The translations under genes were made by a program, and so were the position numbers. Shown in pieces: positions 1-64,000 of a DNA stretch of 64,000 nucleotides. Numbering within the stretch: the first letter of the stretch is position 1; each line of letters opens with the position of its first letter. This DNA comes from Bacteroidales bacterium (GTDB lineage Bacteria > Bacteroidota > Bacteroidia > Bacteroidales > UBA932). The stretch is taken from NCBI GenBank assembly GCA_016286385.1, contig JAEESO010000004.1, positions 1 to 64,000 on the forward strand, read 5' to 3'. The notes under the pieces are model-generated. The model saw only the letters and a list, made by a program, of their open reading frames with translations, was not told the origin of the DNA and made no database searches.

Positions 1-1
1 A

Positions 2-733
2 ACAACCAATGCTTATGAGGGTACCGATAGTAAGCAGTGGGTCCTAAGAAGGTTGTCGACCGTAAAGAAGGCAAATGAGGGGACGGAGACGGGTGAGAGG
101 TTTTCTGCCTTGCTGGAGTCGTTAGTTTCGTTTGAGCGGAATGTTGCGTTGTCAAAGGATAACTATAGTTGTTGGGAGGCTTTTCTTTTAGTTACCCCCG
201 AGGAGTTCCACGCCATTGCAGAAAGACATATTGATAGTCTGAACAGGACTCTGTTTGGAAACGAGGCACTCGGCTGGGAAACCGCAAGAAAGGCGAATAC
301 CTTGGATTATTATTTTAAGTACCTTGAATTGTATCCTGAAGGAGAGCATTCAAACTTAGCCAAGAAGAAAACAATTGATCTGAGGGTCGGCAATTGGTCC
401 ATGGATAAGTACGATGATTATCCTGCTGATTGGAATCGTGGAATTCCATCTGGTGATAGTTGGATAGACATAACCAACAGGACCGATAGCGAAATCGAAT
501 TACTGTTCAGCGGAAAGAAATCTTATTCCATTATTGTACCGGGACATGGGATAACTACTATTAAAGTAGAAAATGGCAATTATATGATGCGGATGTTTTC
601 AAAAGAACAGTCTGTCTATGACATTTTTTCCAAGAAAGCTACTTTTACTGGCGGGACCTATTCCTATGAATGTTCCTTTACTAATAGGGATCTTGAACGG
701 ATTAAAAAATTGACTAATTCTAACTCTTATTAA
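2..733 (+). CDS. Hypothetical protein, truncated at the left window edge
   Basis: Open frame continues to base 2 without a stop, so the listed start at 53 is probably internal. Contains W..A...NT..YY.KYLELYPEGEH...AKKK, a TPR-like motif often seen in effector or regulatory proteins. Confidence 0.6.
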   Translation, partial: TTNAYEGTDSKQWVLRRLSTVKKANEGTETGERFSALLESLVSFERNVALSKDNYSCWEAFLLVTPEEFHAIAERHIDSLNRTLFGNEALGWETARKANTLDYYFKYLELYPEGEHSNLAKKKTIDLRVGNWSMDKYDDYPADWNRGIPSGDSWIDITNRTDSEIELLFSGKKSYSIIVPGHGITTIKVENGNYMMRMFSKEQSVYDIFSKKATFTGGTYSYECSFTNRDLERIKKLTNSNSY

Positions 734-756
734 GATATTATTAGTGTTAATAGGCA

Positions 757-2049
757 ATGAAACGAATTTATAAATCCCTTTTTTGGTCATTAATAAGTAT
801 ACTTACAGTTGCGACTATTGGCATTTTTATATGGAGACTGTTTAGTCTTCCCTTTGCTTCTTCACCAGAAGCGTTCGGAGTATTCGGCGATTACATCGGA
901 GGCGTTTTCGGAGCAATAACCGGATTGGTGAGCGTCATATTTCTGTATCTTACCTATGGGAAGCAGATAGCTATTTTCAAAGAACAAAAGCGTCAAATCG
1001 AAGAACAACAATTTGAGAATAACTTCTTCCACCTTCTAGAAAATTTCATGTCATTACAGACTGGTATCCGTAGCAAGTCAAGCGAAACGGGAAATAAGAG
1101 TTATGTGGCTTATGCCAGAGGACTGATTGAAGAGGAAATAGATTCCATATGTGGCGCGAAAAATGCGTTGTCAACTTTTGAGGCCCTAGAAACCAGAACT
1201 AAAATTGACAAGTTGTATCAGGAGTTCTTCCCTCTTTCAGCTGACAATTTGGGCCATTATTTCCGCTCTCTTTACCACCTTCTAAAATACATCGAAAGCC
1301 ATTGTAAGGGCACTAAACAAGATTACTCAGATTTAGTGCAGGCTCAGATGAACACTGATGAACTGTACTTGACATGCATCAATGGCTTAAGTAGCTATGG
1401 AAGAAAAAAACTATATCCTCTACTTAACAAATTCTCATTTCTTGAGAATCTTGCTATTGATGAGAATGAAAACATACGGAACCTCGTTTATTTCTTTTAT
1501 CCCAACACGAAAAAAAAGAATATCACGGGAGAACGGAATAATGTGGTTGTAATTGCGGGGACAGAAGGAGTTGACAAAGGTAGGATTATGAAAAGACTTA
1601 TATCCGAGCATATCACAGCCCGTGTTACATCTGTTCAAGCCATGCTCCTTAGCAGGAACAAGAACCCCAGGGAGTTGAGACAGAATCACGATACTATTAA
1701 GGAAATGATAGTAAAAACGCTTGATCCTGACGAGAATTATGTAATTTGCTGCAACTTTTGTCAGTTATATCCGGACGGCACAAATGAGCGTTTACCATTA
1801 TCGCTCTATGAGGATCTTCACCCAATCGCTATAGTATTGATGGAGCCACTGATTGATCATATGATAGGTAGTATTCGCATAGACGAGAGAATAAACTTGG
1901 ATAACACACAAGCTGAGCTATATTGGGAAAACGAGGAGACTACCGTTACTGATTATGCAGACGAAAAGAGCGTTCCTCTGTATCGATTTAGTGTAGAGGA
2001 AACAGATAAGGCGATCGAGAAGATAAAGCAATTGGTCGGTAATCAATAG
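757..2049 (+). CDS. Putative phage abortive infection protein (AbiC-like membrane N-terminus) with an extra C-terminal P-loop-like domain
   Basis: Two N-terminal TM segments, then QFENNFFHLLENF and LGHYFRSLYHLLKYIE...YSDLVQAQMNTDEL, typical of the putAbiC family. C-terminus carries VVVIAGTEGVDKGRIMKRLI. Confidence 0.65.
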   Translation: MKRIYKSLFWSLISILTVATIGIFIWRLFSLPFASSPEAFGVFGDYIGGVFGAITGLVSVIFLYLTYGKQIAIFKEQKRQIEEQQFENNFFHLLENFMSLQTGIRSKSSETGNKSYVAYARGLIEEEIDSICGAKNALSTFEALETRTKIDKLYQEFFPLSADNLGHYFRSLYHLLKYIESHCKGTKQDYSDLVQAQMNTDELYLTCINGLSSYGRKKLYPLLNKFSFLENLAIDENENIRNLVYFFYPNTKKKNITGERNNVVVIAGTEGVDKGRIMKRLISEHITARVTSVQAMLLSRNKNPRELRQNHDTIKEMIVKTLDPDENYVICCNFCQLYPDGTNERLPLSLYEDLHPIAIVLMEPLIDHMIGSIRIDERINLDNTQAELYWENEETTVTDYADEKSVPLYRFSVEETDKAIEKIKQLVGNQ

Positions 2050-2095
2050 TTATCAATCCTTCGTTCTCCCTCAAAAAAGAAAAACAAATAAAAAA

Positions 2096-2144
2096 AAGAA
2101 CCGCTACCCAAATCTTCCTTCATAATGGGTCTTAGCGGTTCTTT
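2096..2144 (+). terminator. Rho-independent-like terminator hairpin after the AbiC-like gene
   Basis: agaaccgctaccc ... gggtcttagcggttct inverted repeat, T-rich afterwards. Confidence 0.65.
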
Positions 2145-2383
2145 GTTCTTATCATATATCCGGCTACATCAGAGGGTCGGGTTCGGCAATGATACAACTT
2201 GAGTGTCCTGCCTCTCCTTTCCCGGCTCCTGATGTTCTTCCATAATCCTCCTCGGCATGGCATCAAGGGCTTTTTCTGGTGTCCGGATGTTCTATTTCAT
2301 AACGGTTTCTTTTCTACAATTAAGGTTTTAGTGGTTTTTGGGACGGTGCTGAGATGATGATTAAGCGCGGATCCAAGGTCAGA

Positions 2384-2414
2384 GTCGTAAAGATGGATAC
2401 TGCCGGCGGAATGG
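2384..2414 (+). repeat. 31-bp direct repeat, copy 1
   Basis: gtcgtaaagatggatactgccggcggaatgg; 30/31 identical to 3691..3721. Confidence 0.85.
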
Positions 2415-2550
2415 AAAAGCCCCCTCTTTTCTGCGACAAAGCGGTATCCTCAAACATTTCCGACGAGGTTCGCTGATTATCAGTGCGTTGTGATTGCTTG
2501 ACTAAAACTTCTTTTTTTACGGTTCGGAAGATAATCGGTATCTTTGCTAT

Positions 2551-3603
2551 ATGAAAACAGACAAGGCTCCCTTCGATTCCGGTATTCTCAAGAAAGTCAC
2601 CGACCTGTTGTATTTCTTGGCTTTTGACTATCTGCTGGCTTCTTTCATCTATGAAAAGGGTCATCCGGTGGCCGCCGGCATCGCCGCCGTCTTTCTGATG
2701 GCCATATCCGTGATAACGGTTTTCAGGGACCGCCAGTTCCCAGACATGGCCTTTCCCGAGAGCACGCTGGCGTTTGATGGAACATTGATGATTCTGGCTA
2801 TCCTGTATATATGTTCCCCTTCCGCAGAAACGAAGAGAGATGGCCAGTTTCTGCCGATCATGGCCCTTGGTTTCGTGGCGTCCTTGCTGGATGTTTTCCG
2901 TCTGATCATGCAAGGTGCATTCAAGGACCGGTCATTCGGGACTCTGTTCCATGAGCAACTCCGCCTGCCCGTCTGGGTCGATGTCGTACTCCTGTTCTGG
3001 CCGGTCTACAGCGGATTTACGGACGGGTGGAACACTCTTGGCGCTGTCGGCTTTGCGGCCATAGGGCTTCTCGTCCTGGACTTGATCCATAATGTGGTCA
3101 TCCTGCCATCCGTCATCCGCAAGGAAAAACAAATCTATGCCGATTATATCCGGGACTTGCAGAATGAGAAAACAGCGCTGGCCCGGGTCGATACCGACAA
3201 AGCGGCTTTCGACGAAGAAACGAAGGCGTTGCTGGTTGACCGCATCGAGCTGATCGACCGAATCCTGATTGGCAGGATTTCTGGGAATGCCGTTTTCAAC
3301 CGCCGGACGGACAGAGAAGTCGAGAAGGTCATAGCCGACCGTTCTTCTTTTATCGAAAGCCTTGCCCTGCATTTCTCCTTCAGCCACCCCAGGGCCATCG
3401 AGCAGTTGCAGAAGCAAGGGTTGTCCCGGTACGAGATCGGACTATGCTGCCTGTATTTCATGGGCTATAATGGGAAGGAGGTGAAGGACATTTCCGACAC
3501 CGCCATGATCTACCACGTTAACAGTGCCATCCGGCAGAAACTCGGCCTGAGTGCCAACGACGTCAACCTTTCCACCTATATCCGGGCGCTGTTCGATGCC
3601 TGA
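2551..3603 (+). CDS. Integral membrane protein with C-terminal LuxR-like helix-turn-helix
   Basis: Multiple hydrophobic segments, coiled region, then LSRYEIGLCCLYFMGYNGKEVKDISDTAMIYHVNSAIRQKLGL. Confidence 0.65.
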   Translation: MKTDKAPFDSGILKKVTDLLYFLAFDYLLASFIYEKGHPVAAGIAAVFLMAISVITVFRDRQFPDMAFPESTLAFDGTLMILAILYICSPSAETKRDGQFLPIMALGFVASLLDVFRLIMQGAFKDRSFGTLFHEQLRLPVWVDVVLLFWPVYSGFTDGWNTLGAVGFAAIGLLVLDLIHNVVILPSVIRKEKQIYADYIRDLQNEKTALARVDTDKAAFDEETKALLVDRIELIDRILIGRISGNAVFNRRTDREVEKVIADRSSFIESLALHFSFSHPRAIEQLQKQGLSRYEIGLCCLYFMGYNGKEVKDISDTAMIYHVNSAIRQKLGLSANDVNLSTYIRALFDA

Positions 3604-3690
3604 TGAATGCCGTCCACCATAAAAACAACATTATCAATGAGGTGAAGGATGCTTTTGAGAAGTCATATTGATAGAACGAATCAAAACAGG

Positions 3691-3721
3691 GTCGTGAAGA
3701 TGGATACTGCCGGCGGAATGG
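3691..3721 (+). repeat. 31-bp direct repeat, copy 2
   Basis: gtcgtgaagatggatactgccggcggaatgg. Confidence 0.85.
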
Positions 3722-3867
3722 ACTGGCAGGCGTATGGTGGCAGATACGAAAAGCCAGCCCCGAAAGGCTGGCTTGCTGTGTAGACCAAACACTCCGAATC
3801 TCGAATCTCCGGTTCCTGGAGGGGTTACAGGAAATCCAGGCTTTTTTAGTCAATCTGATGAGCTAAA

Positions 3868-4389
3868 CTAAAAATACAGAGCATTTTTCGATGAGTGAGG
3901 GAAATGCTCCACATCAGATCTATGCTTTCTTGCCCATGCCTCCTTGGCAATATATAAAACTCCTTCGCTCTCATTCGCCCAGAAATCCTTTTCCTTTCCC
4001 TCGAGAACTCGTTTGAAAAAGTCTACCCCATGAATCATAGCCGTGCAACGAGCATACAAGAATGAATCATCGTGACCAATGTTCTTCTGAGTGAAAGAGT
4101 GAATAAAGTAAGGCTTGTTTAACAAGGATAGCAAATCTGCCAATGTGTCCTCGAATCTGAAAATCACGTCGTCCTCTTCTTGAGACAAGCGGATAACAGC
4201 TGCGTTGGTTTCAACTTCATATTCGGAAACTGGTCGGCAAAGAGACAGGATTTCCCAGAATAACGGATCTTGCTGGGATTCCGTCAATGTGACTGGATCC
4301 GGTCTGCCTCTTCGTTGATAAATAAAAAGAGCCACACCCGCTAAAACCAGGAGGATAATCAAAACAGTTTTGGTAGACATTATTCTCAT
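3868..4389 (-). CDS. Hypothetical protein with N-terminal TM anchor
   Basis: 173 aa ORF; N-terminal hydrophobic TVLIILLVLAGVALFIY. Confidence 0.5.
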   Translation of the reverse strand: MRIMSTKTVLIILLVLAGVALFIYQRRGRPDPVTLTESQQDPLFWEILSLCRPVSEYEVETNAAVIRLSQEEDDVIFRFEDTLADLLSLLNKPYFIHSFTQKNIGHDDSFLYARCTAMIHGVDFFKRVLEGKEKDFWANESEGVLYIAKEAWARKHRSDVEHFPHSSKNALYF

Positions 4390-4424
4390 TGTTGGATTTC
4401 ACATGCATCTTTGGCAAAGATAAG

Positions 4425-4459
4425 AAAAAAAAGAAAGCCGGTCAATTTGACTGGCTTTC
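4425..4459 (-). terminator. Terminator for the toxin-antitoxin operon
   Basis: gaaagccggtcaatttgactggctttc hairpin followed, reading minus, by a long T tract. Confidence 0.7.
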
Positions 4460-4571
4460 ATTGCTATGTAGACTACCATAACGAATTATCTAACTTTTAT
4501 GCCTCCTACGCACGTCTGGTGAGGCTTGGGGAGTACTTGGAGCGTCGCGGAATAAGGATTATACTTTGCAA

Positions 4572-4913
4572 TTAAGCATCTATTTCCAAGTGCTGGGCAG
4601 CAACGTGGTTGTTGGTTAGATACCTGACAAGGAAGGTCGTTTCGCCATCTATGTCATGAACGCTGTAGAAAACATACCAAACGGTTTGTTTATTGTGTTT
4701 AAAGGCAGAGTAAAATAGGTCGGTCCCATAACGCTCGAAATAAGCGGGAGCCCCCTTCCGTACCTTTAGAGGAAGATTTGTCTGAATATCTCTAAACAGT
4801 TGCTCCGAATACGCGATGGCCGCATCTTTAAAGCCAAGATACCCTTCATCGTAGAGTACTTGGGCAAGTTCAAGGAATTGATTGACGACTTCTGGAAGAA
4901 ATAGGACCTTCAT
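4572..4913 (-). CDS. RelE/ParE-superfamily toxin
   Basis: Small ORF right after an antitoxin-like gene; YGTDLFYSAFKHNKQTVWYVFYSVHDIDGETTFLVRYLTNNH is RelE/ParE-like. Confidence 0.65.
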   Translation of the reverse strand: MKVLFLPEVVNQFLELAQVLYDEGYLGFKDAAIAYSEQLFRDIQTNLPLKVRKGAPAYFERYGTDLFYSAFKHNKQTVWYVFYSVHDIDGETTFLVRYLTNNHVAAQHLEIDA

Positions 4914-4916
4914 AAA

Positions 4917-5153
4917 CTACGCACTTCTCTCTGCCTCTTTCTTCTCAAACATCTGCGTAAGGCCCTCACGAACGCGTTCAATCACGTCATCGACAGTGAT
5001 GGCACGTGCTAAATCGGCATCCGATGCATTGTTTTGTGCGACAAGTACAAAAGACTCATCGCGGCCACGCTGGATTATAACCCGCTCCGTACGGGCCAAG
5101 TCCAGATACTTCTTCATATTGTTGCGGAGTTCCGCCGAACTGATGACAACCAT
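4917..5153 (-). CDS. Phd/YefM-type antitoxin
   Basis: MVVISSAELRNNMKKYLDLARTERVIIQRGRDESFVLVA matches the Phd/YefM N-terminal pattern; ends 3 nt before the toxin start. Confidence 0.75.
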   Translation of the reverse strand: MVVISSAELRNNMKKYLDLARTERVIIQRGRDESFVLVAQNNASDADLARAITVDDVIERVREGLTQMFEKKEAERSA

Positions 5154-5160
5154 AACACAA

Positions 5161-5176
5161 GTACATTATAATGTAC
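5161..5176. promoter_or_regulatory. 16-bp perfect palindrome upstream of the antitoxin; likely autoregulatory operator
   Basis: gtacattataatgtac equals its own reverse complement; 8 nt upstream of the antitoxin start. Confidence 0.7.
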
Positions 5177-5240
5177 AAAAGTAGATAGAATAATTGAAAA
5201 AACAAAAAAAGAGGACAAATCTTTCGATTTATCCTCTGTA

Positions 5241-5314
<74 letters not shown>

Positions 5315-5360
5315 GTTTGGGATTGCAAAGGTAAGGAGATTTTTTTAATTCTCCAAATTT

Positions 5361-6368
5361 TTATGCCAGTTCTATTCCGGCGGCGGCGCACTGGCGGCGC
5401 ATTTCTTCCGGCCACACGGCCGACTGGATTTCCCCAATGTGGGCTTTCCTGAGAAGGAACATACACAGGCGGGATTGGCCGATACCTCCTCCTATTGTCT
5501 GGGGAAGTTTCCCTTCCAGAAGGAGCCTGTGGAAGTAGAGATTCTCTTTCCACAGCTGGTCACGGGCCGATAGTTGACTATGGAGGGTGGGGGCGTCTAC
5601 CCTTATACCCATTGAGGATATCTCGAAGGCGCTCTCAATGATGGGATTCCAAAGGAGGATGTCTCCGTTGAGGGACCAGTCGTCGTAGTCGGCGGCGCGG
5701 CCGTCGTGGGGCTCACCGTTGGATAGCGGCCCGCCTATTCCCATCACAAAAACGGCCCCATACTCACGCGTAACGGCGTTTTCACGCTCCTTTGGACTCA
5801 TCCCGGGATAGCGCTGGAGAAGCTCCTCCGCGGTAATGAAATAGATATCCTCCGGAAGGATAGGGGTAATCTGGGGGAACTCAACATAGAGTTTATTCTC
5901 CGTAACCTTCACGGCTTCATAGATACGGCGGACGGTCTTACGGAGATACTCCTGATTCCTTTCCTGAGGCAGCATCACCTTCTCCCAGTCCCACTGGTCC
6001 ACATATATTGAATGTATATTGTCAAGGTCTTCGTCCGGGCGCAGGGCATTCATATCCGTATAGATGCCGCGGCCGGGAGCGGTATGTAGTTCTGCCAGTT
6101 TGAGCCTTTTCCACTTTGCAAGCGAATGAACCACCTCTGCGGGGGCCTCATTCATGCTTTTCACCGGGAAACGCACCGGGCGCTCCACTCCGTTTAGGTC
6201 GTCGTTGAGGCCCTGCCCGGAGAGAACCATCATAGGGGCGGTAACGCGAAGCAGCGCAAGCTGGGCGCTTAGGTTTACCTGGAACATGTCCTTGACGGCT
6301 TTGATGGCCTTCTCTGTCTGTTCCACACCGCCAAGGATGTTGCGGTAGTTCTTGGGTATAATGAGCAT
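5361..6368 (-). CDS. asnA: Aspartate--ammonia ligase
   Basis: Whole-length AsnA-like sequence (NILGGVEQTEKAIK, VDQWDWEK, GGGIGQSRLCMFLL). Confidence 0.95.
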   Translation of the reverse strand: MLIIPKNYRNILGGVEQTEKAIKAVKDMFQVNLSAQLALLRVTAPMMVLSGQGLNDDLNGVERPVRFPVKSMNEAPAEVVHSLAKWKRLKLAELHTAPGRGIYTDMNALRPDEDLDNIHSIYVDQWDWEKVMLPQERNQEYLRKTVRRIYEAVKVTENKLYVEFPQITPILPEDIYFITAEELLQRYPGMSPKERENAVTREYGAVFVMGIGGPLSNGEPHDGRAADYDDWSLNGDILLWNPIIESAFEISSMGIRVDAPTLHSQLSARDQLWKENLYFHRLLLEGKLPQTIGGGIGQSRLCMFLLRKAHIGEIQSAVWPEEMRRQCAAAGIELA

Positions 6369-7690
6369 TATGACAGGAAGTCCAGGATGGAGTTTATATC
6401 ATTGGCGGGGAAGGCCTTCTGCTCTCCGCTCACAAGATTCTTGAGGTTCACGGTGCCGGCCTCAATTTCAGTTGATCCATTGATTGAGATGAACGGAATG
6501 GCCTTTCTATCGGCATAATCAAACTGTTTTTTGAGTTTGGTGGCCTCAGGGTACACCTCAACTGCAACGCCGGCTTCACGAAGAGCCTTTGCAAGAGGCA
6601 GGACATAGCGGAGTTCATCGGCCCCCATAACTGCAAAAAGAAGCCTGGTGGACTGCTCCAGGGCGGTAGGGAAGAGTCCGAGGCCCGTTAGGACGTCGTA
6701 GATTCGGTCTGCGCCAAAGGAGATGCCAACTCCGGAAAGGTCAGGAAGGCCGAATATTCCGGTGAGGTTGTCGTACCTTCCGCCGCCGCAGATACTGCCG
6801 ATTTCCCAGTCCTGAGCCTTTACCTCGAAGATTGCGCCGGTGTAGTAATTGAGGCCTCGGGCAAGGGAAAGGTCCATCTCCACGGGCGCTTTTACGCCGG
6901 CGGCTTCAATGAGGCCGAAAAGCTCCTCAAGCTCTTCAAGGCCCTTGAGGCCGGTCTCGGAGGCTTCAAAGAGAGCCTTCATGGCGCCGATCTTATCGGC
7001 CGAACTGCCCTGGAGGGAAAGGATCTTCTCGATGACGGCAATTCCCGCTGCCGGGATGCATTTTTCGGCCATCTCTTCCTTAACTTTCTCAAGGCCGATC
7101 TTATCCAGTTTGTCGATGGCCACGGTGATGTCCACAACCTTGTCCGGGGCTCCGGCAATCTCTGCGATGCCGGTGAGGACCTTGCGGTTGTTGATGTGGA
7201 TCTTGACGCGCACTCCAAGTTTTCCGAATACGGCGTCTACCATCTGGACCAGTTCCAGTTCATTCACCTGGGAGCGGCTGCCGATAACGTCTACGTCGCA
7301 CTGGTAAAACTCACGGTAGCGGCCCTTCTGGGGGCGGTCCGCCCTCCAGACGGGCTGAATCTGGAAACGCTTGAACGGGAAGGAAATCTCATTCTGATGC
7401 TGGACCACGAAACGTGCGAAAGGCACGGTTAAGTCATACCTGAGGCCCTTTTCCGGAGCAAGTTCCGCTTTTTCACCGCTGTTCTGGATGCGGAAAAGGA
7501 GTTTGTCTCCTTCCTCTCCGTACTTTCCAAGAAGGGTGCTGAGGCCCTCCATTGCGGGGGTCTGGATTTCCTGGTAGCCGAAGGTGCGGAAGACACTGCG
7601 GATGGTGTCGAAGATGTAATTGCGGCGGGACATATCGGCCTGGCCGAAATCACGGGTGCCTTTGGGTATGGATGGTTTCTGGATGGCCAT
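6368..7690 (-). CDS. hisS: Histidine--tRNA ligase
   Basis: Class II synthetase motifs, [30 protein letters not shown]. Confidence 0.96.
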
Positions 7691-7747
7691 TTCACAAAAA
7701 TTTTGACAAAGTTACAATTTTTTGTGTTATCTTTGCAATCCACTCAA

Positions 7748-7823
7748 GCGAGATTAGCTCAGTTGGTAGAGCGTTGGCTTCCCAAGCCGAAGGTCGCGAG
7801 TTCGAGACTCGTATCTCGCTCCA
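7748..7823 (+). tRNA. tRNA-Gly(CCC)
   Basis: gcgagattagctcagttggtagagcgttggcttcccaagccgaaggtcgcgagttcgagactcgtatctcgctcca; anticodon CCC, encoded CCA. Confidence 0.93.
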
Positions 7824-7826
7824 TTT

Positions 7827-7855
7827 CGCCAGCCCTTTGAAAGGCTGGCGTTTTT
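7827..7855 (+). terminator. Terminator of tRNA-Gly
   Basis: cgccagccctttgaaaggctggcgttttt. Confidence 0.85.
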
Positions 7856-7908
7856 CTATGCTTCCCGGTGCATCCAGAGGCCCTGGAGTAGTCTACAAGG
7901 CTTCTTTA

Positions 7909-8817
7909 TTACCTGTAGGCCGACGGCGACATCCCTGTGTGTGACAGGAAAAACTTGTAGAAGAGGCTCTGGCTGTTGAAGTTAAGGGCCGCTGCTATTT
8001 CCTTGACAGACATTCCGGAATACCTCAGGAGACTCTTCGCCTCCAGCACCACAAAACCGTCTATCCACTCCGGCGCAGAGCGCCCGGATACCTTTTTTAT
8101 AACCTTTGACAGGTATTTTGGAGAGAGGTTGAGCCTGTCGGCATAATAGCCTACACCCCTTTCCTTTACATGGTGCTTTGAAACCAGGGAGATGAAGGAT
8201 TCGTAGATGGCGTCTTGCCTGGTGTCACTTCCTCCGCTTCCGTCCCTTATCTCAAATGCCGCGGAAACAATGTGGGTGTAAGATGAAAGGAGCGGGACAA
8301 GGATGTCTTCCTTGTGCTTCCTTCCGGATCTGAGGATATCCCTTGCCAGCTTGAAATATATCTCTGAAATGGAGCAGTCTTCGTCGGAAAGCACAATGGA
8401 AGGGTTTCTGAGCACAGAAGAACTCTTGTGGGAAAAGTTGTCCATGGTCAGTTGAAGTTTCCCCAGTATTTCCCCGGAGATAATAAGGAAATATAGCTTT
8501 GTCCCTGCCACCTTGCCCTTGTCATAGTCCGATATGTGGATTATGCTTCCGGGATAAGTGACAAGCACGGATTTATCGTGAAGCTCGTACCCCGTGAGGT
8601 TGAGCTCCAGGCGTACGTGGCCGCTTCTCAGGAAAAAGAAAGCGTAGCCGTCCAGCCTCACCGGCGACTTCAGGGCATCCAGGATGTCCTGCTCCTTTTC
8701 AAGGCGTTCCCCGCACGCCTCTCCAAGCACTATGTCTGTTCCAAGCGAAAATTCTTTTACCGCTCCTGTCAGCGCCAGCACGCGGGAAATATTAATGTCC
8801 AGTACTTTCCTATTCAT
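7909..8817 (-). CDS. AraC-family transcriptional regulator
   Basis: C-terminal double HTH (LNLSPKYLSKVIKKVSGRSAPEWI ... FNSQSLFYKFFLSHTGMSPSAYR). Confidence 0.9.
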   Translation of the reverse strand: MNRKVLDINISRVLALTGAVKEFSLGTDIVLGEACGERLEKEQDILDALKSPVRLDGYAFFFLRSGHVRLELNLTGYELHDKSVLVTYPGSIIHISDYDKGKVAGTKLYFLIISGEILGKLQLTMDNFSHKSSSVLRNPSIVLSDEDCSISEIYFKLARDILRSGRKHKEDILVPLLSSYTHIVSAAFEIRDGSGGSDTRQDAIYESFISLVSKHHVKERGVGYYADRLNLSPKYLSKVIKKVSGRSAPEWIDGFVVLEAKSLLRYSGMSVKEIAAALNFNSQSLFYKFFLSHTGMSPSAYR

Positions 8818-8922
8818 GGCGTAAAATTAGGAAAATTCTACCAAAATGCCAATTAAGGTTCCTTTTTGGTGCCTGACATCCCCATTTTAGGCAACTTTTT
8901 TGCATTATAACGTGCCGAAAAA

Positions 8923-10419
8923 ATGAATGGTAAAATGAAAAGGTTTTCATTATTTGTAGGACTCATGCTCCTCATGACCCAGGTCTCCCTGGCACAGCGT
9001 GTCCTCACCCTTGAGGACTGCCGCCGGATGGCAGTGGAGACAAGCCGCCAGCTGGACATGGACAAGGCCGCCGTGGAAATGGCCGGTTATGACAGGAAAA
9101 CAGCAGTCGCGAACTTCTTCCCTAAGGTTACGGCCGTGGGCGGATACATGTATAACAACAGGGACATTGCACTTGTGAGCGACGACCAGTCGGAGCGGAT
9201 ACGTACCATGGGCTCCACCATAGATGAAAAAATCTGGGACAGGGCCGAACTCGACGCATCTGAGCGCGGCAAGGCTATCCTGGAGGCGCTCAGGACCTCC
9301 GGCGCCATGCCCGACATCGCCACTCCGGTGAATGCGATAGGCGAAGAGATAGACGCCGCCCTTCACCCGGACCTCCACAACCTCTTTGGAGGTGCCGTCA
9401 TTGTTGAGCAGCCCGTTTTTGCCGGCGGCAAGATTGTGAACAGCACAATCATGGCATCAAAGGCCGAAAAACTCGCCGAAAGCCGTTACGAGACCAGCCT
9501 CCAGGGGATTGTCACCGATGTGGAGAAGGCCTATTGGCAGATTGTCTCCATCTCCGACAAAGAAAAACTTGCCCGTAGCTACTCCGAACTCCTTCATAAA
9601 ATGGAGAAGGATGTCATTCGCTCTGAGCAAGCCGGCGTGAGCACAATGTCGGATGTCCTTCAGGTAAAGGTGAAGGTTAATGAGGCCGATCTTCTCCTCA
9701 GCAAGGCTTCAAGCGGCCTTGGGCTTGCAAAGATGCTCCTTTGCCAGAAAATCGGCCTTTCTCTTGACACCGAAATCGTGCTTGCCGATGAAACCGCGGA
9801 CGGCGTCCCGGCTCCGGGTTTTCTCTCCGGGAAAAGCATTGAAGATGTCTACGACTCCCGCCCGGAGATAAGGAGCCTTACCCTTGCTGCCGACATTTAT
9901 GACAGGAAGGTTAAGATAGCGGCCGCCGACATGATGCCCGTGGTGGCTCTTGTGGGCGCATGCAGCATAACAAACCCCAACTGCTTCAACGGCTTCCAGA
10001 ATAATTTCCAGGGATGTGCGCTGTCGGCCGGAGTAATGGTGAAAATTCCCATCTGCCATGGCGGAGAAGGCATCTGGAAGGTGAAAAAAGCCAAGGCCGA
10101 AGCCCGGCAGTACCGTGACCGCCTCTCCGAGACCAAGGAACTCATCGCCCTGCAGGTGGCCCGTCAGAGGGTCATCGTTCAGGAAGCGAAGGAAAAACTC
10201 ACTATGACGGAGAGCGCCGTCGAGGTGGCCGAAGAAAACCTTAGGCGGGCCAACATAGGCTTCGAGGCCGGTGTGGTGACAACCTCCACCGTGCTTGGAG
10301 CGCATACCGCGTGGCTCAGCGCCCACAGCGACTGGATAGATGCCGGAGCGGAACTCCAGTCGGCGGTGTCGGAGCTGAGGAGCGTGGAAGGATACGACAA
10401 TTTGGAAAAACTTCTTTAG
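8923..10419 (+). CDS. TolC-family outer membrane efflux protein
   Basis: Signal peptide plus two OEP repeats. Confidence 0.9.
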   Translation: MNGKMKRFSLFVGLMLLMTQVSLAQRVLTLEDCRRMAVETSRQLDMDKAAVEMAGYDRKTAVANFFPKVTAVGGYMYNNRDIALVSDDQSERIRTMGSTIDEKIWDRAELDASERGKAILEALRTSGAMPDIATPVNAIGEEIDAALHPDLHNLFGGAVIVEQPVFAGGKIVNSTIMASKAEKLAESRYETSLQGIVTDVEKAYWQIVSISDKEKLARSYSELLHKMEKDVIRSEQAGVSTMSDVLQVKVKVNEADLLLSKASSGLGLAKMLLCQKIGLSLDTEIVLADETADGVPAPGFLSGKSIEDVYDSRPEIRSLTLAADIYDRKVKIAAADMMPVVALVGACSITNPNCFNGFQNNFQGCALSAGVMVKIPICHGGEGIWKVKKAKAEARQYRDRLSETKELIALQVARQRVIVQEAKEKLTMTESAVEVAEENLRRANIGFEAGVVTTSTVLGAHTAWLSAHSDWIDAGAELQSAVSELRSVEGYDNLEKLL

Positions 10420-10420
10420 A

Positions 10421-11422
10421 ATGAAACAAGAAAAAAGCAATTACAATATCCTCATCGGCATAACTGCCCTTGTGGTGATAGTTCTCACAGTTTCAGTGGT
10501 GGGATATGTGGTCTCCAAGCCCAAGCCCTACGTAATCCAGGGTGAGGCCGAGGCTACGGAATATCGCGTGTCCGGAAAGGTCCCGGGCCGAATAGAGGAA
10601 TTCCGCGCCGAGGAAGGCTCTACGGTGCAGAAAGGCGACACCCTTGTCGTTATAGATTCCCCTGAAATACGCTCCAAGATAGCCGAGGCAGCTGCGGCGA
10701 AGGCCGCCGCTACCGCCCAGAAGGACAAGGCGTACAACGGAGCCCGCAGCGAGCAGATCACCGGAGCCTATGAAATGTACCAGAAGGCCAAGGTCGGGGA
10801 GCAGGTGATGCGGAAATCCTACGAGAGGATAAAGAGCCTCCACGACGAAAAGGTTGTCTCTGACCAGAAATACGACGAGGTCCTGGCCCAGTACCAGGCT
10901 GCAAAGGCAACTACGCGTGCTGCCAGAAGCCAGTGGGAAATGGCCGTAAAGGGAGCCCGCCAGGAGGATAAGGATGCTGCCGTGGCACTTGTGGAAAGGG
11001 CGAACGCCGCCGTGGAACTTGTGAATTCGTATCTGGACGAAATTCGCCTTACATCCCCATGTGACGGGGTTGTGGCAAGCATTTATCCCAAAGTTGGCGA
11101 ACTTGTGGGACAGGGTTCTCCTATTATGACCATAGAGGATCTCTCGGACATGTGGTTTACATTCAATATCCGCGAAGACCGCCTTCACGGCATGCAGAGC
11201 GGAGACCGCATAGACCTTACTATCCCGGCACTTGACGACAGGCGGATATCGGCCACGGTCTATTATATTTCGGCCAGGGAGTCTTATGCTACCTGGAAGG
11301 CTACACGCGAAACCGGCGAGTTTGATACGCGTACTTTTGAAGTCCGGGCCCGTCCGGATTATCAGATACCGGGGCTCCGTCCGGGGATGAGCGCCATAAT
11401 GACAGTTGAATCTGGAAAATGA
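10421..11422 (+). CDS. HlyD/EmrA-family membrane fusion protein
   Basis: N-terminal TM, biotinyl-lipoyl-like GRIEEFRAEEGSTVQKGDTLVVID, coiled coil, LTSPCDGVVASIYPKVGELVGQGSPIMTI. Confidence 0.92.
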   Translation: MKQEKSNYNILIGITALVVIVLTVSVVGYVVSKPKPYVIQGEAEATEYRVSGKVPGRIEEFRAEEGSTVQKGDTLVVIDSPEIRSKIAEAAAAKAAATAQKDKAYNGARSEQITGAYEMYQKAKVGEQVMRKSYERIKSLHDEKVVSDQKYDEVLAQYQAAKATTRAARSQWEMAVKGARQEDKDAAVALVERANAAVELVNSYLDEIRLTSPCDGVVASIYPKVGELVGQGSPIMTIEDLSDMWFTFNIREDRLHGMQSGDRIDLTIPALDDRRISATVYYISARESYATWKATRETGEFDTRTFEVRARPDYQIPGLRPGMSAIMTVESGK

Positions 11423-12582
11423 CAGGAAAGTTTGTCAAAGTGCTCCGACGGGAGTTTCTCATTATCCTTAAACGGCCGGTGTATATCCTATCGTCCGTCG
11501 GGGTGCTAATTGTGAATGCGGCGTTCTACACGACGTTCATGAAGGACGGCCTCCCGCATGATCTTCCCATAGGGGTGGTGGACCTTGACAACAGCTCTAC
11601 TTCCCGGATGTTTGCAAGGGAGCTTGACGCCACCCAGCTTGGAAAGACCGTGTGGTATGATGACCTCCATCTTGCCAGGGAACACATGGAAACGGGAAAA
11701 ATAACCTCGTACATCGTTATCCCCGAGGGGTTCAATTCCGATGTCCAGTCTTTCCGGCAACCCCATATCGGCTACTATGTGAACTCCCTTTATTTTGTTG
11801 GAGGGGCCCTGGCATACAAGGATATCCTTACCATGGTAAACCTCACAAACGGGGCGGTCCAAAGGGAGGTGATGCGCCTTAAAGGAATGAACGAGCGGGA
11901 GATAATGGGCAAAATCCAGCCGATAGTGCTGGACCAACACCAGATAGGGAATCCGGCCGTGAATTACGGCGTTTACCTTAACGGTGTGCTTCTTCCCGGT
12001 ATCCTTGAGATGATAGTCATCCTGATTACGATATATGCCGTGGGGTCAGAGCTTAAGTATGGAACATCTAAGCATCTCCTTAAAACGGCAGGCGACTCGA
12101 TGGTGACGGCGCTGGTGGGAAAACTGGTGCCATACAACATCATTTTTACGGTGCTTGGAATAACCCTGGAGATGCTGCTTTTCCAGTGGCTGAAATATCC
12201 GGTAAAGGGAAGTATCTTCTGGATGTTCCTGGATATCCTTCTCCTTGTAAGCGCATCGGAGGCCATGGGGCTTTTCATAGTGGAACTGTTCCCGGTCCTG
12301 AGGCTTGCCATAAGTGTGGGCGCCATTATCAGTGTGCTGGGATTCTCGCTGGCAGGGTTCTCTCTCCCCGTTGAGGCGATGCCCCCGTATGTTCAGGGCT
12401 TCAGTGCCATTTTCCCGCTAAGGCACTATTACCTTTTCCATGTCCAGGAGACAATCTGGGGCAGCGGATTCGCCGGTTGGTGGAAGGAGGCGGTGCATCT
12501 TCTGCTTTTCCTGTTCCTGCCTTTCACGCTTATAGGGAGGCTGGGCCACGCATATAAATATCAGGATTATGAAAGGAATTAG
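11419..12582 (+). CDS. ABC-2 type transporter permease
   Basis: ABC-2 membrane family architecture; ATGA overlap with the HlyD gene. Confidence 0.9.
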   Translation: MTGKFVKVLRREFLIILKRPVYILSSVGVLIVNAAFYTTFMKDGLPHDLPIGVVDLDNSSTSRMFARELDATQLGKTVWYDDLHLAREHMETGKITSYIVIPEGFNSDVQSFRQPHIGYYVNSLYFVGGALAYKDILTMVNLTNGAVQREVMRLKGMNEREIMGKIQPIVLDQHQIGNPAVNYGVYLNGVLLPGILEMIVILITIYAVGSELKYGTSKHLLKTAGDSMVTALVGKLVPYNIIFTVLGITLEMLLFQWLKYPVKGSIFWMFLDILLLVSASEAMGLFIVELFPVLRLAISVGAIISVLGFSLAGFSLPVEAMPPYVQGFSAIFPLRHYYLFHVQETIWGSGFAGWWKEAVHLLLFLFLPFTLIGRLGHAYKYQDYERN

Positions 12583-13849
12583 TTACCTTGGTACCTGGGT
12601 AAGGAACTGGTACAGCATATTTGTGAACGAACTCCGGCTCATCTTCTCGGATTCCGGCGTAATGGTCATTTTCTTTGTGGGCGGCCTGCTCTATCCTGTC
12701 CTCTACAACCTTATCTACATGAACGGTACCGTTGACGAAATGGACGTTGCCGTAGTGGACAATTCGGGCGGGGCCTACAGCCGCCGGTTTATCCGGAAAG
12801 TGGATGCCACAAGGGAGTGTAACATCCTCATCTACTGCGCATCCATGGAAGAGGCCAAGGCCCTGATGCAAAAGGGGACTGTCCACGGGATAATCTATGT
12901 TCCAGAGGATTTCGACAGCCGTCTGGTACGCGGGGAGCAGGGCGTCATATCCACTTATGCCGACATGTCCAGTTTCCTCTACTACAAATGCCTCACCATG
13001 GGGACAAACCTCACGATGCTGGATGAAATGCACCAGATCCAGCTTGAAAGATACACTGCGTCCGGGATGGATGCGCAGGCGGCCTGGCAGGCCGTTCAGC
13101 CGGTGCTATCTGACGAAAGCCTGCCGTACAACAAGCCTTTCTCCTATACAATCTTCTTCATTTCGGCCGCACTCCTTCTTGTGATTCAGCAGACAATGTT
13201 CTACGGGGAGTCGCTCCTTGCCGGAACGCTCAGGGAACAGAATCGCAGTTTTGCCTCAATGCCGGGGAAACTGCAGGGGCTGGGTATAGGCCGTGTGCTT
13301 CTTGGAAGGGGCGCGGCATACTTTTCCATATACATGGTTACGGGGACGCTCATCGCGCTTCTAATTCCATGGCTGTTCCGACTTCCTCAACGCGGAGAAT
13401 GGACGGACATAATGGTTCTCCTGTTGTTCTTTGTCATTGACTGCATTTTCTTCACCTTCACGTGGTCGTCACTTATCACAAGGAGGGAAACCGTGTTTGT
13501 GCTGTTTCTCAGCGTGTCTCCTATATGTCTTTTCCTCACGGGATTCTCATGGCCGCAGACATCCATACCTGAGTTCTGGAGGTATGTAAGCTATATTTTC
13601 CCCTCCACTTTCGGGTGCCGCGCCTTCATAAACCTCAATACGGCCGGAGGCTCCCTTGCCCTCATTGCTCCTGAAATAAGGGCCATGACAATCCAGACGG
13701 CCGTGTACTATGTCCTTTCAAGCGTTTCCGTGTTCATTGAAAACAAGGTAATTGAGAACAAGGAAAAAATTGACAGGCTCAAGGATAAGGCATTGGAACT
13801 CCGTGGAATAGACCCCGACGAAGCCCGTAAAGTCATAGCTGGAAAGTAA
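12569..13849 (+). CDS. ABC-2 type transporter permease
   Basis: Same architecture as the preceding gene; overlaps it by 14 nt. Confidence 0.9.
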   Translation: MKGISYLGTWVRNWYSIFVNELRLIFSDSGVMVIFFVGGLLYPVLYNLIYMNGTVDEMDVAVVDNSGGAYSRRFIRKVDATRECNILIYCASMEEAKALMQKGTVHGIIYVPEDFDSRLVRGEQGVISTYADMSSFLYYKCLTMGTNLTMLDEMHQIQLERYTASGMDAQAAWQAVQPVLSDESLPYNKPFSYTIFFISAALLLVIQQTMFYGESLLAGTLREQNRSFASMPGKLQGLGIGRVLLGRGAAYFSIYMVTGTLIALLIPWLFRLPQRGEWTDIMVLLLFFVIDCIFFTFTWSSLITRRETVFVLFLSVSPICLFLTGFSWPQTSIPEFWRYVSYIFPSTFGCRAFINLNTAGGSLALIAPEIRAMTIQTAVYYVLSSVSVFIENKVIENKEKIDRLKDKALELRGIDPDEARKVIAGK

Positions 13850-13899
13850 AGGAAAGCGGTTTTCTTTAAGAAAAGTTTTGTTTTCTTTTGCGTTTCGAG

Positions 13900-14004
13900 G
13901 GTACTGAGCGTACACGTTTTGGGGCGTTTTTGTGTATGGCAAGTACCCGCTGGTACTGATCGTACACGTTTTGGGCTGTTTTTGTGTATGGCGAGTACCC
14001 TGCT
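13900..14004. repeat. Two tandem ~52-bp imperfect palindromic units
   Basis: ggtactgaKcgtacacgttttggg..gtttttgtgtatggcRagtaccc starts at 13900 and again at 13952. Confidence 0.85.
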
Positions 14005-14008
14005 GGGA

Positions 14009-14476
14009 TTATTTTGCCAACCTGAAGATTCCATCCCTGTCCCATTCCCGGGCATAGCGGATGGCAAGGTCTTCCACGTATTTCCAGTACTGAGGGCCGT
14101 GGGCGTAAAGCTCTACGCCGCGGCGGATATCGGCCTGGATTTGGGACTCATATTCCTGCTTCAGGGCTACTGAAATGCTCTTTTCCCCGCAGGTGAAGGT
14201 GGCTTCGGCGCGGGGCGGGGCAGAGCTTTCCGCTACCTTTATGAGCCCGTGGCCAAGGGTGGAGCCGGTGCTGGCCTGAAGGCCGTCAAGGAGGCAGCTC
14301 ACTGGGGGAACGCTACCGGTGTATGCAACAATGCCGATATGCCCCGTGAGGCCATCGGCATTAAAAATATCTTTAACGTAAAGGCCCATCTTGACACCCA
14401 GCATTGAATATATGCCGATGTGCCCGTGGAACCTGTTGACAAGCTCTACAAGCTGCCTTTCCCTCTCATCTACCAC
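14009..14476 (-). CDS. FmdE-family protein (formylmethanofuran dehydrogenase subunit E-like)
   Basis: FHGHIGIYSMLGVKMGLYV typical of FmdE N-terminus. Confidence 0.7.
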   Translation of the reverse strand: MVDERERQLVELVNRFHGHIGIYSMLGVKMGLYVKDIFNADGLTGHIGIVAYTGSVPPVSCLLDGLQASTGSTLGHGLIKVAESSAPPRAEATFTCGEKSISVALKQEYESQIQADIRRGVELYAHGPQYWKYVEDLAIRYAREWDRDGIFRLAK

Positions 14477-14979
14477 TTTTCAATGGCTTTGAGAAGGAAG
14501 TAGCCGCCTACGATCTGGATGGCTATTCCGGGCCAGCCGATGCGCACGTCCTGAAGGGCATAGAAGAAGTCTCCGGTCATGATGAACTCGAAGGTCATGC
14601 CGATGATCTGGTAGGAAAGCACTGCAAGGGCGACGGACCATATTGAGAAGCGCATTTTGCGGGCAATTACGGCTGCTGCAACGGCGAGGGTGATGCTCTT
14701 CACAAGTATTGCGGGCAGGGATGCCACGGGCGGCATTCCAAACAGGGCGCAGTTCACAAGAGGGGAGAGAACCGCAGTGAGAAGGCCCACTTTCCAGCCG
14801 CATTTATAAGCGCCGATAAGCGTGAAAAAGTAAATGGGAAGCAGCATAAGGCCGCCGTTAGGGATAAGATGGCAAAGTTGAGGAATGGCTATATTGCCGA
14901 TGATAAAAATCCCTGCAGCCAGGTATGTCCTTAGTGAAGCAAAGCCGTACTTACTGTGCTGTAATGCTATAGATGTCAT
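14470..14979 (-). CDS. Putative ECF transporter S component
   Basis: Six hydrophobic segments, about 170 aa, S-component-like; overlaps the FmdE-like gene by 7 nt. Confidence 0.6.
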   Translation of the reverse strand: MTSIALQHSKYGFASLRTYLAAGIFIIGNIAIPQLCHLIPNGGLMLLPIYFFTLIGAYKCGWKVGLLTAVLSPLVNCALFGMPPVASLPAILVKSITLAVAAAVIARKMRFSIWSVALAVLSYQIIGMTFEFIMTGDFFYALQDVRIGWPGIAIQIVGGYFLLKAIEKW

Positions 14980-15050
14980 AGTTTCTGTGGTTTTCAGTGC
15001 AAAAATAGCAAATTATTGCTAACTTTGCAACTGACTAAAACCAACCTATT

Positions 15051-15935
15051 ATGACGCAGAGAAAAAAGCGTTGGGGAGACAGGTGGGACGCATATCGTCT
15101 CCGCGGCCTGGACCCCGTACACGTGATGATGCCTTATCTATTTGGCGAAAGAACTGCCAACGAGGCAGTTTTAGGAGAGACTTTTGACCTTACTGAGGTT
15201 GATAAGTACCTTGCAGAGAAAAACGCTCAGAACCCGGAATTCAAATACACCTGGTTCCATTTCATAACCGCAGCAGTTGCCAAGACCATCTATCTGAGGC
15301 CCAAGATGAATTATTTCATCGCAGGTGGGCATTACTATGAGCGTGACTCAATCCAGGTGGCTTTCAACATGAAGAGAAAGTTTGCCGATGAAGCGGAGGA
15401 AGCTATGGCAAAGTTCGTTCTCCGCGAAGACGGCGAATCCCCCCTGGAGCAGGTCCATACCTATGTTCATAAGATGGTTACCAAGGTTCGCGGAGAAAAC
15501 AAGGCCGTGGGCGTAGATGATCTTCTTAAGATTATAAGCCACCTGCCGCGTTTTGCCTGGCGCATAATGGCCTGGAGCCTCAGGAAGATGGAATATTACG
15601 GAATCTACCCCAAGGCCCTGGCCGATGACGATCCCACTTATTCCAGCGCATACCTCACCAACCTCGGATCCATAAAGATGAATGCCGATTACCACCATCT
15701 TTTCAACTGCGGTACGGTGTCCTTCTTTGTGACCATCGGCGAGGTAAATAAGATTCCCTATTACCTTGAAGACGGTACCTATGAGCTCAGGAACTCCATA
15801 AAGCTTGGTCTTACAATTGATGAGCGCATCGCGGACGGCTATTATTTTGCAAAGACTCTGCGTCTTATCCGCAAGATCTTCCAGAATCCGGAGCTCCTTG
15901 ACCTTCCGGCAGCAACTCCTATTGAAATAGATTAA
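15051..15935 (+). CDS. Stand-alone 2-oxo acid dehydrogenase acyltransferase (CAT-fold) domain protein, no lipoyl domain
   Basis: CAT/E2 fold signatures; C-terminal LGLTIDERIADG in place of DHRxxDG. Confidence 0.75.
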   Translation: MTQRKKRWGDRWDAYRLRGLDPVHVMMPYLFGERTANEAVLGETFDLTEVDKYLAEKNAQNPEFKYTWFHFITAAVAKTIYLRPKMNYFIAGGHYYERDSIQVAFNMKRKFADEAEEAMAKFVLREDGESPLEQVHTYVHKMVTKVRGENKAVGVDDLLKIISHLPRFAWRIMAWSLRKMEYYGIYPKALADDDPTYSSAYLTNLGSIKMNADYHHLFNCGTVSFFVTIGEVNKIPYYLEDGTYELRNSIKLGLTIDERIADGYYFAKTLRLIRKIFQNPELLDLPAATPIEID

Positions 15936-15940
15936 CCCCT

Positions 15941-17653
15941 ATGAAATATCAGATTGATAACATTTCCGCTCCGTGGATGGAAAGCTACGGTGGCGTGAAC
16001 CCGCATCTTGACTATTCAGAGAAAACAATATCGGAGGCAGTCCTGGAAACTGCCGCCAGGGAAAAGGATTTCCCGGCCCTCACATTCATGGGCAAGGCCA
16101 CAAGCTACACCCGCCTTGCGCAGGAGATTGACAAGGTTGCACGCAGCTTCTGGGCATTCGGTGTCCGTCCCGGCAACCGTGTCCTGGTTTGCCTTCCCAA
16201 TGTGCCCCAGGCGGTTTTCTGCCTCTATGGCCTCAACAGGATAGGCGCCATTCCTACAATGGTGCATCCTCTGTCGGCCGTAAGTGAGCTCACCTTCTAT
16301 ATGAACGAGGCCGGCTGCGACATTGTCGTAACCCTGGATCAGTTCTATGCCAAGTTCCTGGAGGTGAAAAGGCAGCGCCAGGTGAAAAAGGTCATCGTGT
16401 GCCGCGTGTCGGATGAGCTCCCGTTCCCCCTTAATATCGGCCAGAAACTCCTTACGGAAAGGAAGTTCCCCAAACTCCAGGATGAGGATATCGCGTGGCA
16501 TGCTTTCATTGCGATGGGCAGCTGCGTGACAGGAGGGTATGTGGCAAAGAAGGATTACCGCTCCGAGGCTGTGGTCCTCTTCTCCGGTGGCACCACAGGC
16601 ACCACCAAGGGCATCATGCTCAGTGACCTTAACTTCAACGCCCTGGCCTGGCAAACCGCCAACATGGCCCAGGAGGAGGTCCACCACTCCAAGATGCTGG
16701 CCGCAATGCCGGTGTTCCATGGGTTCGGCCTTGGCGTGTGCATCCACACTATGCAGTTTATCGGCGGCACATCCATCCTTGTGCCCCGCTTCAACGTGAA
16801 GAGCTATGCAAAGCTCATCCGTAAGACCCAGCCCAACTTCATTGCCGGCGTGCCCACCCTCTTTGAGGCAATTACGCGCAACCGCTATCTTGACGGGGCC
16901 GATCTAAGCTGCCTGAGGGGCGTTTTCTCCGGCGGAGACTCCCTTACGATAGAGCTCAAGAAGAAGTTTGACGCCTTCCTTAAGGACCATAACGCCCGCG
17001 TACGTGTACGCGAAGGATATGGTACCACTGAATGCGTCACCGCCTGCTGCCTTACTCCCCACGACAAAGAGAAGGAAGGCTCCATCGGCATTCCTTTCCC
17101 GGATACCTATTTCAAGATCTGCAAGCCCGGCACTACGGAGGAAGTCCCCTATGGAGAGGAGGGCGAAATCTGCCTCACCGGTCCTTCGATGATGCTTGGT
17201 TACATCGGCCATGAGGAAGAGAACAGGCAGACTATGCAGGAGCACCCGGACGGCCACGTGTGGCTCCACACCGGAGACCTTGGCAAGATGGATGAGGAAG
17301 GTTTTGTGTACTTCCGTCAGCGCATCAAGAGGATGATAGTGACAAGCGGATACAACGTGTATCCTTCTCAGCTTGAGAACATAATCGAAGGCCATCCCGC
17401 CGTCCAGCGCAGCTGCGTGATTGGCGTGAAAGACGCCCTCAAGATGCAGAGGGTGAAGGCTTTCATCGTTCTGAAGGACGGCTACACTCCTTCTGCAGAA
17501 ATGGAAGAAGAGCTCCGTGCATACTGCAAGAAGCATATCGCAAAATACGCTCTCCCTTCAGAGTTTGAGTTCCGCGATTCCCTTCCCACCACCCTTGTGG
17601 GCAAGGTGGCCTACACCAAGCTTGAGGCCGAAGAAGCCGCCAAAGCGGTCTGA
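15941..17653 (+). CDS. AMP-dependent acyl-CoA synthetase/ligase
   Basis: FSGGTTGTTKGIMLSDLNF, GYGTTE, LHTGDLGKMDEEGFVYFRQRIKRMI. Confidence 0.93.
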   Translation: MKYQIDNISAPWMESYGGVNPHLDYSEKTISEAVLETAAREKDFPALTFMGKATSYTRLAQEIDKVARSFWAFGVRPGNRVLVCLPNVPQAVFCLYGLNRIGAIPTMVHPLSAVSELTFYMNEAGCDIVVTLDQFYAKFLEVKRQRQVKKVIVCRVSDELPFPLNIGQKLLTERKFPKLQDEDIAWHAFIAMGSCVTGGYVAKKDYRSEAVVLFSGGTTGTTKGIMLSDLNFNALAWQTANMAQEEVHHSKMLAAMPVFHGFGLGVCIHTMQFIGGTSILVPRFNVKSYAKLIRKTQPNFIAGVPTLFEAITRNRYLDGADLSCLRGVFSGGDSLTIELKKKFDAFLKDHNARVRVREGYGTTECVTACCLTPHDKEKEGSIGIPFPDTYFKICKPGTTEEVPYGEEGEICLTGPSMMLGYIGHEEENRQTMQEHPDGHVWLHTGDLGKMDEEGFVYFRQRIKRMIVTSGYNVYPSQLENIIEGHPAVQRSCVIGVKDALKMQRVKAFIVLKDGYTPSAEMEEELRAYCKKHIAKYALPSEFEFRDSLPTTLVGKVAYTKLEAEEAAKAV

Positions 17654-17738
17654 GTCACGTTTCAGCCCCATTTCATGACCAAGATCGTCTGACGCGACGA
17701 ACAAAGTCACAAAACGGCATTGAAACGTGACTAAGATG
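17652..17738 (-). repeat. REP-like doublet A (two ~39-bp palindromic units, 52-bp pitch)
   Basis: gagtcacgtttcagccccatttcatgaccaagatc ... aaagtcacaaaacggcattgaaacgtgactaagatg; reverse complement aligns with 21297..21387. Confidence 0.85.
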
Positions 17739-17761
17739 GTGGATTAGGGCGTGGATGGAAG

Positions 17762-19036
17762 TTATTTAATTGCCATAATCTGCAGATATTCCCCGGTGAG
17801 GCCGCCCTGGCCGTTCTGGGAATCGGCAATGAGGAGGAGCGCCTGGCGGCCGCCGGAAAGTTTGGGACCAAGGCACATTCCTTCATAATTGGCAAGGTTG
17901 AGGGCCGATGTAACAATGCGGGTCACAAGCTTTTTCTCAAGGATACCGCCCTTGTCGTTGAGGGGATCCACAACGTAGAGAGTGCTGAGAGTGAATGCTC
18001 CCAGCGCTTTTTCTATGATGCTTCCGCCGGGGACCAGAACCTCCCTCTCAAGCATGATGATGCGCCCGTCTTCAAGGACGGTCATAGCAGAAAGGCCGTG
18101 GACATAGGCCTGGGCCGATGAAATCTGCTCATCAGTAGCCAGCGGCTGACCCATCATATAGAGGTACCGGGCATCGGGATCAGTGCCTGAAAAGCGCTGG
18201 AGCCTTATGATGCTTTTGTGAAGGCCTTCTTCCTGGAGGGACTTCTCAGTGGCGGCCCAGAAATAGCCGCGGTCTGCGTCATATGCCAGGGCCTCGAAGC
18301 CGGCGTTGGGCTGGATGGCCTTAAGGTCTTCAGGGACTTCCATGGCGCGCCCGGTGGGTTCCCCCTCTACGGTGTATTCACGCACGGACTGGTCACCTTC
18401 AGCGCTCACATAGAGAGTGTTGGATGAAGGAACGTAAACTATGTCTTCGTTGTCCTTGCCGCCAGCCTTCCCGGCATTACCGGGGACTTCCTTGGCCTGG
18501 ATGGTGCCCACAACGCCCGCATTGTCAATGGGGATGTTGAAAAGGTGGATGCCGCCGCCGGTGCTTTTATCGTGCACAAGGGCGTATACGTCGTCTTTCA
18601 CGTGGGTGATGCCGGAATATTCACCGGAAGCAACGGGCATGCGGTGCTGACGGAGGTATTCGGCCTTTATATCGGCCTGAGGGGCCGATTCCTCATACTT
18701 CAGAGGCTCAAAGCTGCCGTCCTTTTCCAGCCTTGCCGTCCAGAGAGAGCCGTCGTCCATCTGGATGAAGGCCACCATAGGGTATGTGTCCTCGTTTGCG
18801 AGGGTATCTTTGATCTGGACCTTGCCGGAGACGCCCTCCAGGCTCTTTGCAAGGAGGACAGGCTTATTGTCAAGCGAGTGAAGCTCCAAAGCCGTAGCTT
18901 TGTGCTTTGACGGCACCTTGAACTCAAGGTTCACTTCATTGACGCCGTCGTCATCGGCCTTTGACTGCCCAGCCGATACCCCGCAACTCCACAAGGAGAG
19001 CCACGCCAGGAGCAGCCCAATGACTTTTGTGCTCAT
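17762..19036 (-). CDS. Exported esterase-like (phytase-like beta-propeller) protein
   Basis: [19 protein letters not shown] lipoprotein-like signal; SGITHVKDDVYALVHD ... GFEALAYDADRGYFWAATEKS ... NYEGMCLGPKL pattern. Start set at 19036 (ATGA overlap with tdk). Confidence 0.7.
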   Translation of the reverse strand: MSTKVIGLLLAWLSLWSCGVSAGQSKADDDGVNEVNLEFKVPSKHKATALELHSLDNKPVLLAKSLEGVSGKVQIKDTLANEDTYPMVAFIQMDDGSLWTARLEKDGSFEPLKYEESAPQADIKAEYLRQHRMPVASGEYSGITHVKDDVYALVHDKSTGGGIHLFNIPIDNAGVVGTIQAKEVPGNAGKAGGKDNEDIVYVPSSNTLYVSAEGDQSVREYTVEGEPTGRAMEVPEDLKAIQPNAGFEALAYDADRGYFWAATEKSLQEEGLHKSIIRLQRFSGTDPDARYLYMMGQPLATDEQISSAQAYVHGLSAMTVLEDGRIIMLEREVLVPGGSIIEKALGAFTLSTLYVVDPLNDKGGILEKKLVTRIVTSALNLANYEGMCLGPKLSGGRQALLLIADSQNGQGGLTGEYLQIMAIK

Positions 19037-19617
19037 CAGCCTTCTGCGTCTTCTTTGAGGGCCTTCTGGTAGCATTCGCGGCAGAGGGGCTCATAGGTAT
19101 CCTTCTCTCCCAGGACCACCAGTTTCTTGGAGGCAGATAAACGGTGGGAGTGGTTTGCAAGCGCCCCGCACCTTACGCAGATTGCATGCACCTTCTGGAC
19201 ATCCTCCGCGATGGCCATAAGGCCGGGCATGGGGCCGAAAGGCTTGTCCATGAAGTCAGTATCCAGGCCTGCGATTATCACGCGTACGCCGCGTTTGTTG
19301 GCCAGTTCCTGGACTACTTCTATGATGTTTTCATCGAAGAACTGGGCCTCGTCAATGCCCACAACCTGAACGTCAGGCTCTATCTGGAGCATCCTGGACG
19401 GGGATTTGATGGGCGTGCAGGAAATGCTGTGGGAGTCATGGGACACCACGTCAAGGTCTGAGTAACGCTTATCTATGGTAGGTTTGAAAGTGGCTATCTT
19501 CTGCTTTGCAAACTGTGCCCTTTTGAGCCTTCTGATGAGCTCTTCCGTCTTACCTGAGAACATGGACCCGCAAATAACCTCAATGCAGCCCGATTTTTTT
19601 GCATTTTCCAAAAACAT
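19036..19617 (-). CDS. tdk: Thymidine kinase
   Basis: [32 protein letters not shown], zinc-ribbon cysteines. Confidence 0.96.
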
Positions 19618-19622
19618 TTCCG

Positions 19623-19654
19623 TAACTTTGTTAGTGTTGACTTATGCAAAGTTA
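19623..19654. promoter_or_regulatory. Face-to-face overlapping promoters for tdk and rsmI
   Basis: TAACTTTG at 19623..19630 (+) with TTG 21 nt upstream; TAACTTTG on minus at 19647..19654 with TTG 19 nt upstream. Confidence 0.55.
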
Positions 19655-19661
19655 GTCAATT

Positions 19662-20408
19662 ATGGAGAAAAGTCAAACAGGAAAACTGTACATAGTTCCA
19701 ACTCCGGTCGGGAATCTGGAAGATTTTACCTTCAGGGCCGTCAAAGTCCTTAAGGAGGCCGATCTAATATTGGCGGAAGACACCCGCACAACCTCCGTGC
19801 TCCTCAAGCACTATGACATCCATGTCCCTTGCCAGAGCCACCACAAGTGGAATGAACACCAGACCGTGGAGGCCGTCAAGGAACGCATCCTGGGCGGGCT
19901 CAACGTAGCACTTGTCTCAGATGCCGGCACCCCCGGAATATCAGACCCCGGATTCCTCCTTGCCCGCGCCTGCGCAGAAGCGGGAATTGAGGTCCAGACA
20001 CTCCCAGGGCCCACTGCCTGCATCCCTGCCATAGTGTCTTCCGGCCTTCCCTGCGACCGCTTTGCCTTTGAGGGGTTCCTTCCACAGAAAAAGGGCCGCC
20101 AAACGCATCTGCAGGCGCTTTCCACAGAATCGAGGACTATGATTTTCTACGAATCTCCATACAGGCTTGTGAAAACTCTGGAGCAGTTCGGGGAGTATTT
20201 CGGCCCGGACCGTCAGTGCTCCGTTGCCCGTGAAATCTCCAAGATGTTCGAGGAGCACCGTCGCGGCACCCTTCAGGAGGTTGCCGCATGGTACCGTGAA
20301 CATGAGCCAAAGGGAGAGATTGTGATTGTTGTCGCCGGCGCAGTGCCGGAAAAGTTATCTAAAAAGAAGCGCTATGGAAGAGGGGAAGATGAAACGGAAA
20401 CCGCTTAG
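19662..20408 (+). CDS. rsmI: 16S rRNA (cytidine(1402)-2'-O)-methyltransferase
   Basis: LYIVPTPVGNLEDFTFRAVKVLKEADLILAEDTRTTSVLLKHY and SDAGTPGISDPGFLL. Confidence 0.96.
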   Translation: MEKSQTGKLYIVPTPVGNLEDFTFRAVKVLKEADLILAEDTRTTSVLLKHYDIHVPCQSHHKWNEHQTVEAVKERILGGLNVALVSDAGTPGISDPGFLLARACAEAGIEVQTLPGPTACIPAIVSSGLPCDRFAFEGFLPQKKGRQTHLQALSTESRTMIFYESPYRLVKTLEQFGEYFGPDRQCSVAREISKMFEEHRRGTLQEVAAWYREHEPKGEIVIVVAGAVPEKLSKKKRYGRGEDETETA

Positions 20409-21291
20409 TGCAAGTTTCGTCACCGGGGCAATCGCCCTTGTCTTTCTTATTATAGGTTATGAGGTGGCCGTGTTCATCCACAAGGCCGCCGTTACCCGCA
20501 TTGAGGCCAACCGTGACCATCCGGACACCGTGTATGTGTACGTGAATGAGACCCCCGGTCAAGCCGGGGGTGACGAAAACATTTCCGTCATGCCCGGCCC
20601 CGACCGGGCATCTCATACCATAATGAGAAAGAACGCCAGGCACAGTCCGGTTGTGGAGGCGGTGAGGGCCCGGTCCCGCCGGGTGGAGAGTTTCCGCTTC
20701 AACCCCAACACCGTGAGCGTTGAAGACCTCCAGCGGCTTGGTTTCAGTGAGAAGCAGGCCCAGTCCATTGATAATTATAGGCAGAAGGGTGGCCGGTTCC
20801 GCCGCAAGGAGGACTTTGCAAAATCCTATGTGGTGGCAGATTCCGTCTATGACCGCCTTGAGCCATATATCGTCATCCCAAAACTGGACATCAACAAAGC
20901 CGATAGCACTGCGCTTTTGGACCTTCCCGGTATCGGCCCTTATTTTGCCGGCAAGATAGTGAGTTACCGCACTAGCCTCCGCGGCTATTCCGCCCCGGAG
21001 CAGCTTATGGAAATCTATCACTTTGACCGTGAGAAGTATGACGGCCTGAAAGACCTTATAACCTGCTCCGCCCCAGAGCCTTACCCTATCTGGACCCTTT
21101 CAGAGGATGAACTGTCAAAGCATCCTCACATTTCCCGTGCCGAGGCCCATTCCATTGTCATTTACAGGGAACACCACACCCCCTCCGAATGCACTTTCAA
21201 AGGGTTAAGGAAAGCCGGCACGCTCTCTGAGGAGCACGCCGGCAGACTATCCCTATGCAAACTGCAATCTGCCGCTGCCGCCACGCCCTAA
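20374..21291 (+). CDS. Helix-hairpin-helix ComEA-like protein
   Basis: N-terminal TM, FRFNPNTVSVEDLQRLGFSEKQAQSI and LDINKADSTALLDLPGIGPYFAGKIVSYR. Confidence 0.85.
   Translation: MEEGKMKRKPLSASFVTGAIALVFLIIGYEVAVFIHKAAVTRIEANRDHPDTVYVYVNETPGQAGGDENISVMPGPDRASHTIMRKNARHSPVVEAVRARSRRVESFRFNPNTVSVEDLQRLGFSEKQAQSIDNYRQKGGRFRRKEDFAKSYVVADSVYDRLEPYIVIPKLDINKADSTALLDLPGIGPYFAGKIVSYRTSLRGYSAPEQLMEIYHFDREKYDGLKDLITCSAPEPYPIWTLSEDELSKHPHISRAEAHSIVIYREHHTPSECTFKGLRKAGTLSEEHAGRLSLCKLQSAAAATP
20551..20613. repeat. Two palindromic repeats inside the comEA-like CDS
   Basis: acccccggtcaagccgggggt (20551..20571) and gtcatgcccggccccgaccgggcatctc (20587..20613). Confidence 0.8.
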
Positions 21292-21296
21292 TCCAC

Positions 21297-21439
21297 CATC
21301 TTAGTCTCATTTAAAGGCCATTTTGTGACTTTGTTCGTCGCCTCAGACAATCTTAGTCATGAAATGGGCTCAAAACGTGACTTAGATCGGTTCCATAGAC
21401 AATCTTAGTCACGAATAGCGGGCTAAACGTGACTAAGAC
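21297..21439. repeat. REP-like array B (three ~39-bp palindromic units, 52-bp pitch)
   Basis: Units start at 21297, 21349, 21401; e.g. aatcttagtcatgaaatgggctcaaaacgtgacttagat. Confidence 0.92.
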
Positions 21440-21475
21440 CGTTATAAAGGGCAGAGGCAAGGGCCGGGTAGGGGA

Positions 21476-22396
21476 TTAGAGCGGCTTGATGCCATAATCC
21501 TTTGACCGAATGGCCTGTGAGATGGTGAGTTCTGAAAGATACAGCGCCTGGGATAGCTGCAGCGGCGTGAAGCCAAGCCTTTCGTTAAGACTTACGGCCA
21601 CGCGGCACTTTTCCTCCCTTGAGAGAGTCTTGAACAGCCGTCCGGGATATTCATTTCGCAGCTCCGTGTTGGCAATGTCACGGATTTCATTCATTGAGAA
21701 AACAACTTCCTCATCAAGTGCCCTTGCAATGACTACCGCTGTCTCATATTCTTTCACAAGACGGGTATGGAAGTCTTTTGCCGATTCAAACAGCCTCATA
21801 ACTTCCTCTACCTTGACAAAGCATTTAGGGAGGATCCCCAGTTCCGGATGGATTTCCCAATCTGGCGGCAATACCTCTTTTGATCCGATCAGCGCACGGA
21901 CCTTAGCCTGGGACAGGGAAGACACCTTATCCCCGCGGATAATATCTGCCAATTGGTTGAAATACAGGTAGCCGCTGCCCCATTTATGACCTCCCGGGCC
22001 GCAAAAATCCTTCTCATACGGGTTCCTGACGGTATAGAGGACCTGGTCTTTTAAATCTTTGTCATTCAGGATTGGTTTTAGTATGCAGCCATAGTCTTCC
22101 GGAAGTGGCGGAAGACCATTTTTTATCATCTGCTCAGAAATCCTTCTCTTTTGGAACGAAAAGACCTGCATACACTGCTCACCCGTCCCGCGAAGGACGT
22201 CGTGGATGTGGTTTGGCATAAGGTCAAAAGCAAACACGTCTACCCCAAACTTCAGAGTGGAAAGCGCTATTCCAGCCATCCCCAGTCTGTAATCCTCATC
22301 TGTGGTGAAAAGATTACGGTCCTCAAGGCGGTCAAAGCACAGGTGATAACAGCCAAAGGGCATATTCTTATATTCTTCTTTTGTAATTCTGTTCAT
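21476..22396 (-). CDS. REP-associated tyrosine transposase (RAYT, Y1/IS200-like HUH) with C-terminal HTH-like region
   Basis: FGCYHLCFDRLEDRNLFTTDEDY, FAFDLMPNHIHDVL (HUH), LYTVRNPYEKDF...HKWGSGYLYF; C-terminal LSREEKCRVAVSLNERLGFTPLQLSQALYLSELTISQAIR. Start set at internal ATG 22396; the ORF-track start overlaps a repeat unit. Confidence 0.88.
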   Translation of the reverse strand: MNRITKEEYKNMPFGCYHLCFDRLEDRNLFTTDEDYRLGMAGIALSTLKFGVDVFAFDLMPNHIHDVLRGTGEQCMQVFSFQKRRISEQMIKNGLPPLPEDYGCILKPILNDKDLKDQVLYTVRNPYEKDFCGPGGHKWGSGYLYFNQLADIIRGDKVSSLSQAKVRALIGSKEVLPPDWEIHPELGILPKCFVKVEEVMRLFESAKDFHTRLVKEYETAVVIARALDEEVVFSMNEIRDIANTELRNEYPGRLFKTLSREEKCRVAVSLNERLGFTPLQLSQALYLSELTISQAIRSKDYGIKPL

Positions 22397-22424
22397 AATT
22401 TGGTCAATTGAAGTGTTAAAGCGC

Positions 22425-22662
22425 AATCTTAGTCATGAAAACGCTGCAAAATGTGACTTTGATGGTCAGTGAAGACAATCTTAGTCAAGAAAACGCCTCA
22501 AAACGTGACTAAGACTTTTGCGGGAAGCAATCTTAGTCATGAAATAGGGCCAAAACGTGACTTAGACCGGAGCAAACAGCGGTTTTGATCACGAATGGTG
22601 AAATCAAATGTGTAGGGAAACAATCTTAGTCACGAATAGCAGGCTAAACGTGACTAAGATTG
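22425..22662. repeat. REP-like array C (four clear units and one degenerate)
   Basis: Units start at 22425, 22477, 22529, ~22581 (degenerate), 22622; last is caatcttagtcacg...cgtgactaagattg with a perfect 14-bp stem. Confidence 0.93.
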
Positions 22663-22684
22663 TAGAACAGATATAAAAGGAGAA

Positions 22685-23710
22685 TTAATCCTGGACCTTC
22701 ACAAGGGCCTCGCGGATTTTGGCTTCAATTTCCTCTGCGAGTTCAGGGTTGTCCAGCATGAGGTTCTTGACGGCTTCACGGCCCTGGGCAAGTTTGGAGT
22801 CATTGTAGCTGAACCAGGAACCGGACTTCTGGATGATGCCAAGCTCCACGCCAAGGTCTACGATTTCTCCGCTGCGGGAGATGCCTTCACCAAAAACTAT
22901 GTCGAATTCTGCCTTGCGGAAAGGCGGGGCCATCTTGTTCTTTACCACCTTTACCTTCACGTGGTTTCCAAGGGCGTCGTCTCCGTCCTTGATCTGGGTG
23001 GTGCGGCGGATGTCCAGGCGCACGGAAGCATAGAATTTGAGGGCGTTGCCGCCGGTGGTGGTTTCAGGATTGCCGAACATGATGCCGATTTTCTCACGAA
23101 GCTGGTTGATGAAAATGCAGCATGTGCCGGTTTTGGAGATGTTTGCGGTGAGTTTGCGGAGAGCCTGCGACATGAGGCGGGCCTGGAGGCCAACTTTATT
23201 GTCTCCCATCTCTCCCTCGATCTCTGCGCGGGGCGTGAGGGCCGCTACGGAGTCAATGACCACGATGTCTACTGCGCCGCTGCGGATAAGGTTGTCTGCA
23301 ATCTCAAGGGCCTGCTCTCCGTTATCCGGCTGTGAAATGAGGAGAGTGTCCAGATTTACGCCAAGGGACTTTGCATATGTGCGGTCAAAGGCATGCTCTG
23401 CGTCAATGATGGCAGCGATGCCGCCATTTTTCTGTGCCTGTGCGATTGCGTGGATGGCCAGCGTGGTTTTACCGGAAGACTCCGGGCCGTAGATTTCCAC
23501 AATCCTGCCTTTTGGATAACCACCGATTCCAAGGGCGTGGTCCAGGGCTATTGAGCCGCTGGGGATAACCTGGGAGGCGTCCCATTCAGGCTGGTCTCCC
23601 AGCTTCATGATGGTACCCTTGCCGTAGTCTTTCTCAATTTTGTCAATTGTTGCCTGAAGCGCCTTCAGTTTGGCTGCATTCATCTGGGCTCCGTCTGCTT
23701 CTTTTGCCAT
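22685..23710 (-). CDS. recA: Recombinase RecA
   Basis: [58 protein letters not shown]. Confidence 0.98.
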
Positions 23711-23873
23711 TTCTTTACTAAATTAATTGTTAGCGGTTATCCTGCATCCGCATTTACAAAGATAGGAAAAACTCCGCTAATACCAAATCTTTTCTGAGTG
23801 CAAAATTAGCCCCTTCTTGCGCCAAACCATTGCACAATGATGAAAAATACAATAAAATGTGTAATTTTGTGGT

Positions 23874-24935
23874 ATGAAAGAACGTCTGCTGGGGAAAACG
23901 CCCGAAGAACTTAAACAGATAGCCCTCCAGGCTGGCCTTCCGGCATTTGCCGGGAAGCAGATTGCGCGTTGGCTATACGTGAGCCGCGTACGCACCATCG
24001 CAGAGATGACAAATCTCTCCAAGGCCGGCCGTGAAGCCCTTGAGGCCATTGCAGAGGTTGGGCTGCAGGACCCCATAGACGTTCAGGTATCGGCCGATGG
24101 AACAAAGAAGTACCTGTTCCCGGTGAGATGCCCGGTCGGTGCCGGGCATGACGGAGTAGCGGCGCGTGTGGAAGAGTCCTGCGTTGAAGCCGTGATGATC
24201 CCTGACGCAGACCGCAAAACCCTCTGTGTGAGTTCCCAGGCAGGCTGCAAGATGGGCTGCAAGTTCTGCATGACCGGCCGTCAGGGCTTCCACGGAAACC
24301 TCAGCGCCGCCGATATCCTGTCCCAGTACTTCGCCATCCAGGAGGCAGGGGAGCTCACAAACACCGTCTTCATGGGTATGGGAGAGCCCCTTGACAACTG
24401 GGATGAGGTAAAAAGGGTTATCACCGTCCTTACGGCCGATTGGGGCCTAGCCTGGAGTCCCAAGCGCATCACGCTGAGCACCATCGGCGTCATTCCAAAC
24501 CTGAGGAAATTCCTGGACGAGTGTAAGTGCCACCTTGCCGTGAGCCTTCACAACCCCTTCCCTGAGGAGCGCCTTGAGATGATGCCCGTCCAGAAGGCCT
24601 GGACAGCTTCGGAGGTTATCCGCCTAATAAAAACCTACGATTTCACCGGACAGCGCCGCGTGAGTTTTGAATACACCGTCTTTGAAGGCTGGAACAACTC
24701 TCCCCGCCATGCAGAGGCCCTGGTAAGGCTCTTGCGGGGTCTTGAGTGCCGCGTGAATCTTATCCGCTTCCATCGTATCCCGGATTTCCCGTACGGCCCG
24801 GCATCGGCCCGTGCAATGGAGGAGTTCCGCGACATGCTCACGGAGGGCGGCCTAACCGCAACCATCCGTGCCTCCAGGGGAGAGGACATCTTTGCGGCCT
24901 GCGGCCTTCTTGCCGGAAAACACAACAACGGATGA
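23874..24935 (+). CDS. rlmN: 23S rRNA/tRNA adenine methyltransferase
   Basis: CKMGCKFCMTGRQGF radical SAM motif, NTVFMGMGEPLDNWDEV; carries an in-frame palindromic insertion. Confidence 0.95.
   Translation: MKERLLGKTPEELKQIALQAGLPAFAGKQIARWLYVSRVRTIAEMTNLSKAGREALEAIAEVGLQDPIDVQVSADGTKKYLFPVRCPVGAGHDGVAARVEESCVEAVMIPDADRKTLCVSSQAGCKMGCKFCMTGRQGFHGNLSAADILSQYFAIQEAGELTNTVFMGMGEPLDNWDEVKRVITVLTADWGLAWSPKRITLSTIGVIPNLRKFLDECKCHLAVSLHNPFPEERLEMMPVQKAWTASEVIRLIKTYDFTGQRRVSFEYTVFEGWNNSPRHAEALVRLLRGLECRVNLIRFHRIPDFPYGPASARAMEEFRDMLTEGGLTATIRASRGEDIFAACGLLAGKHNNG
24124..24155. repeat. Palindromic repeat inside rlmN
   Basis: tgagatgcccggtcggtgccgggcatgacgga; reverse complement matches the element at 20587..20613 almost exactly. 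Confidence 0.85.
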
Positions 24936-27328
24936 AAAAGCTTCTTTTCATATTGGTATCGGCCTTTGCCGCTGTCCTCACGGCGGCGGCTCAGGAACTG
25001 CCTGTCACGGAACCGTCGTCTTCAACTTTCGGCCTCAGTCCCTCCGACGAAGCCTTTGTTAAGCAGATGCGCCACCGTATGGATTCTATCCGGAAGCACA
25101 GGCCCACCGTGGCCCTGGTCCTTTCCGGCGGCGGGGCAAAGGGTGCGGCAACCATCGGCGCCCTCCAGTATATGAAGAAGTACGATTTCCCCATTGATAT
25201 GGTTGCCGGAACCAGTGTGGGCGGTCTTATCGGCGGCCTTTATGCCCTTGGATACACACCCAGTGAACTGGAAACTCTCATCCGCACCACAGACTGGGAC
25301 ATGGCCATGTCAGATAAGGTGGACAAGTCATACATCCCTTATTCAAGGCTGCGCTATAAGGAGAAATACCTGCTCTCCATACCGTTCTATTATAAGTCCG
25401 ACGACTACCGCCGTTTCATAACCGGAGACGCCTCCCTCAGCGACGGTCTTCCCCGAAAATTCGACATAGGCGCTACTACCGATGAGGTCAAGAATAACCT
25501 CCTCGGCAGCCTTCCTTCCGGATTTGTCTACGGCCAGAACGTAAATCAGATATTCACTTCCAGGACGGTTGGCTACAGCGATTCCCTGGACTTTGCCAAG
25601 CTCCCCATACCCTTTGTTAGCGTTGCTACGGACATGGTTTCAAGCAGGGCAAAAATCTGGCACAGCGGCTCCATAAACACAGCCCTCCGCTCCACCATGT
25701 CCATCCCCGGACTCTTTGTGCCGGTTCGCACGGATGGGATGATCCTTGTGGACGGCGGCATGCGCAACAACTATCCCGCCAACCTTGTGAAGAGGATGGG
25801 GGCCGATATTATCATCGGCATAGACCTTGCCGGCGCCAGCCCTTCCGCCGAGCAGATCCAGAACCTTGGGGATATCCTGATGCAGAGTATGGACCTCTTC
25901 TCCAACGACGCCAGGGAATATAGCCTGCCCCTCTTCGATGTCTCCATACGTCCGGACCTTACGGGCTACAATATGCTCAGCTTCAATGAAGAGGCTGTTG
26001 ATGCCATGTACTGGATGGGCTTCAAGGCTGCCGCTGAGAAAACCCGCCAGCTGGATTCCCTGCGCCGTGTCCTGGGGAAGTCACATTTCACGCTGCAGGC
26101 CCCTCACGCCGTTGATATAGAGCATAATCCCGTGGTCATCGAGGCCATAGACATAGTGGGCGTGTCTTCAAAGGAGGCCGATTACATCCGCTCCCGCATG
26201 TACATAAAGCCCGGCTCGATAGTGAACAAGAGGGTCATCGAGGAGGATGTGGCAAAGATATTCGGCCGCGGCGCTTATGATTATGTGAACTATGAACTCC
26301 GCGGCACCCAGGAGCCCTACAGGTTGAGGATCATCTGCAAGAGAGGCCCCATGCATCAGTTCGGCCTTGGCGTAAGGCTGGATTCCCAGGAGCTTGTGAG
26401 CATACTCCTCAATGTGGGTCTCAATACCAACGCCATGAGCGGCCACTCCCTGGATTTCACGGCCAGGATAAGCACCAGCCCGTACGCTGAGCTTCATTAC
26501 GCGTACAATGCCCCCATCTTTGCTACCTTCAACGCCAGGGCGTTTGTGCGTTACACCAACAGCAACCGCTTCCTCTCCGGCAGCGACCGCTTCAATATTT
26601 CCTTCATCCAGGGCACCCAGGAGCTGTATATGTCCAATATGCGCTGGTCAAACCTGGACGTGAAACTGGGCTTCCAGAACCAGTTCCACAAGGTCCTCAA
26701 CGTGCTCTCTAGCGGGACTCAGGGAGACTATCAGTATCCGGTGGAACTGAAGGATTACCCCGGTGCATTCCTCACAGGCCGTGTTGAAACCCTTGACAAT
26801 ACCTATTTCCCAACCAAGGGCGTGTCGGCCGGATTCAGGGGAGACCTCTTTACGCGCGTCATCTATGAAGGAGAACCGGCCCTGTTCGGTGTTATGGCCG
26901 CAGATTTCACTGTTCCTGTGTCCTTTGGCCGATTTGCCCTCATACCCCAGGGAAGCATGCGCTTCCTCTTTGGAGACGACATCCCCATCCAGTACGCTAA
27001 CGTGATAGGCGGTGATATGTGGGGCCGATACGTAGACCAGCAGATCCCCTTCGTGGGCCTGGGTAATTCCGCGTTCCGCCGCAACTGCCTGGCTATTGCC
27101 CGCCTGGACGCCCGTGTGCGCGTAGGTAACAACCATTACTTTACGCTTATGGGCAACGTGGGCTATGACTTTGTGGGGTTCAACGAGTTCGCAGAAGGAG
27201 AATTCATGAGCGGCGCAGGCCTCAGCTATGCCTACAATTCAATCTTCGGCCCCCTTAAACTGCAGCTACACTGGTCCTCCATTACCCAGAGGGTAGGCGC
27301 CTATCTTTCACTTGGTTACGTGTTCTAG
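24932..27328 (+). CDS. Patatin-like phospholipase with C-terminal outer-membrane (BamA-like) barrel
   Basis: VALVLSGGGAKGAATIGALQY, GTSVGGLIGGLYALG, DGGMRNNYPA; POTRA-like and beta-barrel C-terminus. Confidence 0.9.
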   Translation: MKKLLFILVSAFAAVLTAAAQELPVTEPSSSTFGLSPSDEAFVKQMRHRMDSIRKHRPTVALVLSGGGAKGAATIGALQYMKKYDFPIDMVAGTSVGGLIGGLYALGYTPSELETLIRTTDWDMAMSDKVDKSYIPYSRLRYKEKYLLSIPFYYKSDDYRRFITGDASLSDGLPRKFDIGATTDEVKNNLLGSLPSGFVYGQNVNQIFTSRTVGYSDSLDFAKLPIPFVSVATDMVSSRAKIWHSGSINTALRSTMSIPGLFVPVRTDGMILVDGGMRNNYPANLVKRMGADIIIGIDLAGASPSAEQIQNLGDILMQSMDLFSNDAREYSLPLFDVSIRPDLTGYNMLSFNEEAVDAMYWMGFKAAAEKTRQLDSLRRVLGKSHFTLQAPHAVDIEHNPVVIEAIDIVGVSSKEADYIRSRMYIKPGSIVNKRVIEEDVAKIFGRGAYDYVNYELRGTQEPYRLRIICKRGPMHQFGLGVRLDSQELVSILLNVGLNTNAMSGHSLDFTARISTSPYAELHYAYNAPIFATFNARAFVRYTNSNRFLSGSDRFNISFIQGTQELYMSNMRWSNLDVKLGFQNQFHKVLNVLSSGTQGDYQYPVELKDYPGAFLTGRVETLDNTYFPTKGVSAGFRGDLFTRVIYEGEPALFGVMAADFTVPVSFGRFALIPQGSMRFLFGDDIPIQYANVIGGDMWGRYVDQQIPFVGLGNSAFRRNCLAIARLDARVRVGNNHYFTLMGNVGYDFVGFNEFAEGEFMSGAGLSYAYNSIFGPLKLQLHWSSITQRVGAYLSLGYVF

Positions 27329-27331
27329 CCC

Positions 27332-27790
27332 ATGGAGTACTCCCGTAGCCTTTCCCGCCTTCAGCGCCTCTGCTCAAAGGCAGAGTATTGCAGGGCCGAT
27401 ATCTACCGCAAGGCCCTGAAGGACCTTGACGGTGATGCCTCTGAAGCAGCCCGTCTTGTAGAGGAACTCATCCGGGACAGGTATGTGGACGATGCCCGGT
27501 ATGCCCAGGCCTTTGCCCGTGAAAAGGCGTCCCTGCAGGGCTGGGGCCCCGTTAAGATCCGCTTCCAGCTAAGGGCTAAGGGCGTTTCAGATGCAGTTAT
27601 CACTGCCGCCCTTGAGGAGATAGATGATGCTTCGGCCGATGCAAGGCTCCAGCGCCTCCTTGCCGCCAAGGCTCGCACCCTGGAGGGAGACCCCCAGTTC
27701 CGTCTCAAGCTCATTAAGTTCGGCCTCTCCCGGGGGTATGAATACTCCCAGGTTGAGGATGCGCTTGCTTTTCTCACCAATAAACGCTAA
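27332..27790 (+). CDS. recX: RecX-family regulatory protein
   Basis: RecX three-helix repeats (YVDDARYAQAFAREKASLQGWGPVKIRFQLRAKGV). Confidence 0.85.
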   Translation: MEYSRSLSRLQRLCSKAEYCRADIYRKALKDLDGDASEAARLVEELIRDRYVDDARYAQAFAREKASLQGWGPVKIRFQLRAKGVSDAVITAALEEIDDASADARLQRLLAAKARTLEGDPQFRLKLIKFGLSRGYEYSQVEDALAFLTNKR

Positions 27791-27809
27791 TTTTGCGGTC
27801 CAAAATAAT

Positions 27810-28124
27810 GGCAGGACGATCTGTCGCGGGAAACCGAGGAAAGTCCGCACAGGACAGGGCACCCGTCTGTGGAAAGCACAGTGGGGAGTAATCTTCAAAA
27901 TGCGTAACAGAGAATAACCGCCGGAGTTTTTCTTTTTTTTCTCCGGTAAGGGTGAAAACGCGGGGTAAGAGCCCACGACGCTTTGCGGCGACGTAAAGCG
28001 GGTACGCATCCGGGCCTGCAAGACCAAATATACCGGCAGCTGAGGGCTGCCCGCCTGATGCCGGGGGGTAGGTTGCGAAGATAAATGACAGATTTAAAAA
28101 CAGAAAGCGGCTTACGGCCCTGCC
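27810..28124 (+). ncRNA. rnpB: RNase P RNA
   Basis: gaggaaagtccgcac, aagagcccac, and complementary ends ggcagg ... cctgcc. Confidence 0.92.
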
Positions 28125-28138
28125 ATTTTTACAAAAAG

Positions 28139-28165
28139 AGGTTGACTCCACCGGAGCCAACCTCT
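28139..28165. terminator. Bidirectional terminator between rnpB and pgi
   Basis: gaggttgactccaccggagccaacctc near-palindrome flanked by A/T tracts. Confidence 0.7.
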
Positions 28166-28184
28166 CTTATTATGATTAATTGTA

Positions 28185-29522
28185 TTACAACCTTTCGCGG
28201 ATGGCCTTTGTGGCTTCCTCGTAGCCGGGCTTTTCAAGAAGGGCGAACATATTCTTCTTGTATGCCTCTACGCCGGGCTGGTTGAAAGGATTCACGCCAA
28301 GGACGTAGGCGCTGATGCCGCATGCAAACTCAAAGAAGTAGAGAAGGCCGCCAAGGTTGAAGGCGTCTACGACTTCCATGTTCACGGCAATCTGGGGCAC
28401 GCCGCCGTCAATGTGGGCAATCTGAGTGCCAAGTTCTGCCATATGGTTGCAGTGCTCCACGTGCTTTCCGGAGAGGAAGTTGAGCTGGTCAAGGTTCTGG
28501 TCATCGGCCTCGATGACAACGCTGCGCTGGGCGCGCTCCACGTGAAGGACGGTCTCGAACATAATCCTGGAGCCTTCCTGGATGAACTGACCCATGGAGT
28601 GGAGGTCTGCGGTGTTGTTCACGCTGGCGGGGTAGATACCCTTGCCGTCCTTGCCCTCTGATTCTCCGTAGAGCTGCTTCCACCATTCTGCCACGTAGGT
28701 GAGCTTGGGGTTGTAGTTCACAAGGATCTCAGTGCTCTTCCCAAGTTCAGAGTGCAGGAGGTTACGCATTGCGGCGTAGATGATGGCGGGGTTTTTCTCG
28801 CTCTTGATCTCAAGGCCCTTCATGGCATCAAGGGCACCTGCAACAAGGGCGCGGATGTCAAAGCCGGCTACGCAGATGGGAAGAAGTCCCACGGGAGTTA
28901 GGACGCTGAAACGGCCGCCTACATTGTCCGGAACAACAAAGCTTACGTAGTTTTCCTGGGTGGAAAGGGTTTTGAGGGCTCCCTTCTTTGCGTCTGTGAT
29001 GGCAACAATGCGGTCTGCGGCGTCCTGCTTGCCGTATTTGCTCTCAAGGTACTGCTTCACTACGCGGAAAGCAACTGCGGGCTCAGTGGTGGTGCCGCTC
29101 TTGGAGATGACTATGCAGGCGGTGTTGCGCTCTGCTGCAAGGTCCATGAGCTCTGCAAGGTATTCCTCAGAGAGGTTGTTGCCGGCAAAGACCACCTCAG
29201 GGGCGTCCTTGCGCTTAAGCTGCTTTGCAAAGTTGTGGCTGAGGGCCTCCATGACGCATTTTGCTCCAAGGTATGAACCGCCGATGCCGATGGCAATCAC
29301 AAGGTCTACGCCCTTTTTCATCCACTTGTCACGGATGGCTTCATAGTCTTCAAGTTCACGGTCAGTGATCTGGCTGGGGAGTTTCTTCCAGCCAAGGAAG
29401 TCGTTGCCGGCGCCGGTCTCATTCTTCAGAACGTCAAAGGCATCAAGGGCCTTGGCTACATAGGATTCATACTTTGCTGCATCAACAAATGAGGAGCAGC
29501 CCTTTACATCTACTTTAATCAT
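28185..29522 (-). CDS. pgi: Glucose-6-phosphate isomerase
   Basis: AIGIGGSYLGAKCVMEAL, VISKSGTTTEPAVAFR, GGRFSVLTPVGLLP. Confidence 0.96.
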   Translation of the reverse strand: MIKVDVKGCSSFVDAAKYESYVAKALDAFDVLKNETGAGNDFLGWKKLPSQITDRELEDYEAIRDKWMKKGVDLVIAIGIGGSYLGAKCVMEALSHNFAKQLKRKDAPEVVFAGNNLSEEYLAELMDLAAERNTACIVISKSGTTTEPAVAFRVVKQYLESKYGKQDAADRIVAITDAKKGALKTLSTQENYVSFVVPDNVGGRFSVLTPVGLLPICVAGFDIRALVAGALDAMKGLEIKSEKNPAIIYAAMRNLLHSELGKSTEILVNYNPKLTYVAEWWKQLYGESEGKDGKGIYPASVNNTADLHSMGQFIQEGSRIMFETVLHVERAQRSVVIEADDQNLDQLNFLSGKHVEHCNHMAELGTQIAHIDGGVPQIAVNMEVVDAFNLGGLLYFFEFACGISAYVLGVNPFNQPGVEAYKKNMFALLEKPGYEEATKAIRERL

Positions 29523-29600
29523 TGTTTATAGTGTTGTTGTTATATTCAATCTTGCGAATTTACGTAAAATCCCGGAATAATCCTTATCTTTGCATAGAAA

Positions 29601-30356
29601 ATGAGACTGTCAAGAATCATACTTCCCGTAATCCTCATGTGCCTGAGCGCCTGCTCCGGAGCCCAGGTGAAGCATTACGGCGTAAAGGTTGTGAAAGAAT
29701 ACCCCCACAGCCGTGACGCCTATACCCAGGGCCTCTTTTTCCATGACGGAACCCTCTATGAGACCACAGGCCAGTACGGTGAAAGTTCCATCCGCACAGT
29801 AGACCTTCAGACAGGCAAGCCCATAATCGTAAAGCGCCTCAGTGAGAAATACTTCGGTGAAGGCAGTTGCATCTTTGACGGAGACCTGTACGTTCTCACC
29901 TGGACCAACCGTGTAGCATTCCGCTACAACCCTGATGGTCTTGAATACAAAAAGACCGTGGGCTACGGCAGGGAAGGCTGGGGCCTTACCACCAACGGTA
30001 AAAGCCTCATAGCCTCCGACGGCAGCTCCAACCTCTTTTTCCTCAACGCCAACCTCACACTGGAAAAGAAACTGCAGGTTACCCTTAACGGCCGCCCCTT
30101 ACGCAATCTCAATGAACTTGAATGGATTGACGGCAAGATATGGGCAAACGTCTATCTCACGGATACAATTGTGGTGATAGACCCCCATTCCGGCAAGGTA
30201 ACCGCCACCATAAACTGTAAGGGCCTTCTCCCTGAAAAGGAAAAGCGCCGTGACACGGACGTTCTCAACGGCATTGCCGTAGACGCCAGCGGCCGCATCT
30301 ACCTCACCGGCAAGAACTGGCCCAAACTCTATCAGATAGAACTTTTAAATAAATAG
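29601..30356 (+). CDS. Glutaminyl-peptide cyclotransferase, lipoprotein
   Basis: YPHSRDAYTQGLFFHDGTLYETTGQYGESSIR, NELEWIDGKIWANVYLTD. Confidence 0.88.
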   Translation: MRLSRIILPVILMCLSACSGAQVKHYGVKVVKEYPHSRDAYTQGLFFHDGTLYETTGQYGESSIRTVDLQTGKPIIVKRLSEKYFGEGSCIFDGDLYVLTWTNRVAFRYNPDGLEYKKTVGYGREGWGLTTNGKSLIASDGSSNLFFLNANLTLEKKLQVTLNGRPLRNLNELEWIDGKIWANVYLTDTIVVIDPHSGKVTATINCKGLLPEKEKRRDTDVLNGIAVDASGRIYLTGKNWPKLYQIELLNK

Positions 30357-30424
30357 GGGTATCCGGAAGGTCCGGATTGAGATTATACCCTCATAACTTG
30401 ATACGGTTCATACCGTCGTAAGGA
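30356..30424 (+). promoter_or_regulatory. TPP (thiamin pyrophosphate) riboswitch
   Basis: ggggtatccggaaggtccggattgagattatacccTCATAACTTGATacggttcataccgtcgtaaggaa fits the THI-box core (GAGAT..ATACCC...GAACTTGAT...AAGGAA). Confidence 0.85.
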
Positions 30425-30425
30425 A

Positions 30426-32603
30426 ATGAAAAAAGAACTGCTTTTTGCTGCAGCGCTTGCGGTGCTGCCTCTCTGTGCAGGTGCACAGGAAATGACGGAG
30501 CGTCTGGACTCCGTGGTAATATCGGCCTCACGTGCCGGTGACAAGACTCCCGTAACCCATACAGACGTTGGAAAAGAGGCTCTGAGGGCCTCCAACCCGT
30601 CTTTTTCTCTACCGATGGCCCTGGAACTCCTGCCGTCCGTTGTGACTTACAACGAGGGCGGAACCGGCCTTGGAAACTCCGCCATGACAATCCGCGGAAG
30701 CAAGGGCTCCCAGATCAACGTCACCCTCAACGGAATCACCCTCAACGACGCAGAGTCCCAGGAGGTGTTCTGGGTGAACATCCCGTCCATCACGGCGCTG
30801 GTTTCCGGCGTGCAGGTCCAGAGGGGCCTTGGAACAACAATGAGTGGCGCGGGGGACTTCGGCGCATCCATCAATATGAATACCGCCCTTGTGCAGCCTG
30901 ATCCTTCGGGCCGATTAACCCTCTCCGCCGGCTCCTTCGGCACAAGGATGCTCCAGGCGCAGACATCAACCGGCCTTCTTCCGGGAAGATGGTATATGGA
31001 CCTTTTCTTCTCTGCCGGCCACACGGACGGATACATCCGAGGGGCAAACGTAGAGAGCGCATCGCTCTTTGGGGTGCTGGGCTGGCTTGGGAAACGTAAT
31101 TCCCTGAGGCTCACCCTCCTTCACGGGCAGCAGAGAAGCGGCATCACCTGGGACGGAATAGACCTGGAGCAGTATCAGAAGGACAGAAGGTACAACGGCG
31201 CCGGAGAGTACGTTGACGACAGCGGCAATATCCGGTATTACCCCGGTCAGACGGATAACTACATCCAGACCCACCTTCAGCTTAACTACACCCACTCCTT
31301 TGGGAGCGCCCTCACCTGGACTTCCACCCTCAACTATACCCGCGGAGACGGCTACGACGAGTACTACAAGATGAACCGGAAACTTGCTTCCTTCGGCTTT
31401 CCCGGCGTGACGGAAGTTCCCGCAAAGAGCGACATGATCTACCGCAAGAAGATGGACAACGACCTCTGGGTGCTCAGCTCCTCCCTCCGATACCGCTCAG
31501 GCACAATCAATGCCACCGCCGGGGTGAACCTCTCCCATTACCGCGGCGGCCATTTCGGGGAAGTACTCTGGGTAAAGAGCCTTGAGGCGGCGGGAATCGG
31601 CCTTAAGGACAAGTTCAAGGGCTGGTATGACAATACGGGTATAAAGGCCGATGCCAGCGCCTTTGCCCGCGCCGAGTGGAGCCCGCTGGAGTGGCTCACA
31701 GCTTATGCCGACCTCCAGTACAGGGCCATCAATTACTCTATGGCCGGCCCCGATGACGACGGCGTGTCGCTGGACTACGCCTCCGTCTGGCGCTTTTTCA
31801 ACCCCCGCATGGGCGTCACCTTTGAGAAAGGCCCGCACAGGGTGTTCCTCTCCGCGGCTATCGGCCAGAGGGAACCCGGCAGGGGAGACATCAAGGAGAA
31901 CATAAAGGGGGAGGTAAGCCCCATTGCGCCGGAAAAGATGCTGGACGTGGAGCTTGGCTACCGCCTGAGCCTTGAGAGGTTCTCTTTCCAGGCCAACCTC
32001 TACGCCATGGAGTACAAGGATATGCTTCTTGAGACGGGCCGATTGTCAAACGCCGGCTATGCCATCAAGGAGAATATGCCCCGGGCCTGGCGCCGCGGCG
32101 TTGAGCTCCAGGCCGCCTGGATGCCCGTAAGGTGGCTGGCCCTTGACGGAAACGCAACTCTTTCTATGAACCAGATCAAGGATTTCACCTCATACGTTCC
32201 CTATGACGACGATTCCGGAAGGATGTACCCCGTGAACTACGGCCTTACAACCATGCTCATGAGCCCCGGTGCCATCGGGATGGCCCGCGTGCGCGTAATG
32301 CCCTGGAAGGGAGGGGAGATCTCAATGAATGCAAAATTTGTCGGTAAGCAGTACCTTGACAACTCCATGAGGGAGGAGATGGCCGTGCCGTTTTACTGGA
32401 CGGCAGGGGCTTCCGTCTCCCACGAATTTAACTTCGGCCTTAAGTTAAGTGCCTTTGTGAACAATATTTTCAACCGAATGTACTACGCCGCCGGCTGGCG
32501 CTGGGAAAGCTACAATGAGGCGGAAAATGTGGTCTACAGTGGCATAGGAGTGTACCCCCAGCCTCCTGTCAACTTCATTGTCAAGGCCGAATATTCTTTT
32601 TAA
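30426..32603 (+). CDS. TonB-dependent outer membrane receptor, predicted thiamin uptake
   Basis: Plug and barrel sequence; sits 1 nt after the TPP riboswitch. Confidence 0.88.
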   Translation: MKKELLFAAALAVLPLCAGAQEMTERLDSVVISASRAGDKTPVTHTDVGKEALRASNPSFSLPMALELLPSVVTYNEGGTGLGNSAMTIRGSKGSQINVTLNGITLNDAESQEVFWVNIPSITALVSGVQVQRGLGTTMSGAGDFGASINMNTALVQPDPSGRLTLSAGSFGTRMLQAQTSTGLLPGRWYMDLFFSAGHTDGYIRGANVESASLFGVLGWLGKRNSLRLTLLHGQQRSGITWDGIDLEQYQKDRRYNGAGEYVDDSGNIRYYPGQTDNYIQTHLQLNYTHSFGSALTWTSTLNYTRGDGYDEYYKMNRKLASFGFPGVTEVPAKSDMIYRKKMDNDLWVLSSSLRYRSGTINATAGVNLSHYRGGHFGEVLWVKSLEAAGIGLKDKFKGWYDNTGIKADASAFARAEWSPLEWLTAYADLQYRAINYSMAGPDDDGVSLDYASVWRFFNPRMGVTFEKGPHRVFLSAAIGQREPGRGDIKENIKGEVSPIAPEKMLDVELGYRLSLERFSFQANLYAMEYKDMLLETGRLSNAGYAIKENMPRAWRRGVELQAAWMPVRWLALDGNATLSMNQIKDFTSYVPYDDDSGRMYPVNYGLTTMLMSPGAIGMARVRVMPWKGGEISMNAKFVGKQYLDNSMREEMAVPFYWTAGASVSHEFNFGLKLSAFVNNIFNRMYYAAGWRWESYNEAENVVYSGIGVYPQPPVNFIVKAEYSF

Positions 32604-32660
32604 AATATTTTATTAATAAAAAAGTAATTACAAAAATTTTGTAGATATAAATATTTAATT

Positions 32661-32796
32661 TATATTTGCATTAGCAAACGGGTGAAAGCTCCTTTGCAGG
32701 CAATAAACGCTTCTTCTAACCAACAAATTAACCTTCTAAGGTAAGAATACACTACTAACTAACCAAAATAAAAGCTCGCTGTGAAGCGAGCTTTTA
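32661..32796 (+). ncRNA. Candidate sRNA transcription unit (promoter to terminator, no ORF)
   Basis: tatatttgc promoter box, about 100 nt with no ATG ORF, then aaaagctcgctgtgaagcgagctttt terminator. Confidence 0.5.
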
Positions 32797-32797
32797 T

Positions 32798-33904
32798 TTA
32801 TTGGATTATCTTTGAATAGTGGCACTGAAGTACTTCACCTTGGGCACCGTGCCAGTTGTGCATGCCGTTTCCAAGGCAGTCTTTCCAGACTTTGCATCCT
32901 GCACATCGGCCTGTCTTGGCCCAGCTACGCTTGCGGAAGCTCTGGAAGCGGGTTTCCCATACCTCATACAGATTGTCCTCATAGATGCTGCCCTGTGAGA
33001 ATAGATCACGGTCTATATTTGGGCAGGCGCAGATCCGGCCGTCTATGAGAACGGATGCGATGTTCACTCCGGCACGGCAGAAGTAGCGGGTATCGCGCAC
33101 CTTCTCCTCATACTCTCCAAGGTATCCCTCACAGCTGAAAGTGACTTTCATGGGCCCGCCTTCCGCACGTTTTGAGCGTATAAACTCCATAAGGCCGGTG
33201 AACTGCTCCGGGGAAAGACGCATTTCAGGGTCATTTGCCGCCCGGCCGATGGGAATGACGGTAAAAAGCCGCCACTGCTTGACGCCAAGGCCTTCAAGGA
33301 GCTTGTGAATTCTGGGTAATTCGGCAAGGTTCCTCTGGTTGACGCAGGTGACTACATCGGCATTGAGCCTTGGTTCTGCAGCCATGAGGCCGATTGCTTC
33401 CACCGCCCTGGCGTAACTGCCGGGGACACCCCGCATCCAGTCGTGAGAGGTCTCAAGCCCGTCAAGGCTCACTGTGGCCGATCCCATTCCTGCTGCCATG
33501 AGTTCTGCATGCTTACTCTCGTCGTAGAGCCAGCCGTTAGAAACCATTCCCCAGCCAAAGCCCCTGCGGCGGATTTCCCGCCCGGCGCTGGCAAGATCTG
33601 GTCTCAGGAGGGGCTCCCCGCCTGTAAGCACCACTATGAAATCCTTTGGCCGATGGCTCTGTGGTATGGTGTCCAGCGCCTTAAGGAAGTCTTCAAGGGG
33701 CATATCCTTTTCACGGCTTTGGACGGAGCAGTCGCTCCCGCAGTGGCGGCAGCGGAGCATACAGCGGGTAGTGCATTCCCAAAACAGGTAGTTCAGTTCA
33801 TGCACCCTTATTTCATTGTCTCTGAAAAGACGGAAAAGCAGCGGGTTCATGGTTTTACGGCTGATTACTTGCAAATTTATTGATTTTTTCGTTAATTTGC
33901 TCAA
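32798..33904 (-). CDS. Radical SAM/SPASM protein (Bacteroidetes lipoprotein-associated type)
   Basis: LFWECTTRCMLRCRHCGSDC, VVLTGGEPLLRPD, SPASM cysteines CRAGVNIASVLIDGRICACPNI, CAGCKVWKDCLGNGMHNW. Confidence 0.88.
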   Translation of the reverse strand: MSKLTKKSINLQVISRKTMNPLLFRLFRDNEIRVHELNYLFWECTTRCMLRCRHCGSDCSVQSREKDMPLEDFLKALDTIPQSHRPKDFIVVLTGGEPLLRPDLASAGREIRRRGFGWGMVSNGWLYDESKHAELMAAGMGSATVSLDGLETSHDWMRGVPGSYARAVEAIGLMAAEPRLNADVVTCVNQRNLAELPRIHKLLEGLGVKQWRLFTVIPIGRAANDPEMRLSPEQFTGLMEFIRSKRAEGGPMKVTFSCEGYLGEYEEKVRDTRYFCRAGVNIASVLIDGRICACPNIDRDLFSQGSIYEDNLYEVWETRFQSFRKRSWAKTGRCAGCKVWKDCLGNGMHNWHGAQGEVLQCHYSKIIQ

Positions 33905-33915
33905 AAACAGGGCTT

Positions 33916-34308
33916 ATGAAGATATTGCATAACATACTGAAGGGAGTCTCTCTCACCGGAGCTCTCTTTGTGTTCCAGGCCTGCTACGGGGTGCCGCAGC
34001 CTTCAATTCATGAAAGCGGGGAAGCCCCCATGTCATTCACCTTGCTGTCAAAGGATACTGGCCAGCCGTTGAAGGGCATCCAGATTTACGGGCGGGTATG
34101 GAATAGTACCCAGAACCCCCAGACCCCCGGCTTGCTTGGAGAAACCGATGCTTCAGGAAAATGCCGTGTGTCAATCCCATATGTCATGGACGTGGAAGGT
34201 CCCTACCTTCGTTTTGAAGACCCCGGTAATGTATATTCTGTCAAGGACACCCTCATCACAGACCTCAGGGAAAGGGATATCGTAATCAAACTGAATCCAA
34301 AACAATGA
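33916..34308 (+). CDS. Radical SAM-associated putative lipoprotein
   Basis: FVFQACYGVPQ lipobox with CYG; divergent from the radical SAM gene. Confidence 0.7.
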   Translation: MKILHNILKGVSLTGALFVFQACYGVPQPSIHESGEAPMSFTLLSKDTGQPLKGIQIYGRVWNSTQNPQTPGLLGETDASGKCRVSIPYVMDVEGPYLRFEDPGNVYSVKDTLITDLRERDIVIKLNPKQ

Positions 34309-34967
34309 AAGCGCTGTCCTCCATATTCCTCTCTGTGATGCTCCTTTTCTCTTTCAGTGCAAAAGCGGCCAACACAGATGAAGGAGATAAGCCTGAGGTC
34401 CCCTTCCGCCCTACTTTCTCCATAGAGGCTGGTGTGGGTCCTGCACCCATCCATCTCATTTTGGAGTCACGCAATTATTCTTCTGGCATTGGGAGTGGAA
34501 AGAAATTGGTAGAAGCCGGTAAGGAGTTCAATCCCAGACAAAGCGCATCCAAATCCCCATCGCTTAGCATTTCAGCTGCTTACAGGCCTTTTCAGCGTTG
34601 GGAGTTCACAGTCACGGCCGGGGTATCATGGGTTAACGGCCAGATTATCCAGCACACGCTTTTTGGAACCGCTCCTGACGGCTCGCCAAGATATGACTGG
34701 AATAAGACAGAGTCCACCCAGGATTATTTGATGTTGGCTATCTCCGTTACACCGCAGGCGCGCGTCTTCTGGAATCCCAGATGGAAAGTCCAGGCCTATT
34801 CCGGGTTTGGTCTTGGCATGGTGATTTTTAAGGATCACTCGTTTATAATTCCATCCCTTGTGCTTGCAGGCGCCAAATTTGGCGGCAAGCGCGTCTACTT
34901 TTTTGCTGAAAATACCTACTCTCCTTTTGCTACCGTGCTTCACGGCGGCTTGGGCGTGAGGTTCTGA
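34305..34967 (+). CDS. Outer membrane beta-barrel-like protein
   Basis: Signal peptide, amphipathic strands, C-terminal VRF. Confidence 0.55.
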   Translation: MKALSSIFLSVMLLFSFSAKAANTDEGDKPEVPFRPTFSIEAGVGPAPIHLILESRNYSSGIGSGKKLVEAGKEFNPRQSASKSPSLSISAAYRPFQRWEFTVTAGVSWVNGQIIQHTLFGTAPDGSPRYDWNKTESTQDYLMLAISVTPQARVFWNPRWKVQAYSGFGLGMVIFKDHSFIIPSLVLAGAKFGGKRVYFFAENTYSPFATVLHGGLGVRF

Positions 34968-34972
34968 CGCTC

Positions 34973-35659
34973 CTATTTCCCTTCGTTCAAAAGATTGGGA
35001 CGGCGCTCGCGTGTGCGCTGGACAGCCTGCTCGTCCTGCCAGGCCTGGATGAGCTTGGGGTTGCCGGAAAGAAGGACGTCCGGGACCTTCCAGCCGTTGA
35101 ATTCTGCGGGGCGGGTGTAGACGGGAGGGGACACAAGGCCGTCCTGGAAGGAGTCACTCAGGGCCGATGTTTCGTCGGTCAGAACCCCCGGAACCAGGCG
35201 GATGATAGAATCGGCCAGAAGGGCGGCGGGGATTTCTCCTCCGCTTACCACAAAGTCTCCCACAGAGATCTCACGGGTGATGAGGTGCTCCCTGATACGC
35301 TCGTCGATGCCCTTGTAGTGGCCGCAGAGGATGATTATGTTCTCCTTCAGGGAAAGCTCGTTGGCTATTCCCTGGGTGAGGGTTTCCCCGTCCGGGGCCA
35401 TATAGATCACCTCGTCGTAGCTTCGCTCCGCCTTGAGGTCATTGATGCAGTTGAAAACCGGCTCCACCATCATCACCATTCCGGCGTCTCCGCCGTAGGA
35501 GTAGTCGTCCACGGTCTGGCGGCTCCCAAGGCCGTATTTGCGGAGGTCATGCACATGGATCTCCACTAGACCCTTTTTCACGGCCCTCCCTGGAATGGAA
35601 TAGCTTAAGGGGCTTCCAAGGAGTTCCGGTACAACTGTAATTATATCTATTCTGAGCAT
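34973..35659 (-). CDS. trmD: tRNA (guanine-N1)-methyltransferase
   Basis: MLRIDIITVVPE, DDYSYGGDAGMVMMVEP, GHYKGIDERI, GDFVVSGGE. Confidence 0.96.
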   Translation of the reverse strand: MLRIDIITVVPELLGSPLSYSIPGRAVKKGLVEIHVHDLRKYGLGSRQTVDDYSYGGDAGMVMMVEPVFNCINDLKAERSYDEVIYMAPDGETLTQGIANELSLKENIIILCGHYKGIDERIREHLITREISVGDFVVSGGEIPAALLADSIIRLVPGVLTDETSALSDSFQDGLVSPPVYTRPAEFNGWKVPDVLLSGNPKLIQAWQDEQAVQRTRERRPNLLNEGK

Positions 35660-35759
35660 AAGCTTGGCTTTTACCCTGCAAATATAGTTAGAATCTTCTG
35701 AAAAATGTTTATCTTTGTGATTCAGACTATATGTTAAACTTTAAAAGCATTACTTTTAA

Positions 35760-37337
35760 ATGAGCGAAGAAATTAAGCCTGTGGCCCTCCCCGAGGAACA
35801 GCCCGCAGATGTAGTGGAAACTGTCAATTACGCAGAAAAAACCCTTGCAGAGCTCTCTGAGCTTATGCAGAGCCTCACAGAAAGCGAGGACCGCATGAAA
35901 AGGTCCAAGGAGGCGGAGGCCATAAAATCGGCCTTCTACAAGAAGCTTTCAAAGGAAAAGGCCGATGCCGGAGAGGACGCTCCGGTAGAGGAACCGGATG
36001 AATCGGCAATCGCAGAAGAAAGCACCGTCCCCCTGCAGAGCGGCCCCGTAAGTCCCTTTGCAGCCATTGAGGCGGGCTTTAAATCCCTATACGTAAAATA
36101 TAAGAAGGAAAGGGCCGAATACAATAAGGAGCAGGATGCCCAGCGTGAGGAGAACCTCAAGGTTAAGCAGGGTATCATAGAGGAGCTCAAGGCCCTTGTG
36201 GAAGATCCCGGAGACATTGGAGGCGCATTCCCCAAGTTCCGTGACATCCAGAACCGCTGGAGGGAGACAGGTCCTGTTCCCCAGCAGAATTTCCGTGACG
36301 TCAATGACACATATCAGCTCTTTGTCACAAAGTTCTATGACCTTGTAGATATCAACCGTGAGCTCCGTGACCTTGACTTCAAGAAGAATCTTGAGGCCAA
36401 AACCGCTCTCTGCGAACGCGCAGAGGCTCTTGCAGAAGACAAGGACGTAGTTGAGGCCTTCAAGGAACTCCAGAAGCTCCACGAGCAGTGGAAGGACCTT
36501 GGCCCTGTTGCAAAGGAGTTCAGGGATGAAATTTGGGAGCGTTTCCGCGCCGCCACAACCCTCATCAACAAGAGCTACCAGGCCCACTTTGAGGAGATCA
36601 AGGGCCGTCAGGAAGAGAACCTCAAGGCAAAGGTGGCCCTCTGTGAGAAGGTAGAGGAAATCGCCGCCCGTGAAATCACTTCCTCCACCCAGTGGAACAA
36701 CCTCAGCAAGGAAATAGAGGCCATTCAGGCCGATTGGCGTAAGATCGGCTATGCCACCCGCAAGGAAAACCAGAAGGTCTACGACCGCTTCCGCGCCGCC
36801 TGTGATAAATTCTTCGAGAGAAAGAGGGCTTCCTTCTCTGAGTTCAAGGACTCCATGAACGAGAACCTTTCCAAGAAGTTGGCTATCATCGAGGAAGCAG
36901 AGTCCCTTGCCGCCAGCACTGACTGGAAGGCCACCGGAGACCGCCTCATTGAGCTCCAGAAGCAGTGGAAGGAGATAGGCGCCGTTCCCCGTAAGAAGTC
37001 AGAGCAGCTCTGGAAGCGTTTCCGCACGGCCTGCGACACCTTCTTCCAGGCGCGTGAGGCCGCCCGCAAGGAGGCCCACGCCCGCCGTGAATCGGCCCGT
37101 GACAACCGCCGTCCCCAGGCTAGTCCCAAGGACCGCCTCAGGGAGCAGTACGCCCAGCTTCAGCAGGAAATCCAAACCTATGAGAACAATATCGGTTTCT
37201 TCGGCCTTTCTAAGGGCGCAGAGAAACTGAAGGCTCAGATGCAGGAGAGGATTGACGCCGCCAAGGCAAAGCTGGAAGACCTCAAGAAACAGATCCGCGC
37301 CAAGGAGCAGGAGGAAGCAGCAGCAGGGGAGGAATAG
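35760..37337 (+). CDS. DUF349-containing coiled-coil protein
   Basis: Repeated W..IG.vp......LW.RF..A.D.FF motifs. Confidence 0.9.
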   Translation: MSEEIKPVALPEEQPADVVETVNYAEKTLAELSELMQSLTESEDRMKRSKEAEAIKSAFYKKLSKEKADAGEDAPVEEPDESAIAEESTVPLQSGPVSPFAAIEAGFKSLYVKYKKERAEYNKEQDAQREENLKVKQGIIEELKALVEDPGDIGGAFPKFRDIQNRWRETGPVPQQNFRDVNDTYQLFVTKFYDLVDINRELRDLDFKKNLEAKTALCERAEALAEDKDVVEAFKELQKLHEQWKDLGPVAKEFRDEIWERFRAATTLINKSYQAHFEEIKGRQEENLKAKVALCEKVEEIAAREITSSTQWNNLSKEIEAIQADWRKIGYATRKENQKVYDRFRAACDKFFERKRASFSEFKDSMNENLSKKLAIIEEAESLAASTDWKATGDRLIELQKQWKEIGAVPRKKSEQLWKRFRTACDTFFQAREAARKEAHARRESARDNRRPQASPKDRLREQYAQLQQEIQTYENNIGFFGLSKGAEKLKAQMQERIDAAKAKLEDLKKQIRAKEQEEAAAGEE

Positions 37338-37340
37338 CGG

Positions 37341-39218
37341 ATGGATAAGAATTCAATCATCGGCTTTGTGCTCATAGCCCTCATCATGATGGGCTTTTTC
37401 GGGTACCAGAGCGTACAGGTTAAAAAACAGCAGGCCTACCAGGCACAACTTGATTCAATTGCCGCCGCCGAGGCTTACGCCCAGTGGCAGCTTGACAGCG
37501 CCTGGAGGGCAGAGCACCCTGAAGAGGCAATTGCCGCTTCAGAGCCCGTGGCAAGCTCCGTACAGGCTCCTGTAGCACCTGTTTACTCGGATTCCCTTCT
37601 TAATGCTGCAGCACGCAGTGAGGCATCCATCATCACCCTTGAGAATGAGAAACTTAAGGTGGAATTCACAACGCGCGGCGCCCAGCCTTATTCCGTGCTT
37701 GTGAAGGATTACCTCACCTACGGCAAGGAGCCGCTCTACCTTCTTCAGGAAGGGAAGTCGGAACTTGGATACATTGTGTATGCACCTACGGCGGTAGATA
37801 CCCGGAAGTTCAACTTCCAGGTCACCGAAACCACGGACAGCACCGTTGTGATGAGGCTTCCTTTCAGCGGCGGCGGTTACATTGAGCAGCGCTACAGCCT
37901 CCTCCCGGACTCCTATTCCGTGAATGAGACCCTCTCCCTTGTGGGTATGGGTCACCTCATTCCCCGCAACGTCTCCTCCATCGACGTAGACTTCAGCGCC
38001 ACTATCGGCCGTATGGAGAAAGGCTATAAGAATGAGACGCAGTACTCCCGCCTCAACTATTATTTCCCGGACGACAAAAAGCCGGCAAATATCGGCAATG
38101 GCCGTAAAGGTGAGAAGCGCTTCAACAATAACATTGAGTGGTTTGCGTTCCAGCAGCAGTTCTTCAGCGCCATCATGCGCGCTCCCGGCAACTTCAGCTA
38201 CGGAGAGTTCAAGATTGACTTCGTCCCCAAGGAGAGTGAGTCCGGAGACCTCATGAACTGCAGCGCCCTCCTGAGGGCCGATATTACCCCCGGTGAAAGG
38301 GTTGACGTTCCCTTCGAGTTCTACTTCGGCCCCAACGACTACAAGGGCCTGAAGGCTTACGGACACGCCTATGAGAAGGTGATTCCTCTGGGCGGTAAGA
38401 TCATCGGCTACTTCACAAAGTGGGTTATCATCCCTCTGTTCGACTGGCTGCACAAGGGCATCTCCAACTTTGGCATAATCATCCTCCTGATGACCATCTT
38501 CATCAAGATAGTGGTGCTGCCGTTTGCCTACAAGAGCTACTCTTCAAGTGCCAAGATGCAGGCCCTGAAGCCCTACATGGACAAGATCAACGCCAAGTAT
38601 CCCAAGCAGGAAGACGCCATGAAAAAGCAGCAGGAGACCATGGACCTTTACAAGAAGGCAGGTGTATCTCCTATGGGAGGCTGTCTCCCCATGCTTCTCC
38701 AGATGCCTATCCTGTGGGCCATGTTCCGCTTCTTCCCGGCTTCCATAGAACTGCGTCAGCAGCCCTTCCTTTGGGCTCAGGACCTCAGCGCCTATGACGA
38801 CGTAATCCATTGGGGCACCAGCATCCTTGGAATGGACCACATATCCCTGTTCGCCCTCCTTATGGCGGTGTCCATGTTCTTCTACTCCAAGGTTCTCCAG
38901 ACCCAGACTTCCGCAGGCAATGACCCTAACGCCAAGATGATGCAGGTGATGAGCCTCTACATGATGCCCATCATGATGTTCTTCATCTGTAACAACCTCT
39001 CATCCGGCCTTAGCTACTACTACCTCCTCAGTAACCTTATCACCATGCTTGAGACCTTCATCATCAAGAAGTGGATTGTGAAGCCGGAAGAAGTTGTGGC
39101 AAAGGTTGAGGCTGCCCAGAAGGAGAACAAGCCCGCTCCCAAGAGCAAGTGGCAGCAGCGTCTGGAAGAGGCCCAGAGGATGCAGCGTGAGATGGAAAAG
39201 AACAAGAAACGTAAGTAA
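37341..39218 (+). CDS. yidC: Membrane protein insertase YidC
   Basis: N-terminal MDKNSIIGFVLIALIMMGFFGYQ; YKSYSSSAKMQALKPYMDKINAKY; MGGCLPMLLQMPILWAMFRFF. Confidence 0.97.
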   Translation: MDKNSIIGFVLIALIMMGFFGYQSVQVKKQQAYQAQLDSIAAAEAYAQWQLDSAWRAEHPEEAIAASEPVASSVQAPVAPVYSDSLLNAAARSEASIITLENEKLKVEFTTRGAQPYSVLVKDYLTYGKEPLYLLQEGKSELGYIVYAPTAVDTRKFNFQVTETTDSTVVMRLPFSGGGYIEQRYSLLPDSYSVNETLSLVGMGHLIPRNVSSIDVDFSATIGRMEKGYKNETQYSRLNYYFPDDKKPANIGNGRKGEKRFNNNIEWFAFQQQFFSAIMRAPGNFSYGEFKIDFVPKESESGDLMNCSALLRADITPGERVDVPFEFYFGPNDYKGLKAYGHAYEKVIPLGGKIIGYFTKWVIIPLFDWLHKGISNFGIIILLMTIFIKIVVLPFAYKSYSSSAKMQALKPYMDKINAKYPKQEDAMKKQQETMDLYKKAGVSPMGGCLPMLLQMPILWAMFRFFPASIELRQQPFLWAQDLSAYDDVIHWGTSILGMDHISLFALLMAVSMFFYSKVLQTQTSAGNDPNAKMMQVMSLYMMPIMMFFICNNLSSGLSYYYLLSNLITMLETFIIKKWIVKPEEVVAKVEAAQKENKPAPKSKWQQRLEEAQRMQREMEKNKKRK

Positions 39219-39991
39219 TGAAAAGGCTCTTTGCGCTTGTGGCCTTCATGGTGGCCGTTATGCCGCTGAATGCCCAGCGCAGAGATTCCGTCTACACCTC
39301 ATCTGAACAGTTTAAGGTTACAAAACTGATTGCCCCCGTGTCCCTTATGGGCGTGGGGGCAGTCTGTGCTTTTACCCCGGCCATCCACAGCGGTATGGAT
39401 ATGGAGGTAAGGGGATGGGCCCTTGCAAATAACGGGGGAGTATACAACCTTCCCATTATGGACTGCCCGGAGACATATCTTCAGTATGTGCCGTCGGCTG
39501 CCTACGGAATAGCGGCCCTCTGTGGGGCGGGGAAGCACAGCCTCCCGGAGCAATTTGTTGCAGGGGTTACTGCATTTGGGCTGATGCTTGCCAGCACCCA
39601 GGCCATAAAATATGCGTCACACGTCACACGCCCCAATGACAACCCCCGTTCCTTCCCTTCAGGCCACACTGCAACAGCCTTTATGGGTGCGGAGCTTGTA
39701 AGGCTTGAATATGGCATTTGGTGGGGTCTGGCTGCGTATTCCGTTGCTGGAGCCACGGCCTTTCTCCGCGTATGGAACAACTGGCACTGGACCTCTGACG
39801 TAATTGCAGGCGCAGGCGTAGGCATCCTCAGCGCCAACGCCGCATATTGGCTTCTTCCGCTGGAGAGGAAGCTCTTCAGCATGGATTCCAAGCTTGCCGG
39901 AGCCACCCACTACCAGTGGCAGGCTCTTCCTTATGCAGCATCAACTCCAGTTGGTGCCAGTTATGGACTTACTCTTGCTGTGCAATGGTAG
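39218..39991 (+). CDS. PAP2-family phosphatase
   Basis: RPNDNPRSFPSGHTATAF ... NWHWTSDVIAGAGVG. Confidence 0.85.
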   Translation: MKRLFALVAFMVAVMPLNAQRRDSVYTSSEQFKVTKLIAPVSLMGVGAVCAFTPAIHSGMDMEVRGWALANNGGVYNLPIMDCPETYLQYVPSAAYGIAALCGAGKHSLPEQFVAGVTAFGLMLASTQAIKYASHVTRPNDNPRSFPSGHTATAFMGAELVRLEYGIWWGLAAYSVAGATAFLRVWNNWHWTSDVIAGAGVGILSANAAYWLLPLERKLFSMDSKLAGATHYQWQALPYAASTPVGASYGLTLAVQW

Positions 39992-40788
39992 CAAAGGCTC
40001 TTGAATCACTTCGCGCCGCTCTCCCCGCCGGGGTAGAACTGGTTGCCGTTTCCAAGTTCCATCCTGTAGAGCGCCTTATGGAAGCATATGACGCCGGTCA
40101 GCGCGTCTTTGCCGAGAGCCGTCCCCAGGAACTTGCCGCAAAGGTGCCCCAGATGCCGTCTGACGTCAAGTGGCATTTTATCGGCCATCTCCAGACCAAT
40201 AAACTGAAGCTGGTCCTCCCTTACGTGGACCTGGTCCAGTCCGTGGATTCCCTTCACCTCCTTCAGGCTATAAACGCCTGGGGCGCCACCAACGGCCGCA
40301 TCATCAACGTCCTTCTGGAACTCCACCTTGGTGCGGAGGACACCAAGCAGGGCTTCTCCGCGGAGGAGATTCTCTCTGTTGTCAGTTGGGCAGGCACACC
40401 CTCTGAAACCCATGGCCACCCTCGGCCGTGTAAGAGGGAGGGGCCCGCAGACTGGAGGGCCAGTGAGCAAGCTTGCTTGGTCACTGGCACTGCAGGCTGT
40501 GGGAGGGGCCTGAGCGAAGCGAAGGAGGTTTCAGAGGGTGTGCCAGCCCAACTGAAGAATGTCAGAATCTGCGGGCTCATGGGGATGGCAACCAATACAG
40601 ATGATATGGCTGTGGTGGAAAGGGACTTTGAGCGTATTGAGAGGCTGTTTCTTGAGATCAGGGAGATGGGAATACCTGGTTTTGATGAGCTATCCATCGG
40701 CATGTCCGGAGACTGGCCCGTGGCAGTGCGTCATCACGCCACAATGGTTCGTATCGGCACCGATATCTTTGGCCCGCGGGAATATTAG
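39985..40788 (+). CDS. yggS: YggS-family PLP-binding protein carrying a ~170-bp in-frame palindromic insertion
   Basis: AVSKFHPVERLMEAYDAGQRVFAESRPQE, WHFIGHLQTNKLK, VRICGLMGMATNTDD, ELSIGMSGDW. Start set at ATG 39985. Confidence 0.9.
   Translation: MVAKALESLRAALPAGVELVAVSKFHPVERLMEAYDAGQRVFAESRPQELAAKVPQMPSDVKWHFIGHLQTNKLKLVLPYVDLVQSVDSLHLLQAINAWGATNGRIINVLLELHLGAEDTKQGFSAEEILSVVSWAGTPSETHGHPRPCKREGPADWRASEQACLVTGTAGCGRGLSEAKEVSEGVPAQLKNVRICGLMGMATNTDDMAVVERDFERIERLFLEIREMGIPGFDELSIGMSGDWPVAVRHHATMVRIGTDIFGPREY
40383..40554. repeat. ~172-bp element with 28-bp terminal inverted repeats inside yggS
   Basis: cagttgggcaggcacaccctctgaaacc (40383..40410) vs ggtttcagagggtgtgccagcccaactg (40527..40554), 27/28 complementary; inner hairpin gccagtgagcaagcttgcttggtcactggc. 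Confidence 0.93.
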
Positions 40789-40825
40789 CTGTGGGGCTAA
40801 CTTGCTTATTTACAGATATTTATAC

Positions 40826-40860
40826 AAAAACGTCTACCATGTTTCAGGTAGACGTTTTTA
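40826..40860 (+). terminator. Terminator after yggS
   Basis: aaaaacgtctaccatgtttcaggtagacgttttta. Confidence 0.88.
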
Positions 40861-41021
40861 TGTAAGCGCTTAATTGTCAATCTTTTACATCCACGCTGCA
40901 GCTTCGATGCGCCTGCAGGCGCACGGCGGAGGGCGTGTCTTTGCCTATGGACCGCGACGTCGAGCAAAGACATACTAGCCCGAGAGCCGCGGGGGTGTAT
41001 GAGGGGGCAGAGCCCCCTGTA

Positions 41022-41474
<453 letters not shown>

Positions 41475-43256
41475 TTATTTCTTTAGCGGGTTGTAACTGC
41501 GTCCGGAGGCCTCGTAGCCGGAATTCTTGAAGAATTCCAGGAAGTTAAGACGCAGCGGGTGTACAAAGGCACCAAGTGCGCACATGGCAATGTTAAGGGT
41601 ATGGCCGATAATAACAAGCAGGATGAACGGCAGCCATAAAATGGCGTTGGAACCGTCTCCCAGAACCATCAGGCCCATGTCGTTGAAGGCCATACCAAGC
41701 ATGCTGCCGGCAAGGCCCAGAGCATACAGGCGGAGGTAGCTGAGGACATCTCCCATAAGACCGGTAATCATATTGTAGGTATCCCAGAGGCCCATGCCGA
41801 TATTGGCAAACTTGTTGCGCTTGGGGTCGTTGAACACAAAGATTCCCAGGGCGCTTACTACACCCAGGACAATCACTATCAATTTTGTGAGATTTGCATC
41901 CATAACGCCGGCCAGCGCAAAGGCTGCCACGGTGACGCCGCCAACAATCAGGAGCGTCCATCCCCAGGTTCCCAGCGAGGCAAAAAAGCCTTTTGTGCGG
42001 GTCTGATGGATGGTTTTGACCACCATGGCAAGGCATATGTGAAGTATACCCACAACCAGTGCCAACACCATTGTGGCATCGTTGCCGGCTATCTTGGCCG
42101 GGAGGAAAATGCCCTTTATAGGGGCAAAGACCTGCCACTGCGAGATGTCCATAGAGAAGAAGGTGTGGAAAAGGAAGCCAATCACCATAGTGGCCACTCC
42201 AAGGATTACCACAAGGGGAGCCATATCCTTGAAGGAATCAACTTTCTTCAGGAGAAGGCCCGCCGCTAACAGCACCAGTCCGTAGCCGCAGTCGCCCATA
42301 CAGAAGGCGAAGAACAGCATGAAGAAGATGCTTATGAACGGCGTAGGATCAAATCCGTCGTAGCCGGGGCGGCCGTACATATCTGTAAGCGTCTCAAACT
42401 GCTTTACAAACCAGTTGTTCTTAAGGGAGATGGGAGGATTGTCCTCAACCTTTGCATTCTCCTTTATATAAAGGAATCCGGCCTGGTCCAGTTTGGCCGA
42501 TATTTCCTCTTCACTTTCCGTAGGAGCGTATCCCACATATGTGAGGAGGGTATCTTCTGCTGCTGGAACCGCGGTGCAGCCTGCAAGGTATTTGTCAAGC
42601 TCAGAGTAGCACCGTGCCCTTTTTTCCTCAAGTTCAGGAATCCTGGCCTTGGCGCTTGCAACGCGCCTGAGGACGTGTGAATAGTGCTTCTCACGGTCCC
42701 TGAGATCCTTCTCAAGCTGCGCTGCGTTCTGTGTGGGGAGTGGAATCTCTCCGGGGAGAGTGTCATCTCCTGCCACTACAAACCAGGTGTGTGTCTTATC
42801 CGTATCAATTACGGAAAGAGGGTATTCATCGGCCCAATTGGGCATGAACTGCTTGGTGGGGAGAGAGTGGAAGTGGATGGGCACGCCGGCCTCTTCCAGT
42901 TTATGGAGGATTTCGGGGTTGAAATTGCCCCAGATCTTAAGCTGGTGAAGCTGCTTCCGGATGCCGTTTATTTCCACGGCGTCGTCGGTGTAGCGCATGA
43001 GCATGCCGCCGGCAAGGCGTTCTATGTCTCCGTCTATGTACTCCGGCTCGGTTCCTTCCGGAACTTCTGCTTTCTGAAGCCCCTTGATGAGGCCGTCCAG
43101 AAGCTCAATCTCTGCGACAAGCTCCCTGGAGTGGTCGTCCACGGGCTTAGAACTGCGGGAGATGTCCACAAGGCCCGTCTCCTGAAGGGTGTCCATCAGG
43201 GTATCCTGCATTCCGCTAAGGAGAATGAAGGAGTATTTGGTCATGGGTGCTATCAT
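41475..43256 (-). CDS. V-type ATP synthase subunit I
   Basis: Long soluble N-terminus, multi-TM C-terminus, operon context. Confidence 0.92.
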   Translation of the reverse strand: MIAPMTKYSFILLSGMQDTLMDTLQETGLVDISRSSKPVDDHSRELVAEIELLDGLIKGLQKAEVPEGTEPEYIDGDIERLAGGMLMRYTDDAVEINGIRKQLHQLKIWGNFNPEILHKLEEAGVPIHFHSLPTKQFMPNWADEYPLSVIDTDKTHTWFVVAGDDTLPGEIPLPTQNAAQLEKDLRDREKHYSHVLRRVASAKARIPELEEKRARCYSELDKYLAGCTAVPAAEDTLLTYVGYAPTESEEEISAKLDQAGFLYIKENAKVEDNPPISLKNNWFVKQFETLTDMYGRPGYDGFDPTPFISIFFMLFFAFCMGDCGYGLVLLAAGLLLKKVDSFKDMAPLVVILGVATMVIGFLFHTFFSMDISQWQVFAPIKGIFLPAKIAGNDATMVLALVVGILHICLAMVVKTIHQTRTKGFFASLGTWGWTLLIVGGVTVAAFALAGVMDANLTKLIVIVLGVVSALGIFVFNDPKRNKFANIGMGLWDTYNMITGLMGDVLSYLRLYALGLAGSMLGMAFNDMGLMVLGDGSNAILWLPFILLVIIGHTLNIAMCALGAFVHPLRLNFLEFFKNSGYEASGRSYNPLKK

Positions 43257-43864
43257 AGGGCCGAGGCCTCCTCTTCCTCAAGGGCGTGCCTGTTTTTAAC
43301 TATCTTGGAAGATGCCTTGGAGAGGTTCTCCTCATCTTCCATATATCGCTTTATCTTACGGATGGCTTCCTGATAGCCGGGAATCTGGACTTTCTCATAA
43401 AGATTCACCTTCTGGGTGGTCTTCTTGCGGTTGTAGTCCAGGATGCGGGCCTTTTCAAGGTAAACCTCACTCTCAATGCCAAGGCGGCTGAGCTCCTGAA
43501 GGATCCTCACGCCGTCGGGGTACCATGCGGGCTTCACGAAGGCGTTGAAAGGCCTTATCTCGTAGTGGATCTCACCAAGGGCCGGGGTTTTTACTCCCGC
43601 CACTTTCTTGGTGTAGAGGTCCACGTCCGTTATGGCTATGAGACCTGGCTCAAATTCGTTCCAGAGGGCGGCAAGGTAGTCGTAGTCCTTCAGGGCCTTA
43701 TCCAGGCTCTCCAAAAGGCGCGTACTTTCTTCCTTGGCCTTCCTTACCTCCAGCCTCAGGGCGCTCTCCTTGTTCTGAAGGGTAGGGAGAGCCCTCTGAC
43801 GGACTTTCAGCTGCTTGCCCAGTTCCGTAAGCGACGTTTTGTTATATTGGAATTTAACTGCCAT
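43253..43864 (-). CDS. V-type ATP synthase subunit D
   Basis: KFQYNKTSLTELGKQLKVRQRALPTLQNKESAL. Confidence 0.92.
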   Translation of the reverse strand: MAVKFQYNKTSLTELGKQLKVRQRALPTLQNKESALRLEVRKAKEESTRLLESLDKALKDYDYLAALWNEFEPGLIAITDVDLYTKKVAGVKTPALGEIHYEIRPFNAFVKPAWYPDGVRILQELSRLGIESEVYLEKARILDYNRKKTTQKVNLYEKVQIPGYQEAIRKIKRYMEDEENLSKASSKIVKNRHALEEEEASAL

Positions 43865-45180
43865 TATTTAACCCAATATTTGTCTATAAGGGCCTGTTTG
43901 ATACCGGTTTCTGCGGGGGAGAAGTACTTTGCGAACAGCTTCCAGGCAGTGTCCAGCATTTCAGTGATGGTAATGTTTACGTCAATTGCAAGGAGCTCAC
44001 GTGCATAATCCTTTGCGTATGCAAGGCAGCGGTGGTCGTAGTCGGAGAGGTCAAAGCCGTTCTCCAGCTTTGTCTTGGCGTTCTGGGCATCGGCATATAG
44101 ACGCACGGAGGCGTTCATCACCTGGGAGTGGTCCTCCCTGGTTTTCTTGCCCTGCACCAGCTGTTTCAGACGGGAAAGGCTGCGGAAAGGATCGATGATT
44201 ACCTTGCCAGTGTCGGAATCGGCCCTGAGGAAGAGCTGACCTTCCGTAATATAACCGGTGTTATCCGGGATGGCGTGTGTGATGTCTCCGTCGTTGAGGG
44301 TGGTGACGGCAATGATGGTGATGGATCCGTCCGTGGGGAGCTGCACGGCTTTCTCGTAGATCTTTGCAAGGTCACTGTAGAGGGAGCCCGGCATGGAGTC
44401 CTTGGAGGGAATCTGGTCCATACGGTTGGACACGATGGAAAGGGCATCGGCATAAAGGGTCATGTCCGTGAGGAGCACCAGCACTTTCTCATTCTTGTCC
44501 ACGGCAAAGTATTCTGCTGCGGTGAGGGCCATATCCGGCACCAGGAGGCGCTCCACAGGGGGATTCTCCGTGGTGTTGATGAAGCAGATGATCTTGTCAA
44601 GGGCGCCTGCCTCCTCAAAGCGATGGCGGAAGTAGAGGTAGTCGTCGTTGGTAAGACCCATTCCGCCCAGGATGATCTTGTCTACATCGGCGCGGATTGC
44701 TACGTCGGCCATGACCTGGTTGTAGGGTTGGTCGGGGTCTGCGAAGAACGGGATCTTCTGGCCGGAGACGAGGGTGTTGTTAAGGTCTATGCCGGCAATA
44801 CCGGTGGGGATGAGCTGTGAAGGCTGACGGCGCTTGTAAGGGTTTACGGAAGGGCCGCCGATCTGGCGATCTTCGCCTTCAATCTCAGGGCCTCCGTCAA
44901 GGGGATGGCCGTAGGCGTCGAAGAATCGGCCGGCAAGCTGGTCACTCACCTTCAGGGTAGGGGGCTCTCCAAGGAAAGTCACCTCTGCGTTTGAAGGGAT
45001 ACCTTCCGTGCCGGAGAATACCTGCAGGGTGATGAGGTCTCCCTTGATGCGTACAACCTGAGCAAGACGGCCGCCCACAACGGCTAGTTCATCGTTGGAA
45101 ACGCCTTTTGCACGTAATGAAACCGTGGCCTTTGTAATGCCTTCCAGTTTTGTATATACTTTTTGGTATGCTTTGTTCAT
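43864..45180 (-). CDS. V-type ATP synthase subunit B
   Basis: Size, PTGIAGIDLNNTLVSGQKIPFF, VLLTDMTLYADALS. Confidence 0.96.
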   Translation of the reverse strand: MNKAYQKVYTKLEGITKATVSLRAKGVSNDELAVVGGRLAQVVRIKGDLITLQVFSGTEGIPSNAEVTFLGEPPTLKVSDQLAGRFFDAYGHPLDGGPEIEGEDRQIGGPSVNPYKRRQPSQLIPTGIAGIDLNNTLVSGQKIPFFADPDQPYNQVMADVAIRADVDKIILGGMGLTNDDYLYFRHRFEEAGALDKIICFINTTENPPVERLLVPDMALTAAEYFAVDKNEKVLVLLTDMTLYADALSIVSNRMDQIPSKDSMPGSLYSDLAKIYEKAVQLPTDGSITIIAVTTLNDGDITHAIPDNTGYITEGQLFLRADSDTGKVIIDPFRSLSRLKQLVQGKKTREDHSQVMNASVRLYADAQNAKTKLENGFDLSDYDHRCLAYAKDYARELLAIDVNITITEMLDTAWKLFAKYFSPAETGIKQALIDKYWVK

Positions 45181-45184
45181 AAGG

Positions 45185-46927
45185 CTATGCGATCATTTTC
45201 TTAACGGAGTCATTGTAGGCCTTGAACTGCTCACTCTCATAGGCGGAGTAGTTCATCTGGCGAAGCTCGTTGATGAGTGTCTTGAAGAACTCACGGCACT
45301 TCTCAAAGTCTTCGAAGTCATAGTCCTTTGCGCAGATTTCAAGGACAAGGTCCAGCATATAGCGCTGGCGTTCAATGGGGCAAAGGGCGTCGATGGCGTC
45401 AAAGGCGTCCTGCTGCAGGATGACAAAGTCCACAAGCTCACTCTTCCAGAAGTTAACGTGATAACTCATGGGAACTCCGTCGTCGCCAAGGATGTTGATC
45501 TGTTCAGAGGCTTCCTTTCCGCGGCGGATGAGGTTCTTTGCGGTGAGCACTTTATCCACCCATCCGGGCTCAACTGTCTCATCCAGATACTGGCGGATTT
45601 CAGGGTAATCCAGGTACTTGGAATAGGACTCCAGGGGGCCTACGGCGGGGTAACGCTTTTGGTCGGCGCGGTTCTGCTCCAGTGCATAGAAGCAGCGAGC
45701 GGCCTTCTTGGTGCTCTCCGTAACGGGCTCTTTGAGGTTACCGCCGGCAGGGGAGACAGTGCCGATAAACGTGACGGCTCCGGTCTGTCCGTTATTGAGG
45801 ACCACCATACCTGCGCGGGCGTAGAAGTTTGAGATGATGGCCGACAGGTCCACGGGGAAGGCGTCGGCACCGGGGAGTTCCTCCATTCGGTTACTCATCT
45901 CACGGAGAGCCTGTGCCCAGCGGGAGGTGGAATCGGCAAGGAGGAGGCATTTGAGGCCCATGGCCCTGTAGTACTCGCAGATGGTCATGGCGGTGTAGAC
46001 GGATGCCTCACGGGCTGCAACGGGCATGTTTGACGTGTTGCAGATGATGGTTGTACGCTCCATCAGGTGACGGCCGGTGTGGGGATCGATGAGCTCAGGG
46101 AATTCCGTGAAGATTTCCACAACCTCGTTGGCGCGCTCGCCGCAGGCTGCCATCACAATTACATCGGCATCACCCTGCTTTGCAATGGCGTGCTGAAGCA
46201 CGGTTTTACCGCAGCCGAAGGGGCCCGGAATGAAGCCCGTACCGCCTTCTGCGATTGGGTTGAGGGTGTCTATCACGCGTACGCCCGTTTCCATGATCTT
46301 GTTGGGACGGGGCTTTTCCTTGTATCCCTTGATGGCAACTTTCACAGGCCATTTCTGTGTCATGGTGACGTTCACCTTCTCACCTTCCTCATTGCGGAGG
46401 ACGGCAATCACGGTGTCTACGTTGTACTGGCCCGCCTCCTTGATGGATTCAACGGTGAATGTGCCCTTGAAGCTGAAGGGGACCATGATCTTGTGGGGAA
46501 GCCAGCCTTCCTTCACCTCGCCAAGCCAATCGGCCGCAATAACGCTGTCACCGGGCTTTGCGATGGGGGTGAAGTCCCAAAGTTTTTCGCGGTTAAGGGG
46601 ATCCGTGTATTCTCCTCTTTTAAGGAATACGCCGGTCATGGTGGTAAGGTCGTTCTGAAGACCGTCATAGGTGCTGGAGAGAAGGCCTGGGCCAAGGGTG
46701 ACTTCAAGCATCCTGCCCTCGAATTCCACTTCATTTCCGCCCTTGAGGCCGCGGGTGCTCTCGAACACCTGCACGGATGCAAGGTTTCCGTTCACCTTGA
46801 TGACCTCTGCCATCATCTTCACGCCTTCGGAGGTGATGTAGCAGATCTCGTTCTCGGAAACCGGGCCGTCTACCTCTACGGTAACAAGGTTGGAGACGAT
46901 TCCCTTTACAATACCTTTCGTTTTCAT
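45185..46927 (-). CDS. V-type ATP synthase subunit A
   Basis: IPGPFGCGKTVLQHAIAKQGDADVIVMAACGERANEV. Confidence 0.97.
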   Translation of the reverse strand: MKTKGIVKGIVSNLVTVEVDGPVSENEICYITSEGVKMMAEVIKVNGNLASVQVFESTRGLKGGNEVEFEGRMLEVTLGPGLLSSTYDGLQNDLTTMTGVFLKRGEYTDPLNREKLWDFTPIAKPGDSVIAADWLGEVKEGWLPHKIMVPFSFKGTFTVESIKEAGQYNVDTVIAVLRNEEGEKVNVTMTQKWPVKVAIKGYKEKPRPNKIMETGVRVIDTLNPIAEGGTGFIPGPFGCGKTVLQHAIAKQGDADVIVMAACGERANEVVEIFTEFPELIDPHTGRHLMERTTIICNTSNMPVAAREASVYTAMTICEYYRAMGLKCLLLADSTSRWAQALREMSNRMEELPGADAFPVDLSAIISNFYARAGMVVLNNGQTGAVTFIGTVSPAGGNLKEPVTESTKKAARCFYALEQNRADQKRYPAVGPLESYSKYLDYPEIRQYLDETVEPGWVDKVLTAKNLIRRGKEASEQINILGDDGVPMSYHVNFWKSELVDFVILQQDAFDAIDALCPIERQRYMLDLVLEICAKDYDFEDFEKCREFFKTLINELRQMNYSAYESEQFKAYNDSVKKMIA

Positions 46928-46933
46928 ATAAGT

Positions 46934-47581
46934 TTACTTTTCTTTATAATCTACTCCTTTGAATGTGCCGCGGACTTCCTGCACAAGCTTCTGGAACTTC
47001 TCACGTCCCCTTTCCTCATCCAGTTCCAGCCAGCGGTCCACTATGTGCAGCTTGGCAACATAGCAGAGGACTGCCGTGATGTCAAAATAGTGGAAGGTAC
47101 CAAGGGAGTCTATGACTTCCCAGGTTACGTCGTCAAGGGCCTGCTCCCTGTCAAGAAGGCTTGAAAGGGCAAGGGCGGTCTGGACCTTGGCCTCTTCCTT
47201 GAATTCTCCGCCGGTGAAGCGGTAGCCGTCAATGTCCAGGCCTTCGTCCGCGTCTTCACCCCTGCCGTCAAGGATATCCTGGCCGGCAGCCCTGCCAAGT
47301 GCGTCATTGATATAGCTCACCTTGGCGTTACGGAGGTTTAGGTCATAGCGGAAGTACTCCCTTATGAACTTCACGGGGTGAGAGAGGGCCTTTGCGTAAA
47401 AATCGGCATTCAGGTTTTTCTCCTCAAATCCGGCCAGCAGCGCATCCAGAACCTCGGTGTCCTTTTCACTCAGGTTCTCCTTTATCTCCTCTATCACGCT
47501 TTCCCATTTATGGCCGTCCTCATACTTGTAATCAATGGTGAGGAAGGGCAGGGAGGCGATAATGTACTCGAAATTGCTCAT
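46934..47581 (-). CDS. DUF2764-family protein of Bacteroidetes V-ATPase operons
   Basis: Position between A and E genes; MSNFEYIIASLPFLTIDYKY. Confidence 0.8.
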   Translation of the reverse strand: MSNFEYIIASLPFLTIDYKYEDGHKWESVIEEIKENLSEKDTEVLDALLAGFEEKNLNADFYAKALSHPVKFIREYFRYDLNLRNAKVSYINDALGRAAGQDILDGRGEDADEGLDIDGYRFTGGEFKEEAKVQTALALSSLLDREQALDDVTWEVIDSLGTFHYFDITAVLCYVAKLHIVDRWLELDEERGREKFQKLVQEVRGTFKGVDYKEK

Positions 47582-47584
47582 ACA

Positions 47585-48184
47585 CTAGCCAAAGAGGATC
47601 TTCTTGGTGGCGGGGCGCATGTATTCCCCTATGAGGGCCTTGAAGGATTCTTCCGTGAGGCTGATGAAATAGCTGCCGTCCTTGGGGCCGATAGAGAAGC
47701 CGCCAGCAACCTTCTTGGAGAAGGATGCCTCTACGCCTTTTCCAACGGCTTTTGCAAGCTCTCCCTTCACGAAGGGCTCAAGCTCACCCTGAAGCTTTTC
47801 AGGAAGGATGAGTGAGAGGTCCTGGGGCTCCTCTGCGCTGAAGCGCTTTGCAACCTCAGTGATTACGCTCTTCAGGAAATCGGGGTCCTTGAGGGCGGCA
47901 CCGGCGGGCTCCACGGCCTTTGCGACTATGAGGGACTCTATATCGGCCTTTGTGGCCTGGAGGGCCTGGGCCGATGCAGTCTTGACGTCTCCCTCCACCC
48001 TTACGCGAAGGTCATCGGCCTCCTTGCGGGCCTTGGCAAGGATAGCCTCTGCCTCTTGGGTGGCCTTTTTCACAATGGCCTCAGCGTCTGCCTTGGCCTT
48101 GGAGAGGATGGCCTCTCCTTCCTGCTTTCCTTTTGAAAGACCCTCTTCATACAGTTTCTGGGTCAGTTCCTGGAGTTTATCCAT
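47585..48184 (-). CDS. V-type ATP synthase subunit E
   Basis: Long Ala/Lys/Glu coiled coil at N-terminus, operon context. Confidence 0.85.
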   Translation of the reverse strand: MDKLQELTQKLYEEGLSKGKQEGEAILSKAKADAEAIVKKATQEAEAILAKARKEADDLRVRVEGDVKTASAQALQATKADIESLIVAKAVEPAGAALKDPDFLKSVITEVAKRFSAEEPQDLSLILPEKLQGELEPFVKGELAKAVGKGVEASFSKKVAGGFSIGPKDGSYFISLTEESFKALIGEYMRPATKKILFG

Positions 48185-48209
48185 ATCTTTATTGTTTAGT
48201 TATATTCTT

Positions 48210-49409
48210 TTATATTATGGCCGATGCCGTTATGGATGCTATAATTCCGCGCATACGGCTGACGGAACCTTTATCCTTGGGGTGAACCCTGTGTGTGAGG
48301 ATTATCAGAATTGTGGAGGTGTCCGGGTCTATGAGCACGGACGTGCCGGTATAGCCGGAGTGGCCCCTGAGGTTCTGAGTCTCAAATATGTCACCGGACA
48401 TGAAAGGATCGGTGTAGTAGGTGTCCCAGCCAAGGGCGCGGGCCACCTTTGGATCGTTTTCTGAAGGGACCTCGAAGATTTTTTTGACCGTCTGGGGCGC
48501 CAGGATGCGTTTTCCCTTCCACTCACCGCCGTTAAGAAGGGCAGAGCAGATGACGGCTATGTCTTCTACGTTGGAGAACATGCCGGCATTACCGGAATTG
48601 CCTTTCATCACAAGGCGTGCGGTGGGGTCATGGACCTGCGCCTTCAGAAGGAGGGTGTCTCCCACAAATTCAGTGGGGGCGCATAGCTCTGCGAGTTCCG
48701 GCTTTATGGGCTTGCCGTCCAGCGGGAAGAAGCAGGTGTGCTCCAGGCCAAGGACGTCAAAGACATTCTCCTGGAGATAGTCACAGAGGCGCTCCCCGGT
48801 GACTTTCTCCACTATTTGCTGAAGCATGATGAAATTGAAACAGCTGTAGAGTACATCCGTTCCGGGAGCAAATGCCCTTGGAGATTCTTCTTCTATGTAC
48901 TGGACAAGGCGCTCCGAATTACCCTCTCCATACTGTTTGACAAATCCGGGGACGTCCTTGAGGAATGCTTCCAGGCCGGATGAGTGGGTAAGAAGGTGCT
49001 TTACCCTTATCCTTTCCAGTTTCCTGGTCTTGGGATCACGCCAGTCTCTGAAACGAGGGAGATAGTAGTCCACGGGGTCCATGAGGCGGATCTTGCCCTT
49101 CTCTACAAGCTGCATGACGGCTATGGTGGTGCCAAGGCACTTGGTGAGGGAGGCTAGGTCGAACATGGTCTGGGTGGTCATGGGCTCTGTTTCCGGAATG
49201 AGGGTCTTGCTGCCGAAGCACTTTTCATAAACCATCTTTCCGTCCTTGACTATGCCCACAACCGCACCGGGTATGGTCTTTTGCAGAATGGCATCAACTA
49301 TCACGCTGTCAATCAGTTCCAGCCTTTCTTTGTCCATTTTCTGGGCATTGGCTGCAGAACATGCCATAAGGAGCATGAAGCCTACCAGTATGAGAGAACG
49401 CCCTTTCAT
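48210..49409 (-). CDS. Serine hydrolase, beta-lactamase class C-like
   Basis: FDLASLTKCLGTTIAVMQLVE (SxxK), YSCFNFIML (YSN-like), LRGHSGYTGTSV. Confidence 0.9.
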   Translation of the reverse strand: MKGRSLILVGFMLLMACSAANAQKMDKERLELIDSVIVDAILQKTIPGAVVGIVKDGKMVYEKCFGSKTLIPETEPMTTQTMFDLASLTKCLGTTIAVMQLVEKGKIRLMDPVDYYLPRFRDWRDPKTRKLERIRVKHLLTHSSGLEAFLKDVPGFVKQYGEGNSERLVQYIEEESPRAFAPGTDVLYSCFNFIMLQQIVEKVTGERLCDYLQENVFDVLGLEHTCFFPLDGKPIKPELAELCAPTEFVGDTLLLKAQVHDPTARLVMKGNSGNAGMFSNVEDIAVICSALLNGGEWKGKRILAPQTVKKIFEVPSENDPKVARALGWDTYYTDPFMSGDIFETQNLRGHSGYTGTSVLIDPDTSTILIILTHRVHPKDKGSVSRMRGIIASITASAII

Positions 49410-50569
49410 TATCCAAGGAAACTAAGGAGGATACCTGCTGCCACCGCAGAACCGATTACGCCGGCTACGTTTGGAGCCATGGCGTGGGTGAGGAGGTGGT
49501 TGGAGGGATCTGCTTCCAGGCCCACGGTCTCAGAAACGCGCGCTGCATCCGGCACGGCAGAAACGCCTGCATTGCCAATGAGAGGGTTGATCTTCTTGCC
49601 CTCCGGCAGGAAAAGGTTCATGAACTTGGCGAAGCTAACGCCAAATGTGGTTGCAATCACAAAGGACGCAAGGCCAAGGCCGAAGATGAGGACTGAGCGG
49701 CCGGTGAGGAATACATCGGCCTGAGTGGACGCACCAACCGTAAGGCCGATGAGCGTTGTCACCACGTCTATCAGTGACCCGCCGGCGGTTGCGGCAAGGC
49801 GCTTTGTGACTCCGCTTTCCTTCAGGAGGTTACCGAAGAACAGCATCCCAAGCAGCGGAAGACCGCTGGGAACTATGAAGGCCGTGCAGATGAAGCCAAT
49901 GATTGGGAACACAATCTTTTCCCTCTGGCTTACCTCACGGGGCTTTTTCATACGGATGAGGCGCTCCTTCTTGGTGGTGAGGAGCAGCATGATAGGTTTC
50001 TGGATAACCGGTACCAGGGCCATATAAGAGTAGGCCGATACAGCGATGGCACCCATCAGTTCCGGAGCAAGTTTGGAGCTGAGGAAAATGGCCGTAGGGC
50101 CATCTGCGCCGCCGATAATGCCAATGGCTCCGGCCTCGTTGGGCAGGAAGCCGAACAGAAGGGCCAGAAGATAAGCGCCGAATATACCAAGCTGGGCCGC
50201 GGCACCAATAAGGATGAGCCTGGGCTGGGAAATGAGCGCGCTGAAATCCGTCATGGCGCCTATACCAAGGAAGATAAGGGGAGGATACCAGCCATTCCTT
50301 ACGCCGTGGTAGAGGATGTTGAGAACGGATCCCTCCTCATAGATGCCAATCCTGAGCCCTGCACCGGTTGCGGGGTCAAAGAAAAGGGGAATGTTGCCCA
50401 CAATCATGCCAAAGCCGATAGGCACAAGAAGGAGCGGCTCCCATTTCTTTACTATTCCCAGCGTAATGAAAACAAGGCCGATGAGGATCATCACCAGATG
50501 CTGCCAGGTGCAGTTGGCGAATCCCGTGTACTGCCAGAATTGCTGGAGGCTGTCTAAGATTGTATTCAT
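49409..50569 (-). CDS. Sodium ion-translocating decarboxylase beta subunit
   Basis: FLGIGAMTDFSALI, GIIGGADGPTAIFLSSKLAPEL, NAGVSAVPDAARV. Confidence 0.95.
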   Translation of the reverse strand: MNTILDSLQQFWQYTGFANCTWQHLVMILIGLVFITLGIVKKWEPLLLVPIGFGMIVGNIPLFFDPATGAGLRIGIYEEGSVLNILYHGVRNGWYPPLIFLGIGAMTDFSALISQPRLILIGAAAQLGIFGAYLLALLFGFLPNEAGAIGIIGGADGPTAIFLSSKLAPELMGAIAVSAYSYMALVPVIQKPIMLLLTTKKERLIRMKKPREVSQREKIVFPIIGFICTAFIVPSGLPLLGMLFFGNLLKESGVTKRLAATAGGSLIDVVTTLIGLTVGASTQADVFLTGRSVLIFGLGLASFVIATTFGVSFAKFMNLFLPEGKKINPLIGNAGVSAVPDAARVSETVGLEADPSNHLLTHAMAPNVAGVIGSAVAAGILLSFLG

Positions 50570-51018
50570 CAGCCGATGGTTACTATGTCTGCGCCTTCAA
50601 GGACGGAATCTCCCTTGGCTGCGTGGATGGCGGTGATGGTGCCGTCACACTCGGCAAGGATGTCGTTTTCCATCTTCATGGCCTCTATGACGGCTACTTT
50701 CTGGCCGCGGGTGACGGCCTGGCCTTCCTTCACGTTGATGCTGATGATGATGCCGGGAAGCGGGCTCTTGATGGTCTTTCCCGCGCCGGCAGGAGCTGCC
50801 TTGGGTGCAGCAGGGGCGGCAGCAGGAGACACCTCCGCCGGAGCCGAAGGCGTCTTTGTCATTTCGACCGGAGCCGAAGGCGCAGCGGAGAAATCTCCTT
50901 CCGATAACTCCACCTGATAATCGGCCCCATTAACGTTCACCGTAAGGCTGCGGCCGCTGGCCTCTCCTATTTTGACGGCGTAATCTTTTCCGTTAATCTT
51001 GAATTTATATTCTTTCAT
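50569..51018 (-). CDS. Biotin carboxyl carrier protein
   Basis: AVIEAMKMENDILA biotinylation motif; Ala/Pro-rich linker containing a repeat. Confidence 0.95.
   Translation of the reverse strand: MKEYKFKINGKDYAVKIGEASGRSLTVNVNGADYQVELSEGDFSAAPSAPVEMTKTPSAPAEVSPAAAPAAPKAAPAGAGKTIKSPLPGIIISINVKEGQAVTRGQKVAVIEAMKMENDILAECDGTITAIHAAKGDSVLEGADIVTIG
50826..50901. repeat. Palindromic repeat family member inside the BCCP linker
   Basis: gtcatttcgaccggagccgaaggcgcagcggagaaatctcc, with a second copy of ccggagccgaaggcg nearby. Confidence 0.75.
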
Positions 51019-51020
51019 AT

Positions 51021-51467
51021 CTATCTTGGTAATTTTCTAAAAGTGAGTTCCTTACTATTCCAGGCCGAATCCTTTCTGATGATGGTGACAATACCGGGCT
51101 CAATGTCATGGACAGTGTCGGAGAGATAAAGGTGCACGGCAGCGGCTATTGCTGCGTAGGTGTCACCGCCCTTTTCCATGTCAAGGGCCATGGCTATTGC
51201 CGCAGCAATCTCATTGGATTCCTCATTTGAGGAGCCGGGAATGACTGCACGGGTAAGGCGTTTTCCTGCGCGTGCGGCCTTTTTTGCATCGGCCTTAAGT
51301 TCTCCGGAGAAAACCCTTCCGGAGAGGCTGTACAGGCCGTACAGTATGATGAGGGCAATGAATACCACGCCCACGCTTATTATGGTGAGAGTCCAGCCGT
51401 GGGGGTCTGTGGCGGCCATTCGGTCTGCGCCCGCAGTGAGAACTATGTTACAGAGGCAGGTTGTCAT
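51021..51467 (-). CDS. OadG-like decarboxylase gamma/delta subunit
   Basis: Single TM near the N-terminus; position between mmdA-like and BCCP genes. Confidence 0.75.
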
Positions 51468-53004
51468 GTTTCTTTGCGGGGATTTCCTGACGTTTGGTTG
51501 AAAGCTGCTCCAGGGCGCGGATTACGCGGAAGCGGGTGTTGCGGGGCTCTATCACGTCATCAATATAGCCCTTCTGGGCGGCCTGATAGGGATTTGAGAA
51601 GAGGTCTTCGTACTCTTTCTTCTTTTCCTCGAATATGGCCTTGGCGTTTTCGGGGTCTGCCTTGATTTCCTTGGCGTAGAGGACGTTCACTGCGCCGTCG
51701 GCACCCATGACTGCAATCTGGGCGCTGGGCCAGGCGTAGTTGATGTCTCCGCGAAGCTGCTTGCAGCTCATCACAATATGGGCACCGCCGTAGCCTTTAC
51801 GGAGGGTGACGGTGACCTTGGGAACCGTGGCCTCACCGTAGGCGTAGAGGAGCTTTGCGCCGTTTGTGATGATGGCGCCGTACTCCTGCTGGGTGCCGGG
51901 AAGGAAGCCGGGAACGTCTACAAGGGTGACAAGAGGGATGTTGAAGGCGTCGCAGAAGCGGACAAAGCGTGCGGCCTTTCGGCTGGCATTGATATCAAGT
52001 ACGCCTGCAAGTACCTTGGGCTGGTTGGCTACAATGCCTACGCTGCGGCCGTTAAAGCGTGCAAAGCCCACTATGATGTTCTTTGCAAAGTCCTTATGGA
52101 TCTCAAGGAACTTTCCATTGTCCACTATGCTCTCTATGACACCGTACATGTCGTAGGCCTTGTTGGGGTTGTCCGGCACAATGGAGTTGAGGGAGTCGTC
52201 CACCCTGTTAAGGGGATCTGATGTTTCCTTGAAGGGGGCGCACTCCATATTGTTCTGGGGGATGTAGCCAAGGAGTTCCTTGATGGTAGCAATTGCTTCC
52301 TTCTCATCCTCTGCGGCAAAATGTGCTACGCCGCTCTTGGTGGCATGAACGGATGCGCCGCCAAGCTGCTCCTGGTCCACAACCTCACCGGTGACGCTCT
52401 TTACAACGGCCGGGCCGGTAAGGAACATATAGGAGGTGTTCTTGACCATGAGGGTAAAGTCCGTGAGGGCGGGGGAGTAAACCGCACCGCCTGCGCAGGG
52501 ACCCATGATGCAGCTTATCTGGGGAACAACGCCGCTTGCTAGGATGTTGCGCTCGAAGATCTCTCCGTAGCCTGCAAGGGCGTCTATGCCTTCCTGGATA
52601 CGTGCGCCACCGGAATCATTGAGGCCGATGCACGGCGCTCCGGCCCTGAGGGCCATATCCTGGACCTTGCAGATCTTCTCACTCATGGTTTTGGAGAGGG
52701 AACCGCCGCTTACTGTGAAATCCTGGGCGAAGACGTAGACTAACCGGCCGTTAATGGTGCCGCAGCCTGTCACAACGCCGTCTCCGTCAGGGTGGGAAGC
52801 GTCCATCCCGAAGTTTGTGCAGCGGTGCTGGACAAACATGTCAAACTCCTCAAAGCTGCCGGGATCCAGAAGGAGGTCCAGGCGCTCCCGGGCAGTGAGT
52901 TTACCCTTTGCGTGCTGAGCCTCAATCCTTTTCTCACCACCGCCAAGGCGTGCCTTTGCGCGGCGCTGAACCAGTTTTTCTATATTATCTGACTGTATAC
53001 TCAT
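51448..53004 (-). CDS. Acyl-CoA carboxylase/methylmalonyl-CoA decarboxylase alpha (carboxyltransferase) subunit
   Basis: [59 protein letters not shown]. Confidence 0.96.
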
Positions 53005-53118
53005 TATAATTGATATATATTCTCTTTAATAACCCACAAATATACTACTTTTGCAGGGCTTATGCAAATTTGTGTATCCTGGCGCATAACTGCCTGCCTC
53101 TCAGCTATATATACAAAA

Positions 53119-53144
53119 TCGGGTACACCTGCAGGTGCACCCGA
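53119..53144 (-). terminator. Near-perfect 26-bp palindrome after the GH3 gene, probable terminator
   Basis: tcgggtacacctgcaggtgcacccga, followed on minus by ttttgtatata. Confidence 0.5.
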
Positions 53145-53169
53145 GGATTCGTATTTGACTGAGTGTCTG

Positions 53170-55491
53170 TTACTTCTGAGGCAGGCAGGCTTCGTGGGCG
53201 GGCCAGGACTGGGCCTTGGTCAGTTTGAAGGCCGCTGTTGCGCGGATATCGGCCACGGAAGCGCCGAAGGAGGCCTTGTAGGCACCTGCTGCGGTTTCCC
53301 ATGCGCTTGTGGAAGGGTTGAAGGAAGCCAGGGTGTAAGGGGTGATTGTCATGGTTAGGGTCTGGCTCTCACCGGGCTGGAGTTCCTTTGTCTTGGCGAA
53401 TGCCTTGAGCTCACAGGCGGGTTTTTCAAGACCGCCGGCGGGAGCGCTCACATAAAGCTGGACGGCTTCCTTGCCGGCCACCTTACCTGTGTTCTTCACG
53501 ATTATGGTGGCAGTCACGGTTCCGTCCTTTGCCACCTTCACGGAAGGCTTGCCGTACTCGAAGGAAGTATAGCTAAGGCCATAGCCGAAGGGATAGGAAA
53601 CACCCTTCCCGGCAGTGGTGAAGTAGCGGTAGCCTACATTCAGGCCCTCGGCGTAATCCGTATAGTCAACGTTCTTCCTGGGCTGCCGTGCCATCTGGGC
53701 CGATGAAGCGAACGGGTTGAAGGAGGGTTCGCTCTTTACGTTTGCAGGGAAGTTGGAGGATGAGGGGATGTCATAGTATGCCATGGGGAAAGTCATGGGG
53801 AGCTTTCCGGAAGGATTTGCAGCGCCGGAAAGGACATCGGCCACGGCATAGCCGCCTTCCTGACCGGGAGTCCAGGCAAGGAGGATGGCATCCGGGATGT
53901 GCTTCCAGGAGGCTGTTTCAATGACACCGCCGATATTCAGGACCACAATCAGCTTCTTGCCTGCTGCGTGATAGGTGTCGGCAAGGTTCTGGAGGAGATC
54001 GCGCTCCAGGGCGGTGAGGTTCCAGTCTCCGTTGGCGGCCTTCCTGTCGTCTCCTTCACCGGCGTTGCGGCTGATGGTGAGGATGGCGATGTCTGAGGCT
54101 GCTTCCTTCTTTTCAATGAATGAGCGGGAAACGTTCATCTCCGGGACTACGGGGTCTCCAAGGAGGATTCCCCAGTTGCTGGAAGCGTTGTTGCCGGCCT
54201 CAGTCTTTGAAAGGGTGATGTACTGACCGTACCATTTTTCAATGTCGGGATCCACCTCATAGCCATTTACGCGGAGGCCTTGGGCAATACTGCGTACATA
54301 AGCCTTGTTCACGTTGCCGGAACCGGTACCGCCGGCTATGAAATCATATGAGCCGATGCCGTAGAGGGCGACTTTCTTCACGTCCTGAAGCGGCAGGACG
54401 CCGTTATTCTCCAGGAGCACGAGGCCTTCGGGGGTGGCGGCGCGCACAAGCTTTGCGTGAGCGGCAAGGTCGGGCTTGTTGCTGAACTTGTATCCGGCAA
54501 AGCGGGGAGTGCGAACAATATACCTGAGCATATTGCGTACGTTGCGGTCAAGGTCGGATTCGCTGAGGGAACCATCCTTGACGGCGGCGATGATGCGCTG
54601 GATTTCCTGGTCCATACCTGGTTCCATAAGGTCATTCCCGGCGTGTACGGCGGCTACGGTGCCTTCCTTGAAGCCCCAGTCGGTCATTACGATGCCGTTG
54701 AATCCCCATTCGTCGCGGAGGATGGTTGTGAGGAGGTCATAGCTCTGCTGGGTGAAAACGCCGTTGAGGCGGTTGTATGAGGACATTACAGTCCAGGGGT
54801 CACTCTCTTTCACGGCAATCTCAAAGCCTTTGAGGTAGAGTTCACGGAGCGTACGGACATCCACGCGGGAGTCGTTGTTCATACGGTTCACCTCCTGGTC
54901 ATTGGCGGCGAAATGCTTGATGGATACGCCCACGCCGTTGCTCTGGATGCCGCGGACATATGCCGCCGCCATCTTTCCGGTAAGGAGCGGATCCTCGGAG
55001 AAATACTCGAAGTTGCGGCCGCAGAGGGGATTGCGGTGAAGGTTAAGGCCGGGAGCCAGGAGGACATCGGCGCCATATTCCTTGACCTCTTCACCCATTG
55101 CGGTGGTGAGCTCCTGGACAAGGTCCGTGTTCCATGTAGATGCCAGCACCGTGCCCACAGGGAAACCGGTGCAGTAGAAGGTCTGGCTGGTTCCGGGGCG
55201 GGTGGGATTGATGCGGAGACCGGCAGGGCCGTCAGCCAGCACCGTGGTGGTGATTCCAAGGCGCGGGATGGCACGGGTTGTACCGGCGGCGCCGGAAACA
55301 AGGGTTTCATTGGAAGCCGTAAGTGAACCGGCTGTCATCGAGCCCCAGCCGCCGCCCACTACCAGGGTGGCTTTCTCTTCAAGGGTCATGGCCTTAAGGA
55401 CGTCTTCAATGTTGTCCTTGTTCAGCCTGGGCTGTGCAAAAAGGGAGAGTGTGCAGAGAACGGCTGCACCCGTGAGGAAGATTTTTCTCAT
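53170..55491 (-). CDS. Glycoside hydrolase family 3 beta-glucosidase-like protein
   Basis: Signal peptide; GFNGIVMTDWG, KHFAANDQE, SGKLPMTFP, fibronectin III-like C-terminus. Confidence 0.93.
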   Translation of the reverse strand: MRKIFLTGAAVLCTLSLFAQPRLNKDNIEDVLKAMTLEEKATLVVGGGWGSMTAGSLTASNETLVSGAAGTTRAIPRLGITTTVLADGPAGLRINPTRPGTSQTFYCTGFPVGTVLASTWNTDLVQELTTAMGEEVKEYGADVLLAPGLNLHRNPLCGRNFEYFSEDPLLTGKMAAAYVRGIQSNGVGVSIKHFAANDQEVNRMNNDSRVDVRTLRELYLKGFEIAVKESDPWTVMSSYNRLNGVFTQQSYDLLTTILRDEWGFNGIVMTDWGFKEGTVAAVHAGNDLMEPGMDQEIQRIIAAVKDGSLSESDLDRNVRNMLRYIVRTPRFAGYKFSNKPDLAAHAKLVRAATPEGLVLLENNGVLPLQDVKKVALYGIGSYDFIAGGTGSGNVNKAYVRSIAQGLRVNGYEVDPDIEKWYGQYITLSKTEAGNNASSNWGILLGDPVVPEMNVSRSFIEKKEAASDIAILTISRNAGEGDDRKAANGDWNLTALERDLLQNLADTYHAAGKKLIVVLNIGGVIETASWKHIPDAILLAWTPGQEGGYAVADVLSGAANPSGKLPMTFPMAYYDIPSSSNFPANVKSEPSFNPFASSAQMARQPRKNVDYTDYAEGLNVGYRYFTTAGKGVSYPFGYGLSYTSFEYGKPSVKVAKDGTVTATIIVKNTGKVAGKEAVQLYVSAPAGGLEKPACELKAFAKTKELQPGESQTLTMTITPYTLASFNPSTSAWETAAGAYKASFGASVADIRATAAFKLTKAQSWPAHEACLPQK

Positions 55492-55550
55492 ATTTGTGTT
55501 ATTGTATGGTTTTTCCAGTGACGAATATAGTCTCTTTTTTCATACGCGCA

Positions 55551-55582
55551 AAGCGTGGCGCCCAAGATTGAACGCCACGCTT
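55551..55582 (-). terminator. Terminator of the HTCS gene
   Basis: aagcgtggcg cccaagattgaa cgccacgctt. Confidence 0.65.
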
Positions 55583-55603
55583 AACATTTAAACAAACAGA
55601 CAA

Positions 55604-58600
55604 CTACCCGCCGTATTCTGAAGGGGGGACGCCGAACTGTTTCTTGAAGGAGGTGGAGAAGTGGGAGAGGGTGTTGAACCCCGTCATGTAGGCAATCTCA
55701 CTCATGTTGAATTTGCCCTCCTTCAGGAGATCGGCGGCGCGGTTCAGTTTGTAGCGCTTGAAGAACACGGACGGATTCTCGCCGGTAAGGCCCTTCACCT
55801 TGTAGTAGAACTTGGTGCGGGAAATCTTCATCATCTCCGTGATGCGGGTGATGTCAATGTCCGTGTTGGCAAGTTCCTTTTCCATAAGTTCATAAAGTTC
55901 CTTCATGAAGGCGGAGTCGCGGGGTGAAAGCGCCTCAGGGGCAATGTCTTCGGTGGTAGTGACTGAGCCAAGCTGGCGGTGCAGCTTTTCCCTGTTCTCC
56001 AGGAGGGATTTCACCAGGGCCGTAAGGTAGGCGGGCTGGAAGGGCTTGGTCACGTATGCATCGGCCCCCTTGTCCAGGCCCTGTACCTGGCTTTCCACGG
56101 CCACCTTGGCGGTGACAAGGATGACGGGGATGTGGCTCAGCTGGATATTGCCCTTGACTGCCTCGCAAAGGGCGTATCCGTCCATTCCGGGCATCACGAC
56201 GTCTGAAATGACAAGGTCCGGGGAATTCTCTTCCATTCCCTTAAGGGCCGATGCCGCATCAAAGTACAGGGATACCTTATACTGCGGTTTAAGCAGGATC
56301 TTAAGGTAGTTGGCGATGTCTATGTCGTCGTCCACGACGGCAATGTGGCGCTTGGCCCCATCTTCGTCGGGGGTGCTTTCCTGTGGCTGGGACTGCTGTG
56401 CCGATATGAGCAGCTGGGGCTTCTGGTCCGTGCGTTCTTCCTCAGGGTAGGAAGAGGCGCTAACGGGCAGGATAAGGCAGAATTCGGCTCCTCCTCCCTC
56501 AAGGTTCCAGGCCTTGATGTATCCGTGGTGCAGGTTGCACAGGGCGCGCGCATAGTACAGGCCGATACCGGATCCCTGCAGTTTATGGCTGGTGGACGAC
56601 TGGTAGAAACGCTCGAATATCTTCTCCAGATCATCCTCAGCTATGCCCGGGCCGTTGTCAGATACGCTGATTGAGGCGTACTGGCCGTCGGTGTCTTTCT
56701 CGGTGAGGGGGAAGCGGGCGGCGGCATCGCCCCTTGGAATTACGTCGAATCCAAGCGTTACCCTGCCTCCAGAGGGGGTGAACTTAAGTGCGTTTGAAAG
56801 GAGGTTCATGACCACTTTCTGCACTTTATCCGCATCTACCCACATGGTGAAAGGGTCTTCCAGGCCGTATGTGGCAAGTTCTATTCCCTTGGAACTGGCG
56901 TTGTAGCGGAACAGCTCAGCTATGTCACGGAGCGGTTTCACTACATCCATCTTGGCAACCTTCATCTGGAGCTTGCTGTTGCCTATGCGGTTGAAGTCCA
57001 GAAGCTGATTCACAAGGGAAAGCATCCAGGTGGCGTTGCGGTTTATGATGTCCACCAGCTGGCGGTCCTGCCCCTTCACGCCCTCCGACACGCTGAGCTG
57101 CTGCGCGGGCCCCGCTATCATGGTGAGGGGGGTGCGGAATTCATGGGCCACATTGGAAAAATAGTTCATCTGGATCTTGTTCAGGGCCTTTTCCGCTTTC
57201 TCCGCCTCTTCTGCCTTCTCCCTTTCACGGCGCACCTCACGGATGCGTCTGGCGGCCTCCTTGCGCACGCGGCGCACGTGGCGGTAGAAGGTGTATATCA
57301 TAGCCAGCAACAGTAATCCCGCCAGGGAAAACAGAAGTATAGCCCACCAGGAGCGGTGCCAGGGCGGGAGAACGTGTATCCGGAGGGATTCTTCGGTTTC
57401 CGTTACTGAATGACTGCCGTTTGCTATACGTACGCGGAGGGTGTATTTCCCGGGAGGAAGGTTTGCGAAATAAGCGTCGTGGCGGGTGCCGATCTTCACC
57501 CAGTCCCTGTCAAATCCTTCCAGTTTGTAGGCATAGCGGATCTGCTCATACTCGCTGTAGTCAAGAGCCGCAAAACTAATCCCGAATCCGTTCTGGTTGT
57601 GTCTTATGGTGACTGTGGGTTTCTCGCTCAGGAGTTTGTCTATGGGGCCGTTTTTCGTCGGAGCGACAATATGGCCGTGGACGGTGAGGTATTCAAAGAC
57701 AAGTGGCACGGTACGTTTGCCTCCAAGGTCAAGGGGGTTGAACCAGGTGATGCCGTGAGTGCCGCCGAACACCAGGGTTCCGTCAGGCAGGATGCATGAG
57801 GCGCGGTCATTGAACTGGTCTCCGCCAATTCCATCGGCCTCATAATAGTGTACGAATGAACCCACCGTGCGGTCATATTTGCCAAGGCCGGCCATGGTTG
57901 CCACCCATATATTGCCCTGTCTGTCTTCCTGGATGGAACAGATGTCCTGGCAGGGGGTGCCCGGAATGGGGCGTTTGTGTCCGCTTTCGTTTTCGCTTAG
58001 TAAGAGGCCGTTACCGTATGTCCCAATCCAGATATCATTTTTGCTGTCTTTGAAAAGGACGTTGGGAATAACAATGGACCGTTTCAGGCAGGCGGCCTTT
58101 TCCTCCGGGGTGATAGGCGCCAGACGGCACTCGTAGGAGTAAGTGTTTACGTGGACGGGAGTTGTGCCGAAGCAGGAGGCCACAAGGACGCCGGGTTCCT
58201 TGAGAACAAGGTCTGTGACAAACGTCCATCCTCCATTCTGGGCCACTGAAACCTCTCTGGTGGTTTTGTCCTTCTTGTCATAGCGCACAAGGCTGGGGGA
58301 GAATCCGCCTATCCAGATAGCGCCCCGGTCGTCTTCCAGGACAGTCAGGGGAGTTGCGGCGAATACCACATCCTTCCCGGTGAGATGCTTTCCGTCCCAT
58401 ACGCAGCGTATGATGCGGTTCTTCTCCATAAACACAAACCAGAGGTCCCCGTCAAGGTCTGAGTAGACTCTTGAAATACGGGTATAACCAACCTGGGCGT
58501 CCGGGATGAGGTGTGCGATGGGAACCTCGCGTAATTCCTTTGTCCCCATGTCATATCGGAAGAGGCCGTCCCTCTGGGTGCATATCCAAAGGCCGCCGTC

Positions 58601-59671
58601 TTTGTCCGTACTGAGGGCCGTGACGTTTTTCCCCTTCAGGGCCGATGTGAGGTATTTATTGCTACCGAACAGGCTTTTGTCGCTGTAGGAGACGTGGTAG
58701 CCGTGGTCTGTGGTTCCCATCCACAGATTGCCCCTTTTGTCCAGGAACAGGGACCTTATGTCCTCCTGGGGGATGTCGTAGGGGAAATCTGTGTCGGATT
58801 CAAAAGTTACGCGCCCACGCGTGGAAGAATAATGGAAGAAACCCTTCCCGATTACGTTCAGGAGAAGGGAATAATCGTTCAGGGGATAGAGAATGTCTAT
58901 GTCTCCGCTCATGAGGCGTTTTTCGGCCGATATTGCGGCGGGAAGAGGCTGCCAGGCAAGGTTCCTTGTGTCCAGGATACTCAGGCTGCCCATACCGGAA
59001 AGCCACAGCTGGTCCGTCCCAAATGTACAGATATGGTATGCCTGGTGGGGGATGGGCAGGGATTCAATGATGGCGAAACTCTCTGTGGAGTAGCAGTTGA
59101 GACGGAAGCCTCCTTCCGAAATTACCCAGAGCCGGCCGTCTGGCTGCAGGACCGCGGAAGGTGGTGCGCCGAAAGCGTTGACTTCCCTCACGACGGGACG
59201 GATAAGGTCATTCTCCCTGTCGTATTTGTATAGGGTATTTCCGCCGATGAAAAGGAGGAGTCCGGAACGGCTTTCCAGTATCTGGCTCATATTCTTGTTG
59301 TCTCCAAGAACCTTTATGCGCCTGAAACCTCCTTTGTCGGAATGTACGGCCACTCCGTAGAACGTGGTTATCCACAGCGAACCGTCCTGGGAGGCGTGAA
59401 CGGCATTTATCTGGTTGTCCGGGAGCCCCAGGGAATCCTCCGTGCAGAAGAACTGCTGGTACTCCATTCCGGTATATTTGTCCAGACCGCGGCCGGTGGC
59501 TATCCATATGTGGCCGTCCTTGTCCTGGGCGAATCCGTTCACCTTCTGGTTGGAAAGGCGTTCACTTACAACCATGCTGCCATCCTGGACGGAAGGCGTG
59601 AAGGACCCTTCATATCTTTTGCAGGCCAGGGAGGCCAGAAGCAAAAGTGCGGTTATCAGTTTAATTCTCAT
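55604..59671 (-). CDS. Hybrid two-component system regulator (periplasmic propeller, Y_Y_Y, HisKA, HATPase, REC, AraC HTH)
   Basis: NYFSNVAHEFRTPLTMIAGPAQQL, SDNGPGIAEDDLEKIFERFYQ, DLVISDVVMPGMDGYALC, AraC-type C-terminus. Confidence 0.96.
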   Translation of the reverse strand: MRIKLITALLLLASLACKRYEGSFTPSVQDGSMVVSERLSNQKVNGFAQDKDGHIWIATGRGLDKYTGMEYQQFFCTEDSLGLPDNQINAVHASQDGSLWITTFYGVAVHSDKGGFRRIKVLGDNKNMSQILESRSGLLLFIGGNTLYKYDRENDLIRPVVREVNAFGAPPSAVLQPDGRLWVISEGGFRLNCYSTESFAIIESLPIPHQAYHICTFGTDQLWLSGMGSLSILDTRNLAWQPLPAAISAEKRLMSGDIDILYPLNDYSLLLNVIGKGFFHYSSTRGRVTFESDTDFPYDIPQEDIRSLFLDKRGNLWMGTTDHGYHVSYSDKSLFGSNKYLTSALKGKNVTALSTDKDGGLWICTQRDGLFRYDMGTKELREVPIAHLIPDAQVGYTRISRVYSDLDGDLWFVFMEKNRIIRCVWDGKHLTGKDVVFAATPLTVLEDDRGAIWIGGFSPSLVRYDKKDKTTREVSVAQNGGWTFVTDLVLKEPGVLVASCFGTTPVHVNTYSYECRLAPITPEEKAACLKRSIVIPNVLFKDSKNDIWIGTYGNGLLLSENESGHKRPIPGTPCQDICSIQEDRQGNIWVATMAGLGKYDRTVGSFVHYYEADGIGGDQFNDRASCILPDGTLVFGGTHGITWFNPLDLGGKRTVPLVFEYLTVHGHIVAPTKNGPIDKLLSEKPTVTIRHNQNGFGISFAALDYSEYEQIRYAYKLEGFDRDWVKIGTRHDAYFANLPPGKYTLRVRIANGSHSVTETEESLRIHVLPPWHRSWWAILLFSLAGLLLLAMIYTFYRHVRRVRKEAARRIREVRREREKAEEAEKAEKALNKIQMNYFSNVAHEFRTPLTMIAGPAQQLSVSEGVKGQDRQLVDIINRNATWMLSLVNQLLDFNRIGNSKLQMKVAKMDVVKPLRDIAELFRYNASSKGIELATYGLEDPFTMWVDADKVQKVVMNLLSNALKFTPSGGRVTLGFDVIPRGDAAARFPLTEKDTDGQYASISVSDNGPGIAEDDLEKIFERFYQSSTSHKLQGSGIGLYYARALCNLHHGYIKAWNLEGGGAEFCLILPVSASSYPEEERTDQKPQLLISAQQSQPQESTPDEDGAKRHIAVVDDDIDIANYLKILLKPQYKVSLYFDAASALKGMEENSPDLVISDVVMPGMDGYALCEAVKGNIQLSHIPVILVTAKVAVESQVQGLDKGADAYVTKPFQPAYLTALVKSLLENREKLHRQLGSVTTTEDIAPEALSPRDSAFMKELYELMEKELANTDIDITRITEMMKISRTKFYYKVKGLTGENPSVFFKRYKLNRAADLLKEGKFNMSEIAYMTGFNTLSHFSTSFKKQFGVPPSEYGG

Positions 59672-59710
59672 ATGACAAATATAGACAAGAAAACGTGATT
59701 ATCGGCATAT

Positions 59711-59746
59711 TTTGAACAAATAGAAAGACATTTGAACAAATAAAAA
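59711..59746. promoter_or_regulatory. Direct repeat tttgaacaaataRaaa, 20-bp pitch, in the HTCS/esterase divergent region
   Basis: tttgaacaaatagaaa at 59711 and tttgaacaaataaaaa at 59731. Confidence 0.6.
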
Positions 59747-59841
59747 TTTTAAATAAAACGCTAATGAAAGCATTTGACAATGGTAAAAAGAGTTTGGGCG
59801 GCATAATCCCCAACTTTGCACCAGTAAAAACCGCATTTGTT

Positions 59842-61311
59842 ATGACACTCAGACCCTGCTTCGCAATTTTTGGAATTTCCCTTCTTCTGGCCGCCTGCGG
59901 ACAGCCTGTCCGCCGTTCAGCCGGAGAATGCCTTTCCTCTGTTGAAACATCGGCAAAATCCACAACCGTCCTCTCTCAGAGCGGCCCAGTTGCCGGCTAT
60001 ATCGATGACGGCGTATACATCTACAAGGGTATCCCTTATGCCAGAGCCGGCCGCTTCCAACTTCCTGAAAGTCCGGAGCCGTGGGCCGATGTCCGCGCCA
60101 GCCGCGCTTACGGTCCCACCTGCCCCCAGGACAAGCGTATGGGCTGGTATGACGACAACCAGGCCTTCGCAATGCACTGGGACGACGGTTTCCCGGACGA
60201 AGACTGCCTCCGCGTCAATGTCTGGACCAGCGCCATCAGGGCCGATGCCAAGATGCCTGTCATGGTGTGGCTTCACGGAGGCGGTTTCCGCGCCGGTTCA
60301 GGCCAGGAACTCATTTCCTACGACGGCAGTAACCTCGCACGCAGCCACGGCGTGGTGGTGGTTACGCTCAATCACAGGCTCAACGCCCTGGGTTTCCTGG
60401 ATCTCAGCGCGTACGGCGCCAGGTATGCCCTGACCGGCAATCTTGGAATGCTGGACATAGTGAAAGCCCTGGAGTGGGTACGTGACAATATATCGGCCTT
60501 CGGCGGAGATCCTTCCAACGTCACGGTCTTCGGGCAGAGCGGCGGCGGCGGCAAGGTGAGCACTCTGATGGCAATGCCTTCGGCAAGGGGCCTTTTCTCC
60601 AAGGCCATAGTCCAGAGCGGCTCCATCACCAGCCTCCTCAGCCCCAAGTATTCCCGCCGGATAGGCACCTACACCGTAGATGCCCTTGGCATCGTCCCTT
60701 CCAGGATAGAAGAGATTGAGAAAGTCCCGTATGATAAACTACTTGCCGCGTACAACGGCGCCCTCGCACGCGTAAGAGAAGAGGCAAAGGCCGATGGTGA
60801 ACTGCCGGAGAATATCCTTGACCAGATTCTCTTCGGTCAGACTCCCGTTGTAGACGGCGTTGTCATACCTTTCCAGCCATCCACTCCCGAAGCTCTGGCC
60901 ATTTCCAGGGAAGTCCCCGTCATTATCGGCACCGTCTATAACGAGTTTACTCCCAATATGGAGGATCCTATCTTCAAGCCTCTGGCCTTCAGGCAGGTGG
61001 CCGACAGGATTGCCGCAGGTTGCGCGCCGGTATACCATTATATATTCAACTGGGCTTCTCCCGTCCTTGACGGAGCATTCGGCAGCACCCACTGCCTGGA
61101 GATCCCCTTTGTGTTTGACAACGTCCTCCTTCACCGCACCTTCACCGGCGGAGCGGAAGACGCCATCCAGCTGGGCCATCGCGTGAGTGCCCTCTGGACC
61201 AGTTTCGCCCGTAACGGCGTCCCTTCGGCTGCAGGAATACCCACCTGGGTGCCCGCCCAGAAGGGTATCCTTCAGATAGATATTGAATCTACAATACTAA
61301 ACAACAATTAA
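59842..61311 (+). CDS. Type-B carboxylesterase, lipoprotein
   Basis: ISLLLAACG lipobox; MVWLHGGGFRAGSG; VTVFGQSGGGGKVS. ORF opens at 59764; likely start is ATG 59842. Confidence 0.9.
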   Translation: MTLRPCFAIFGISLLLAACGQPVRRSAGECLSSVETSAKSTTVLSQSGPVAGYIDDGVYIYKGIPYARAGRFQLPESPEPWADVRASRAYGPTCPQDKRMGWYDDNQAFAMHWDDGFPDEDCLRVNVWTSAIRADAKMPVMVWLHGGGFRAGSGQELISYDGSNLARSHGVVVVTLNHRLNALGFLDLSAYGARYALTGNLGMLDIVKALEWVRDNISAFGGDPSNVTVFGQSGGGGKVSTLMAMPSARGLFSKAIVQSGSITSLLSPKYSRRIGTYTVDALGIVPSRIEEIEKVPYDKLLAAYNGALARVREEAKADGELPENILDQILFGQTPVVDGVVIPFQPSTPEALAISREVPVIIGTVYNEFTPNMEDPIFKPLAFRQVADRIAAGCAPVYHYIFNWASPVLDGAFGSTHCLEIPFVFDNVLLHRTFTGGAEDAIQLGHRVSALWTSFARNGVPSAAGIPTWVPAQKGILQIDIESTILNNN

Positions 61312-61335
61312 TACTAACCCATTAAAACTGATCAC

Positions 61336-64000
61336 ATGAGTAAATCTTTGTTCAGGAAAATGGCAGCCTTTACGCTGTCTATCCTAATGGGATGGACACT
61401 TGCCGCCCAGCAGCAGGTGACCGTCTCAGGTGTGGTTGTTGACGATCAGAACCAGCCCATGATTGCTGCAGGTGTTGTCCAGAAGGGCACCACCAACGGC
61501 ACCATCACGGACTTGGACGGATCCTTCACAATCACGGTTCCCGCAGGTTCAGTCATTGAATTCTCCTCAGTTGGTTACACCACCCAGGAGTATGTGGCTG
61601 CCAGAACGGAAAAAATCAGCATCACTCTGCCCACAGACACCCAGATGATTGAAGAAACTGTGGTTGTGGGTTACGGTGTCCAGAAGAAGTCAGACCTCAC
61701 CGGAGCTATCTCCCAGGTTAAGTCCGACGACATCTTGAACCGTACCATCACTTCTCCCGAGGCTGCCCTCCAGGGTAAGACCGCCGGTGTCCAGGCTTTT
61801 GCATCATCTGCAGCTCCTGGATCCACCCCGGCTATCCGTGTCCGTGGTATCTCCTCCAACAACGACGCCAACCCTCTGTACGTAGTTGACGGCCGTATCA
61901 CTTCTTCCATCGCAGGTATCGACCCTAACGATATCGAGTCCATGGAGGTCCTCAAGGATGGTGCTTCCGCTGCTATCTACGGTGCCGAGGCCGGTAACGG
62001 TGTTGTGATGATCACCACCCGCCGCGGTAAGGGCGATGGCAAGATCAGCTACTCATACCAGCTCTCTTCCCAGAGCCTTGGCAAGACTCCCAAGGTGATG
62101 AACGCGGAGCAATACCTCCAGTTCTACCTTGAGAAGGGTAACTTCACCCTCAACGATGTCTACACCAAGTGGGATCAGAAGACCAATACCGACTGGATCA
62201 AGGAATCTTATGAGAATTCCTTCATGCATCACCATAACCTCACCTTCCAGGCCGGTAACGACCGCGGAAGCCTCTACATCTCCGGCTCCTACCTGGACAA
62301 CAACGGTATGTTCAAAGGCGATGCCGATGTCTACAACCGTGTAACCGGTATGGTCAACGCTTCCTGGAAATTCAAGCCCTGGCTGGACATCCAGACCAAC
62401 AACCAGGTAGAGTACTACAAGGCCCGTTCGATATCTGAAGGTTCCGACTACGGCTCTGCAGTTCTGGGCGCCCTTCAGCTTGACCCCATGACTCCTGCAG
62501 TCTATGAAATCGGCCAGGAGCCTGATTTCATCAAGCAGTACCTTAACGACGGCAAGGTCCTCCTCCGTGACGAGTTTGGCCGCGTCTATGGTATCTCCCA
62601 GTTCCTTATCTCCGAGAACGTGAACCCTCTGGTCCAGCGTGACCGCAGCTACGGCGTTTCAAAGGGCTTCAATATCAACGGTGCCACCGCCATCAATTTC
62701 CGCCCCATCCCCGAGCTCACCTTCACTTCCCGCCTGGGATATCGCCTCAGCTCCGGTGACTCCTACAGCTACAGCCACGACTACTTTGTGAATGAAGGTT
62801 ATGCCCACCAGTATTTCATGAGCGTAAACTCATCAACTTCCAACAGCATGTACTATCAGTGGGAGAACTTTGTGAACTGGTTCCACCAGTTTGGCAAGCA
62901 CAGCGTCAGCGCCATGGCCGGTGTCTCCTACAGCCAGAACCGCGGCTACAGCACCTCCGGCGGCGTTACCGGTACCGATAACGGCGGCGTAGTTGACTTT
63001 GGTCTCAAGAGAGACGACCCTCTGTTCTACTACATCAGCCAGGCTACTCCTACCGCTACCAAGAACATCAACGGCGGCCAGGAAAGCTATACCCGCAAGT
63101 ACTCATACTTCGGCCGTGTAGGCTGGGGCTTCATGAACCGCTATAACGTTCAGGCTACCCTTCGTGCTGATGCTGCCGACCTCTCCGTCCTTCCCAAGCC
63201 CATGCGCTGGGGCTTCTTCCCCTCCGTATCAGGTGGTTGGACTATGTCAGAGGAAGATTTCTTCTCAGGCATCAAGTCTGTCGTCAACTTCGCCAAGCTC
63301 CGTCTAAGCTGGGGCCAGAACGGTTCCATCGCAGGTCTGGGCGGCTATCAGTACGCCAACGACATCACCTCTTCAGGTCAGTATCCTACCGGCCTCGTCA
63401 ACGCTGACGGCTCCTTCCAGTATATTATCGGTTACGCTCCTTCAGCTTCCGGTAACCAGGAGCTCAAGTGGGAAACCTCAGAGCAGTTCAACGTAGGTCT
63501 GGACCTCCGTTTCCTCCAGGACCGCCTGGCCGTAACCTTCGACTGGTTTGACAAGGCTACCAAGGACCTGATCGTAACCGGTATCACCACTTCCACCATC
63601 GTGGGTATCGGCGCATCTCCCATGAATGCCGGTAACATCGACAACCAGGGTGTTGAACTTGAAATCCGCTGGAAAGACCAAATTGGTGATTTCAACTACG
63701 GCGTAAGCGCCAATTTCTCTACCCTTAAGAACAAGGTTACCTATCTCCATCCCACCCTTAAGAACGGTATCGACGGCACCGGTGTCCGTAACTACGGCTC
63801 CGTAACCCGTTTCGAGATTGGTTATCCTGCATGGCACCTCTATGGTTATGAATATGCCGGTGTAAAGCCGGAGACCGGTGAGGCCCTCTTCAATGCTTAC
63901 GATGCAGAAGGCAACCTTCAGCCCGAACCTACCACCACTCCCGACGATGACGACAAGCGTCACCTCGGCTCCGGTATCCCTACCTATAACTATGGTGTCA
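61336..64000 (+). CDS. SusC/RagA-family TonB-linked outer membrane protein, truncated at the right edge
   Basis: MSKSLFRKMAAFTLSILMGWTLAAQQQVTVSGVVVDDQNQP; VVVGYGVQKKSDLTGAI; plug VRVRGISSNNDANPLYVVDG. Frame stays open to 64000. Confidence 0.95.
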   Translation, partial: MSKSLFRKMAAFTLSILMGWTLAAQQQVTVSGVVVDDQNQPMIAAGVVQKGTTNGTITDLDGSFTITVPAGSVIEFSSVGYTTQEYVAARTEKISITLPTDTQMIEETVVVGYGVQKKSDLTGAISQVKSDDILNRTITSPEAALQGKTAGVQAFASSAAPGSTPAIRVRGISSNNDANPLYVVDGRITSSIAGIDPNDIESMEVLKDGASAAIYGAEAGNGVVMITTRRGKGDGKISYSYQLSSQSLGKTPKVMNAEQYLQFYLEKGNFTLNDVYTKWDQKTNTDWIKESYENSFMHHHNLTFQAGNDRGSLYISGSYLDNNGMFKGDADVYNRVTGMVNASWKFKPWLDIQTNNQVEYYKARSISEGSDYGSAVLGALQLDPMTPAVYEIGQEPDFIKQYLNDGKVLLRDEFGRVYGISQFLISENVNPLVQRDRSYGVSKGFNINGATAINFRPIPELTFTSRLGYRLSSGDSYSYSHDYFVNEGYAHQYFMSVNSSTSNSMYYQWENFVNWFHQFGKHSVSAMAGVSYSQNRGYSTSGGVTGTDNGGVVDFGLKRDDPLFYYISQATPTATKNINGGQESYTRKYSYFGRVGWGFMNRYNVQATLRADAADLSVLPKPMRWGFFPSVSGGWTMSEEDFFSGIKSVVNFAKLRLSWGQNGSIAGLGGYQYANDITSSGQYPTGLVNADGSFQYIIGYAPSASGNQELKWETSEQFNVGLDLRFLQDRLAVTFDWFDKATKDLIVTGITTSTIVGIGASPMNAGNIDNQGVELEIRWKDQIGDFNYGVSANFSTLKNKVTYLHPTLKNGIDGTGVRNYGSVTRFEIGYPAWHLYGYEYAGVKPETGEALFNAYDAEGNLQPEPTTTPDDDDKRHLGSGIPTYNYGV

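Follow-up and report, generated by a model that had tools for sequence, protein, structure and literature searches.

A RAYT gene beside recA in a Bacteroidales genome, its palindromic units, and a 52-bp pitch common to unrelated palindromes

The window analyzed here is a 64,000-nucleotide stretch of a Bacteroidales draft genome. It contains an intact gene of the HUH/Y1 transposase kind, referred to below as RAYT1, with arrays of palindromic units on both sides. RAYT1 (21476..22396, minus strand) is identified by its open reading frame, its invariant residues and its fold match. It lies between a ComEA-like gene (20326-21291) and recA (an open reading frame at 22685..23710, on the same, minus, strand), immediately downstream of the latter. 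The longest RAYT1 reading frame begins with a TTG at 22426 and has 316 codons; the true start is probably the ATG at 22396 (306 aa), because orthologs open with MNRIT or MNRNT. Residue numbers in this report follow the 316-aa numbering.

The units are 39-bp palindromes, given here on the plus strand. Three lie on the 3' side of the gene: a divergent unit at 21297..21335, a second at 21349..21387, and a near-perfect hairpin at 21401..21439. Five lie on the 5' side: 22425..22463, which precedes the probable start codon by some 29 bp; 22477..22515; 22529..22567; a degenerate unit at 22581..22619, still present in one relative (genome G300); and a last unit at 22622..22660, which adjoins recA and is 98% identical to the unit at 21401. 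Start-to-start, the pitch is 52 bp throughout, except for the step from 22581 to 22622, which is 41 bp. A RAYT-like gene between palindromic arrays is what an earlier note on this DNA, made from the letters alone, had described, and it is what we find; the 52-bp pitch claimed in that note holds for every step but the last on the 5' side. At lag 52 the two sides match themselves with scores of 33 (3') and 46 (5'), whereas shuffled flanks do not exceed 11. Hairpin strength is greatest in the two boundary units, 21401 and 22622, which lie at either edge of the gene module (−17 to −20 kcal/mol); for the other units it is approximately −2 to −12 kcal/mol. The spacers between units are partly symmetric themselves, and partly common to several copies. 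A CRISPR-like guide array was considered and rejected on account of these spacers and because no effector-type gene is seen. Rfam has no match at the arrays; elsewhere in the window it reports an ordinary RNase P RNA (class A; 27808-28130) and an ordinary TPP riboswitch (30345-30441).

RAYT1 has the catalytic residues of its kind. All 58 homologs compared keep, without exception, the HUH histidines H73 and H75, and likewise H28, M70, Y131 and N135. The consensus tyrosine motif of the branch is YxxRNxYEK, and RAYT1 has no tryptophan between H75 and Y131. Searched against the PDB, the AlphaFold2 model (pLDDT 93) best matches 4er8, the complex of E. coli TnpA_REP with a REP hairpin (E = 1.5e-3; TM 0.65 by target), followed by the TnpA proteins of IS608 and ISDra2. 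The 4er8 match covers 165 residues; beyond it, after residue ~205, RAYT1 has an extra helical C-terminal domain. Profile searches place the protein below the curated cut-offs both for Pfam Y1_Tnp (11.7 bits, versus 23 needed) and for NF047646, REP_Tyr_transpos (19 bits, E = 1e-3, versus 80 needed), and the best-scoring of the 58 homologs reaches E = 9e-10. These misses reflect the model thresholds and are not a biological feature; Pfam and NCBIfam on their own would have dismissed the gene. For three of the RAYT paralogs in the genome, dN/dS against close orthologs is 0.09-0.10, and these are therefore under purifying selection; one further pair, RAYT1 versus L139, was saturated, and one control of the dN/dS analysis failed.

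The unit is not confined to this locus. When the 3' array sequence is searched for in the 2.64-Mb draft genome, the unit appears outside the window as doublets of 52-bp pitch at seven sites, and singly at three. Altogether the genome holds approximately 27 units of the RAYT1 family, mostly in 52-bp-pitch doublets. One dispersed doublet lies in the window itself, at 17643..17754 on the minus strand, and was missed in the earlier note; it is 87% identical over 112 bp to 21280-21390, in inverted orientation. Within the dispersed doublets the units are mostly direct, and those of the doublet on contig C55 are inverted. Since the dispersed copies are mostly doublets, regular arrays in place of doublets, as had been proposed, are not what sets this system apart; the distinctive trait is instead a fixed 52-bp pitch across unrelated palindromes.

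The dispersed doublets lie at intergenic sites, some of which are unoccupied in near relatives. The flanks of ten dispersed family-1 elements (family 1 being that of the RAYT1 units) were sought in four relatives, G300-G303. At C30:10443, the element is cleanly missing in G303. At two other sites G301 is the genome without the element: C19:45967, occupied in G302 and G303, and C63:164738, occupied in G302. At C9:5160, half a unit is left in G303; deletion, therefore, happens too, and a difference between relatives may stem from a deletion or from an insertion. No target duplication was found at the dispersed elements compared with these four genomes, and sequence comparison identified no cleavage site for the RAYT1 units. 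A stretch of ~45 bp beside the unit on contig C4 (L057 right flank, query 4700-4746) has many copies in all four relatives, and is evidently another dispersed repeat.

RAYT1 orthologs 64-94% identical to it adjoin recA in five other genomes as well (G273, G662, G626, G700 and G300), and the gene is therefore a long-term resident there. In G273 (75% identity), the family-1 unit is still recognizable; in G626 and G662 the stem is a different one (CTTAAGCA...TGCTTAAG), at a pitch of 51-52 bp. The G300 copy of the gene is broken at about residue 179. G303, whose flanks are 93% identical to those of the window, has neither RAYT1 nor the 5' array, and keeps a single unit in the place that a fusion of units 21401 and 22622 would occupy, a layout that looks like the expected product of recombination between these two boundary units. 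G302 has one unit only at this site, and G301 has no gene and other repeats. Because more distant relatives hold the gene, its loss from these relatives is more likely than its gain. The neighboring segment of ~3.5 kb, ~17755-21283, has one orientation in the window, G301 and G303, and the opposite one in G300 and G302; the inversion ends at RAYT1-family units in the window and in G300, and G302 is without the doublet at one end.

Does the unit accompany the gene more widely? The earlier note had suggested searching the genome and its relatives for the unit, and the outcomes that would have told against its proposal, units at these loci alone or none in relatives with the same RAYT, were not observed. 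Family-1 units (E ≤ 1e-4) occur in exactly three of 151 sampled genomes of the genus, and these are the three with a RAYT1 at least 75% identical; the associated p of 2e-6 ignores kinship, and the co-occurring genomes are relatives of one another. Co-occurrence is not strict, since the near relatives G301-G303 keep dispersed units although they are without RAYT1, as expected after recent loss of the gene.

Besides RAYT1, the genome has six HUH/Y1 genes. Four of these (on C67 twice, C59 and C6; L043, L044, L042 and L045) have arrays on both sides, each with a palindrome of its own, and in each the pitch is exactly 52 bp. The unit families of these paralogs are dispersed too, mostly as doublets; C6-type arrays reach at least six units, and two of them are found at the end of a contig (C6:1 and C71:81911). 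The HUH/Y1 paralogs are only 25-45% identical, and each type of gene is present in single copy. The other two (on C29 and C63; L046 and L047) resemble the RAYT1 branch in being HUH/Y1 genes with palindromes on their flanks, but differ in having DH[VL]H and Y..NNP motifs and canonical-like palindromic flanks, of ~104-108 bp, whose ends begin with GTGG; the C63 element is widely dispersed, at more than ten places. The window also holds a 52-bp-pitch doublet of yet another unit family (GGTACT...AGTACC), at 13900..14006 on the plus strand, likewise missed at first. Its unit, GGTACTGA...GAGTACC, resembles the arrays at two RAYTs of relatives, L098 and L102, and also sequence in G301 at the site of RAYT1. 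In this genome no RAYT flanked by such units was found, and the doublet is probably an orphan here.

The same pitch recurs among relatives. A direct repeat reached significance in 69 flanks of 52 non-redundant close homologs, drawn from 92 fetched loci; the pitch is 51-53 bp in 60 of these flanks, and exactly 52 bp, or five turns of B-DNA, in 44. As a control, 26 of 204 windows from the same loci reach the repeat threshold, and four of the 26 fall at 51-53 bp (Fisher p = 9e-11). More distant homologs have flank pitches of 51-53 bp, and also of 104, 74, 76 and 94 bp; repeats at 74, 104 and 94 bp were seen at L158, L150, L153 and L165. The unit sequences, in contrast to the pitch, change. Units of RAYTs less than 50% identical are barely more alike than shuffled sequence (median local score 10-11 versus 9-10), and units of RAYTs more than 80% identical are clearly alike (two pairs only). 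Across pairs, which are not independent of one another, unit likeness correlates with RAYT identity (Spearman 0.21, p = 2e-10), and unit sequence thus appears to co-diverge with its RAYT, as it also does along the series of orthologs beside recA. A loose core, A-tract, GGC/GCC, A/T-tract, is found at 29 of 51 loci, versus nine of 204 control windows; automatic detection of palindrome centers was too noisy for alignment of all units, and gave no center in 18 of 68 arrays. Successive units match better in direct orientation in 54 of 59 arrays and in inverted orientation in four, figures to be read in the knowledge that detection favored direct repeats and that the units are near-palindromic. The GT[AG]G foot, which guides cleavage in the RAYTs that have been studied, is not enriched in the arrays (11.2 per kb, versus 14.7 in the control), and neither is a CGTC foot. 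The branch occurs (E ≤ 1e-10) in 151 of 300 sampled genomes of its family, and was absent (E ≤ 1e-15) from 298 other genomes sampled from the phylum; its close named relatives are all MAGs of Bacteroidales or Bacteroidia, many of them ruminant-derived by their titles. It is an undescribed, family-restricted branch of the RAYTs.

From this anatomy we infer that the enzyme acts on the units. We consider it probable that the locus is a RAYT/REP-type system, or 'REPtron', of this undescribed branch, in which the enzyme nicks and moves doublets, and the bridging of two units sets the 52-bp pitch. RAYT1 would bind unit hairpins in single-stranded DNA, nick beside them through Tyr131, and carry the doublet, by copying or moving it, to intergenic sites elsewhere that are single-stranded. 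Two units would be bridged by the extra C-terminal helical domain, or by a dimer, and the pitch set in this way; the long arrays that flank the gene would lengthen in 52-bp steps; and stem sequence would co-diverge with the protein while the pitch stayed fixed. The nearly constant spacing of near-unrelated palindromes suggests, in addition, that the enzyme measures distance. More tentatively, then, RAYT1 may represent a new class of RAYT that reads a fixed, five-turn spacing between successive units and not a GTAG guide, such that distance is selected, stems drift, and private palindromes share one ruler; we regard this stronger proposal as possible, and hold it with less confidence than the REPtron itself.

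The best-surviving alternative, which we nonetheless think unlikely, is that the arrays serve mainly as binding sites in double-stranded DNA. With a pitch of five helical turns, the units would lie on one face of the helix, and co-operative binding, whether by the C-terminal helical domain of RAYT1 or by some host protein, would serve in autoregulation or in the architecture of the chromosome; transposition would be past or secondary. A pitch conserved at 51-53 bp although sequence changes, the A-tracts around the GGC/GCC core, the all-helical C-terminal region of the AlphaFold2 model, and a 5' array directly upstream of the start codon are all consistent with this. The presence and absence of dispersed doublets between close relatives argue against it, as do boundary units that are still strong hairpins, and an invariant HUH motif and tyrosine, which would be needless in a mere binding protein. 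More doubtful still is a passive role for the units, in which slippage and recombination would have spread and amplified palindromes of the host, terminators for example, and RAYT genes would have happened to land alongside. The loss of RAYT1 in G303, which resembles recombination between the boundary units, and the ~3.5-kb inversion with its ends at units fit such an account, but at every array-bearing RAYT paralog both flanks carry a unit family peculiar to that gene, and unit sequence follows RAYT identity. Finally, an ordinary IS200/IS605 insertion sequence with palindromic ends, moving its own gene, would share the HUH/Y1 fold, but is scarcely credible when there are no near-identical gene copies, when RAYT1 sits beside recA in six genomes, and when what is dispersed is the units and not the gene.

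RAYTs are the best-known domesticated bacterial transposases, and this genome is well suited to studying how REPs beyond the GTAG classes are chosen and spread: five paralogs with five unrelated palindromes on one pitch form a natural mix-and-match panel, in which cognate specificity and the role of spacing are directly testable, and in the close relatives one can see where doublets have come and gone, where the RAYT has been lost, and where a segment bounded by units has been inverted.

How does this branch compare with the systems already known? RAYTs that satisfied the criteria of Nunvar 2010 were confined to gammaproteobacteria and came with GT[AG]G heads (PMC2817692), and the earlier note took such systems to be described mostly in that class. 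This is out of date: Bacteroidetes subclass 2.6 (equal to Bertels group 5) has, according to the text of Quentin 2018, 'atypical secondary structures' on its flanks that are devoid of GT[AG]G and have further copies in the genome (PMC6006769), and the association of RAYT and palindrome is therefore not in itself new. Going by that text, subclass 2.6 and the RAYT1 branch have in common their occurrence in Bacteroidetes, NH[LIV]H, atypical palindromes without GT[AG]G, and genomic copies. They differ in the tyrosine motif (YIH[QN]NP in subclass 2.6, YxxRNxYEK in the RAYT1 branch), in the W or WQ between HUH and tyrosine, present in subclass 2.6 and missing in RAYT1, and in length (179 aa, versus ~306-316 aa); arrays with a regular pitch are seen at the RAYT1 branch, and the Quentin 2018 text does not mention them for subclass 2.6 (PMC6006769). 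In the texts consulted we found no description of 52-bp RAYT arrays or of a single pitch common to unrelated palindromes, and supplements or subscription papers may show such arrays. The REPINs of Pseudomonas fluorescens SBW25, like the RAYT1 units, are dispersed, RAYT-linked doublets with some evenly spaced tandem arrays (PMC3116915). In SBW25, 93% are inverted doublets, with a spacing of 71 or 110 bp by class (PMC3116915), whereas the doublets of the RAYT1 branch appear to be mostly head-to-tail, with a single pitch of 52 bp across classes; and the RAYT1-family units in this genome number far below classical REP counts. E. coli TnpA_REP (4er8), the best fold match, shares with RAYT1 the HUH motif and single tyrosine, and differs in its GTAG-footed REP, in lacking the extra helical C-terminal domain, and in sequence (17% identity). 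To call the locus a Bacteroidetes REP-RAYT system is thus correct in kind, by fold, catalytic residues, flanking units and dispersed doublets, and by the unoccupied sites in relatives and the limited co-occurrence of gene and unit, but the system departs from the known classes. There is good support for RAYT1 as a RAYT accompanied by its cognate palindromes; membership of a named subclass is not supported.
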